Source: an uncultured cyanobacterium (GTDB lineage Bacteria > Cyanobacteriota > Cyanobacteriia > CACIAM-69d). Taken from it: a stretch of DNA of 43,284 nucleotides. Position 1 is the stretch's first letter. The number at the start of each line of letters is the position of its first letter. The position numbers were made by a program, and so were the translations under genes. Positions 1-43,284 of this stretch are shown here, in pieces. Location: contig CALGDE010000113.1 of NCBI GenBank assembly GCA_937883785.1, forward strand, positions 1-43,284, given 5' to 3'. The notes below the pieces were generated by a model, which was not told where the DNA came from, searched no databases, and saw only the letters and a list, made by a program, of their open reading frames with translations.

Positions 1-96
1 GCGAAAAGCTATGCCAAGTAAGGATTACGCCGACTTGTGCCTAATGGATAGCTTGGTAAGGGGGGCTGTTTATTTTTTGCGATAGGGATTTAGTGG

Positions 97-1341
97 TTAG
101 TTGCTGGTGGGTTCCAGGCGTAGAAGCTGTCCATTGTTGTCGTCGGTTAGCACATATAGCAACCCATCTGGTCCCTGGCGCACATCCCGCACCCGCTGAC
201 CAATGGAAATTGCAGTTTCGTTAACGGCATTCCCGTCCCCATCCACCTCAATGCGACGCACTTCCTGATCCACCAACGCCCCCGCAAATAAATTGCCCTG
301 CCACTGGGGAAACTGCTCACCCGTATAAATCGCCAACCCCGACGGCGCAATGGAAGGCGTCCAAATCACCTTAGGATCCACCATCCCCGGCAAAGACGTT
401 TCGGGAGAAATCAACCCACCCGAATATTCCCGACTATGGGTCGCCACCGGCCAACCATAATTTTCCCCCGGCTCCACCCGGTTCACCTCGTCCCCCCCAC
501 GAGCCCCATGCTCCGTCGCCCAAACTTCATTGGTCAAGGAATTAAACGCCAACCCCTGAATATTGCGATGCCCATAACTCCACACCTCTGGTGTCGCATC
601 GGGGTTGTCCGCAAAAGGATTATCCGCAGGAATAGAACCATCGTCATTAATACGAATAACCTTACCCAGATGGCTATTTAGATTTTGAGACTGCTGCCGA
701 ATCAACTCCCCATTCAGCTCCACCGGCGGATTTCCCCCATCCCCAATCGACGCTAACAAAGTGCCATCGGGCAACCACAACAGCCGCGATCCAAAATGCT
801 GAGCCCGATTTTTCGTTTGGGAAACCTCAAAAATTACCTCCCAATTGCTAATCGCCTCCCCATCAAACGTCGCCCGCGCAATATGGGTATTGTTGGCGGT
901 AATCGTCCCATCAGAATAGGTGAAATACACCAGACGATTATTGGCAAAGTCGGGATGCAGGGCAATATCCAACAGCCCCCCCTGCCCCTGAGCAAAAACT
1001 TGGGGGACCCCGGCGATCGCCCCTTCTTGGAGCACCCCACCGCGCACCAGCCGCAGCCGTCCCCCCCGCTCCGTAATTAACAAATCCCCATCGGGCAACC
1101 AAGCTACTCCCCAAGGACGTTCTAAACCCTCAACCACAGTAATCACTTGAATACTGGTGTTGCCATTAACTTTATTGCCAACGTCTTCAGCACTGGTTTC
1201 TCCTGCGGAAGACGCAATGGGTGTTTCAGTTAGTACCTGGGACTGCCCTTGAGGAATACAAGCTGAAGCGCCCAACAGGATTGCAGTAACGGCAGAGAAA
1301 ACAGCCAAATTTCCCTTGAAGGTGGCGTATTTATAAGTCAT
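97..1341 (-). CDS. PQQ-dependent sugar dehydrogenase-like lipoprotein (GSDH fold)
   Basis: Probably oxidises a sugar or aldose with PQQ outside the cytoplasm; the true substrate cannot be read from sequence. The fold is recognised from blade motifs of the glucose/sorbosone dehydrogenase family: RPWGVAWLPDG near residue 75, GGLLDIALHPDF near 120, a FGSRLLWLPDGTLL stretch and EHGARGGDEVN near 285. The N-terminus has a basic start, a hydrophobic stretch and GASAC, which looks like a lipobox, so membrane anchoring is likely. I chose the ATG at 1341; an in-frame TTG at 1353 would add four residues (an MTYK repeat). Total length of about 414 aa is normal for the family. The family assignment is firm. 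PQQ dependence is inferred, and many cyanobacteria carry such proteins without an obvious PQQ pathway. Confidence 0.85.
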   Translation of the reverse strand: MTYKYATFKGNLAVFSAVTAILLGASACIPQGQSQVLTETPIASSAGETSAEDVGNKVNGNTSIQVITVVEGLERPWGVAWLPDGDLLITERGGRLRLVRGGVLQEGAIAGVPQVFAQGQGGLLDIALHPDFANNRLVYFTYSDGTITANNTHIARATFDGEAISNWEVIFEVSQTKNRAQHFGSRLLWLPDGTLLASIGDGGNPPVELNGELIRQQSQNLNSHLGKVIRINDDGSIPADNPFADNPDATPEVWSYGHRNIQGLAFNSLTNEVWATEHGARGGDEVNRVEPGENYGWPVATHSREYSGGLISPETSLPGMVDPKVIWTPSIAPSGLAIYTGEQFPQWQGNLFAGALVDQEVRRIEVDGDGNAVNETAISIGQRVRDVRQGPDGLLYVLTDDNNGQLLRLEPTSN

Positions 1342-1364
1342 TTTATAGGTCAAAAAACGGCAAT

Positions 1365-1838
1365 TTACTGATGGGGGTGAGAACGGTTTTTTAGCTCTTG
1401 ATCAACCATCCAAAACAACCACACTGATATTGCTGTGCCTATTACGCCACTAATTAAAAGCTCATGTAGTTCAAAGAGGTTGTTGGAAACACTAAAAATA
1501 TAGAGCCAAATGCTGATGGGAATGAGCAGAAAAATCCCTGTCCAACTTCCCGGACGTAAAGATCTACTTTTCCAACTCAACCCACCATGGTCCAGAAGAG
1601 CGTGAGTTAAGCTTATCGCTGGCAAGAGCCCACCGATTACAGGCGATCGCCACCCAATAATTGCCAAAACAATTACAAAGGCGAAAATCGGCCCATGTTC
1701 TAAAAACAAGGACCGATTGAAGATTAGGGAACGCCAACTGGGCTTAAATTCTTGATAATACGGTAACCAAGCTTCTTCAATCGTGTGGACAATTAACGCG
1801 GCGGCAGCTAACCATATCGCCACAGTTGCAGTATCCAT
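1365..1838 (-). CDS. HXXEE domain membrane protein
   Basis: A 157-residue, very hydrophobic protein with about four membrane segments. The family-naming motif is visible as HTIEE at residues 18-22, at the end of the first helix, followed by a tryptophan-rich stretch (EAWLPYY). Later HALLDH carries further conserved histidines inside a membrane segment. No biochemical function is established for this family; the buried His and Glu residues suggest metal binding or catalysis in the membrane, which is inference. It lies 23 bp upstream of the dehydrogenase gene on the same strand, so the two may be co-transcribed. Start is ATG at 1838. Confidence 0.75.
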   Translation of the reverse strand: MDTATVAIWLAAAALIVHTIEEAWLPYYQEFKPSWRSLIFNRSLFLEHGPIFAFVIVLAIIGWRSPVIGGLLPAISLTHALLDHGGLSWKSRSLRPGSWTGIFLLIPISIWLYIFSVSNNLFELHELLISGVIGTAISVWLFWMVDQELKNRSHPHQ

Positions 1839-2156
1839 AGTTAGCGGGACTTGGTGTTATCACTACGTTTTCAATGCTAGCAACAACACCAAGGAAGATA
1901 GGTTAATAACAATGCAAAAAGTAACGATTTACTGGATCGGTTGAACAACCTATTTCCAAGGTTTTCGCACTCAAGAAAAGTAGCTAGGGCGTTTCATTAA
2001 TAGACCTTTTGCATGAATCGACAATCCCTGGAAACTCTCATCCCCCAACCCCTTCTCCCTAGGGAGAAGAGGAGTAAAACCAGGTAAATCAGCTTAAAAA
2101 CACGACTTTTCTGAAGTCTCTCTACCCTAAGTTTTCAATTTAATTAATGACAGCCC
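1839..2156. other. Gene-free interval between HXXEE and PhnD-like genes
   Basis: No credible reading frame. Nearly the whole right half is taken up by a copy of the TA-flanked inverted-repeat element described at 1984-2160, which itself carries an inner palindrome. The left part (1839-1983) should hold the promoter of the HXXEE gene, but I could not identify a convincing -10 or -35 box. Confidence 0.5.
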
Positions 2157-2160
2157 TTAA
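1984..2160 (+). repeat. MITE-like element, copy E (longest, with inner palindrome)
   Basis: Left end reads CTAGGGCGTTTCATTAATAG and right end TTAATTAATGACAGCCCTTAA on the plus strand; these are imperfect inverted repeats of each other and match the ends of the copies at 13841, 15706 and 26780. A TA dinucleotide flanks each side. At 177 bp it is about 50 bp longer than the others, and the excess roughly equals a stretch around a palindrome at 2052-2069. The right end overlaps the stop codon of the PhnD-like gene (TAA, 2159-2157). The ends match well; I could not align the interior to other copies. Confidence 0.55.
2052..2069. repeat. Perfect 18-bp palindrome in a pyrimidine-rich repeat
   Basis: CTTCTCCCT followed directly by AGGGAGAAG, a perfect self-complementary palindrome. 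It sits in the context CATCCCCCAACCCC, which I recognise as typical of dispersed cyanobacterial REP-like repeats (from memory, not searched). It lies inside MITE-like copy E and probably inserted into it. Confidence 0.6.
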
Positions 2161-3107
2161 CGAATCTTGCCGATCGCCCGCCCAACGGACTCTACGTCGT
2201 TGTAGTTCTCATTCGCGGTGGGGATAAACCTCTCCGCCCCAAACAGATCCAGAATCTCCTTATGATCCGGATTGCTGGGGTCGAGTTTTTCAAAGGCCGC
2301 CAAGATGCGATCGCCAATGTCATCCCCAAACTGTTCCTTGAGAACGGGGTTCAGCACCCAATGGTAGTTGAAGTAGGCGGGGGTTTCGAAAATAAGCTGC
2401 ACTTGATCCAGATCCACCTCGTTAGCTTCAGTGCGCTTATTCCAGGTGCTGCTGCTAAGGGCTCCCACCTCATAGCTGCCCGCTTCCACCACCTTAATGG
2501 TCTTGTCGTGGTCCCCGGCGAAACCCGCTTCCCCCTTGAAATCTTCCAGGGAGACACCAGCTTTTTCGAGAAAAGCCTGGGGCATAAGGCGACCGGACGT
2601 GGAAGACTCGCTGCCGAAGGTGAAGGTTTTACCTTTTAGGGTGGCTAGCTCTTCCACAGAGGAAAGCTCCGAAAGACCCGCTCCGGTGTTGGCGATAAAG
2701 ACGCTGGTGAATTCCGTATCAATTAGCCGCTGGGCGATCGCCTCGGCATCGGGCACCTGGAGGCGAGCCTGTACCCCTGTCAACGCGCCGAACCACACCA
2801 ATTCCAAATCGCCAGTTTTAAATCCGGTTACAGCGGCGGCATAATCAGTCACGGGCTTGTACTCCACAGGCACCCCCAATTCGGCGGACAGATAATCCGA
2901 CAGCAGTTGATACTGACGCTGGAGTCGCTCAGGATCCTCGTCGGGAATGGCCCCCAGGGTCAAGGTTTCCTCGGTTGCAGAAGCGTCACTCCCAGCGGGC
3001 GCAGAGGTGTCGGAGGGACCACAGCTCACCATGGCTAAAGATGCGGCTCCTGCCAACATGGTCCCCACTGCTCGTCCCCAATATTTGCCTGAAAACTTAC
3101 GTTGCAT
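2157..3107 (-). CDS. PhnD-family ABC transporter binding lipoprotein (putative selenate type)
   Basis: Extracytoplasmic solute-binding protein of the phosphate/phosphite/phosphonate (PhnD) superfamily. The signal peptide ends in LAMVSC (Cys29), so it is a lipoprotein. Conserved stretches include GAIPDEDPERLQ, the binding-cleft segment DYAAAVTGFKTGDLELVWFG, FTFGSESSTSGRLMP and HDKTIKVVEAG; together they recall the subfamily named putative selenate ABC transporter substrate-binding protein (TIGR04553). The ligand itself is inference. No ATPase or permease is adjacent; a PhnE-type fused permease lies at 18835-20526. The stop codon overlaps the end of MITE-like copy E, and the C-terminus (AIGKIR) looks close to full length (316 aa). 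Confidence 0.85.
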   Translation of the reverse strand: MQRKFSGKYWGRAVGTMLAGAASLAMVSCGPSDTSAPAGSDASATEETLTLGAIPDEDPERLQRQYQLLSDYLSAELGVPVEYKPVTDYAAAVTGFKTGDLELVWFGALTGVQARLQVPDAEAIAQRLIDTEFTSVFIANTGAGLSELSSVEELATLKGKTFTFGSESSTSGRLMPQAFLEKAGVSLEDFKGEAGFAGDHDKTIKVVEAGSYEVGALSSSTWNKRTEANEVDLDQVQLIFETPAYFNYHWVLNPVLKEQFGDDIGDRILAAFEKLDPSNPDHKEILDLFGAERFIPTANENYNDVESVGRAIGKIR

Positions 3108-3163
3108 GGGATTTTCTATCCGTAGGAATTGAATTGCAGATTGAGCCCTGACGTTAGCAGATT

Positions 3164-4231
3164 TTAAGGGATGCGGAATGCGTCGATTAGCAGGGAGCGA
3201 TCGCCCACCAACCGATCAGCACCGGGACCGTCATAAACCACCCACAGGGCCGGTTCCCCCCAACAGGAAGCCAACATAATGCCTTCAGCTTTATCGCACC
3301 CTCGCATATGGGGCAGGGTCATGGTGCCTTGGAGGCGATCGCCGTCCCGCTCGTAAATAAAATCGGCAGTGTCGGATTTTACGTCGTCTAAGGGTGATCG
3401 CCACTGAAACACATCAGCGTAACCATCCACCGCCATGGTGGGTCCCGCCAAAATTATCAGGTCGTCTCCGTGCCAACACAAGTCTCGAATCCCCTGTCCT
3501 TGCAAGTCAAAAATGTGTTTTCGGTATAAATGTTTGCCCGCCGCTGGCAACAGTTTTAATTCCTTTTTTTCTGTGTCGTCAAATCGCAATTCTAGGATGA
3601 TTCCGTAACCCCGCAGTACCGGTCCTCTTAGTCCTAGAAATAGGCGATCGCCCCGCACTGCCAACCCTTCAATATCGAGCCCATTTTCCTTGGACGGCAC
3701 CGGATGGTGAATATAGTTACCTAGGTGGGGATCCTTTCCCAAAGCGGTCATCAGTGAATTCCCTTCCCAATGATTTTCCGCATCGCCAAAGGGAAGCACG
3801 GCGCTACCTTTCGCCACCAAGGCACCCTTCGCGGACACAGCAACCCGCCCCAAAGCATAACGGTTTGGTTCCTTCACCACCTGGGTTAATCGCTTTAAAT
3901 CTTTGCTGGCTTTGCCCTTCGGTCGCTTACGTTTCTGGCTGTGGGACCCCACAAACCATAGGAATCCATCATCGTAATCTAGCCCCTCAAAATCAATTTC
4001 TCCTTCAGGATCCGGTAAAGAAATACATTTAGGCAGGGCGCAATCCTTATGTTTTCCGTAGTGCATTGGCGTGATGGGACTTAAGCGCTCCAACGTTTGT
4101 AATTCGTCAGATCCTACCCACAGGCTACCGTCAGGACTTGTGGCGATCGCCGACAGTTCACCCCATAAATCCACATCATTCCGATTGAATTCCAGTAATA
4201 CTCGCCCTAATAAAAACGCTTCGTTATCCAT
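3164..4231 (-). CDS. DUF3616 domain protein
   Basis: A 355-residue soluble protein without signal peptide or membrane segment. It reads as a beta-propeller-like chain with ELSAIATSPDGSLWVGSDE at the start, IDFEGLDYDDGFLWFVGSHS near residue 95, NGLDIEGLAVRGDRLFLGLRGP near 190 and IRDLCWHGDDLIILAGPT near 250. These match my memory of DUF3616. Function is unknown; relatives are often found in cyanobacteria. A cluster of basic residues (KRKRPKGKASKDLKR) follows the second motif. The ATG at 4231 is preceded by an 11-bp direct repeat (4233-4254). Confidence 0.75.
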   Translation of the reverse strand: MDNEAFLLGRVLLEFNRNDVDLWGELSAIATSPDGSLWVGSDELQTLERLSPITPMHYGKHKDCALPKCISLPDPEGEIDFEGLDYDDGFLWFVGSHSQKRKRPKGKASKDLKRLTQVVKEPNRYALGRVAVSAKGALVAKGSAVLPFGDAENHWEGNSLMTALGKDPHLGNYIHHPVPSKENGLDIEGLAVRGDRLFLGLRGPVLRGYGIILELRFDDTEKKELKLLPAAGKHLYRKHIFDLQGQGIRDLCWHGDDLIILAGPTMAVDGYADVFQWRSPLDDVKSDTADFIYERDGDRLQGTMTLPHMRGCDKAEGIMLASCWGEPALWVVYDGPGADRLVGDRSLLIDAFRIP

Positions 4232-4232
4232 A

Positions 4233-4254
4233 TTTTTTCAGTGTTTTTTCAGTA
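4233..4254. repeat. 11-bp tandem repeat x2 just upstream of the DUF3616 start
   Basis: TTTTTTCAGTG then TTTTTTCAGTA, 10 of 11 positions identical, beginning one base outside the start codon. Seen directly. It is part of a window-wide pattern of short tandem duplications at gene borders. Confidence 0.7.
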
Positions 4255-4329
4255 TTTATCCTGCTCAATATTTATGCTTCTGCATTGATTCTCTGCATTT
4301 ATGTTTTCCCCTTAGAATTCACCAATAAT

Positions 4330-6282
4330 TCAATTGGACTCTGCAATTTCCGAAAGGATTAACCAGCGCTCCGTGGCACCATCGATTTCCTGCTCTAACG
4401 TTGCCAGGCGAGACGTTAGCTTTTCCATTTCGGTGTAATCACTGGGAGGATTTTCATACAGGCTCTTTTCTAGCCGCTCCTTCTCTTCCTCCAGTGCAGG
4501 TACTTTTTCGTCTAGCTCAGCCAGCTCTCGCTTTTCTTTGTAAGACAGTTTTCGCGATCGCCCGTTGTCCTGAGAGTTAACTTTTGCCTTCTTCTGACCT
4601 TCTTTTTTAGGGGTATTATTACTCTGCTTATTGTTGGCAAACTCCTGTTTTTCTTTCTCCAGCGCCTCTTCTTTGGCGCAGAAATCTAAATAAACGGAAT
4701 AATTTCCAGGGTATTGTCGAACGTTGCCGCCGGGCTCTAGGGAGAAAATTCGATTAACTACGCGATCTAGAAAATAGCGATCGTGGGAAACGATAATAAC
4801 GCAGCCGTTAAACGCTTCTAAATACTCTTCTAAAACCGCTAACGTTTGCACATCTAAATCGTTAGTGGGCTCGTCCAACACCAACACATTAGGCGCTGCC
4901 ATTAACACCCGCAGTAAAAATAAACGGCGCTTTTCTCCTCCCGATAACTTTTCAATGGGAGAAAATTGCATCTCTGGAGGAAATAAAAATCGCTCCAGCA
5001 TTTGCGATGCCGTAATGGTATTGCCATCGGCAGTTTGAACCAGCTCGGCGGCGTCTTTTAAATAGTTAATAACCCGCCAGTTACCCTTATCACTCAGGTC
5101 GTCGGTGTGCTGGTCAAAATAGCCCACATGAATGGTTTGACCCAGACTCACCTCTCCCTCGTCTGGCTTAAGGCGCTGGATCATAATATTAACGAGGGTG
5201 GATTTTCCCGCACCGTTTCCACCAATAACGCCCACCCGATCCTGCGGCTCAAAGGTGTAGGTAAAGTCCTTGATTAGGGGGCGATCGCCATAGCTTTTAG
5301 AAACGCCCTTAATCTCAATAACTTTCTTGCCAATACGTCGGGACGCAGTAGAAATTTCCACCTTGCCGAGATCTTCCTTAAACTCCCGCCCCTTCATGTC
5401 GTAATAGCGATCAATACGGGCTTTTTGCTTTGTACTGCGTGCCTTTGCCCCTCGCTTAAGCCACGCTAATTCCCGCCGCAAAACCCCCTTTAGCTTTTGT
5501 TTACTACTAGCGGTCGCCGCATCTTCTTCCGCTTTTTTCTCTAGGTAGTAACCATAGTTTCCGTCAAAGGACGACAGATCGCCCCGGTCCAATTCCAAAA
5601 TTCTTCGGGTTACTCGGTCTAGGAAATAGCGATCGTGGGTCACTAACAAGACGGCTCCACGGTAACCATTTAAATAGCCCTGCAACCACTCTACGGAAAT
5701 AGCATCCAGGTGGTTGGTGGGCTCGTCCATTAACAATAAATCGGGCTCCGACAACAGTGCCGTTGCCAGGGCGATGCGCTTACGGTAGCCCCCCGATAGG
5801 TCCCCCACCCTGGCCGAGAAATTATCAATTCCCAGCTTGGATAAAATAATTTTTGCTTGGGTTTCCAGGTCCCAAGCCCCCTCTGCTTCAATGCGATCGC
5901 CCAAATCCGCCATTTGGGTCATCAGCCGATCAACGTTGTCCCCCGGCTGGGCATTGGCTAACCGCTGGGACAGCAATTCATAGTCCCGTACCAGGCTGAG
6001 GCGATCGCTACAATCAGCAAACACCTGTTCCAAAACCGTCCGATCCTCCTCCACAGGAGGATCCTGGGGCAGATAAACAACTCGGTATTTGGCATTCACC
6101 CAGCGATCGCCCTGGTCCAGCGGCTCCAGCCCGGCCAACATTTTCATTAAGGTGGATTTTCCTGACCCATTGGTGCCAATTAAACCCACCTTTTCGCCTT
6201 CTTCCAGGCTTAAGTTTCCATCTTGCAAAATTGCCTTAATGCCAAAATCCTTGGACGCATTTTTTAAAGTTAGAATGCTCAT
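4330..6282 (-). CDS. ABC-F family ATPase (Uup-like), two ATP-binding cassettes
   Basis: Cytoplasmic ABC protein without membrane segments, expected to act at the ribosome like other ABC-F proteins. First cassette: Walker A GTNGSGKST (residues 36-44), signature LSGGYRKR, Walker B LLLMDEPTNHLD. Second cassette: Walker A GGNGAGKST, signature LSGGEKRR, Walker B VLVLDEPTNDLD. Between them is the charged P-site linker (LKRGAKARSTKQKARIDR). The C-terminal 100 residues (about 555-650) are a lysine/glutamate-rich coiled coil, the Uup-type C-terminal domain that in Uup binds nucleic acid. The length (650 aa) fits Uup. The exact sub-branch is less sure than the family. Confidence 0.92.
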   Translation of the reverse strand: MSILTLKNASKDFGIKAILQDGNLSLEEGEKVGLIGTNGSGKSTLMKMLAGLEPLDQGDRWVNAKYRVVYLPQDPPVEEDRTVLEQVFADCSDRLSLVRDYELLSQRLANAQPGDNVDRLMTQMADLGDRIEAEGAWDLETQAKIILSKLGIDNFSARVGDLSGGYRKRIALATALLSEPDLLLMDEPTNHLDAISVEWLQGYLNGYRGAVLLVTHDRYFLDRVTRRILELDRGDLSSFDGNYGYYLEKKAEEDAATASSKQKLKGVLRRELAWLKRGAKARSTKQKARIDRYYDMKGREFKEDLGKVEISTASRRIGKKVIEIKGVSKSYGDRPLIKDFTYTFEPQDRVGVIGGNGAGKSTLVNIMIQRLKPDEGEVSLGQTIHVGYFDQHTDDLSDKGNWRVINYLKDAAELVQTADGNTITASQMLERFLFPPEMQFSPIEKLSGGEKRRLFLLRVLMAAPNVLVLDEPTNDLDVQTLAVLEEYLEAFNGCVIIVSHDRYFLDRVVNRIFSLEPGGNVRQYPGNYSVYLDFCAKEEALEKEKQEFANNKQSNNTPKKEGQKKAKVNSQDNGRSRKLSYKEKRELAELDEKVPALEEEKERLEKSLYENPPSDYTEMEKLTSRLATLEQEIDGATERWLILSEIAESN

Positions 6283-6358
6283 CGCTGGGACTTAACAGGA
6301 TTGACTGATTCAACAAGATTTACAACGGAAACAAGAATAAGCTGCTTCGCTTTAGGGG

Positions 6359-6805
6359 CTATTCTTTACCAGCAGCTTCCTTACTCTTTGCAACCTTATG
6401 CTTTTCCTCTTCAATGCGCCCTTCAATGCTGTCTAAAGTGGCCACAACCAAGCGTTTTGCCTGCAGCTGCCAACCCCATTTTTGAAGGGTCCAAGCCGCA
6501 ATTACGCCACCGCCCGTGAGCAGTAAATCCCCCGGCTGGTTCATGGAAATTCCTAACAATAAGCCTAAGCCTGCAATGCCCCAAAACGGTAGCGCCACCG
6601 CCTGACGTTGGGTTTCAACGGTGCGAGCAAAGCCCCCCGTCGGCAACTCCTCCTCAAGGTTTTTCTTAACCTCCTGTTGCTCTGCCAAGGGCACGCTGAG
6701 GGCAATTTTTTGCTGTAGCTTTTGGATTTTTCGCGCCATGGTGCTGAAGTTTGTCAGCTCGTCTTCTGCCATTAGAACCAGGCGTTTGGTTTGGTTAATA
6801 CTCAT
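6359..6805 (-). CDS. Conserved cyanobacterial-type coiled-coil membrane protein
   Basis: I do not recognise a named family. The 148-residue chain has an N-terminal helical, coiled-coil-like part (residues 10-55, MARKIQKLQQKIALS), then two hydrophobic segments (about 72-87 LPFWGIAGLGLLLGIS and 92-108 LLLTGGGVIAAWTLQ) and a charged helical tail. It is probably a small inner- or thylakoid-membrane protein. Same strand as the ABC-F gene and 76 bp upstream of it, so co-transcription is possible. Start ATG at 6805. Confidence 0.65.
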   Translation of the reverse strand: MSINQTKRLVLMAEDELTNFSTMARKIQKLQQKIALSVPLAEQQEVKKNLEEELPTGGFARTVETQRQAVALPFWGIAGLGLLLGISMNQPGDLLLTGGGVIAAWTLQKWGWQLQAKRLVVATLDSIEGRIEEEKHKVAKSKEAAGKE

Positions 6806-7189
6806 AAGTTTGGGCGCTTTTCGATGCTACAAAAAAAATCGGAGGGTGACGTAAAAGTAAATTTCGACCGCTTTTGGACGGTTTACCGGAGCCTGGTCAG
6901 CAGGAACTTGCTTTAGGATGGTGTAGGAACGCTCCACATAAAACGCTTTACATAAAGACGCTCCATACAAAAGCGTTATAAGCATAGCGGTTTGTGCCAT
7001 GCCTTGTCGTCACCTTATTTGTTGGTTTTTGGGGACCATCGCCGATTAAATTCCAATGCTTTGTGTAAAGGACTTAGGGCCGCGATGGCGTATCTCACCG
7101 ATACCGGTAGAGGAATCAATAAGAGGAATCAACAAAAGGATTGGCTTAAAAGCTAGGAAGTACTCAAAAGGGAATAGAAATAGGGAACA
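6806..7189. other. Divergent intergenic region with tandem repeats
   Basis: No credible gene. The interval should carry the promoters of the two divergent small-protein genes. It holds three 14-15 bp direct repeats (6929-6972) and a 13-bp direct repeat pair: GAGGAATCAATAA at 7110-7122 and GAGGAATCAACAA at 7123-7135. Confidence 0.55.
6929..6972. repeat. Three tandem 14-15 bp direct repeats
   Basis: Units ACGCTCCACATAAA (6929-6942), ACGCTTTACATAAAG (6943-6957) and ACGCTCCATACAAAA (6958-6972). They fall in a divergent promoter region, 124 bp from the minus-strand start at 6805 and 218 bp from the plus-strand start at 7190, so a regulator-binding array is possible. Simple slippage is the alternative. 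Confidence 0.65.
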
Positions 7190-7540
7190 ATGCCCCAGCC
7201 TAACGAGAAAGATTTGAAGCAGCGTTTGCAGGAACTTGAGGCGGAACTCAATCAGTCCAGCAGTGCCCCGTCGTCGCCGAAGGTTACCGTTGAAGCTTCG
7301 CGATCGCCCGACTCCAAAGAGATTTCCCTGATGGAGATTGCCTCGTCGGTGATGTCCTGGTTTAGTGGTTTGGGCACCACGGGCAAGGTGATTGCAGGGG
7401 TGGTGGGTGCCTTTGCTGCGCTAACCCTGCTAAAGGTGACGGTAACTTTGGTCTCGACGGTGGTAAGCCTAGTCGCCCTGGGACTGATTGGCTATGTGGC
7501 TTACCGTGTCCTGATTGCGCCAAAAACTGACGATATTTAA
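7190..7540 (+). CDS. Small coiled-coil plus membrane-hairpin protein
   Basis: A 116-residue protein of no family I can name. Residues 1-20 form a short coiled coil (EKDLKQRLQELEAELN), 20-45 are serine/proline-rich and probably disordered, and the C-terminal half has two strongly hydrophobic segments (about 65-80 GKVIAGVVGAFAALTLL and 83-107 VTLVSTVVSLVALGLIGYVAY). It is likely a membrane-anchored small protein. Start ATG at 7190. The stop codon lies in the first unit of a 12-bp triple tandem repeat (7536-7571). Confidence 0.6.
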   Translation: MPQPNEKDLKQRLQELEAELNQSSSAPSSPKVTVEASRSPDSKEISLMEIASSVMSWFSGLGTTGKVIAGVVGAFAALTLLKVTVTLVSTVVSLVALGLIGYVAYRVLIAPKTDDI

Positions 7541-7571
7541 GTCAGCATTCAAGTCAGCATTTAAGTCAGCT
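7536..7571. repeat. Three tandem 12-bp repeats spanning a stop codon
   Basis: TTTAAGTCAGCA (7536-7547), TTCAAGTCAGCA (7548-7559), TTTAAGTCAGCT (7560-7571). The first unit includes the TAA stop (7538-7540) of the upstream gene. Identity between units is 10-11 of 12. Confidence 0.8.
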
Positions 7572-7602
7572 CAGATACGGAAGAAACTTCGTGGAGACGC
7601 TT

Positions 7603-9852
7603 TTACTGACCCACTGCCCCTGCAATTAAGGCTTGGGTTTCTGCGTCGTAAAGGCTCACATAATTCCAATAGTTTCCTAGAACAGCTTTTACGTAGTTTC
7701 TCGTTTCTGGAAAGGGAATTTTCTCCACAAATTCATCTAGATCTTGAGGATTAAATCGCTTAATCCACTTGGCGATATTGCCTGGTCCGGCGTTGTAGCT
7801 GGCGATCGCATACATCGAGTTACCGTCATATTCCTGATGGGTATAGTCCAAAAACCAGGTACCCAGCGCTAAATTATCCGTGGGATTTCGCAGATCAAAT
7901 TTGCCTAGCCCAATTTCTTTAGCACCCCAATCGCCAGTGGTAGGCAGCACCTGCATCAGCCCCAGCGCCCCAGCAACGGACTCAATATCTTTTTCGAAGC
8001 GCGATTCCTGCCGGATTAAGCCCGTCACCAACATGGGGTGAAAATTACGGTTCTGGGCTGCCACCGTGATTTCCTTCGCGTAGGGGAAGGGGTATAGAGC
8101 GTACCAGTAAGCATCTGTTTGGCTGAGTTGTTTATAGTCGGCTTTCTCTTCCGGCAAATCGCGCCAGGCAAGGTTGGAAATCAAAAAGATGCCGTTGAGA
8201 TAATCACCGATCTTGACCCGCATGGTGCCATCCACAAACTGTTCCGCAATGCTGGGCGATCGCTGATTTCGACGAGCCTTCCATTCTTCCCACGCCGCCT
8301 GATCCTGGTGTAGCTGATACAGCTCCTGAAGCACTGGATCATCGATGGGCAGGGGCGATCGCACTTGGGGAATTTGCGTTTTAGGGCGCAATTGTCGCAC
8401 GGTGGAAAAGTCGCCCACTGGCAACCCAAGCTGACTGGCAGAGCGCCAGGCGTAATAGGACTCAGGATAATTTTTTAGCACTAGCTGATAAGCCTGCCTT
8501 GCCCCGTCCAAATTATTGGTTTTGTCCAACCATTTTCCTAACCAAAAACCAGCGCGGGGGGCAAGTTCACTGGTAGGTGCTTGGGAGACCAAAGCCTGCA
8601 CCTGCCGGATAGCGCTGGACAGTTGATTATTTTGGGCAGCGCTCCAGGCGGTTTTCCACCGTAGTGTGGCTGCAGCTTCACTGTCCCAACTGTCTTGCAA
8701 CAATTTCTGCCGCAGTTGGGCGGCGGTTTGGGGGCTACCTAAGTCGTCAAAAGCATCAGCTTGTAAAGCCGTTGCTTCACCGGATAAATGGGGAAATTGC
8801 TGAATGGTTTGGGTTAAAAAATTGATGCGATCGCGGGAGGGCAGCAAGCTGGCTAACTTGATGCGAGCCTCTCCCGTTTCCGGTGCATCGGGGAATGTTT
8901 GGATAGCTTTTCGATAGGCTGCGATCGCCTCATCCCGCTTCTTTCCTAGCTGCAATCCCCGCCCGGCGCGATAAGCATTTTGTGGAGTCGACGTGGCTTT
9001 GCGGTAGGCTTCCCCCGCCTGACGATATTGGAATTTTCGCCAGTAAATTAACCCAATGGCTTCCCAATCTTCCGACGTTAGGCGATCGCCATGGCGCTTC
9101 TCTAGCTGCACTAAATAGGTGCCAATATTTGGATCGTCGGGGGCATAGTTAACCAGATGGCTCAGCAGTGCTGGGTTATCAGGATTAGCTTGGAGTCGCT
9201 CTTTGACAACGGCAATGGTTTTGGGATGCTGCTTAAGGTATGACTTGGCGTCGAGTTCTGTGGACGAGCCCTCTGGTTCTTCTCCCTCTGAAGGCACGAT
9301 TATTGCATCCCAAAAATCAGAGTTTTCCTGCCTTAAAGCGTAATTGGCTTCGATTTTAATTAGGGAGTCGTCGCCTTTTTCTGCCAGTAGCGATCGCCAC
9401 TGTTGTCCAACGGTGGAATCCCCAGACATTTCCGATGCCTGAAGGCGTAAAACCGCAATATGGTTCGCCAAAACACCATATTCATTATCTAAATTTTCCA
9501 ACCATTTCAAGGCATCGGTGGGGCGATTTTGGGCAATCGCGTCCACTGCCAATAGGTAGCGAGCTCGATTCTTTGTTATGCCGTCGCTAGTGTTAGCAAG
9601 GTCAGTTAGGGCTTGGGTTCTTTGCTCAGGGGGCTGCTTTAGGAGCGGGGCTAAAGCGCCATTTTCGGCGATCGCTGTTGGTTCTGCCTTGGGGCTTGTG
9701 GGGGCGTTGTTATCAAAGGAAAAAATGCTTTGTCCAGTTTGGATATTTTGAATAATATCCCGTCCCAATGGCGACATCGCGAATATACCACCGCCCACTA
9801 AGGCTAGGCAGCCGATGCCAATAATTGAAAGCTGTGCGCTGTTCTTTCCCAC
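7603..9852 (-). CDS. slt: Soluble lytic murein transglycosylase (Slt70-like)
   Basis: Cleaves the glycan strands of peptidoglycan to 1,6-anhydro ends. The 749-residue protein begins with a membrane anchor or signal segment (about residues 8-28), continues with a long alpha-helical superhelix of TPR-like repeats (YRKATSTPQNAYRAGRG, YRKAIQTFPDAPETG, YQLVLKNYPESYYAW) and ends with a lysozyme-like SLT domain. Catalytic Glu616 is in GLIRQESRF, followed by GALGLMQVLP, and YAIASYNAGPGN supplies the other conserved motif. The start codon is GTG at 9852, with no better ATG before the hydrophobic segment. Size is slightly above E. coli Slt70. Confidence 0.93.
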   Translation of the reverse strand: MGKNSAQLSIIGIGCLALVGGGIFAMSPLGRDIIQNIQTGQSIFSFDNNAPTSPKAEPTAIAENGALAPLLKQPPEQRTQALTDLANTSDGITKNRARYLLAVDAIAQNRPTDALKWLENLDNEYGVLANHIAVLRLQASEMSGDSTVGQQWRSLLAEKGDDSLIKIEANYALRQENSDFWDAIIVPSEGEEPEGSSTELDAKSYLKQHPKTIAVVKERLQANPDNPALLSHLVNYAPDDPNIGTYLVQLEKRHGDRLTSEDWEAIGLIYWRKFQYRQAGEAYRKATSTPQNAYRAGRGLQLGKKRDEAIAAYRKAIQTFPDAPETGEARIKLASLLPSRDRINFLTQTIQQFPHLSGEATALQADAFDDLGSPQTAAQLRQKLLQDSWDSEAAATLRWKTAWSAAQNNQLSSAIRQVQALVSQAPTSELAPRAGFWLGKWLDKTNNLDGARQAYQLVLKNYPESYYAWRSASQLGLPVGDFSTVRQLRPKTQIPQVRSPLPIDDPVLQELYQLHQDQAAWEEWKARRNQRSPSIAEQFVDGTMRVKIGDYLNGIFLISNLAWRDLPEEKADYKQLSQTDAYWYALYPFPYAKEITVAAQNRNFHPMLVTGLIRQESRFEKDIESVAGALGLMQVLPTTGDWGAKEIGLGKFDLRNPTDNLALGTWFLDYTHQEYDGNSMYAIASYNAGPGNIAKWIKRFNPQDLDEFVEKIPFPETRNYVKAVLGNYWNYVSLYDAETQALIAGAVGQ

Positions 9853-9910
9853 CGTTTTTTGTACTTAATAAACTATATAAATTGCTGATTGAACGATTGG
9901 TTTATGGTCA

Positions 9911-9944
9911 GTTCGATAAAAAAACAGGACAATTTTGAGCCACG
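9911..9944 (+). repeat. Dispersed repeat of about 33 bp, copy 1
   Basis: Begins GTTCGATAAAAAAACAGG and ends TTTTGAGCCACG. An inverted copy lies at 20765-20797 with one substitution and a one-base length difference in the A run. Both copies are intergenic; this one lies between slt and cobO. Not a gene end or tRNA; nature unknown. Confidence 0.75.
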
Positions 9945-9991
9945 CAAGAAAGCTAAATCCGCCCATTTAAACGTCAACCATAAGCCATTTT

Positions 9992-10603
9992 CTAAAATTC
10001 AATTCCTTTCTGTGCTGGAACGCCCTGCTGAATGGGATGCTTAATTTTTTTCATTTCTGTTACCAAGTCAGCAGCCTCAATAAGCTGTTGAGGTGCGTAT
10101 CGTCCTGTACTCGCCACATGACAGTGGTTAGGACGATTTTGGATGTCTGCTAGAACGGTCTTCAAGTCTAACTGCTCATTTTTTAAAGCAATATGCAGCT
10201 CGTCTAAGACTACTAAATTAATATCGCCATCTTGAATATAGTCTTTGGCAATTTCCCAGGCAGCGATCGCCATTTTCCGATCTTCCTCAGGATTCTGAGT
10301 TTCCCAAGTAAATCCTCCACCAAGGGTATGGATTTTCACCGGCATTCCCAAGGATTTCAGCTTAGTTAGCATCAGGCGATCGCCATCGGGATACGCCTCA
10401 GAATTTTTGACAAATTGCACCACGGCAACCTTGAGATCATGGGCTAGGTGTCGATAAACCAGATTCATTGCCCCGCTGGTTTTTCCTTTTCCCGTTCCGG
10501 TGAAAACGACGTACAGTCCCTTCTCATTACCAGCGCGATCACGATGAGATTTGTCCTTGATTTCTTTGATTTTCTTGAGACGTAGCTGAGCTGCCTCGCC
10601 CAT
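9992..10603 (-). CDS. cobO: Cob(I)alamin adenosyltransferase (CobO/BtuR type)
   Basis: Transfers the adenosyl group of ATP to cob(I)alamin or its cobyrinate precursor, making coenzyme B12. The P-loop GTGKGKT is at residues 36-42, followed by KVAVVQFVKN, the TWETQNPEEDR motif and VVLDELHIAL, all diagnostic of the CobO/BtuR family. Length 203 aa is typical. The N-terminal 25 residues are lysine-rich. No other cobalamin gene is in the window. The neighbouring membrane protein gene lies 29 bp upstream on the same strand, so they may form one transcript. Confidence 0.93.
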   Translation of the reverse strand: MGEAAQLRLKKIKEIKDKSHRDRAGNEKGLYVVFTGTGKGKTSGAMNLVYRHLAHDLKVAVVQFVKNSEAYPDGDRLMLTKLKSLGMPVKIHTLGGGFTWETQNPEEDRKMAIAAWEIAKDYIQDGDINLVVLDELHIALKNEQLDLKTVLADIQNRPNHCHVASTGRYAPQQLIEAADLVTEMKKIKHPIQQGVPAQKGIEF

Positions 10604-10632
10604 AAAAACCTCTTGATTGGTTACTTTTAAAA

Positions 10633-11340
10633 TTATTTCTCAGCGCTTTCAACTGTTTTTTGAAATAAGGATGGACGCAGTAGTAAATAGGTTAAAGGTC
10701 CGAATAAGGGAATGCAGGTGATCGCTGTCCACAGGGACGAATTTTCACCGCCCCGTCGCGTTACGTCGTCGGCAACCAGGGTGGGAAAAAGCACCGATAA
10801 AGCGCAGAAATCTAAGCTCATCACGTGCACAAATTTGCTGCTTTGCCACTGGGTTACAAAGTCTGCCCAGTCCCCCTGGGTAATACCGTAAAACACTAGG
10901 GCTCCAGCACCAGCAAATAGCGCCAGGGCAAGCCATCGAGAGTCCCAGAATTTTAGCGTCCACAGTCGCTCTTCAGAAAAATCCTGCGTTGCTTCGCCCT
11001 CTAGGGACTTACGCAGCCCTAAGTATGGCAGCACGGCAAAGGCTCCCACACCAAAGGATCCTGCCAAAAATGGCCAGGCTTTCGGCGATCGCCCATGTCC
11101 ATCTGCCAGCAACACACAGCCGTAAATCATGGGCCAAATGCCCATAAGGTTAAACACCGCCACTAGCAGTGGGTTCAGCTCCGCCGTTTGCCCACTCGAC
11201 AGCCTAAGAATTACGTCCAGGGTTTCAGGATCATCGGGAGGGGCAAGTATCGCAGCGTAAGCGATAAATCCCAACCACAGGGTACCGAAGATTAGCAATG
11301 ACTGACTTACTGGCAGACTGAAACGCTCGGTTTTTGACAT
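10633..11340 (-). CDS. Conserved cyanobacterial/plastid-type membrane protein
   Basis: A 235-residue protein with about six membrane segments, including LLIFGTLWLGFIAYAAIL, PLLVAVFNLMGIWPMIYGCVLL, WLALALFAGAGALVFYG and WTAITCIPLFGPLTYLLLRP. It resembles membrane proteins I recall from cyanobacteria and plant chloroplasts without assigned function, possibly related to DUF2834 at the C-terminal half; this is not verified. Start ATG at 11340. It is preceded by a repeat- and hairpin-bearing spacer after hrcA. Confidence 0.6.
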   Translation of the reverse strand: MSKTERFSLPVSQSLLIFGTLWLGFIAYAAILAPPDDPETLDVILRLSSGQTAELNPLLVAVFNLMGIWPMIYGCVLLADGHGRSPKAWPFLAGSFGVGAFAVLPYLGLRKSLEGEATQDFSEERLWTLKFWDSRWLALALFAGAGALVFYGITQGDWADFVTQWQSSKFVHVMSLDFCALSVLFPTLVADDVTRRGGENSSLWTAITCIPLFGPLTYLLLRPSLFQKTVESAEK

Positions 11341-11394
11341 TTTAGGTTTTTAGTTGACTGAAAGTTTAGGTTGTTGGGCTCCTGAGAGCTTAAG

Positions 11395-11420
11395 TTGTTG
11401 AGATTGTGAAATCTCAACAA
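11395..11420. repeat. Perfect 11-bp stem hairpin between hrcA and the membrane protein gene
   Basis: TTGTTGAGATT, loop GTGA, AATCTCAACAA. No T-run follows on either strand, so it is unlikely to be an intrinsic terminator. As RNA the plus strand would carry a GNRA-type tetraloop; the transcribed (minus) strand carries UCAC. Could be an mRNA processing or stability hairpin. Confidence 0.6.
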
Positions 11421-11481
11421 GTCAGAGTCTTGGAAGCTTAAATGCTCGGGATGTTGTCGTTCTGAATTGTTGGCTTCTTGT

Positions 11482-12609
11482 TTAGTTGGCAATCTGATCG
11501 GAGAGGTATTCAGCGGTGGATCCAACCAAGGCGATCGCGGTGTCATAGTCCATGCGGGTAGGACCTAAAAGCCCTACGCTGCCCCAGTGGCTAGCCATAT
11601 CGCCATACTGGGAGGAAATCAGTGAGTAATTTTGAATGGGCTCCCAGGGGTTTTCGGAGCCGATGCGCACGGTAACCTGATGCTGCCGTTCTGTCAGAGC
11701 GGGGGTGCTGTAAATCAAGGCGCTAAGGTGATCCTGTTCTTCTTCTAGCAAGTGAAGCAAGGTTTGCACCTGTTCCAATTCGGTAAATTCCGGCTGGCGC
11801 AACACTGCCGAGACGCCGCCAATCATAATCCTTCCCTTCGGAGCGGGTAGGGCTTGGTTACTTAACTCTTGAAGCAGCATTTGTAAAAAGTCGCCGTACT
11901 GCTCAAACTGTCGTCCCAGCTCCTGCCAGTCCAGATCCGAGAGATCTCCCAGGGGACGATCCCGCATTTGACAAGTTAGGAAGTTAGATAACAATGTCAA
12001 TTCTTGCCCCAAGGTTTCCGGGTCAAGACTTTCCCAAGGTGGGCGTTCAATAGCTGCGGCGGGGGAAGTTTCGGTGGGTGCGGACAGGTTCACCAGCATC
12101 GAGTGGCTTTCGTAGGTGTGGGTCACCAGCAAAGCCATAATTTTGCCCGGCTCCATGGGCAACAGGCGAATTTGATGCACTTTGCCGATGGAGGCTTGGG
12201 GCACCGTCACTAGGGCAATACAGCCGCTTAACTCCGCCAGGATTTGGGCAGCCCCTTTGAGCAAAATATCCAGATGGGTAGTGCCGTAGGCGGCGCCGGA
12301 ATGAATGCTTAGGCGATCGCTCAATAATCGTTCTGCAGCGATCGCTCCTTGGTCGGCGGGACTTAAATAGCGGTCCACATAAACCCGATAGCCAGAATCA
12401 GACGGAATACGCCCGGCGGAGGTGTGAGGCTGGTACAGAAGCCCCACCTTCTCCAAACGACCCATGGTGTTGCGCACCGTGGCAGGGCTGGCATCGATAT
12501 CGTATTCGCGCACTAGCACTTTGGACCCTACGGGCTCAGCCGTTGCAACGTAGTGGCGCACAATTGCCTGCAATATGGATGCCTGTCTTGGGGAGAGATT
12601 AAGGTCCAT
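11482..12609 (-). CDS. hrcA: Heat-inducible transcription repressor HrcA
   Basis: Represses heat-shock genes by binding CIRCE operators. The N-terminal winged helix is clear: SPRQASILQAIVRHYVATAEPVGSK, then SPATVRNTMGRLEKVGLLYQPHTSAGRIPSD (residues 6-68). The GAF-like dimerisation core follows, with GRIMIGG near residue 260 and VRIGSENPWEPIQNYSLISSQYG near 315. Length 375 aa fits. I found no CIRCE element (TTAGCACTC-N9-GAGTGCTAA) in the 350 bp upstream, and no grpE/dnaK nearby, so autoregulation is not supported here. Start ATG at 12609. Confidence 0.95.
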   Translation of the reverse strand: MDLNLSPRQASILQAIVRHYVATAEPVGSKVLVREYDIDASPATVRNTMGRLEKVGLLYQPHTSAGRIPSDSGYRVYVDRYLSPADQGAIAAERLLSDRLSIHSGAAYGTTHLDILLKGAAQILAELSGCIALVTVPQASIGKVHQIRLLPMEPGKIMALLVTHTYESHSMLVNLSAPTETSPAAAIERPPWESLDPETLGQELTLLSNFLTCQMRDRPLGDLSDLDWQELGRQFEQYGDFLQMLLQELSNQALPAPKGRIMIGGVSAVLRQPEFTELEQVQTLLHLLEEEQDHLSALIYSTPALTERQHQVTVRIGSENPWEPIQNYSLISSQYGDMASHWGSVGLLGPTRMDYDTAIALVGSTAEYLSDQIAN

Positions 12610-12958
12610 AAAGATTTCTTTAGGCGGTTTTCTCGGAATTCTTAACGGTAACGCTGTTGTTATTAAAGCAGTTAAAAGTAAATTCTAATGTCCACTGAAC
12701 ACTGACAGAACGTAACCCCTTCTGGAGGACTGTGGCACAATAAAAAGACCTAAAGTTGGCTAATCAACCAGTGAGTACATGGTGCCTTAGCGCAATGTTT
12801 ATGTGCAGCGTGTGCGTAGCAGACAGATGCAGCAAATAGGTAAAGGAAGTATATACAACGATAAATACGGCAAATAAAAAACCTTGATTTTATTGGGTGC
12901 CGTAATAGCTTTTTTCTTAGTTTAGTTTTTTTCAATTAAGTTTGACCTTGATTCTGCT
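12610..12958. other. Divergent intergenic region, possible small RNA
   Basis: No credible protein gene. It should hold the hrcA promoter (minus) and the promoter of the TPR gene (plus). A terminator-like hairpin at 12866-12915 on the plus strand means that something may be transcribed from the left part of this interval and stopped before the TPR gene. Confidence 0.45.
12866..12915 (+). terminator. Intrinsic-terminator-like hairpin upstream of the TPR gene
   Basis: Outer stem TACGGCA (12866-12872) with TGCCGTA (12898-12904); inner stem AATAAAA (12873-12879) with TTTTATT (12888-12894), a GGG bulge between. Six Ts follow at 12910-12915. Its position 44 bp before the TPR start and after a divergent promoter region fits either an sRNA terminator or a leader attenuator. 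Confidence 0.55.
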
Positions 12959-13429
12959 ATGAGTGACGCTTCCCTCCAGGATTTAATTAAGGACCTAAAG
13001 AGTTCCGACGAGGGAACTCGCGATCGCGCCACCCAAGAGCTATGGCACCGCTGGTTTACCCAGAAGGGGGCTCAAGGATTGACGAAATTGCAGGAGGCGC
13101 AGGATTTTGTGGACGTGGGACACTACCTCAAAGCTGAGCAAAGTTTAACGGCGCTTATTGAGGCTCAACCGGATTTTGCAGAGGCGTGGAATCGTCGAGC
13201 AGTACTGCAATACACTCGTCGTTACTATCGCAAGGCTTTGGCAGACTGTCAGCAAGTGGTGGCGATGGTGCCGTTTCATTTTGGTGCTCTCCACGGGATG
13301 GGTCTATGCCACGCGGCCCTGGGTGAGTATCGCGAGGCGATCGCCGCTTTCCGTCGAGCTTTAGAAGTGCAGCCCCACGCTCTGGTTAATCAACGCTTAA
13401 TTTTGGAATGCACCGCTCGCCTCAGTTAG
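12959..13429 (+). CDS. Tetratricopeptide repeat protein
   Basis: A 156-residue soluble protein. After a helical N-terminal part come about three TPR units: residues 45-78 (GHYLKAEQSLTALIEAQPDFAE), 79-112 (AVLQYTRRYYRKALADCQQVV) and 113-146 (LCHAALGEYREAIAAFRRALE). TPRs mediate protein contacts; partner unknown. Cyanobacterial and plastid proteins of this size and layout are common. Start ATG at 12959. The stop lies in an 8-bp direct repeat (CAGTTAGT, CAGTTAGG at 13423-13438). Convergent with moaD, 77 bp apart. Confidence 0.8.
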   Translation: MSDASLQDLIKDLKSSDEGTRDRATQELWHRWFTQKGAQGLTKLQEAQDFVDVGHYLKAEQSLTALIEAQPDFAEAWNRRAVLQYTRRYYRKALADCQQVVAMVPFHFGALHGMGLCHAALGEYREAIAAFRRALEVQPHALVNQRLILECTARLS

Positions 13430-13495
13430 TCAGTTAGGACGCAATATGGCGTAAATAAGACGCAAATAAAGCACAGGCAAGCATTGCAGGCAGCC

Positions 13496-13511
13496 CACTT
13501 AATCACTTAAC
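13496..13511. repeat. 8-bp tandem repeat spanning the moaD stop codon
   Basis: CACTTAAT (13496-13503) and CACTTAAC (13504-13511); the moaD stop (TAA on the minus strand, 13509-13507) is inside the second unit. Short, so individually weak, but it follows the pattern seen at other gene ends. Confidence 0.55.
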
Positions 13512-13767
13512 CGCCACTAACAGGGGGAATGGCCACCAATTCATCGCCCGGCTGTAGCACGGTTTCCGGCGGCACAAATTGAAGGTTGACCCCAAAGCGA
13601 GTGAGCGATCGCCACCGTTCCAGCTCCGGTTTTTCCGCCAAGATCTGATCAAATATATCTCCCACTGTTGTGCCCGCCGCCACGGTTCGCTCCAGTTCTG
13701 GCACGTCGTAGGCTTCCTGGAATGCGGCGAATAATTTAACGGTGATGGTAATTGTCGGATCGCCCAT
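13507..13767 (-). CDS. moaD: Molybdopterin synthase sulfur carrier subunit MoaD (MoaD/ThiS fold)
   Basis: Ubiquitin-like sulfur carrier used in molybdopterin synthesis. Shows the beta-grasp start TITITVKLFAAFQEAYD and ends in the required diglycine (PPVSGG); the 86-residue length (from ATG 13767) is typical. A GTG at 13782 would add five residues. MoaE and MoeB are not in the window. ThiS is the main alternative, but the LFAAFQE-type start and the VAIPPVSGG tail favour MoaD. Confidence 0.85.
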   Translation of the reverse strand: MGDPTITITVKLFAAFQEAYDVPELERTVAAGTTVGDIFDQILAEKPELERWRSLTRFGVNLQFVPPETVLQPGDELVAIPPVSGG

Positions 13768-13840
13768 TTTCTGATAATTCACTCCATATATTTATTGCCT
13801 ATATTTATCCCCTAGAGCACAGACGCCTTGGGGGAAATAT

Positions 13841-13967
13841 CTAGGAGCTGTCATCATTTGAACGTCAAAGCCTTTAGCGGCGAAGATTGCATTCCCTAGA
13901 CTGTCTGCTTTACTAGGCACTGCCCACTGTGTAAGCTTCTGGGGGGTTAATTGATGACACGCCCTAG
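13841..13967 (-). repeat. MITE-like element, copy A
   Basis: About 127 bp with imperfect inverted ends: left end CTAGGAGCTGTCATCATTTG, right end (minus strand) CTAGGGCGTGTCATCAATTA, each containing a flanking TA. On the minus strand it aligns end to end with copy B (15706-15837): shared blocks include GCGTGYCATCAATTRA, TTACRCAGTGG, GGCTTTGA and ATGATGACAGC. Its right end encodes the last residues and the stop codon of the cyclo-ligase gene. Confidence 0.75.
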
Positions 13968-14591
13968 CCACTGCTGCTCTGTACAAATAGCATCTAGAGG
14001 GCAATCCCATGGATCGTGGGGCAGGCGATCTACCAATAGAGAATCAAAAGTAATGCCCACTTTAGGAATGGAACGCCATTGGGCTTGGTCGAAGAGGCGA
14101 TCATAAAATCCTCCCCCATAGCCCAGGCGATATCCCAGGCGATCGCCCGCCACCATTGGCACCAAGATTAAATCCACCTGCTCCGGCCTTAAAACGTTCC
14201 ACCTCGAATCCGGCTCCTTCAAGCCATAGACACCATCCACCAAAGGCTGCGTCGGATCCCATTGATGCCAGCTCAGTCGAGTGGGTTTCCTATCAGACGG
14301 GCGCTCTTTAATGCAGCGTGGAAGTCCCCAAATTTTTGATTTAGCCCAAACTGGTTCATTCCACATCACTTTCAGATCGGGTTCCTGGCGGTGGCTTTGG
14401 TAAACCAATAGGGTTGTGGCTGTTTTTAGTTGGGGGTGGGAGCTTAATTGGCTTTTTAGGCGATCGCACAACTTCTGGCTTAAATGCTGCCACTGGTCCA
14501 CGGACAATTGACAACGCCAAGATAGAAACCGCCGCCGCAAATCCCGTTTTCTTTGCCCTACCTCCTTTTGTCCTGACTTTTTAGTACGCAC
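13947..14591 (-). CDS. 5-formyltetrahydrofolate cyclo-ligase
   Basis: Converts 5-formyl-THF to 5,10-methenyl-THF with ATP. The signature GYRLGYGGGFYDR is intact near the C-terminal third, the helical N-terminus (RRRFLSWRCQLSVDQWQHLSQ) is normal for the family, and the chain ends at a standard length (about 214 aa). The reading frame stays open to an ATG at 14813, but that would add 74 residues with no homology feel and would run through a 13-bp perfect hairpin (14653-14684); I therefore favour the GTG at 14591. The last codons (L-G-R-V-I-N-stop) lie in the end of MITE-like copy A, so the original C-terminus was probably replaced. Confidence 0.85.
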   Translation of the reverse strand: MRTKKSGQKEVGQRKRDLRRRFLSWRCQLSVDQWQHLSQKLCDRLKSQLSSHPQLKTATTLLVYQSHRQEPDLKVMWNEPVWAKSKIWGLPRCIKERPSDRKPTRLSWHQWDPTQPLVDGVYGLKEPDSRWNVLRPEQVDLILVPMVAGDRLGYRLGYGGGFYDRLFDQAQWRSIPKVGITFDSLLVDRLPHDPWDCPLDAICTEQQWLGRVIN

Positions 14592-14652
14592 CTTTGATTT
14601 TCGCCCCCAAACTTCTGCTCCAAGATCTCTTCTTTTACCTATTTCGCCCTTA

Positions 14653-14684
14653 AAACGCAAGATTATATTACTAATCTTGCGTTT
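14653..14684 (-). promoter_or_regulatory. Perfect 13-bp stem hairpin upstream of the cyclo-ligase start
   Basis: AAACGCAAGATTA (14653-14665), loop TATTAC, TAATCTTGCGTTT (14672-14684). It lies about 62-93 nt upstream of the chosen GTG start on the minus strand, so it is either in the leader or an operator. A weak T run follows on the minus strand (TTT), so attenuation is only possible. Confidence 0.5.
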
Positions 14685-14960
14685 ATTGATGACGTTTGAA
14701 TGGCGATCGCAATTTTGCGCTGTTACTTTTCTCTGCGATGGAACCGTTTGTAGACAATATTCATCTAGTAACCCATAAGCACTACCGTTTTTCGTCCATT
14801 TGGAACACCGCATCTTAGGGATAACTCTTTAAGATTGGCAAATGACCGGATCAAAGCATCTACTGAATGAAAATCTAGCTAGGGGGTGTCACCCCTCACT
14901 CAAACTTCCCAAATGCCATTTGTGCAATGGGGAAATCAAGGTTAATCTTCTGTGCCTCTT

Positions 14961-15082
14961 TTAGGAGCTGTTATCAATTAAACTCCAAACTCTCTAGTGA
15001 ATGGATTCGCATCTTTCGTTTTTACTCAACGAAGCGCGGTATTGCTACTTCACAATGCACAAGAATTGATGACGCATCATAG
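14961..15082 (-). repeat. MITE-like element, copy C (degenerate)
   Basis: Left end TTAGGAGCTGTTATCAATTA matches the left ends of copies A and B (16-17 of 20 by eye); right end AATTGATGACGCATCATAG resembles AATTGATGACACGCCCTAG of copy A. TA flanks both sides. The 122-bp length agrees with the other copies, but the interior is not clearly alignable. It lies in the gene-poor stretch between the cyclo-ligase and the small ORF at 15180; nothing else is recognisable between 14685 and 15179. Confidence 0.5.
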
Positions 15083-15179
15083 AGTGTTCAAATTCATCAG
15101 TTATGCTCCCTCAAACTCGCTCCTTAAGACTCTGTCCGCTGACACGGTTTAAATCCCTATTTGAATCAGGAGCAATAAT

Positions 15180-15512
15180 ATGGACCTACAAATTTGCGCG
15201 CCACCTCGTCCCACCTCACCAAGTGCACGAATAGGGCCTTTTGTCAGGCGCCCTTTAACCACCAGCAGCGTTTCCACTGCTTCCCCATCTGCCGAAGCTT
15301 CGTCAGTTAACCGATCTAACGACGCTTCGGTGCCATTGCAAACCCTATTAAAGCGAGTCTTCTCCACAGGCTTACTGTCAATAGAAGATGAGGGAAGGCT
15401 GCGTACTTTGATGGCTCAGCCTTACTGCAAACAAACTTTTCGACTTCTAGTTTCATTACAGTCCGCTGCCCAGTCAGGACATATCGTACAAATATCCCGC
15501 CAGTCATCATGA
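15180..15512 (+). CDS. Small protein resembling the C-terminal SD-led 68-aa protein of this window
   Basis: A 110-residue reading frame with a good ribosome site, AGGAG 7 nt before the ATG. The N-terminal half is proline/serine/threonine-rich. Residues about 58-105 (VFSTGLLSIEDEGRLRTL, then LVSLQSAAQSGHIVQI) align by eye with the protein at 42712-42918 (VWDSGKITEHERMELRSA, then IDRLVHAVKRGWLSLG): a G near the start, an LR motif, a leucine-rich helix and a final G-hydrophobic turn. This hints at a shared small helical family, function unknown. Against it: the Pro/Ser-rich half could be non-coding, and the neighbourhood is full of decayed repeats. No gene is visible from 15513 to 15881 apart from MITE-like copy B. 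Confidence 0.5.
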   Translation: MDLQICAPPRPTSPSARIGPFVRRPLTTSSVSTASPSAEASSVNRSNDASVPLQTLLKRVFSTGLLSIEDEGRLRTLMAQPYCKQTFRLLVSLQSAAQSGHIVQISRQSS

Positions 15513-15705
15513 CCGATTTCCCTGAGTTGAGTGGGTTTTGACAACCGTTTTTAGTCCTTCCTGTCTAGTCCTCTTTTCAAAGCTAAATCGCTGCACCTTA
15601 GAGCAGCCTAAGTAATATCATTCACAATTATTTTCCTTGAGTACCATTGCACCAGGCCAGCGCTCAAGGCAGCAATATTTAAGACACAACGAATAACGGC
15701 CGAAG

Positions 15706-15837
15706 TTAGAGCGTGCCATCAATTGAGCGCCACAAGTCTTACGCAGTGGCAAGTTAACGCCGTTTCAACACCAAAAACGCTAGGGGCTAAAACCCTTGTG
15801 ACTTTTGGCTTTGAGATTGAATGATGACAGCCCCTAG
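15706..15837 (+). repeat. MITE-like element, copy B (reference copy)
   Basis: 132 bp from TTAGAGCGTGCCATCAATTG to GAATGATGACAGCCCCTAG, with imperfect inverted ends and TA on both sides. Aligns with copy A (minus strand) over its full length, and with copy D at 26780 strongly in the first 49 bp (about 36 identical by eye) and the last 25 bp. Read in one frame, A and B share RACHQL, LTQW and GF-D/E-V/I, so the homology is visible at peptide level too. It lies 45 bp downstream of the stop of the gene at 15882-16250. Confidence 0.75.
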
Positions 15838-15881
15838 ATATGTACTTCGGCTGTTATTTTTTGTGGCTTTGACGCTGCCCG

Positions 15882-16250
15882 TTATCGCGATCGCCGCATT
15901 TGTTGCCACTCCAGCAAAACATCAAGCCACTCGCTGGGATTAGCCCGGGCACTATCGAGGAAATATACGATCGCCGCCTCTACCAACACCTCCTTATAAG
16001 GAGCATTTTGCTTGCCCAAAGCCAACTGCAACTCTAGGTGAAACCGATCTAGGTCATCAACTGTACTGTTTCGCAATTGAAAAGTTGACCGTCGCAACTT
16101 GGCTCCCCTAGCGGTCGGTGGCTTCGGCAATGGAATAGGCAGTCCAGCAGCTTCACCCTCCCCATCGCTAGCCCCTTCATTGGTGGCAATATCTTGCTCA
16201 CTAAATAAATTCGTAACCTTACTCTTCTTGTCCCCTTTTTGGTTTGTCAT
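15882..16250 (-). CDS. Probable ribbon-helix-helix DNA-binding protein
   Basis: A 122-residue protein. Residues 1-50 are acidic, glycine- and proline-rich and probably disordered. From about residue 52 it reads as beta strand (RRSTFQLR), helix (STVDDLDRFHLELQLALG), then helix (PYKEVLVEAAIVYFLDSAR), the layout of an RHH/MetJ-Arc domain; a final helix (WLDVLLEWQQMRR) follows. RHH proteins act as repressors or partition/antitoxin factors; which applies here cannot be said. The upstream region holds several short palindromes (16250-16440) that could be operators. No toxin or ParA neighbour is visible. The fold is inferred by pattern, not by search. Confidence 0.55.
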   Translation of the reverse strand: MTNQKGDKKSKVTNLFSEQDIATNEGASDGEGEAAGLPIPLPKPPTARGAKLRRSTFQLRNSTVDDLDRFHLELQLALGKQNAPYKEVLVEAAIVYFLDSARANPSEWLDVLLEWQQMRRSR

Positions 16251-17061
16251 ATTCCCAAAAAACTAAACTGCTGTAATTTTAGCCACTGACACATCCAGGT
16301 TGTCAGACTTTAGAAAACTTAAAATCTCATGTTTTTGTGTTCTTATAAGTCCAGGGCTCTAGGATTTTGGGAGCTTAACAAGTTAAGTTTTGATCAACTC
16401 AAAAATCTAGATGTATGAGGCGCTAGATTGTCTAACTTGTTTCAGTATGTATGTTGATATCGCCTCTGGTTTTCAGGCATTTGATGGAGTGCTGTTTATA
16501 GGTATCGAAAATAGTAAATTTACGAGCGGTTTTGGGTGATCGCTCCGGATAGTTAAATAAATGGACAGAAAATACGGAGAATAAGGTATAAATTATTCTT
16601 CAGTCCGTTACCCTGCCTTAAAAGTCGCAATGTGCCTTGTAGCTAAGGTACAACTGGGGTAGAAGTGGCAGATAACGCCTAAAACAGTGTTGGGATGTAA
16701 ATGCTGCGAAGGGTGTCGATTTCGCTGCTTGGGGGCTGCGCGTTAGGAGTTTATTATGGGTTGCCACCCTTTACATTTCAAAGTCAATAGCTGCGAGGGT
16801 TTCAGTCCGTAGCGCCTTTTGTTTCGAAAGGCGTGTACTTCCCACTGCATCAAGCTACTGGATCCTGTCGATAACCTGCCCTGGTACGCTTTTCTAACTT
16901 GTGAACTTTCTACGCAATTTCTACTTAAGAAATTCACCAAAAAACTTATTCAAGGATTTGTTACCGAGCCTATGTTTTTGAGCAACAGACTATAAGCTCA
17001 AGTTTGACTATGTTTTTGCACAAGTGGATTAATGCAGTAAGTGGGAGCGATTGCTAAAGCT
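16251..17061. other. Long gene-free interval rich in short palindromes
   Basis: About 800 bp without a credible gene. Near the RHH gene are CTGACA-N9-TGTCAG, CTTAAC-AA-GTTAAG (16374-16387), TTTTGA-N5-TCAAAA and TCTAG-N12-CTAGA, all within 190 bp. Near the right end, a 16-bp motif CTATGTTTTTGAGCAA recurs as CTATGTTTTTGCACAA about 39 bp later, just before the GGDEF-EAL gene. Promoters for both flanking genes should lie here, but no box is convincing. Confidence 0.5.
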
Positions 17062-18792
17062 ATGAAAGGGCGATCGCTTGGACAAGGTTTCCTAGAAGCC
17101 TCTTTCAATGGTTGGTTAGTCTTAACGCCAGTGTTAGAGGAAAATGGCCAGCTTGTGGATTTAGTTTGTACCCAGGCAAACCATCAAACCACTGAACTTT
17201 TGAGCTGTGATTTACAGGATTTAATTGGCTGTAGCCTAAAGGAATTTTGCAAGAGAAATAAGCAATTTATAGGGGTGTTTAAGCTATGTATAAACACCGT
17301 TCAATCGGGCGAAGCTAAAAGCTATAACTGGCGCTACACTTACTCAGGTAAACAAGAAGTAGAAACGCGGTATTTAAGAACGCGAGCCTGCACCACTAAT
17401 GAACACGTTCTGGTTTCAATTGCTGACTGGAGTGATCATGTGCGGCTACAACGGAAAATCCGCCACCAGCAGGAACAAATTCAATATCACTTAGAATACG
17501 ACCATCTAACGGGACTATTGAATCGCAAAGGATTTATTAGCGCCCTGGAAACAATGGTCAAGAAAGAAGAGCGCTACACCTTAGGACTTCTGGACTTAGA
17601 CTATTTCCGCGAGCTTAATGAAACCTTGGGACATGCCGCTGGCGATGAGATGCTGACAGGCGTTAGCTACGCCTTAAATATGGCCGTTGAAGGGGTGATT
17701 ATTGCGCGCATTAGTGGTGATGAATTTGGGATTTTATTTCCCGGCGATATTAATGATGCCCAGTTACAAACTGAAGCTTGTTTAGCTTTTATTACCAGTA
17801 TTCGAGTATCTCGAAAAAATGTCATTTTCACGGGTAGTGCGTCGGTGGGATTGGTGGATTTAGAAGACACCCGAATTCTTGAGGGATCACAGTTATTAGT
17901 CATTGCTAATGAAGCCGTTCGCCAGGCAAAACTCCGAGGGCGAAATCAGGTTTATATTATGCCCACTTCTAGCCCCCTTCTAAAAGAACAGCGTCAGGAA
18001 GCTGACTGGCGACGACGTATTGAGGTGGCGCTAGAAGAGAACGAATTGGTGTTAGCTTGTCAGCCCATTGTGCCTATGCCCACTGACAGCGATGCCTCCC
18101 CTATGGTGGAAGTGTTGATGCGCCTCAATGACAATGGCAATATCGTTTCAGCAGGTGCATTTATTAATGCTGTTGCCCGTCATCCAGAATTAATGAAACG
18201 ATTGGACCGTTGGGTGGTGGCTGAGGCAATTAGACTACAGGCAAAATACCCTAAAACTTGTCACGCAATTAACTTGTCTGGCGCTAGCTTATCGGATCCT
18301 TCAATTGTTAGATTTATTGCGGATTTATTGCAGGAAACCCAGGCTCCTCCCCATCAGTTGCACTTAGAAGTTACTGAGCAAATTGCCCTACAGGCGGAGT
18401 CAGGACAATCTATCTTAAAAGGGTTGTCTGAACTGGGTTGTTGTATCGGTTTAGATGACTTTGGCACGGGGTACAGTTCGTTTCTATATCTGCAAAAATT
18501 CAGACCTGATTTCATTAAAATTGACGGAAGTTTTATGCGTCATATTTTGACTGATCCCTGCAGTCAAGCTATTGTCCGAGCCATGTTGGATATGGCGAGT
18601 ACCTTGGAAATTTCAGCGATCGCCGAGTTTATTGAAACTGCCGATATTGAATACAAATTGATGAGTATCAAAAATGAAGTAGCCCCTGATCTAAAACTTT
18701 ATGGTCAAGGATGGCACTATGGCGGTGCAGAGGTGCAAACAATTTTGTCTGCTGATCATCTTAATCCGGTAGAGATTCCTGAACAGTTATAA
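17062..18792 (+). CDS. GGDEF-EAL cyclic-di-GMP turnover protein
   Basis: Bifunctional c-di-GMP protein. Numbered from the upstream GTG (17041): residues 17-135 form a PAS-like sensor region (GWLVLTPVLEENGQLVDLVC); a short coiled linker follows; the GGDEF domain starts at DHLTGLLNRKGF with an intact active site SGDEF (225-229). The EAL domain begins near 320: EVLMR (357-361), INLSG, LEVTE, LDDFGTGYSSF, FIKIDGSF and AEFIET carry the metal- and substrate-binding residues, so phosphodiesterase activity is plausible. The loop usually reading QGY is GQGWHYG. I chose the ATG at 17062; the frame also allows GTG at 17041. No membrane segment, so it is cytoplasmic. It is followed at 43 bp by the permease gene. 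Confidence 0.9.
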   Translation: MKGRSLGQGFLEASFNGWLVLTPVLEENGQLVDLVCTQANHQTTELLSCDLQDLIGCSLKEFCKRNKQFIGVFKLCINTVQSGEAKSYNWRYTYSGKQEVETRYLRTRACTTNEHVLVSIADWSDHVRLQRKIRHQQEQIQYHLEYDHLTGLLNRKGFISALETMVKKEERYTLGLLDLDYFRELNETLGHAAGDEMLTGVSYALNMAVEGVIIARISGDEFGILFPGDINDAQLQTEACLAFITSIRVSRKNVIFTGSASVGLVDLEDTRILEGSQLLVIANEAVRQAKLRGRNQVYIMPTSSPLLKEQRQEADWRRRIEVALEENELVLACQPIVPMPTDSDASPMVEVLMRLNDNGNIVSAGAFINAVARHPELMKRLDRWVVAEAIRLQAKYPKTCHAINLSGASLSDPSIVRFIADLLQETQAPPHQLHLEVTEQIALQAESGQSILKGLSELGCCIGLDDFGTGYSSFLYLQKFRPDFIKIDGSFMRHILTDPCSQAIVRAMLDMASTLEISAIAEFIETADIEYKLMSIKNEVAPDLKLYGQGWHYGGAEVQTILSADHLNPVEIPEQL

Positions 18793-18808
18793 GGCTTAAA
18801 ATTTAGGG

Positions 18809-18847
18809 TTCACTGACTAGATTTACTAACTAGGTTGACTGACAGGG
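18809..18847. repeat. Three tandem 13-bp repeats between GGDEF-EAL and permease genes
   Basis: TTCACTGACTAGA (18809-18821), TTTACTAACTAGG (18822-18834), TTGACTGACAGGG (18835-18847). They begin 17 bp after the upstream stop, and the third unit contains the TTG start candidate of the permease, so the start itself may be a by-product of the duplication. Confidence 0.7.
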
Positions 18848-20526
18848 TGTTTGGTTTAAAGACGCAGAAAAGATCATATTTATATTCTGTTAATCCCAAC
18901 GGTAAAACGTTATTTTGGCTGGTAGGTTTAGTCGTAATTGTGGTGGTGGCGATCGCCCTATCAATTACTCCCGATCAACCTTGGTTAAATGTAGGCGGCT
19001 TTAATCAGTTTTGGGGATTTTGGGTGGCGGCAAAAACGCCAGATCTAAGTACTTCTTTTTTGCAATTAACAACCGTTTCTACTCTGCAAACGTTAGCTTT
19101 TGCAATTTGCGGCACAGTTACTAGCCTGGGTTTGGGATTTGGGTTTGGCGTGGTGGCGTCAGAGGTGTGGTGGCAAGCCATTGCTCCCCGGTGGAGTTGG
19201 TGGCTGTCGCGAGCCGTGCGTACGGGATTGACGGTGCCGCGATCGCTCCACGAAGCCCTATGGGGATTGCTATGTGTGGAGCTATTTGGGCTAGATTCTC
19301 TGGTAGGCATTGTGGCGATCGCCATTCCCTTTGGAGCGATCGCCGCAAAGGTATTTTCCGAACTCATGGACGAGGTGCCGCGCCACAGTTTTGAAGCATT
19401 GCGCTGTGGGGGGGCTAAGCCCATCGCCGCATTTGTGTATGGAATTTTACCGGCAGTGTCTGGGGATCTTTTATCCTACGGACTTTATCGTTTCGACTGC
19501 GCTATCCGCTCAGCAGCGGTGTTAGGCATCATCGGAGCTGGGGGACTGGGGTATCAAATACGACTTAGCCTACAGTCCCTGCGCTACGAACAGCTTTGGA
19601 CGCTATTGGGAGCCTTATTTTTGCTCACGGCAATGGGGGACTTTTGGTCCGCAGCCCTAACCCGGCGACAAACTAATGTGGTTTCTCGCTCCAAATTTAG
19701 ATCCAAAATTCCTTTCAACAGTATTGGATATGGGGCGATCGCCGCTGTGGTTATCACCACGTCCTTTATTTGGGTGGGCGCAGACTACGGAAAACTGCTG
19801 TCGCCGGTAACCTATAGCCGCTTGGGCAATTTATTAGTCGCTGCCTGGCCGCCAGATTGGCTAACGCTAGGCACTGCCTGGCAAGAGGCAGGAGAAGTGA
19901 TGCTAGATACGATGCTGATGTCCGTGGTGGCGATCGCAATTGCTGGACTTGGGGGCGTCTGTTTCGCGTTCCTGGGTAGCCAAAAGCTGGGGCAAAATGA
20001 CACCTCTAACTTCGCTAGTTCAATTTTGCCGAGGGCACGCACCATCGCAGTGCGAGGATTTTTGCTCGTAGAACGGGCGGTGCCGGAGCCAGTGTGGGCG
20101 CTGCTCTGTTTATTCGTGCTGTTTCCTGGAATCTTGCCTGGGGCGATCGCTCTAGGCATCCACAACATGGGTGTTCTGGGACGACTGATGGCCGAAGTGG
20201 TAGACAATATCGACCAACGCCCTATCCAGGCACTGCGCCACACCGGAGCCAGCGCCACAGCCATATTTTTCTACGGCGTCTTACCCCAAACCCTGCCCCA
20301 GTTTTTGGGCTACATCTTATACCGTTGGGAAGTGTGTCTACGGGCAACCATCGTCGTTGGGTTGGTGGGAGCTGGCGGACTGGGACGAATTATTGCCGAA
20401 GCCCTCAGTAGCTTCCACTACGCCGGGTTAGCCAGCGCTTTGATTGCCCTATTTGCATTGACCTTGGCTGCCGATACCCTAAGCCAGGTCCTCCGTCGCC
20501 ACCTTCAAGCAAATGCCGCAGAATAA
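18835..20526 (+). CDS. Fused double PhnE-type ABC transporter permease
   Basis: Two PhnE-like permease units in one 563-residue chain. Each half has about six membrane segments and its own ATPase-contact (EAA) motif: ALRCGGAKPIAAFVYGILP near 190 and ALRHTGASATAIFFYGVLPQ near 465, each followed by the PhnE signature (LGIIGAGGLGYQI; VGLVGAGGLGRII). The halves are a tandem duplication that diverged. It should pair with a PhnD-like binding protein, and the one at 2157-3107 is the obvious candidate; an ATPase is absent from the window. Start codon is non-ATG: TTG at 18835, or GTG at 18847. The stop codon sits in a 13-bp direct repeat (20513-20538). Confidence 0.88.
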   Translation: MTDRVFGLKTQKRSYLYSVNPNGKTLFWLVGLVVIVVVAIALSITPDQPWLNVGGFNQFWGFWVAAKTPDLSTSFLQLTTVSTLQTLAFAICGTVTSLGLGFGFGVVASEVWWQAIAPRWSWWLSRAVRTGLTVPRSLHEALWGLLCVELFGLDSLVGIVAIAIPFGAIAAKVFSELMDEVPRHSFEALRCGGAKPIAAFVYGILPAVSGDLLSYGLYRFDCAIRSAAVLGIIGAGGLGYQIRLSLQSLRYEQLWTLLGALFLLTAMGDFWSAALTRRQTNVVSRSKFRSKIPFNSIGYGAIAAVVITTSFIWVGADYGKLLSPVTYSRLGNLLVAAWPPDWLTLGTAWQEAGEVMLDTMLMSVVAIAIAGLGGVCFAFLGSQKLGQNDTSNFASSILPRARTIAVRGFLLVERAVPEPVWALLCLFVLFPGILPGAIALGIHNMGVLGRLMAEVVDNIDQRPIQALRHTGASATAIFFYGVLPQTLPQFLGYILYRWEVCLRATIVVGLVGAGGLGRIIAEALSSFHYAGLASALIALFALTLAADTLSQVLRRHLQANAAE

Positions 20527-20538
20527 TGCCACAAAATA
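20513..20538. repeat. 13-bp tandem repeat spanning the permease stop codon
   Basis: ATGCCGCAGAATA (20513-20525) and ATGCCACAAAATA (20526-20538), 11 of 13 identical; the stop TAA (20524-20526) bridges the junction. Confidence 0.75.
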
Positions 20539-20724
20539 ACGACGCCCCCTAAGAAAGCAATGTTCAATGGCGACGCCGTTCAGAAATCCCGAAGGGTGGG
20601 TAAAATGCACCGCTCTTAGAATCTCAGTATCTACGGTCGGCTCTTGAATTAATAGAACAATCAGCGAGCACTGAGGGGTATCGTTCGCGAAGGTTTGGCA
20701 AAGCCAATAGTGCGGATTCAGCTT

Positions 20725-20775
20725 CAGTCACATGACCCATTCAGTTACATGACCCGTTCGGTTACGTGGCTCAAA
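20725..20775. repeat. 17-bp tandem repeat, two good units and one degenerate
   Basis: CAGTCACATGACCCATT (20725-20741), CAGTTACATGACCCGTT (20742-20758), then CGGTTACGTGGCTCAAA (20759-20775). The third unit runs into the dispersed 33-bp repeat. Confidence 0.75.
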
Positions 20776-20797
20776 ATTGTCCTGTTTTTTGTCGAAC
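20765..20797 (-). repeat. Dispersed repeat of about 33 bp, copy 2 (inverted)
   Basis: The minus strand reads GTTCGACAAAAAACAGG through TTTTGAGCCACG, matching 9911-9944 with one substitution (C for T) and one fewer A. A TATGGT motif just outside is also shared, so the repeat may extend to about 45 bp. Confidence 0.75.
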
Positions 20798-20815
20798 AAC
20801 CATATTTGTTTCCGT

Positions 20816-20874
20816 CAAAAAGGGTGTGTGTTCCTGACCAAGCAAAACTTCGCTACTCAAGAACCACACACCCT
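20816..20874 (-). terminator. Intrinsic terminator of the ycf23-type gene
   Basis: Minus strand: AGGGTGTGTGGTTC (20874-20861), 27-nt loop, GAACACACACCCT (20833-20821), then a T run reaching 20816. The stem has 13 pairs and one bulge. It begins 21 bp after the stop codon at 20895, in the right orientation. Confidence 0.75.
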
Positions 20875-20894
20875 AACGTGCTTATGCCATGGAG

Positions 20895-21647
20895 CTAAGA
20901 CACTTTTGCAGGGACCCGAGTTACAGAATTCAGGCTTTCAACGATCGCCCGCACCGCCGCCACCATAGCCACTTCGTTATCCAACTTATTAATAGCCGAG
21001 CCAACGCCAATGCCCGCGGCCCCTGCTGCGATCGCCATGGGAGCCGTCACACTAGAAATGCCCGAAGCACACAGCACAGGCACCGACACCGCCCGGGAAA
21101 TTTCCGCCGCCGCCGCCAAAGTGGGAGCCGCTTTTTCAATCAATCCCAACACGCCACCATGGGATGGAGCGCTGCTGGTTCCCCCCTCCGTTTGAATAAT
21201 ATCGGCCCCGGCCGCCACCAATGCCTCCGCTAACGTCACCTGCTGATCCAACGTCAAAATATGGGGCACCGTCACCGACAACGTAATATCCGGCAGTAAA
21301 CGGCGAGTCTCGCGAGTCATCGCCAACACTTCGTCCGCCTCAAACCGAATGCCCTGGGCATAGAAGCTGTCAAAATTACCAATTTCAACTAGGTCTGCGC
21401 CAGCATCCACCGCCGAGACAAACTTCTCTGGCTCCACCGCCGAGACACATAGCGGTAGCTGCACCAAAGCCTTGCACTGGCGCACCAGCTCTGGATCTGC
21501 CGCAATATCCACAAAAGTTGCTCCCCCCACTTCCGCCGCCTTGACCACAGCCGTTACCCGTGCCGCGTCAAAATTATTCAAACCGCTAATTACCTTCAAG
21601 GTTTGGCCCATCGCCAAAGCCCGTTGCAGTTGAAGATTGATGGTCAT
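20895..21647 (-). CDS. ycf23: Ycf23 / DUF561 TIM-barrel protein
   Basis: A 250-residue (beta/alpha)8-type protein. It shows GATFVDIAADPELVRQC near 42, SAVDAGADLVEIGNFDSFYAQG near 78, IIQTEGGTSSAP near 150, PVLCASGISSVTAPMAIAAGAAGIGVGSAIN near 195; these last segments resemble the phosphate-binding strands of TIM barrels. It matches the plastid-encoded Ycf23 of algae as I recall it. Function is not established. Start ATG at 21647, downstream terminator at 20816-20874. Alanine content is high. Confidence 0.88.
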   Translation of the reverse strand: MTINLQLQRALAMGQTLKVISGLNNFDAARVTAVVKAAEVGGATFVDIAADPELVRQCKALVQLPLCVSAVEPEKFVSAVDAGADLVEIGNFDSFYAQGIRFEADEVLAMTRETRRLLPDITLSVTVPHILTLDQQVTLAEALVAAGADIIQTEGGTSSAPSHGGVLGLIEKAAPTLAAAAEISRAVSVPVLCASGISSVTAPMAIAAGAAGIGVGSAINKLDNEVAMVAAVRAIVESLNSVTRVPAKVS

Positions 21648-21837
21648 AGGGATCCTTTCCTTACAAGATCTTTCGGCTCAAATTTTATCAAACCCTTTTC
21701 TGTGCCTTTGCCCCTGGGCGATCGCCGTTACAAACCTTTGTTCATTTCCAATTTTCTACTCATTTCTACTGAAACAATTCCCGTCGGGAGCAGTTAGCAT
21801 TGCCTCAACATAGCGCTGCGATGAACAGTGTTTTTAG

Positions 21838-22995
<1,158 letters not shown>

Positions 22996-23002
22996 GACCA
23001 AC

Positions 23003-23047
23003 GAGCCAAAGCCCAGGGAGCCAAAACCTAATAGGCCAAACCTTAGG
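23003..23047. repeat. Three 15-bp tandem repeats after the adhC stop
   Basis: GAGCCAAAGCCCAGG (23003-23017), GAGCCAAAACCTAAT (23018-23032), AGGCCAAACCTTAGG (23033-23047). The array begins 7 bp after the stop codon. Units share a GCCAAA core and drift elsewhere. Confidence 0.6.
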
Positions 23048-23067
23048 TTTTCCCGCCTGTGACTTCT

Positions 23068-23103
23068 TTTAATCTTGAAAGCAAATTTAATCTTGAAAGC
23101 GAA
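23068..23103. repeat. 18-bp tandem repeat spanning a stop codon
   Basis: TTTAATCTTGAAAGCAAA (23068-23085) and TTTAATCTTGAAAGCGAA (23086-23103), 17 of 18 identical. On the minus strand each unit encodes the phrase F-Q-D-stop; the gene ends in the unit at 23086-23103 and the other is a downstream copy of the same ending. Confidence 0.8.
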
Positions 23104-23626
23104 TTGCGGCGGGGGCTCGGTTGGCTAGATCTGGGGCACAGCGCACCAGCCGTCGAAATACTCGATTGTTCATCCACAGCACCAGTGGATAAGGCACCTG
23201 ACGCACCAGTGCATTGACCGCATTATTTGTGGCCGCCAGCAAATCATCTAAATCTTCCACCTGCTCCAACCCAGTAACCATCAAAGCCTGAGTATGCCCT
23301 GGATTGAGCACAGACCGATGGCTGCGAATCGTAGAACACAGGGTTTTCGAGGAGGGAGATAGCTCCAGCTCCGGTAAATTACCCGAACAGGAATAGCGCA
23401 GTCGTGAAATTTGATCTCGCTGTACCGTCGTGCTGTTGCACAGGACAATGATCAACGCAAATTCACCACTTTGATTTCGAATTGTCCGTAGCAGCCAATT
23501 CCGCGCCTTTCGCTGGGTATCTTCGCCGACATGGGGCTCAGTGAACGTCTCCGCTGAGGGAGTCAATGTCGCCCCAGACAGCCTGGAATTAGATGCTGCT
23601 GAGTTGGACAGTAAATAGGAGCTCAT
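23087..23626 (-). CDS. Orphan N-terminal domain protein paired with the STAND-like ATPase
   Basis: A 179-residue protein. After a Ser/Thr-rich N-terminal 40 residues it has one domain of about 135 residues: RNWLLRTIRNQSGEFALIIVLC, LPELELSPSSKTLC, ALMVTGLEQVEDLDDLLAATNNAV, PYPLVLWMNNRVFRRLVRCAPDLA. I recall this domain at the N-terminus of much larger cyanobacterial proteins that carry TPR or other effector parts and lie beside exactly this type of ATPase. Here the chain stops right after the domain, so it is either a minimal form or a truncation. Function unknown; a role in a two-gene signalling or conflict system is inference. The stop codon lies in an 18-bp tandem duplication. Confidence 0.65.
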   Translation of the reverse strand: MSSYLLSNSAASNSRLSGATLTPSAETFTEPHVGEDTQRKARNWLLRTIRNQSGEFALIIVLCNSTTVQRDQISRLRYSCSGNLPELELSPSSKTLCSTIRSHRSVLNPGHTQALMVTGLEQVEDLDDLLAATNNAVNALVRQVPYPLVLWMNNRVFRRLVRCAPDLANRAPAAIRFQD

Positions 23627-23997
23627 AGGGGAGACAAATGTCTACGCTAATTACAGTTGAGAACGTCTAAGCCAAACGCTTAAGTCAGGAGCGCTTCAAC
23701 AACCCCAGGGCACTCATCACACTGAGTCATCAAACCCAGCGATAAAACGCGCCAGCCATCTCGCTCATCGTTCTCAGTAAATTCTCGGTCTATTTCTAGA
23801 AACCATCAAACAAAATTGGTTCCATTAAGACCAAGCTACCTGGATTCTATTCTTAACACAAATACCTAAGGACATAGACAAGTCCTAGGGAATCGTTACT
23901 TCTTCGCAAGCAGCTAATCCGCCACCGCCCAACAAATTCGTGAATTATCGTCGCGAATCCGCCACTAACCCATCGCAAAATGTGTCTTCTTATACAC
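23627..23997. other. Spacer between ATPase gene and its downstream partner
   Basis: 371 bp without a credible reading frame. It shows a direct repeat of AATCCGCCAC (about 37 bp apart, near 23918 and 23955). No terminator-like hairpin was found, so read-through from the ATPase gene is possible. I do not see remains of a missing effector module here. Confidence 0.4.
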
Positions 23998-25347
23998 CTA
24001 TAATGCGCCGCCGCTGCCCAGTTGGCTAGCCTGCCATTGGCGAAAACGTTCCGTTTCCTGGAGGGCAGGATTTAGTCCAAACCATCGCCCATCGCCGTCG
24101 CGATATTCGTAAATCAACATACTTCGCAGCAGCGCCTGATAGCTGTCTTCCCCCTTCATTCCCTGACCTTGAGCCACCTGCAGCAGCAGTTCCCACTCAT
24201 TGTCGTCAATGGACAAAATTAAATCGTCGCGATAGTCCTTAACGGCATGTTCCAAACTAGTGCGGTTAAAGGGGGGATCCTCTTGCTGCAAGCACCGGTA
24301 GAGCAATCCCAACAAGGTACGGGGATGACCACCACTTACCTGACATAGGCGATCCAGGGTTTCGGGCGCATCAAACACTTCCGCAGTGATTTGCGATCGC
24401 TCTGCCGCTGGCACATCAGGAAACGCTCGCGCCAAAATCGCCTGACGCAACAGCTCCATCCCCTGATCAAAACCATTTCCCAGGCGGTCCGTCACCGGGA
24501 TCATCGGCAGAACCTTGGGCGCAACTCCACCCCCCAGGCGATTTTTTAAGGACTCATATTCATCAGAAAACAGCAGCGCCAAGGGAATCGTGTACACCAC
24601 ATGGCAATCTAGGCGCCGAAGCTGAGCCCCCCGATCCACAAACAAATACTCCGGCTGGGTCCGCCCTGACGGCATTGCCCGATTGTCCACCCGGTCCAAA
24701 TTGTCCACAATTACCACCAGCCCTCGCTTCCCTTTTTTGTCGATTAGCTGCTGGCGGGCTTTTTTCAACACCTCTTCATTAATCGCTTTAAGAATACTTT
24801 CAGCCCGAGGTTCCAAATACTGTCGCAACTGATTGCGTAACTTCGGATTGTCTTGAGTTTTTGCCGTCAGTTTAGCGATCCCCACCGAAAGCTCCGCCTC
24901 ACCCCCAAATTCAATGGGAGTTTGTAGAAAGTCAGCCACTTCGGTAAATAAATTGGTGAAGTAACCGGGCTTTAATTTGACGTCGGATTTTTCCAGGTTT
25001 TCACTGACCTGGTGGGTAATTGCCAGCAAAATATCACTAACATCCACGTCTGCCATATCTAAATCTTGGCTGGATTCAAAATAAACAACGTGGAAATTTT
25101 CCGCTTCCAGCTCTGATTTCAAACGCAAAAGTTCAGTGGATTTACCGCAGCCAATATGTCCCGTAAAAAGCTGGCAAGTGGGGTCATCAGGGGAAATGCG
25201 AGCAATGGTGCGCTTTAGCTCTTCAATAATTTTTCCCCCTCGAACCGGCGCAAAGTCAATGTAATACTTTTGGTCTTCCGGCACGCTCATATCCAGAGTC
25301 TTTGCCGGGTTGCAAGCTTTAAAAAAGCGCGATAAATCCAAAGGCAT
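23998..25347 (-). CDS. STAND/AAA-like P-loop ATPase
   Basis: About 449 residues. Near the N-terminus is FFKACNPAKTLDMSVPEDQKYYIDF, followed by RGGKIIEELKRTI, Walker A GHIGCGKST near residue 67, FESSQDLDMADVDVSDILL, Walker B-like GLVVIVDNLDRVDN near 220, a sensor-like DCHVVYTIPLALLF, and a GGHPRTLLGLLYRC motif near 350 of the kind found in STAND ATPases. A winged-helix-like C-terminal part (residues 370-440, QALLRSMLIYEYRDGDGRWFGLNP) follows. Such proteins sense and oligomerise in signalling or conflict systems. The partner is probably the gene at 23087. ATG at 25347 chosen over TTG at 25362; the region upstream is a perfect 14-bp tandem repeat. Confidence 0.75.
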   Translation of the reverse strand: MPLDLSRFFKACNPAKTLDMSVPEDQKYYIDFAPVRGGKIIEELKRTIARISPDDPTCQLFTGHIGCGKSTELLRLKSELEAENFHVVYFESSQDLDMADVDVSDILLAITHQVSENLEKSDVKLKPGYFTNLFTEVADFLQTPIEFGGEAELSVGIAKLTAKTQDNPKLRNQLRQYLEPRAESILKAINEEVLKKARQQLIDKKGKRGLVVIVDNLDRVDNRAMPSGRTQPEYLFVDRGAQLRRLDCHVVYTIPLALLFSDEYESLKNRLGGGVAPKVLPMIPVTDRLGNGFDQGMELLRQAILARAFPDVPAAERSQITAEVFDAPETLDRLCQVSGGHPRTLLGLLYRCLQQEDPPFNRTSLEHAVKDYRDDLILSIDDNEWELLLQVAQGQGMKGEDSYQALLRSMLIYEYRDGDGRWFGLNPALQETERFRQWQASQLGSGGAL

Positions 25348-25349
25348 AG

Positions 25350-25377
25350 TTCGAGGGATCAACTTCGAGGGATCAAC
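25350..25377. repeat. Perfect 14-bp tandem repeat upstream of the ATPase start
   Basis: TTCGAGGGATCAAC twice in a row (25350-25363 and 25364-25377), identical. It lies 3 bp outside the ATG on the minus strand and would be part of the mRNA leader. Confidence 0.85.
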
Positions 25378-25500
25378 TGGGACGTAACTAAATAATCGGT
25401 AAAACAGCGAGCAAATAAAGCTTGAATAAAAAGTTTTTTCTGAAAAAACCGCTCGCTTTTTCCAAATTTTTTCTAGAAAAGTGCTTCAGAAACTCTGCGC
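25378..25500. promoter_or_regulatory. Nested inverted repeat in the divergent ATPase/ftsQ region
   Basis: Outer arms AGCGAGC (25406-25412) and GCTCGCT (25451-25457); inner arms GTTTTTT (25433-25439) and AAAAAAC (25443-25449). On the plus strand a T run follows the outer arm. It could be a leader structure of the ATPase mRNA or a plus-strand terminator; I cannot decide. Promoters for both directions should lie here, but I found no convincing box. Confidence 0.4.
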
Positions 25501-25521
25501 TTAAGGACGTTTAAGCAGGAG

Positions 25522-25697
25522 AAGAGTTTCGATGATGGTGTATTTGACCTATCGGTTTGATCTGTCAAATATCACCTTTAACTGTTGGAGAGCTTACCAT
25601 TGCACTCCGGGCTTTGGACCCAGGCTGTAGCCCCCTACAGTGGCGGTAAGACGAAGACCGTTCTTGGCTGTTGTGTTCATCACAACGCATTTTTTTC
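25522..25697 (+). ncRNA. Candidate structured RNA with terminator, upstream of ftsQ
   Basis: Four helices can be drawn on the plus strand. Closing helix: AAGAG with TTCTT (25522-25526 / 25661-25665) and TTCG with CGAA (25528-25531 / 25652-25655). Hairpin 1: GGTG-TATTTGAC with GTCAAATA-(T)-CACC (25537-25576). Hairpin 2: CTTACC, CACT, GGGCT stacked with AGCCC, AGTG, GGTAAG (25593-25650). The terminator hairpin follows at 25667-25696. The layout is a three-way junction followed by an intrinsic terminator. It could be a free small RNA or a leader that controls ftsQ, whose ATG is 123 bp further on. It matches no RNA family I can name; 6S and SRP RNA were considered and not supported. Confidence 0.55.
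25667..25696 (+). terminator. Intrinsic terminator of the candidate RNA
   Basis: GC-(T)-GTTGTG, loop TTCAT, CACAAC-GC, followed by A and seven Ts (25690-25696). Eight paired bases with one bulge. It stands 124 bp before the ftsQ start, so it cannot be the terminator of a visible plus-strand protein gene. Confidence 0.75.
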
Positions 25698-25820
25698 ACA
25701 CTTTGTTCTGTATTAACTTTATTTGAGAAGAAATCTAGGTAGTCCTGATACTCTGAAACAAACCATCGTTAGTAAAGACATATGAGCGAACTTCGAACGC
25801 ACAAGGAGCGGTGCTAAACG

Positions 25821-26753
25821 ATGACAAGGCGTACGGCAGCAAGACGAAGAACAGTGGAGCGGCGACCTAAGCACAGGGAAACGCCGATGCAGTCAGTGTC
25901 GCGGGAGCGCCTTGCCCAACGCCGATCGCAACTAAAACGGCAGCGGTCCGTACGGTTTGTGTGGGGCGGATGGCAGTCTTTGGGGGCGATCGCCCTACTA
26001 GCCACCGCCGGCTGGTTGATTTCTGCCCCCGTTTGGGTGGTGCGATCGCCGGAGCAAATTGCCATTGAGGGCAACACGCGCTTTAACGACGCAGAAATTC
26101 GACAGCTATTGGGATTAACCTATCCTCAGTCCCTGTGGCGGCTAGACCCGGACAACATCGCCGATAGCCTAAAAGCTCGCGCCCCCATCGACGAAGTGAC
26201 GGTTACGCGCCAACTGCTGCCGCCGGGGTTAATTGTGCAGGTGCAGGAGCTACAGCCCGTGGCGGTGGTCCAATTAACCGCTCCTGCCAGTGATACCAGC
26301 TCCGCAAACGCCACCCCAGCAGATGCGCCCCTGGAACGGGCGCAATCCACAAGTACCGTGGGGCTGGTGGACGAGGAAGGAAAGTGGATTGAAATTTCTC
26401 GCTATCAGCAGGGACAAAATGGGCGATCGCTCCCCCCGTTAAAAGTGACCATTTCGGGCGATCAGCTAGCTCAACAATGGTCAGCTTTATATCGCCAAAT
26501 CAATCTTGCCCCTGTGCGTATTTCTGCGGTTCAATGGCAAAACGCCGACAACTTAATCCTACAAACCGAGTTGGGCACCGTTTACCTTGGTCTTTTTGAC
26601 ACCAACTTCAACGACCAACTCAGCCAACTGGCTAATTTACGAAACCTTGTTGATCAAGTTCCTCCAAACACCTTGGACTACATTGATCTCCGTGATCCCG
26701 AGGCTCCCCTTATTCAAACTAAAGGAGACCAGCCCGCTAAAAAGTCGAACTAG
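25821..26753 (+). CDS. ftsQ: Cell division protein FtsQ/DivIB
   Basis: Membrane-anchored divisome protein. Residues 1-45 are strongly basic and cytoplasmic, about 52-70 form the single membrane segment (SLGAIALLATAGWLISAPVWVV), and a POTRA domain follows at once (QIAIEGNTRFNDAEIRQLLGL, SLWRLDPDNIADSL, VTVTRQLLPPGLIVQVQELQPVAVV). The rest is the FtsQ beta domain, ending LDYIDLRDPEAP. Length 310 aa is normal. ftsA and mur genes are absent, as is usual next to cyanobacterial ftsQ-ftsZ. A MITE-like element begins 27 bp after the stop. Confidence 0.93.
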   Translation: MTRRTAARRRTVERRPKHRETPMQSVSRERLAQRRSQLKRQRSVRFVWGGWQSLGAIALLATAGWLISAPVWVVRSPEQIAIEGNTRFNDAEIRQLLGLTYPQSLWRLDPDNIADSLKARAPIDEVTVTRQLLPPGLIVQVQELQPVAVVQLTAPASDTSSANATPADAPLERAQSTSTVGLVDEEGKWIEISRYQQGQNGRSLPPLKVTISGDQLAQQWSALYRQINLAPVRISAVQWQNADNLILQTELGTVYLGLFDTNFNDQLSQLANLRNLVDQVPPNTLDYIDLRDPEAPLIQTKGDQPAKKSN

Positions 26754-26779
26754 AGGCGATCGCCGATCACCCAAAACAA

Positions 26780-26910
26780 TTAAAGCGTTTCACCAACTAA
26801 GCGCCAGAAGTCCCATACAGCGCAAAGTACCCATGCTCGCAAGACACCTCATTCAGGACCGCACCCCCTCTGACTCTTAAACTCGAGATTTAGGTGGTGA
26901 CAGTTCCTAG
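26780..26910 (+). repeat. MITE-like element, copy D
   Basis: 131 bp from TTAAAGCGTTTCACCAACTA to GTGGTGACAGTTCCTAG; TA on both sides. The first 49 bp align with copy B, including the block AGCGCCA-AAGTC, and the last 25 bp share GAGATT and TGACAG. It is inserted between ftsQ and ftsZ. Confidence 0.7.
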
Positions 26911-27369
26911 GGAAACTTCGACTGTTTCTTAATACACCTTGCAACAAACGTCTTCAAATGGGCACGCTTCAAACAGGCGTTACCGAGTCACACACCCAGA
27001 CATTCGAGACACTTATTACACTTGTCAATCCACATGCCCCTATGGATTTTTGTGGGGCTTACATTATCGGATAGTCACCCCAGTTGTCGTTTTTAGATTG
27101 ACAGGTTAAAAGTTGACAAGCCAGAGTTGCAATTTTTCTGGCTGCAATACCGATGCCACAACGGTTCAAAGTACTCTCTCTTGTCCACACAAGCCCTGCG
27201 CGGTGCCGTTGTGTTTTCAGGCAACTTACCCTATCTTTGACTAAAGTTAAAGCCTGGGCTTGGCCGCTGGGAATCCTCATGCACAGCAACGCATAGAGCG
27301 CCCTATGTGCTGCAAGGGGCATCTAAGATAACTTCATTTATTAGAGCAATTAATAAAACTGAATTAGCC
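26911..27369. promoter_or_regulatory. ftsZ upstream region
   Basis: No credible gene. Two TTGACA hexamers lie in tandem (TTGACAGG near 27099, TTGACAAG near 27113); the second overlaps a hairpin AGCCAGA with TCTGGCT (27119-27143). A GCCCC/GGGGC pair lies just upstream near 27035-27058. The hexamers suggest sigma70-type -35 boxes for ftsZ, but I could not fix a -10 box. Confidence 0.4.
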
Positions 27370-28668
27370 ATGACCTCTAAGCGACCTTCCCGGCTAGCTC
27401 AATCCAGTTCAAACGCATCATCAGCGCAATACAGCTCTAACTCTGCGGCCTCTAATAGCCACAGCTCGTATTTCGGGGAAGGGGCCAGTGCCAACGGAGC
27501 CAGTCCCGATGCTCATTCACAAGGTAGCGACACTGTGCCCAGTAACATTGCACGAATAAAAGTAATTGGCGTCGGTGGCGGCGGCGGTAATGCAGTAAAT
27601 CGCATGATTGCCAGTGACTTGTCCGGTATTGAGTTTTGGTCCATCAATACCGACGCCCAAACGTTGGTTCAATCTTCTACGCCCCAGCAACTGCAAATTG
27701 GGCAGAAACTAACCAAAGGGTTGGGTGCTGGCGGTGAGCGCACCGTGGGACGAGAAGCAGCGGAAGAATCCCGCGAAGAAATTGCGGCAGCGTTGGAAGG
27801 GTCAGATTTAGTCTTTATTACCGCAGGGATGGGCGGCGGTACTGGTACTGGTGCGGCTCCCGTTGTGGCGGAAGTGGCAAAAGAGCAGGGGGCGTTGACC
27901 GTTGCTGTGGTGACTCGCCCTTTTAAGTTTGAAGGACGCCGCCGCACCACTCAAGCTGATCAAGGCATCGCTGAGCTCCAGGAGCATGTGGACACGCTAA
28001 TTGTGATTCCTAATGATCGTCTGCTAGCGGCAATTCCTGAGCAAACGCCGGTGCAAGAGGCGTTTCGTTACGCCGACGATGTATTACGCCAGGGCGTCCA
28101 GGGGATTTCCGACATTATTATGATTCCCGGCTTGGTAAATGTGGATTTCGCTGACGTCAAGGCTGTGATGGCGGATGCAGGATCGGCGCTAATGGGCATC
28201 GGCATTGGCTCCGGCAAGTCGCGATCGCGTGATGCCGCTAATGCCGCGATTTCATCGCCGCTACTGGAATCTTCCATTGAAGGTGCCCAAGGCGTTGTAT
28301 TAAATATTACTGGTGGATCTGACTTAACTCTCCATGAGGTCAATTCAGCGGCGGAGGCCATTTATGAAGTGGTGGATCCCAACGCCAATATTATTTTTGG
28401 CGCAGTGTTAGATGATCGTCTCCAGGGAGAAATTCGCATCACGGTTATTGCCACCGGCTTTTCTGGTGAAGCTTCTGCCACAGTGGGTAGCGTGCAGGCG
28501 GCATCAACCTCCCCTCGCACTTCCCCCGTTTCCCCCAACTTCCCGTCCCAGCCCTCCACAACGCCTACCATGCCCGCAGCGCCAACGGGCGATCGCCCCC
28601 CTAGCGATGGTTTAGATATTCCCGAATTTCTTCAGCGGCGACGTAATAACCCCAATACCGGACGTTAG
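27370..28668 (+). CDS. ftsZ: Cell division protein FtsZ
   Basis: Tubulin-like GTPase that forms the Z ring. After a Ser/Asn-rich, probably disordered N-terminal extension of about 60 residues typical of cyanobacterial FtsZ comes [18 protein letters not shown], the tubulin signature [10 protein letters not shown], the T7-loop region [11 protein letters not shown] and the C-terminal domain. The Pro/Ser/Thr-rich linker leads to the conserved C-terminal peptide [13 protein letters not shown], which binds partner proteins. I chose ATG 27370 (432 aa); a GTG at 27307 would add 21 residues. 40 bp ahead of thiD on the same strand. Confidence 0.97.
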
Positions 28669-28707
28669 TTTTTGACAGTTTATAGGGAAAAGTTATAGGA
28701 AAAAACT

Positions 28708-29562
28708 ATGGCAAGGGGATCGGTGCCCACTGCTTTGACCATTGCCGGTTCCGATAGCGGAGGCGGTGCTGGACTGCAAGCAGACTTGCGCACCTTCGCG
28801 ATGCACCGCGTTCATGGCATGAGTGCGGTCACCTGTATCACCGCCCAAAATACCCTCGGTGTAAATCGTGTAGATGCATTGTCCCCGGAGAGCGTTGCTG
28901 CTCAAATTGATGCGGTGGTGGATGATATTGGCGTTGATGGGGCAAAAACCGGCATGTTGCTGAACGCTGCCATTATTGAAACGGTGGCGGATCGGTTACA
29001 ACACTGGCAGATTAAGCAATTGGTGGTGGATCCGGTGATGGTGTCTCGCACTGGCGCTCAGCTAATTGACCAAGCCGCAATGGAAACCCTGTGCGACTGT
29101 TTGTTGCCAAGGGCGTTGATAACCACCCCCAATGTTTACGAAGCTCAGCTTTTGGCGGGGATGCCCCTGAAGTCCCTTGAAGATATGAAGGCGGCGGCAG
29201 CAAAAATCCTGGATATGGGACCGCAGTATGTGGTTGTTAAAGGAGGCGGGCTGGCAGAGGATTTACAGGGTATGGATCTGTGGATGGATAGCTCGTCGGG
29301 AGAATGCACCGTGTTACGCACAGAGCTAGTGAATACGCCCCACACCCACGGTACCGGCTGTACTTTGGCAGCAGCGATCGCCGCCAACCTAGCCAGAGGG
29401 CTAGATCCATTAACGGCAGCGAAGGAAGCTAAAAATTACGTAACCAACGCCCTAAAACATTCCCTAGCGATCGGCAGCGGGCAGGGACCCGTCGGACATT
29501 TTTACCCGCTGCTTCAAAACGTTGGCACTGCAGAGATGAGAAATGATGGGGTACGCCGTTGA
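28708..29562 (+). CDS. thiD: Hydroxymethylpyrimidine/phosphomethylpyrimidine kinase ThiD
   Basis: Phosphorylates HMP and HMP-P for thiamine synthesis; ribokinase-like fold. TIAGSDSGGGAGLQADLRTF at residues 11-30 is the family hallmark, VVDPVMVSRTGAQL near 108, VVVKGGG near 175 and HTHGTGCTLAAAIAANLARG near 212 with the catalytic and anion-hole residues. Length 284 aa is typical. Follows ftsZ by 39 bp and may be co-transcribed. No thiamine riboswitch motif was seen in front of it. Confidence 0.95.
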   Translation: MARGSVPTALTIAGSDSGGGAGLQADLRTFAMHRVHGMSAVTCITAQNTLGVNRVDALSPESVAAQIDAVVDDIGVDGAKTGMLLNAAIIETVADRLQHWQIKQLVVDPVMVSRTGAQLIDQAAMETLCDCLLPRALITTPNVYEAQLLAGMPLKSLEDMKAAAAKILDMGPQYVVVKGGGLAEDLQGMDLWMDSSSGECTVLRTELVNTPHTHGTGCTLAAAIAANLARGLDPLTAAKEAKNYVTNALKHSLAIGSGQGPVGHFYPLLQNVGTAEMRNDGVRR

Positions 29563-29731
29563 TGGTCGTACTCCATGGATCCTCCTTGTCCCGTATTCGC
29601 GTTATCCAAGATAGGGGGAAGTGCCAGTGCCAGTACGCGAGCTTTTTTCCTGGCTCAATTCAGCGGCGCCTGTTTTCGATAGTGTTATGAAAAGGGTTTA
29701 AATTAGCAGTACCGCTTCATTAATTGCCGTG

Positions 29732-30460
29732 ATGCCTCTTAGTAAACCTCTTCTTTCTGTCATTGTTCCTGTGTGGCGAGAAGCGGACAAAATTGAGGAC
29801 GCACTGAAGAATTTATATAGCGCAACTGAAGAAGTCTCTTATGAAATCATTGTTGTTGATGGGGACTACGAAGGTTCAACATTAAAAGTCATCGAGCCTT
29901 TTTTACAATCTACAAATGCCAGTATTTTGGTGCCTACCCACTGCGTAATTTCTGAGAAAGGACGGGGAAACCAAATGAACTGTGGTGCAAAAAAAGCGAT
30001 CGCCCCCATTCTCCTGTTTTTGCATGTGGATACGAAGCTCCCTCCACGGGCACTGGAAAAAATTCTTTTTAAGTTAAACCAGTCCAATGAAATTGTTGCA
30101 GGAGCATTTGATTTAGCCATCGAATCGCCTCAGTGGATATTCACCGTTATTAGTAAGATCTCGTCGTGGCGATCGCGAATTACTCGGATTCCCTATGGCG
30201 ACCAGGGAATTTTTATTCGTCGAGAAATATTTGAAGCGGTCGGAGGATTTGAAAATATACCGATTATGGAAGATGTCACATTGATGCGGTTACTAAAAAA
30301 ACAAAACATGAAAATTTGTTTTTTATCAGACCCAGTTTCTACGTCGGCGCGGCGCTGGGAACGAGAAGGTATTGTGCAGTGTACGTTACGTAATTGGTGT
30401 CTAATTACGCTGTACTTTTGTGGTGTCAAGCCTCAAGTTTTATCACGGTTTTACAAGTAG
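29732..30460 (+). CDS. TIGR04283-like family 2 glycosyltransferase
   Basis: GT-A fold transferase. LLSVIVPVWREADKIEDAL at the N-terminus, VVDGDYEGST (where the family usually has DGGS-type residues), the KGRGNQMNCGA motif, DxD-like HVDTKLPP near 98 and GDQGIFIRREIFEAVGGFENIPIMEDV near 158 match the rSAM/selenodomain-associated transferase 2 group, also called arsenosugar biosynthesis glycosyltransferase. Arsenosugar partner genes are not in the window, so the substrate is open. ATG at 29732 preferred over GTG 29729. Lower GC than its neighbours. Its stop lies in a 15-bp tandem duplication (30450-30479). Confidence 0.8.
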   Translation: MPLSKPLLSVIVPVWREADKIEDALKNLYSATEEVSYEIIVVDGDYEGSTLKVIEPFLQSTNASILVPTHCVISEKGRGNQMNCGAKKAIAPILLFLHVDTKLPPRALEKILFKLNQSNEIVAGAFDLAIESPQWIFTVISKISSWRSRITRIPYGDQGIFIRREIFEAVGGFENIPIMEDVTLMRLLKKQNMKICFLSDPVSTSARRWEREGIVQCTLRNWCLITLYFCGVKPQVLSRFYK

Positions 30461-30479
30461 CGGCTTTACAAGTAAGGGA
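30450..30479. repeat. 15-bp tandem repeat spanning the glycosyltransferase stop
   Basis: TTTACAAGTAGCGGC (30450-30464) and TTTACAAGTAAGGGA (30465-30479), 12 of 15 identical with the first 10 bases the same; the stop TAG (30458-30460) is in the first unit. Confidence 0.75.
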
Positions 30480-30578
30480 TAGTTCCCCTTAGCTCAGCGG
30501 AGTCTGCAACACATGCACAGAAAAGGGCTTAATATTCTGTCACAATGAAACAATCATCCTCAAAGCATTTTCTTGCTC

Positions 30579-31691
30579 ATGACCCGTCAGTCCAACAAAG
30601 AGTCGGCTAATGCTTCTGTAATCGAGAAAGACTCTGCCCAGGAACCCTTGGAAAAACCTTCTTTTTCATGGGACGAATTAGTTAACTCGCCAGTGATATT
30701 AGTGTTGCCGTTTTTCTTCTGGGGAACGGCAATGGTGGCCATGAAAGGGGCGTTGGCTCATACGACCCCGTTCTTTGTGGCGGGCACGCGCCTTGTGCCT
30801 GCAGGTTTGCTTGTACTGATTGTGTCCTATGGGTTGCGTCGTCCAGCTCCAATTACCTGGCAGGCATGGGCCTGGATTTTAGGATTTGCGTTGGTGGATG
30901 CTGCCCTGTTTCAAGGTTTTCTGGCTCAAGGACTGACTTTAACCAGCGCTGGGTTGGGGTCTGTGATGATCGATTCCCAGCCCCTTGCTGTAGCAGTGTT
31001 GGCGCGGTGGCTTTACGGAGAGGTTGTTGGTTTTTGGGGGTGGTTAGGGTTGGTGATCGGGCTGGTGGGCATTAGCGTCATTGGTTTGCCTGATTCTTGG
31101 ATCCAGAGTCTGGTTACGTCAGAGTTTTGGATGGAGAAGCTTCAGGGAATGGGTTCTGGCTTTTCAGCCACGACAGTCAGTTGGGAAGAGGTCCTCGATA
31201 TTGTTGGGCGGATCTGGAGTAGCGGCGAATGGTGGATGCTCCTAGCGGCGATCGCAATGGCCGTGGGCACGGTAATGATGCGGACGATTAGTCGCTACGC
31301 AGATCCGTTGATGGCGACGGGCTTTCATATGGTGCTTGGAGGATTACCGTTGTTTGCTTTATCAGCGGGGCTAGAAACCAACCAGTGGAATGCTCTAACC
31401 GTCAGTGATTGGGTTGGGCTAGTCTACACAGCGGTTTTCGGCGGCGCAATCGCCTATGGCTTATTCTTTTTCCTCGCTGCAAAGGGCAACTTAACAAGCC
31501 TTAGTTCTCTGACCTTTTTAACCCCTGTTTTTGCATTATTTTTCGGAGGGGTATTACTCTCAGAGTCGTTGACTTCCGTTCAAGGTTCAGGGGTGCTTTT
31601 AACGTTGATTAGCGTGGTTTTGGTTAATCGACGGGAACAGTTGAAGATGTGGATGAAACCACTTGGGTCGCAAATTCTGCACAGGGAGTGA
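30579..31691 (+). CDS. EamA/DMT-family transporter
   Basis: About 370 residues with ten membrane segments in two EamA halves. Half one: VILVLPFFFWGTAMVAMKGAL through LVIGLVGISVIGLP; half two: WWMLLAAIAMAVGTVMMRTI through VLLTLISVVLVNRREQ. An insert of about 45 residues joins the halves. Substrate unknown; the family includes metabolite exporters. Start ATG 30579 chosen over TTG 30573. The last 68 bp overlap the end of the convergent GNAT gene. Confidence 0.88.
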   Translation: MTRQSNKESANASVIEKDSAQEPLEKPSFSWDELVNSPVILVLPFFFWGTAMVAMKGALAHTTPFFVAGTRLVPAGLLVLIVSYGLRRPAPITWQAWAWILGFALVDAALFQGFLAQGLTLTSAGLGSVMIDSQPLAVAVLARWLYGEVVGFWGWLGLVIGLVGISVIGLPDSWIQSLVTSEFWMEKLQGMGSGFSATTVSWEEVLDIVGRIWSSGEWWMLLAAIAMAVGTVMMRTISRYADPLMATGFHMVLGGLPLFALSAGLETNQWNALTVSDWVGLVYTAVFGGAIAYGLFFFLAAKGNLTSLSSLTFLTPVFALFFGGVLLSESLTSVQGSGVLLTLISVVLVNRREQLKMWMKPLGSQILHRE

Positions 31692-32157
31692 CAACGGCAG
31701 GCTGATTTAAAAGCAGCATCGTTGTTGATGGATTCACCTCAAAACCAATGCGCTTATAAAACTCTTGCTGTTGGGTTGTCATTAAGTACACCCGTTCCAC
31801 TTTTGCGATCGCGGGATGACCTAAAAGAGTATGAATTAGCTTTCGACCAATCCCTGCACCTTGGTACCTTGTATCCACCACCACATCCCAAATTGTGGCG
31901 CGATATACCCAATCTGAAGTACCCCTAGCAAAGCCGATTAAGTGATCCCCATGCCAAGCGGAAATAACTGGGTTGCTATGGTGAAGGGCTTTATTGAGAT
32001 CCTCTAAAGATCGATCCTTTGCCCAAAAAGCCGTTGAATTAAATAGCTTTTTTAGTTGCCTTAGGTCGATAGTTTGGGTGTCACTGAACTGTACTTGACT
32101 ACAGTCAGTTACCTGAAACTTAGACTTGAGCTTAATGGTCTTAGCAACGGAAGACAT
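31624..32157 (-). CDS. GNAT family N-acetyltransferase
   Basis: Acetyl-CoA-dependent transferase of about 177 residues. DHLIGFARGTSDWVYRATIWDVVVD is the central strand pair, RYQGAGIGRKLIHTLLGH is the acetyl-CoA-binding motif A, and VYLMTTQQQEFYKRIGFE is motif B. It resembles a cyanobacterial/plastid GNAT group (related plant enzymes act in chloroplasts), which is from memory. ATG at 32157 chosen; an upstream TTG would add 21 residues. The 3' end overlaps the EamA gene by 68 bp on the opposite strand, leaving no room for separate terminators. Confidence 0.88.
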   Translation of the reverse strand: MSSVAKTIKLKSKFQVTDCSQVQFSDTQTIDLRQLKKLFNSTAFWAKDRSLEDLNKALHHSNPVISAWHGDHLIGFARGTSDWVYRATIWDVVVDTRYQGAGIGRKLIHTLLGHPAIAKVERVYLMTTQQQEFYKRIGFEVNPSTTMLLLNQPAVVTPCAEFATQVVSSTSSTVPVD

Positions 32158-32479
32158 AGGGATAGTGTCTAAATACGATTGAAATAAATGGGCGTTAAAA
32201 AAACAAGACAGAGAGGACAAAGCAGTTGTCTAGAAAAGCTTTGGTTTGTGGCGCTTCCAAAGGCAGTTTCCAGGGGCTCATTAGACTTTAAATTAATGTC
32301 CGAAGTTTCTGTCTCTAAAATCAAGTTAACGTCCCCAACTCCGACCGCTATTATCGGTCAAAATACACAGATCCACAGGAAAAGCTGTCAAGAATTTATG
32401 ACGTTCTGCCTTCTAACAAAATTCTAAGAAGTGACTTTAAAACTAGCTTTTACGCCAAACTCTCAGCTTGGTTCAACCT

Positions 32480-33367
32480 TTAGATTGGCACTGTAGGATA
32501 TTTCATAATGTAGCCAGAGTCACGGAGACGGCGATTAGATACGCGAACGTTATAGCTTTTAGGGCTGGTTGCACTGGGGTCCCAAGTCACGCCCGGTAAG
32601 TTGGCTTTAGTAAGGGCTTTTTCAAAGAGCTCTTTTTGCAGAATTGGCTCCGTCTGCACAACGTTGAATATGCCTGACAAGCGCTGCTGTTGAATCCAGG
32701 CGATCGCCCCCACCACATCATCAAGGTGAGTCCAGTGGGCCCAGCCCATGCCGTCTCCCGGTCGTGTCATGCCGGCGGCACGGCTCAGGATTTTGGTTAC
32801 CTCTCGACCAGGACCGCAGATACCTCCCAATCGCAAGACGCAGGAAGTGGCTCCGACCGGCTTTTGATCCGTCTCATTGAAATTTTGCGTATTCAGGCTG
32901 AGAATCGTTTGCTCGGCTTCTGCAAGAATTTTTCCATTGGGAGTGGTGGGATTTAAAGGGGTGTCCTCGGTAACCCAGTCACCGCCATAGTCACCGTAGG
33001 CAGAGTAGCTACTGGTGTAAATGATCTGGCGAATAGTTGGAAACTCAGGAATAGCCGCAACGAGAGATCTCGCACTTTCTAAATAAGCATGGCGATAATC
33101 TGTCGGTCCTTTGGCGCCGATCGCCATCAGTACTGTGTCCTGACCTTCTAGGGCCTCCCGTAGCTTTTCCGGTTCCGTCGCGTCTAAAACCAGCACTCGA
33201 TGGGCGATCGCCGCCAACTGAGGAACTCGCTCGGCGCTGGTGGTGGTGGCAGTGACAGTGAGCCCGGCTTCACGCCACCGTTGGGCAATGACCGTGCCCA
33301 CATAGCCGCAGCCCAAAATCAAAACCCGTTCACCAGTGACGGAATCTTGTAAATTTTCCTCTGGCAT
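32480..33367 (-). CDS. NAD(P)-binding epimerase/reductase (extended SDR, YeeZ-like)
   Basis: About 295 residues. The Rossmann motif is LILGCGYVGTVIAQRW at the N-terminus; IIYTSSYSAYGDYGGDWV carries the Ser and Tyr positions, though the classical YxxxK is not clear (the Tyr is followed by GDYGG). EDTPLNPTTPNGKILAEAEQ follows with a Lys. CVLRLGGICGPGR and a substrate domain with THLDDVVGAIAWI complete the pattern of atypical/extended SDR proteins such as YeeZ. Substrate unknown. ATG 33367 preferred over GTG 33394. Nothing recognisable lies in the 260 bp before the next gene. Confidence 0.82.
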   Translation of the reverse strand: MPEENLQDSVTGERVLILGCGYVGTVIAQRWREAGLTVTATTTSAERVPQLAAIAHRVLVLDATEPEKLREALEGQDTVLMAIGAKGPTDYRHAYLESARSLVAAIPEFPTIRQIIYTSSYSAYGDYGGDWVTEDTPLNPTTPNGKILAEAEQTILSLNTQNFNETDQKPVGATSCVLRLGGICGPGREVTKILSRAAGMTRPGDGMGWAHWTHLDDVVGAIAWIQQQRLSGIFNVVQTEPILQKELFEKALTKANLPGVTWDPSATSPKSYNVRVSNRRLRDSGYIMKYPTVPI

Positions 33368-33434
33368 CTTTAGCCACCCCTGCCCATGTATCACTGCCCA
33401 CTAATTGACTGTTTTAAGTCACGTCGCCGTTCTT

Positions 33435-33458
33435 TCTCCCGGTAGATTCCCGGTAAAA
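33435..33458. repeat. 12-bp tandem repeat near the M23 gene end
   Basis: TTCTCCCGGTAGA then TTCCCGGTAAAA (about 33435-33458), near-copies sharing CCCGGTA. They end 8 bp beyond the stop of the peptidase gene. Short and imperfect. Confidence 0.45.
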
Positions 33459-33466
33459 ATTAATCC

Positions 33467-34840
33467 CTACTGGGGATCGATTCGGGGACGACGCAGGGGC
33501 TGGGATTTAACTGGATTATCGCGATCGCCCTCTGATGAATCGCCAGAATAAATGCGATCGTCTTGCCCAGGAGCGGGCAGCTTGAAGTTATTATCTTGAC
33601 CACCAGTGCGATCTACAGCTTCCTTATCGGCAGTTTTTAGCTGTTCTAAATCTTCTCCGTCGTACTGTCCCCGATGGGACTCTTCCATTGCGGCAATCAG
33701 TCGAGTCATCATCAACTCAAAAGGATTTTTATTTTTATCCTCTTCCGTGGCTGGTATTGGAGCCCCTGCGGACTCTAGAAACTTGCCGGGGTCAAGGGCT
33801 ACCCAGCCGCCATTGCGAAATTCACGTACTTCTAGGTGCAGGTGAGGACCAGTGGATAGCCCGGTGCTACCCACGCGACCAATAACATCTCCCTGCTTAA
33901 CGGAGTCTCCAGGCTTGACAAAAATCTCTGACAGGTGACCGTAAAGCGTCTTTTGAGTGCCATCTTTGTGCTCAAGGGCCACCGCTAGTCCGTAGCCTCC
34001 TAAGAAATTTGCCCAGGTCACCTTACCCGAGAGTACTGCCGTAACAGGGGTACCCATGGCTGCGGCGAAGTCGGTACCAGCGTGAAATCGCCGATAGCCA
34101 AGGATGGGGTGGGTTCGCCAGCCAAAGGTGGAACTCACAACACTGGGAACGCTTAGGGGAAATACGAAACTACGATCATTGTTTCCAGCAATGCCTTTGG
34201 GGCGCTCTGTACGGAAAAAGAAGTTGCTACCAATGCCGATACCTTTTGCGCTCACTGACAACGGACCAATGCGCACAGCGGTAGGAACGTCCGGCAGGGA
34301 ACGGGCTCCGCTGGCTAGGCGACCCAAGTTTGTGGCCGGGCTGCCTCCCGACGGGACTGCCCCCAATGCTCCGCCGCCGGTTTTCGCGCCTCGATTTCCC
34401 CCTTGGCGGGTGGAGAACTGCACGTCACCAACAGGTTGGGTGGCGCCTAAGTCGAAGTTCTTGCTGCGATCAATAAAGCCACTGCCGGTGGTTGGAGGAA
34501 TATTCGGTGGGTTGACTACAGGGGCGCTAGGAATATTGATGGGGGCAGGCGATCGCTTGGGACGAGGGTTAGGAACAGCGCGAGGGGGTGCTACCACTGG
34601 AGTGCTGGGAGCCACCTGGGGGGGTGCTACCCGGGGAGGGGCAACGGGAGCGGGGGGGGCCTGTAAGGCTGCTGCGCCGCTGCTTCCGCCGCTGGAGTTT
34701 TGGCTGACGTCTTGGGCGATCACCCCAGGAACAGCCAGTCCAGTGGTTAACGCTAACCCGAGGGTTCCCAGCCACAGGGAAGGTCTCGCCATGAACTTGA
34801 CAGACAGTGATACCGGATTTGAAGGGGACTGACAGGTCAT
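33467..34840 (-). CDS. M23 family (LytM-type) metallopeptidase, secreted
   Basis: Peptidoglycan endopeptidase or divisome activator. Signal peptide MARPSLWLGTLGLALTTGLA..GVIAQD, then a proline-rich segment (about residues 55-130) and a glycine-rich stretch. The LytM domain has HAGTDFAAAMGTPV (zinc His and Asp), GGYGLAVALEHKDG, TLYGHLSE and STGLSTGPHLHLEVRE with the catalytic histidines, so it should be active. A charged tail follows. ATG 34840 used; the ATG at 34792 gives a cleaner signal peptide and may be the real start. Probably processed in the periplasm. Confidence 0.93.
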   Translation of the reverse strand: MTCQSPSNPVSLSVKFMARPSLWLGTLGLALTTGLAVPGVIAQDVSQNSSGGSSGAAALQAPPAPVAPPRVAPPQVAPSTPVVAPPRAVPNPRPKRSPAPINIPSAPVVNPPNIPPTTGSGFIDRSKNFDLGATQPVGDVQFSTRQGGNRGAKTGGGALGAVPSGGSPATNLGRLASGARSLPDVPTAVRIGPLSVSAKGIGIGSNFFFRTERPKGIAGNNDRSFVFPLSVPSVVSSTFGWRTHPILGYRRFHAGTDFAAAMGTPVTAVLSGKVTWANFLGGYGLAVALEHKDGTQKTLYGHLSEIFVKPGDSVKQGDVIGRVGSTGLSTGPHLHLEVREFRNGGWVALDPGKFLESAGAPIPATEEDKNKNPFELMMTRLIAAMEESHRGQYDGEDLEQLKTADKEAVDRTGGQDNNFKLPAPGQDDRIYSGDSSEGDRDNPVKSQPLRRPRIDPQ

Positions 34841-35203
34841 GGGCAAGAGGGGCTGTGATTAGCTAGCCGAAGAACCAAAGCTTTTACAAATCGTTATTGC
34901 AAACAAGGGACATGATAACAAGGCGAATGGTTCCTTGGATGTTTGATTTCTCTGGTGGGTTTTCCGCAACTGCCGCTGAAACTTTACGTATCGAATATTC
35001 ACTGACTGCTTTACCAATTCTAATTGAACCTGGGTTTGATTTTGCAATCTTCAAACCCAGGTTCAATGGGCTTCGTCTAACCTCTTCTACCCTTTAGAAC
35101 TTGAATCAGGGATTGGCACGATTGGTGTTGGAATCGTCATCAATACCGTTGTCAGGCACCGTGGCAAACTAGGGAAATAGTCATCGCCAAGGAACTTTAT
35201 TTA
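34841..35203. other. Divergent intergenic region with a long perfect hairpin
   Basis: No gene. It separates the M23 peptidase (minus) and flavin reductase (plus) starts. The main feature is the 17-bp inverted repeat at 35023-35067. No clear promoter boxes were found. Confidence 0.5.
35023..35067. repeat. Perfect 17-bp inverted repeat
   Basis: ATTGAACCTGGGTTTGA (35023-35039), 11-nt spacer, TCAAACCCAGGTTCAAT (35051-35067). There is no T run on either side, so it is not a normal terminator. It could be an operator, a processing hairpin or a small mobile repeat; it lies about 180 bp from one start and 137 bp from the other. Confidence 0.75.
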
Positions 35204-35692
35204 ATGCTGGACGAGAAAGCCAAAAAGACAATGTTGCGCAAGATCCCCCATGGTCTTTACATTTGTGGGGCACGCGACGAAAGCGGCGAAGACGTGAATG
35301 CGTTTACCGCAAGCTGGGTCATGCAGGGCTCTTTTAAGCCACCGTTAGTGGTGAATTGCGTTAATCGTGAGTCGATTTCCCACGCCATGATTGAGGCGAG
35401 CCAGGTGTTTGCCCTCAGTTTTTTGGAGGCGGGACAAAAGGATTTGGCCGCGTCGTTCTTTAAGCCGCGCCGCCGGGTGGGCAACAAGTTTGAGGATGTG
35501 GAGTTTTATTTGGGCGCTGAAACGGGATGCCCCATTGTTAGTGACACTTTGGGCTACGTGGAGTGTAAGGTGATTGGCTCGGTGCCCCAGGGAGACCACA
35601 CGGTCTTTGTTAGCGAGGTGGTGGGGGCTGGTGTTCATCGGGAAGGTGAGCCGCTGATTTTGGAAAGCACCGGCTGGAACTATGGCGGCTAA
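35204..35692 (+). CDS. Flavin reductase-like domain protein
   Basis: A 162-residue FMN-binding split-barrel protein. KIPHGLYICGARD, NAFTASWVMQGSFKPPLVVNCV near residue 32 and VFALSFLEAGQKDLAASFF near 66 are typical of the flavin reductase-like family, also found as the C-terminal domain of cyanobacterial flavodiiron proteins. It would reduce or bind FMN; electron partner unknown. Start ATG 35204. Its stop overlaps the recJ start by 11 bp, so translation is probably coupled. Confidence 0.88.
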   Translation: MLDEKAKKTMLRKIPHGLYICGARDESGEDVNAFTASWVMQGSFKPPLVVNCVNRESISHAMIEASQVFALSFLEAGQKDLAASFFKPRRRVGNKFEDVEFYLGAETGCPIVSDTLGYVECKVIGSVPQGDHTVFVSEVVGAGVHREGEPLILESTGWNYGG

Positions 35693-38078
35693 GGGGCGAT
35701 CGCCCAACTCAGGACCGTCCCCGGAGTTTATCCACTGGGTACGGTCCTTTTTAGTGGAAAAGCTTAAGCAAAGCCGCCACGGCTACCAGGGAACAGGCAC
35801 TTTTGCAGCGCAGCTTCTTTGGCAGCGGCGGGAATTATGGACCGCTAAAGACGGCGAGGATTACGAAACGGCGCTATTGCAATTTCTTGATCCCCAGCAT
35901 TACCAAGCGGCAAATGCTGATGAATTTGGACCGGCGATCGCAACGGCAGTTCGACGGTTAATTCAAGCTCGAGACAACGGCGAAAAGGTGGCTATTTGGG
36001 GCGATTTTGACGCGGACGGGCTGACTGCAACGGCGGTTTTGTGTGAAGGATTAAAGGAATTTTTTGACGAGAGTCACCTAAGCTACACCATTCCCAATCG
36101 TCTAACGGAATCCCACGGGCTTAATGAGGCGGGAGTGCGATCACTGGCCGATCAGGGAATTACGGTGATCATCACCTGCGACACCGGCAGCACTAACCTG
36201 ACGGAGCTAGCGTTGGCACAGGAATTGGGCGTCGACGTAGTTGTCACCGACCATCACACCTTGCCTCCCGACAATATTCCGGCACTGGCAGTGATCAATC
36301 CGCGATCGCTCCCTACTAACCACCCCATGGCAACGTTATCGGGGGTGGCAGTGGCGTTTAAGGTGGTGGAGGCCTTATATCAAGCCCTGCCCAAAGTGCC
36401 CACTCAGCCCTTGGAAAATTTGCTGGATCTGGTAGCGATCGGGCTGATTGCAGACCTGGTGGAATTACGGGGGGACTGTCGCTATCTAGCCCAGCGGGGA
36501 ATTCAGCAGTTACAAAAAACCTCGCGGCTAGGATTGCAGCACCTATTGGCATCCTGTAAGCGACAGGGCGATCGCCCCACGGATATTTCTTTTGGTATCG
36601 GCCCCCGCATTAACGCCATCAGCCGCATCCATGGCGATGCCCAATTTGGCGTGGCGTTGCTAACCAGCACTAACCCAGCGGAATGCCAGAAACTGGCGGC
36701 AGAAACGGAGCTGGCCAACAGTCGCCGTAAGGAGCTGGAGCGGCGGTTAACCTGGGATATTGAGCAAGAGCTGGCATATATTGATCGCTCCACTACCCAT
36801 ATGGTGGTGTTAGCCCAAGCGGGCTGGGCGGTGGGCGTTTTGGGATTGGTGGCGGGAAAAATTGCCCAGCGGTGGGAATGCCCGGTGCTGCTGTTGACCA
36901 TTGATGGGGAGTGGGCGCGGGGCTCGGCGCGGTCCGTAGCGGGATTGGATCTCTATCAAATTTTGCATCGTCACCGGCATTTACTCCATCGCTATGGCGG
37001 GCATCCCATGGCGGCGGGGGTAATGCTAAAAACCAAAAATATTGAGCTGCTTACTCGGGCACTAAACCATGATGTGGGACAGCGCCGGGACGCTATCGAT
37101 GATCCGAACTTGGCAAAGAACAATCTCGAAAGCCAGGCAGATCTTACGGCTACCGTTGCTGATTTGGACTACAGCTTATTTCAAGACCTCAAGCTAGTGG
37201 AACCCTGCGGCATGGGAAATCCTCAGCCTAAGTTATTAATAAAAAACGCCTGGTTTTCGGACTTTTACAATGCCAACATTAGAGACTCGAAAAATACAAA
37301 GCTAAAGTACATTCGCACTCTGTTCAACCTGTGTGATGACAGCAATCCAGCGGGATGCCCAGGACTGTGGTGGGAGCATTACAAAGATGAGCTGCCGGAC
37401 GGGCGCTGTGATGCTTTGGTGGAGCTTGATTTTAATGCTCAAAAACAACAATATGAGGTGCGACTCTTAGACCTCAACGTTATTGAAGCTGAACAGTCAC
37501 CGGATCGGGCGGCGATAATTTTAGAGCCCATCCGTGTTTACGACTGGCGCAATTTGTCTGACAAGGATCGGCACCAGGCGATCGCCACCTGCTCTGAGGA
37601 AATATTGGAAGTTCCCCTGTGTCCCCAGCGCTGGGAAGATTGGCAGTCTTGGATTAAACGGGCGATCGCCCATCAATGTGCTCTGGCGCTAACCTATGAC
37701 GGGCAGCCCCAAGATGTGGTCAACTCAGCCCAAAAGACCTACGTGACATTTATGGGGATTGCGAAGTATCTAGTGGAGTCTGGAGAGGAGATATACCGCG
37801 ATCAAATCCAGAATAAGTTGGGAATTAACCCAGAAATTTCGAGCTTAGGTTTAGGCACGCTGAAAGAACAGGGAATTAATTTTCAAGAGCAAAATAACGG
37901 CTACTTGCTGTTGTTTTTGGACGATGATTTATTGTCAGATTCGAGCGACTTTAGGGCTAAATCAAAAATTTTTATCGAGGCAATTCAAGAAGAAGTTTTT
38001 CAGCAGAATTATTTCTCCACTATCCCCATTCAAATTGTTCAAACCCTTAATTCGTCTCTAATTTCCTTGGCTTCTTAA
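35682..38078 (+). CDS. recJ: Single-stranded-DNA exonuclease RecJ
   Basis: 5'-3' ssDNA exonuclease of the DHH family. GDFDADGLTATAV near residue 105, VVVTDHHTLP near 188 (DHH motif) and GIGPRINAISRIHG carry the metal-binding and structural residues; YGGHPMAAGV near 440 is the DHHA1 motif. The OB-fold part follows (MGNPQPKLL near 510). The chain is 798 aa; about 200 residues at the C-terminus exceed the E. coli enzyme and contain GQPQDVVNSAQKTYVTFMGIAKYL. The ATG at 35682 overlaps the flavin reductase stop. Ends 10 bp before a convergent gene. Confidence 0.93.
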   Translation: MAAKGRSPNSGPSPEFIHWVRSFLVEKLKQSRHGYQGTGTFAAQLLWQRRELWTAKDGEDYETALLQFLDPQHYQAANADEFGPAIATAVRRLIQARDNGEKVAIWGDFDADGLTATAVLCEGLKEFFDESHLSYTIPNRLTESHGLNEAGVRSLADQGITVIITCDTGSTNLTELALAQELGVDVVVTDHHTLPPDNIPALAVINPRSLPTNHPMATLSGVAVAFKVVEALYQALPKVPTQPLENLLDLVAIGLIADLVELRGDCRYLAQRGIQQLQKTSRLGLQHLLASCKRQGDRPTDISFGIGPRINAISRIHGDAQFGVALLTSTNPAECQKLAAETELANSRRKELERRLTWDIEQELAYIDRSTTHMVVLAQAGWAVGVLGLVAGKIAQRWECPVLLLTIDGEWARGSARSVAGLDLYQILHRHRHLLHRYGGHPMAAGVMLKTKNIELLTRALNHDVGQRRDAIDDPNLAKNNLESQADLTATVADLDYSLFQDLKLVEPCGMGNPQPKLLIKNAWFSDFYNANIRDSKNTKLKYIRTLFNLCDDSNPAGCPGLWWEHYKDELPDGRCDALVELDFNAQKQQYEVRLLDLNVIEAEQSPDRAAIILEPIRVYDWRNLSDKDRHQAIATCSEEILEVPLCPQRWEDWQSWIKRAIAHQCALALTYDGQPQDVVNSAQKTYVTFMGIAKYLVESGEEIYRDQIQNKLGINPEISSLGLGTLKEQGINFQEQNNGYLLLFLDDDLLSDSSDFRAKSKIFIEAIQEEVFQQNYFSTIPIQIVQTLNSSLISLAS

Positions 38079-38088
38079 CCACGTCGTA

Positions 38089-38664
38089 TTACGGCTCTAC
38101 CACCACTGCCATTCCCACTTCCACTTGCTCAAAAAGGGCAATGATATGCTCGTTTTTCATGCGCACACAGCCGTGGGACACCGCCTGCCCGATTAGCTCA
38201 GGATGGGGAGTACCGTGAAAGCCAATAAAGTTAGTGCCGTCGGTCCAAAAGCCGATCCACCGCGCCCCCAAAGGATTATCCTTACCCGGAGGTACGATCG
38301 CTTCCGTAAAAGGATGTTGCCAGGTCGGCTCCTTTACCCGCTGCATTACCTCAAACTTTCCCGTCGGCGTTTCCCAACCTGATCTCCCGATGGCCACCGG
38401 ATAACTAGCCACCACCTGATCGCGACGATACACATATACCCGCCGCTCACTTAGCCGCAGCACCAAACGCCGCTCCACCTTGGGCAAATAGTGTCCTGCC
38501 GTACCCAACGTTGGCAGCTGGGGCGCTGGCGACACAGAGCTAGGCATAACTGAGGCCGTTGCCCCGGTCGCCATCACACTCACTAGGGCGATCGCCCCTA
38601 AACCCCGTGCGAATAAGCCCTGTGAAAAAATGCCCATTGAAACAAACTGAGTCCGCTGAACCAT
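38089..38664 (-). CDS. L,D-transpeptidase (YkuD domain), paralogue 2
   Basis: Periplasmic enzyme forming L,D peptide cross-links in peptidoglycan. Signal peptide at the N-terminus (GLGAIALVSVMATGATA), then RRLVLRLSERRVYVYRRDQVV, PTGKFEVMQRV, NPLGARWIGF, IGFHGTPHPELIGQAVSHGCVRM with the catalytic Cys after His-Gly. Start ATG 38664 is preferred; TTG at 38700 would overlap the upstream paralogue's stop. Its sister gene lies directly upstream; the two share the same domain order and diverge in the signal region. Confidence 0.93.
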   Translation of the reverse strand: MVQRTQFVSMGIFSQGLFARGLGAIALVSVMATGATASVMPSSVSPAPQLPTLGTAGHYLPKVERRLVLRLSERRVYVYRRDQVVASYPVAIGRSGWETPTGKFEVMQRVKEPTWQHPFTEAIVPPGKDNPLGARWIGFWTDGTNFIGFHGTPHPELIGQAVSHGCVRMKNEHIIALFEQVEVGMAVVVEP

Positions 38665-38689
38665 AAGGCTTAGACCCTGTTCTGAGCCT

Positions 38690-39295
38690 CTAATTTTCAA
38701 CAGTGACAGTGGTGCCCATGGTGACGTAGTTAAACAGCTTCACCACGTCATGGTTATACATACGCACGCAACCGTTTGACGCTGCCTTGCCGATGGAATT
38801 CACCGTCGGGGTACCGTGGAAACCAATAATTCCGTTGCTCATTTCAGCGAAACCAATCCACCGCACTCCCAAAGCGCTATTGGGACCCGGCTGGGTTATC
38901 TGCCCCGTCCAAGGGTTTTGCCACACCGGATTTTCAATACGTTGAAACACTTTAAAAGTGCCTGTTGGCGTTGGTGTGGATGCTTTGCCGATCGCGACAG
39001 GGAAACTGGCTTCAACCGCATCCCCCTTATAGACATAGACCCGCCGTTCCTTAAGGCGCAAAACAATGTGCACCTCTTGGGAATTAGGCAGATACTGGCT
39101 AGCGTCGGCGAGAGGGGGCAGCTCAGGGATCTGCGCAATGCTTCGTAGCGCCTCTAAAGAAGGAGCTAGGGCGTTGGCTTCGGGCGTGTTGGCGATCGCT
39201 GGAGCCGTCAGAGCACTGCTGCTCAATACAACGGTGACAAGAGTCAACAGGCTTCTGCCTGCACCCTTGAGGGCGGAGAAAGAATTTAACACCAT
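38690..39295 (-). CDS. L,D-transpeptidase (YkuD domain), paralogue 1
   Basis: Same family as the gene just downstream. Signal peptide (LLTLVTVVLSSSALTAPAIA), then LRLKERRVYVYKGDAV, TPTGTFKVFQRIENPVWQNPWTG, SALGVRWIGF and GTPTVNSIGKAASNGCVRMYNHD with catalytic Cys. 201 aa. Gap to the second gene is 25 bp with the preferred start there, so they form an operon and arose by tandem duplication. Start ATG 39295. Confidence 0.93.
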   Translation of the reverse strand: MVLNSFSALKGAGRSLLTLVTVVLSSSALTAPAIANTPEANALAPSLEALRSIAQIPELPPLADASQYLPNSQEVHIVLRLKERRVYVYKGDAVEASFPVAIGKASTPTPTGTFKVFQRIENPVWQNPWTGQITQPGPNSALGVRWIGFAEMSNGIIGFHGTPTVNSIGKAASNGCVRMYNHDVVKLFNYVTMGTTVTVEN

Positions 39296-39782
39296 GGGGC
39301 CGAGAAAATTGGGATGGTTGGCAAGAACCTAAACCTAGAAGCCAAGTCATACTTTTAAACTTTGCTCTAGAGCGGGTCAATCTCGCTTAGGCGCTACGTT
39401 GCCGGTATTTACAGCAGCTTAGCACCATCTTTAAGACGACATTTAAGGATGTTCTGACGTGAATACTCAACGTTTTCCTTGACAGAGTGCACCGACAAAT
39501 TCAGAATTAAGAGCCGTCTTGTTAGAAGCGTTGGGTAAAAACGCCCAACTTGAAAAACAGCGGTAAGGCAATTTTTTAGGTTGCATTTGCAGAGATGTAG
39601 CCCTAAATACAAGGTCTCACTTGTTTTTGGCGATCGCCTGTCCATCGTGACACCCTTACGAACGGTCTATCTGCTCGGATCGGGTTCCGAAAAATGTTAA
39701 GGCGCCACTGTGAGCAGCGACAACGCTTGCAACCCGTGGTCCCACTGGCTGCCCGTACGGCAAACTTAGCTTCCAAAGAATC
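39296..39782. other. Divergent intergenic region before rplU
   Basis: 487 bp with no credible gene. It must carry the rplU-rpmA promoter and that of the L,D-transpeptidase pair. A HIP1 site lies near 39630. A weak hairpin TGCC-CGTAC-GGCA near 39754 precedes rplU; I would not call it a leader with confidence. Confidence 0.4.
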
Positions 39783-40142
39783 ATGGCATACGCAATTGTA
39801 GAAACTAGCGGCACTCAGCTACGCATTGAGCCCGGTCGCTTTTATGACGTTAACCGCATCGCCGCTGAAGAAGGCGACACCATCACCCTTGATCAGGTGC
39901 TGTTGGTTAACGACGGGGACGCTGTAGAAATTGGTCGTCCCACTATCGCAGGTGCAACGGTCACCGCCACCGTTGACCGTCATATGCGCGGCAAGAAAAT
40001 CATTGTTTATAAGATGCAGCCCAAGAAGAAGACCCGTAAAAAGCAGGGTCACCGTCAGGAGCTAACTCGCATCACCATTGACTCCATTGCCTTCGGCAGC
40101 AAGACTTTGACCGCCGAAGACACCAGTTCTGACGCGGAGTAA
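39783..40142 (+). CDS. rplU: 50S ribosomal protein L21
   Basis: Structural ribosomal protein. MAYAIVETSGTQLRIEPGRFYDVNRI and the basic tail KMQPKKKTRKKQGHRQELTRI are clear family features. 119 aa, somewhat longer than E. coli L21 because of a C-terminal acidic extension (SKTLTAEDTSSDAE). Forms an operon with rpmA 154 bp downstream, the usual arrangement. Start ATG 39783. Confidence 0.97.
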   Translation: MAYAIVETSGTQLRIEPGRFYDVNRIAAEEGDTITLDQVLLVNDGDAVEIGRPTIAGATVTATVDRHMRGKKIIVYKMQPKKKTRKKQGHRQELTRITIDSIAFGSKTLTAEDTSSDAE

Positions 40143-40296
40143 ACGTTAAAAGTAGGGATCAGGGTGAAGTTAGTGAAAGCTTTTACTTGCCAGCTGCCCT
40201 ACAATTTTGACTACTTCAGAAAATTTTGTTTGCATCAATGGGTTTAGCTGTTTAACAACTAGCTCTTTGACCAATTCCAAGTAAGAGAGGTTAACC

Positions 40297-40560
40297 ATGG
40301 CTCATAAGAAAGGCACCGGTAGTACTCGTAACGGTCGCGACTCAAATGCTAAGCGCTTGGGCGTTAAGCGTTATGGCGGTGAAGCGGTGCGGGCTGGCAA
40401 TATTTTGATTCGTCAGCGTGGCACCAAAATCCATCCCGGCAACAACGTGGGTCGCGGTAAAGATGACACCCTATTTGCTTTGATTGATGGCACTGTCACT
40501 TTCGAGCGTCGCGGTCGCAGCGGCAAGAAAGTCAGCGTATACGCAGCGGCAGAAGCTTAA
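40297..40560 (+). CDS. rpmA: 50S ribosomal protein L27
   Basis: [28 protein letters not shown], then [27 protein letters not shown]; an 87-aa L27 of standard length with no cleavable N-terminal extension. AGAGAGG-type ribosome site 9 nt upstream (AGAGAGGTTAACC). Its stop-codon region (AAGCTTAAG) is echoed by GCTTAA-containing units downstream before the terminator. Confidence 0.97.
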
Positions 40561-40586
40561 GTGTTTCGCCCACACAGGCTTAATGG

Positions 40587-40616
40587 GCGCTTAAGAGCTT
40601 AAAAAGAGCTTAGAAA
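40587..40616. repeat. Short tandem repeats after rpmA
   Basis: GCGCTTAA (40587-40594), GAGCTTAAAAA (40595-40605) and GAGCTTAGAAA (40606-40616); they repeat the GCTTAA found at the rpmA stop codon (40555-40560). The last unit overlaps the left arm of the terminator. Confidence 0.6.
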
Positions 40617-40650
40617 CAGCCTCTGGCTATTTGCCAGGGGCTGTTTCGTG
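40614..40650 (+). terminator. Intrinsic terminator of rplU-rpmA
   Basis: 14-bp stem, AAACAGCC-T-CTGGC, loop TATTT, GCCAG-G-GGCTGTTT, with one T-G wobble; followed by a weak T-rich stretch (CGTGTTTATC). Also positioned to stop the convergent fghA transcript. Confidence 0.8.
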
Positions 40651-40672
40651 TTTATCAGTTTTTGCTTTATGG

Positions 40673-41560
40673 CTATAGAGGAACGGGGAGAGTTTTTAAC
40701 TCCAAGTTGCGGGCATGGTGAGCAAAGTGGTCGCCGATAAAGGTGACAATGAAGTAGTAGCTGTGGTCGTAGCCTTGCTGATAGCGCAGTTCTAGGGGAT
40801 AGTTGGCCGCTTTACAGGCGATCGCCAACGTTTCTGGCTGTAGCTGCTTCTCCAAGAATCCATCGTCAGTGCCTTGGTCGATAAGTATGGGAGCCTCGCT
40901 ACCCCTTACTCCCTGCTTAATTAGGGTGGTGGCGTCGTATTTATTCCAGGTGTTGCGATCGCTCCCCAAATATCCAGAAAACGCCTTCTCTCCCCAGGGC
41001 ACTAAGCTGGGAGCCACAATAGGGGCAAATGCCGAGATACTGCGGAACATCTCCCCATTACGCAGCCCAATTACCAACGCCCCATGCCCCCCCATGGAAT
41101 GGCCGAAAATTCCCTGCTTTTCAGACACAATATTGAAGTTTTGGGCGATCGCCTCCGGCAACTCCGACACAACATAGTCGTACATGCGATAATGGCGCGA
41201 CCACGGATCCTCAGTGGCATTAACGTAAAAACCAGCCCCCGACCCAAAATCCCAGGACTTATCCTCCCCCGGTAAATTGCACCCTCGCGGACTCGTATCT
41301 GGCGCGACCAAAATGCAGCCGTACCGAGCCGCATACCACTGCGCTCCACCCTTCGTAACAAAATTTTGTTCCGTACAAGTTAAGCCACTAAGCCAATACA
41401 ACACTGGACAAGGCTTGGTCTCCCACAACGGCGGCAGGTACACTCCAAAAGACATTTCACATTGCAGCACCGCCGACCAATGTTGGTAAATTCGCTGGGA
41501 ACCCCCAAAACTACGCGCGGCGGATACCTGGGTTAATTGCTGAGGAAATGCAGGGGACAT
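40673..41560 (-). CDS. fghA: S-formylglutathione hydrolase
   Basis: Hydrolyses S-formylglutathione to formate and glutathione, the step after adhC. Alpha/beta-hydrolase of the esterase D type. FGVYLPP and LYWLSGLTCTEQNFVTKGG near 60, PDTSPRG near 90, nucleophile GHSMGGHGAL with Ser155, DQGTDDGFL with the Asp, and GYDHSYYFI with the His complete the triad. Length 295 aa is typical. Start ATG 41560. The partner gene adhC is about 18 kb away, so the pathway is split between two transcripts. Confidence 0.96.
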   Translation of the reverse strand: MSPAFPQQLTQVSAARSFGGSQRIYQHWSAVLQCEMSFGVYLPPLWETKPCPVLYWLSGLTCTEQNFVTKGGAQWYAARYGCILVAPDTSPRGCNLPGEDKSWDFGSGAGFYVNATEDPWSRHYRMYDYVVSELPEAIAQNFNIVSEKQGIFGHSMGGHGALVIGLRNGEMFRSISAFAPIVAPSLVPWGEKAFSGYLGSDRNTWNKYDATTLIKQGVRGSEAPILIDQGTDDGFLEKQLQPETLAIACKAANYPLELRYQQGYDHSYYFIVTFIGDHFAHHARNLELKTLPVPL

Positions 41561-41938
41561 AGAAACTGGGGAAAACGATAGAGAAGACGCAAAGGTGACA
41601 AAGCGGCAGAGAAGGCAACTGTAGAAATTTCATCGTCCGCAACCGCGCCTTTACCTCCTATTGAGCTTGATTTATTGAACCATTGGGCTTGATCCACTGG
41701 AGCCTTAACAGCGCTGCGGATACCATTTAAAGTAATCGGGCATCGCCTTGAAAGATAAAGCGCCATAATTAAGCGTCATAAGTACCAGCTAAGTAACCAG
41801 CTAAGTAGATCCAGCAGCTTTTAAGCGCCCCTTAAAGCATCTAAGCGGGATTTAAATAGACAGAAGCGCAATAGCGACGCCATTTATCGACAACAAATGA
41901 TCAAGATAACTGCCCACAAACTACCTGGACTCTAACCT
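41561..41938. other. Intergenic region with tandem repeat and a possible decayed element
   Basis: 378 bp without a credible gene. GTACCAGCTAA / GTAACCAGCTAA / GTAGATCCAGC repeats lie near 41782-41817. The stretch from 41757 (AAAGCGCCATAATTAAGCG) to about 41915 resembles the MITE-like family weakly at both ends and is not called as a copy. Confidence 0.4.
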
Positions 41939-42358
41939 ATGACTATGAAACGCCATCTCGCTTTGGGAGGACTGTTTGCCGCCGCCGCTGCAATTGTTGG
42001 CGGTTTTGCTGCCCCGGCGATCGCTGATTGGGACAATCCTCAGCCAGAAAACGACACCGTCCGTATTCGCTTTCAAAACGATTACAGCCGAAGCATTTAT
42101 TCGTTGGCAATTTCCCCTCGCCGCCTTGATGATTGGCAGGATTTGCTGGGGTCAGACATCGTTAAAAGCCGTGACTCCATCGACCTGGAGCTAAACTACA
42201 CCGAACTGCGTAACCGAGGCTGTGAATACCGCATTCGCGCCGTGTACTCTGACGGCAGCACGGCTCTCCTGGAAGATCCGCCGTACAATCTGTGCAGAAT
42301 ACGCCATGTGAAATTTGGCGCCCGCCCTTCCGCCAATCCTTACAGACCTGAAGGTTAG
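41939..42358 (+). CDS. Small secreted protein of unknown function
   Basis: 139 residues. Signal peptide at residues 1-29 (LGGLFAAAAAIVGGFAAPAIA-DW), then a compact domain: VRIRFQNDYSRSIYSLAISPRRLDDWQDLLGSD, SIDLELNY, two cysteines (GCEYRIRAVYSDGS and NLCRIRHVKF) that may form a disulfide. I recall a widespread family of small exported proteins with the same layout (I-L-ISP-W-DLLG, C-Y-RAV-DG, NLC) without known function. Ends with a proline-rich tail. A strong terminator follows at 42388. Confidence 0.7.
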   Translation: MTMKRHLALGGLFAAAAAIVGGFAAPAIADWDNPQPENDTVRIRFQNDYSRSIYSLAISPRRLDDWQDLLGSDIVKSRDSIDLELNYTELRNRGCEYRIRAVYSDGSTALLEDPPYNLCRIRHVKFGARPSANPYRPEG

Positions 42359-42387
42359 CCTTCAATTTCCCCTGAAAATCTGCTTGT

Positions 42388-42431
42388 AATCCCGGAAGCC
42401 AGAGTCGCCTCAACCGCTTCTGGGATTTTTT
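42388..42431 (+). terminator. Intrinsic terminator after the secreted protein gene
   Basis: AATCCCGGAAGC, 16-nt loop, GCTTCTGGGATT with one G-T wobble, then a run of Ts. It is 30 bp after the stop codon. A 12-bp stem with a clear U tract. Confidence 0.85.
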
Positions 42432-42640
42432 GTATCTCGAGCTACAAACCGCGAAGCCAGTTGTCATGGGGCGTGGACCTTGCACCCGTGATTTGAATCA
42501 CAATGAGTCGTCTATTGAATCACTTTCCAACAACTTATTGGTCACCATTTACAACACCATTGATCACCCTCAGAATTTACTTCGATCGTAATTAAATTAG
42601 TCTGCGATCGCTGTTTTAGGATGTGGATTCGTAGATACTA

Positions 42641-42686
42641 TTTATGTCGAGAGAAGCGTCTTGATTATTTGGTTTCGCGACATAAA
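42641..42686 (+). promoter_or_regulatory. Leader hairpin of the 68-aa protein gene
   Basis: TTTATGTCG (42641-42649) pairs with CGACATAAA (42678-42686), and inner GAAGC can pair with GTTTC. The ribosome site AGGAG begins 15 nt after the hairpin and 11 nt before the ATG. Could be a leader structure or an operator. The rest of 42432-42640 shows nothing I can name. Confidence 0.5.
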
Positions 42687-42711
42687 AACCGGCAACTTTT
42701 AGGAGAAAACA

Positions 42712-42918
42712 ATGGCATTCCAATTTGATTTATCATCTGTCGACGGAAATAACGTTGGAGAGATTTTTTCGGAAGTTTGGGACTCTGGAAAGATCACTGA
42801 GCATGAACGCATGGAACTGCGTTCGGCTCTACTCAATGGTGATTTGAGCTCTGACGACCATGCTGCCATTGACCGCCTAGTACACGCTGTAAAGCGCGGT
42901 TGGCTTAGCTTAGGCTAG
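42712..42918 (+). CDS. Small helical protein of unknown function (68 aa)
   Basis: Preceded by a clear ribosome site (AGGAG, 6 nt spacing). The protein reads as two helix pairs: VWDSGKITEHERMELRSALLNG and LSSDDHAAIDRLVHAVKRGWLSLG. I recall many small cyanobacterial proteins with this pattern (start GKI, LR-ALL, IDRL, RG-L), often in several copies per genome and without known function; from memory only. Similar to the C-terminal half of the protein at 15180-15512. No gene is visible from 42919 to the window end at 43284, which is AT-rich. Confidence 0.75.
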   Translation: MAFQFDLSSVDGNNVGEIFSEVWDSGKITEHERMELRSALLNGDLSSDDHAAIDRLVHAVKRGWLSLG

Positions 42919-43284
42919 AGTTCCTTGCGAATGTCGTAAAGGATCTCGACAGCAAACCTGGTTCCAACTCGAGCTCAAATTCAAACAATTCTTTATTATT
43001 TCTTCATAAAGTTACAACACATTAAATCACTCTCAGGCATTGCTACTTGCATTAAAAAAAATTGAAAAATCACTTTTTTGGTGCCTGCTAAATAATTAAA
43101 AAATGTTAAATCATCCAGAAGATAGACGCTACTCAAATTTCAAGTCAATCAATTAGCCGATCAAAAAGAAGTAATCAGCTTGCTCCAACTCATAAGCCGC
43201 TGCAAACGAGTGTGAATAAGCCTGGTTTTATTCTTCGGGCGTTGCAGGATTGAGAGATGATGGGAAGTGATCAGCCATCGAATC

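Follow-up and report, generated by a model that had tools for sequence, protein, structure and literature searches.

A putative genus-restricted non-coding transcript ending ahead of ftsQ in an uncultured cyanobacterium

The spacer between a STAND/KAP-like ATPase gene and the division gene ftsQ in an uncultured cyanobacterium carries a short conserved core, followed on the plus strand by a predicted intrinsic terminator. We tentatively read this element, with somewhat less than even confidence, as a plus-strand non-coding transcript, most likely a small RNA (sRNA), which would be restricted to one genus and end before the ftsQ promoter. The reading is based on sequence features free of a coding signal, namely a terminator-like element at the same position in both members of the genus, the core, and a conserved block downstream.

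Results

Gene neighbourhood and comparison genomes

The window, i.e. the whole stretch of DNA analysed here, comprises 43,284 nt (contig CALGDE010000113.1). The ATPase gene is located on the minus strand (23998..25347), divergent to ftsQ, and was defined by its open reading frame (ORF) and by domain matches of its product (KAP_NTPase, E 7.9e-7, plus weak STAND/AAA matches). Its start codon is ATG 25347-25345, with TTG 25362 upstream as a possible alternative. On the plus strand, ftsQ (25821..26753) encodes 310 aa with POTRA_1 (E 2.8e-15) and FtsQ_DivIB_C (E 6.9e-6) domains and is followed by ftsZ from 27307. The spacer between the ATPase gene and ftsQ has a length of 473 nt (25348-25820). A motif of about 14-15 nt is duplicated in tandem (TTCGAGGGATCAACT) at 25349-25378, abutting the ATPase start codon, and the start of this motif is present as a single copy in the relative described below.

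The sole same-genus genome found (G001) is a cyanobacterial MAG from SRR3401492, which was also the only close relative in an FtsQ scan of GTDB-based contigs. The divergent ATPase/ftsQ pair is shared by this relative and by four genomes from other genera within the family (G002-G005). Across the genera of the family the arrangement is kept but the spacer sequence is not (window 25345-25821; L033, L037, L039, L041, L043), which may point to a long-standing connection of the STAND/KAP-like ATPase with the division genes. A search of the four more distant spacers with the element stretch gave no match despite the same gene pair, and neither did a search of a plasmid collection.

Coding DNA of the host genome and that of the relative are about 76-84% identical. 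The spacer shows mostly 36-51%, near background, and only two of its blocks exceed this level, the core at 25613-25642 and a block at 25706-25790.

A terminator-like element at matching positions in both species

The predicted terminator (25667..25697, plus strand), recognised by folding and a terminator rule, combines a GC-containing stem-loop with a U-tract immediately behind it, as expected of an intrinsic terminator. In detail, the stem GC(U)GUUGUG/CACAACGC with the loop UUCAU forms a hairpin at 25667-25688 (8 pairs, -7.4 kcal/mol), followed by an A and seven U (ATTTTTTT, 25689-25696). A plus-strand terminator of this kind had been proposed by an earlier sequence-only reading of the locus, which had also noted that no protein gene precedes it on the same strand; both points hold, the latter according to the ORF list. 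By itself the terminator is only moderately unusual, occurring in 0.9% of shuffled sequences under a strict motif rule and in 27% under a lenient energy rule. A 20-kb stretch including the locus contains 16 terminator-like sites, with 24.9 expected.

The relative possesses a positional counterpart, a different and stronger hairpin, GGGCGATCGCACCATACCCTTGGCGATTTGCCC, with -13.3 kcal/mol and CATTATTTTT after it. The distance from the terminator to the ATG of ftsQ is 131 nt in the window and 124 nt in the relative. Shuffling gave a lenient terminator no more than 12 nt from the observed position in 2.0% (window) and 1.5% (relative) of cases, and a hairpin as stable as -13.3 kcal/mol anywhere in 0.75%. 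Treating the two species as independent is a simplification here, since the U-tract itself can be aligned between them, whereas the stem sequences are unrelated. The occurrence of unrelated stems at one position suggests that stopping of plus-strand transcription there is maintained in the genus. No terminator-like element was detected on either strand of the divergent spacers of the four genomes from other genera.

The conserved core

The core TTTGGACCCAGGCTGTAGCCCCCTACAGTG (25613..25642, plus strand) is identical to the relative at 27 of 30 positions (90%), while the stretches flanking it reach 36-49%. The alignment of 25586-25650 with the relative scores 46, compared with a shuffle maximum of 23. 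The core is single-copy in the host genome and contains the near-palindrome GGCTRTAGCC; GGCTATAGCC within it is a perfect palindrome in the relative.

The consensus fold of the core from the two genomes was ordinary (z -0.58, equalled or undercut in 138 of 500 column shuffles), and the core paired with the leader of ftsQ no better than shuffled sequences did. The sequences of both species allow a hairpin of 7 pairs, CAGUGRCG/CGUYCUUG (25638..25666, plus strand), and each of the two one-sided changes in it preserves pairing. Its probability is 0.23-0.36 in the window sequence and 0.00 in the relative, and it was rejected as a shared structure, being a minor form and not the favoured fold.

The upstream part of the core overlaps an ORF of 32 codons (25532-25630), which has a Shine-Dalgarno-like AGGAG before a pair of ATG codons and a stop inside the core. 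If it encoded a leader peptide, its translation would set termination, and the common ending (FGPRL-stop in the window, FGLRL-stop in the relative) fits such a function. Against this, the frame of the relative is shifted by 1 nt just before the shared end, the remainder is unrelated, core conservation continues beyond the stop, and the substitutions lack a codon pattern. In Pfam searches with the short ORFs the only match was sub-threshold, to a nematode domain (E 0.017). We judge the ORF to be non-coding and regard a leader peptide as highly improbable.

The block between terminator and ftsQ

The best-conserved part of the spacer is the block at 25706..25790 (plus strand), which we take as the promoter/leader of ftsQ. 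It shows 74% identity to the relative, rising to 84% over 25708-25775, and includes the only sigma-70-like match in the region, TTGAGA - 18 nt - GATACT (25723-25752). One such match compares with 0.6 expected, no better than chance, and the relative's version of this site falls below the threshold of the promoter scan. Since the promoter match alone is weak, the ftsQ promoter is placed within this block by its conservation. With this placement, the terminator would precede the ftsQ transcript, a position that speaks more for a separate RNA or an insulator than for attenuation. A scan of the region upstream of the terminator detected no sigma-70-like promoter for the proposed RNA.

Hairpins and the proposed three-way junction

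The sequence-only reading had also drawn a three-way junction consisting of a closing helix, a 12-bp hairpin with one bulge, and a second stacked hairpin. As no base pairs had been given, we reconstructed the helices from the sequence. Only the 12-bp hairpin was confirmed. This inverted repeat (25537..25576, identified by folding and shuffles and listed without a strand) pairs the arms GGUGUAUUUGAC/GUCAAAUAUCACC, 25537-25548 with 25564-25576, through 12 pairs with one bulge and a 15-nt loop, at pair probabilities of 0.95-1.0 and with z -3.9 over 48 nt. When the 473-nt spacer was shuffled, about 1% of the sequences contained at least one hairpin of this type. It is single-copy in the host genome, and no significant alignment to a counterpart in the relative was obtained. 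A second, AT-rich inverted repeat is located in the spacer at 25405-25463 (AGCGAGC ... GCTCGCTTTTT, containing GTTTTTTCTGAAAAAAC) and is absent from the relative; two long hairpins together were seen in 0 of 1000 shuffles.

The junction itself is not supported by folding. Pairing probabilities are 0.007-0.17 for the closing helix AAGAGU/GUUCUU and 0.002 for the base of the second hairpin, CUUACC/GGUAAG. The pairing CUGUAG/CUACAG inside the core reaches about 0.66 and is broken twice in the relative. The drawn structure has -26.6 kcal/mol versus a minimum of -51.3, a gap of about 25 kcal/mol. Folding of the whole segment yields z -1.7 to -1.8 on the plus strand, a value reached by 14% of 124 windows of equal length, and is more unusual on the minus strand (-2.6 to -2.9). 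A counterpart of the closing helix was not found in the relative. Conservation or compensatory change of the helices among relatives had been suggested as a check; the drawn helices are broken or unalignable in the relative, in a comparison of two sequences whose power to detect covariation is low. A structured three-way-junction RNA is not supported, the closing helix and the base of the second hairpin being energetically disfavoured and none of the drawn helices being kept in the sole same-genus relative.

Known RNA families and distribution

The covariance models of the Rfam 15 families, 6S RNA included, gave no match in the window at the gathering score and nothing relevant at a relaxed E-value, in agreement with the earlier statement that the element belongs to no known RNA class. 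6S RNA was considered on account of the size and terminator of the element and was dismissed, the 6S RNA of the host genome being located on another contig. A repeat or mobile element was likewise rejected, as core and 12-bp hairpin are single-copy.

A 20-mer pattern of the core with two mismatches allowed matched in 25 of 390 genomes of the class. The matches outside the genus were dismissed as chance, because their flanks share no similarity. A covariance model of the core clearly matched only the two genus members among the 390 genomes, the others having E values of 0.04-0.4. The element is thus perhaps restricted to one genus.

Elsewhere in the window, an interspersed repeat was observed that measures about 135 nt, has the inverted ends CTAGGGCGTGTCATCAATT ... 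AATTGATGACAGCCCCTAG and occurs at 13835-13975 (minus strand), 15706-15840 (plus strand) and 16775-16870 (minus strand, partial), and in L004 at 4150-4290 and 6815-6915. The host genome contains at least 40 copies of it (168 candidates), and it is also found in the relative, including the relative's ftsQ-ftsZ spacer. It has no match in Rfam and looks like a MITE.

Discussion

In the reading we favour, a short plus-strand non-coding unit in the ATPase-ftsQ spacer carries the core at 25613-25642, and its transcription would stop at 25667-25697, just ahead of ftsQ's own promoter. The unit would be transcribed from a promoter upstream of the core, and the C-rich GCCCCCYA core may represent the active part, acting through base pairing with other mRNAs. 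The combination of a conserved non-coding core and a terminator, as expected for an sRNA, was found in two genomes only. The retention of a terminator at nearly the same distance from ftsQ with unrelated stems, a core that stands out from near-background flanks with no codon pattern, and the position of the promoter-like site and of the highest conservation 3′ of the terminator all support an sRNA. Lineage-restricted cyanobacterial sRNAs, including Yfr28 near ftsQ/ftsZ (PMC7368042), provide a precedent. Points against it are the negative promoter scan for the RNA, the lack of significantly conserved structure in the core, the two carrier genomes, and pairing between core and ftsQ leader at no more than chance level. 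The main rival, nearly as likely as the sRNA although doubtful on its own, is an insulating terminator that shields the ftsQ promoter from antisense or background transcription from the ATPase side. There would be no functional RNA in this case, and the core would be a DNA site, e.g. for a regulator. Termination being kept without the stem sequence is what one expects if stopping alone matters, and both the palindromic motif of the core and the lack of a visible promoter for an RNA would fit. However, four divergent spacers of the same family do without a terminator, so insulation is not generally required, and the conservation of the core extends well past the 10-bp near-palindrome.

The earlier reading had left open whether the terminator serves a non-coding transcript or attenuates ftsQ. 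Its terminator gains from the counterpart in the relative; its attenuation alternative is weakened, because the best-conserved, promoter-like block lies between terminator and ftsQ. An attenuating leader, started upstream and feeding ftsQ by conditional read-through of the terminator, would agree with the common orientation, the 124-131 nt to the ATG in both species and the conserved stretch 5′ of the terminator. The leader helices are not conserved, though, and no shared fold alternative to the terminator was found, and such a leader is improbable; slightly more improbable still is that a conditional terminator gating read-through from an upstream promoter amounts to attenuation control of a divisome gene in this genus. 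It is also unlikely, but less so, that the spacer has no functional element and is merely fast-evolving, its hairpins and T-tract having arisen by chance. Most of it is unalignable within the genus, whole-segment folding is ordinary, and terminator-like sites across the 20 kb are fewer than expected; core and downstream block are nevertheless clearly conserved, and the terminator-like elements match in position.

At present the element is a modest candidate. If the transcript exists, it would be one more lineage-restricted cyanobacterial RNA beside division genes and would show fast RNA turnover, with the stem replaced while termination was retained. Attenuation of ftsQ, if it took place, would mean that the divisome is controlled at an uncommon point.

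In transcription-attenuation leaders, such as riboswitch or leader-peptide systems, a terminator precedes a gene of the same orientation. The present terminator shares this position relative to ftsQ but differs in lacking a conserved alternative fold and in being followed by a promoter-like block. Terminator-bearing bacterial sRNAs resemble the element in being intergenic and non-coding, with a hairpin and U-tract at the end and a conserved unstructured core; unlike theirs, the promoter, transcript and targets of the element are putative. The nearest precedent in the literature searched, judged by location and description, is Yfr28, an experimentally validated 72-nt sRNA of Prochlorococcus. 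It lies in the ftsQ-ftsZ interval on the opposite strand, where it overlaps the 5′ UTR of ftsZ (PMC7368042). Both would be lineage-restricted non-coding RNAs adjoining a cyanobacterial ftsQ, the present candidate differing in its location 5′ of ftsQ and on the same strand.
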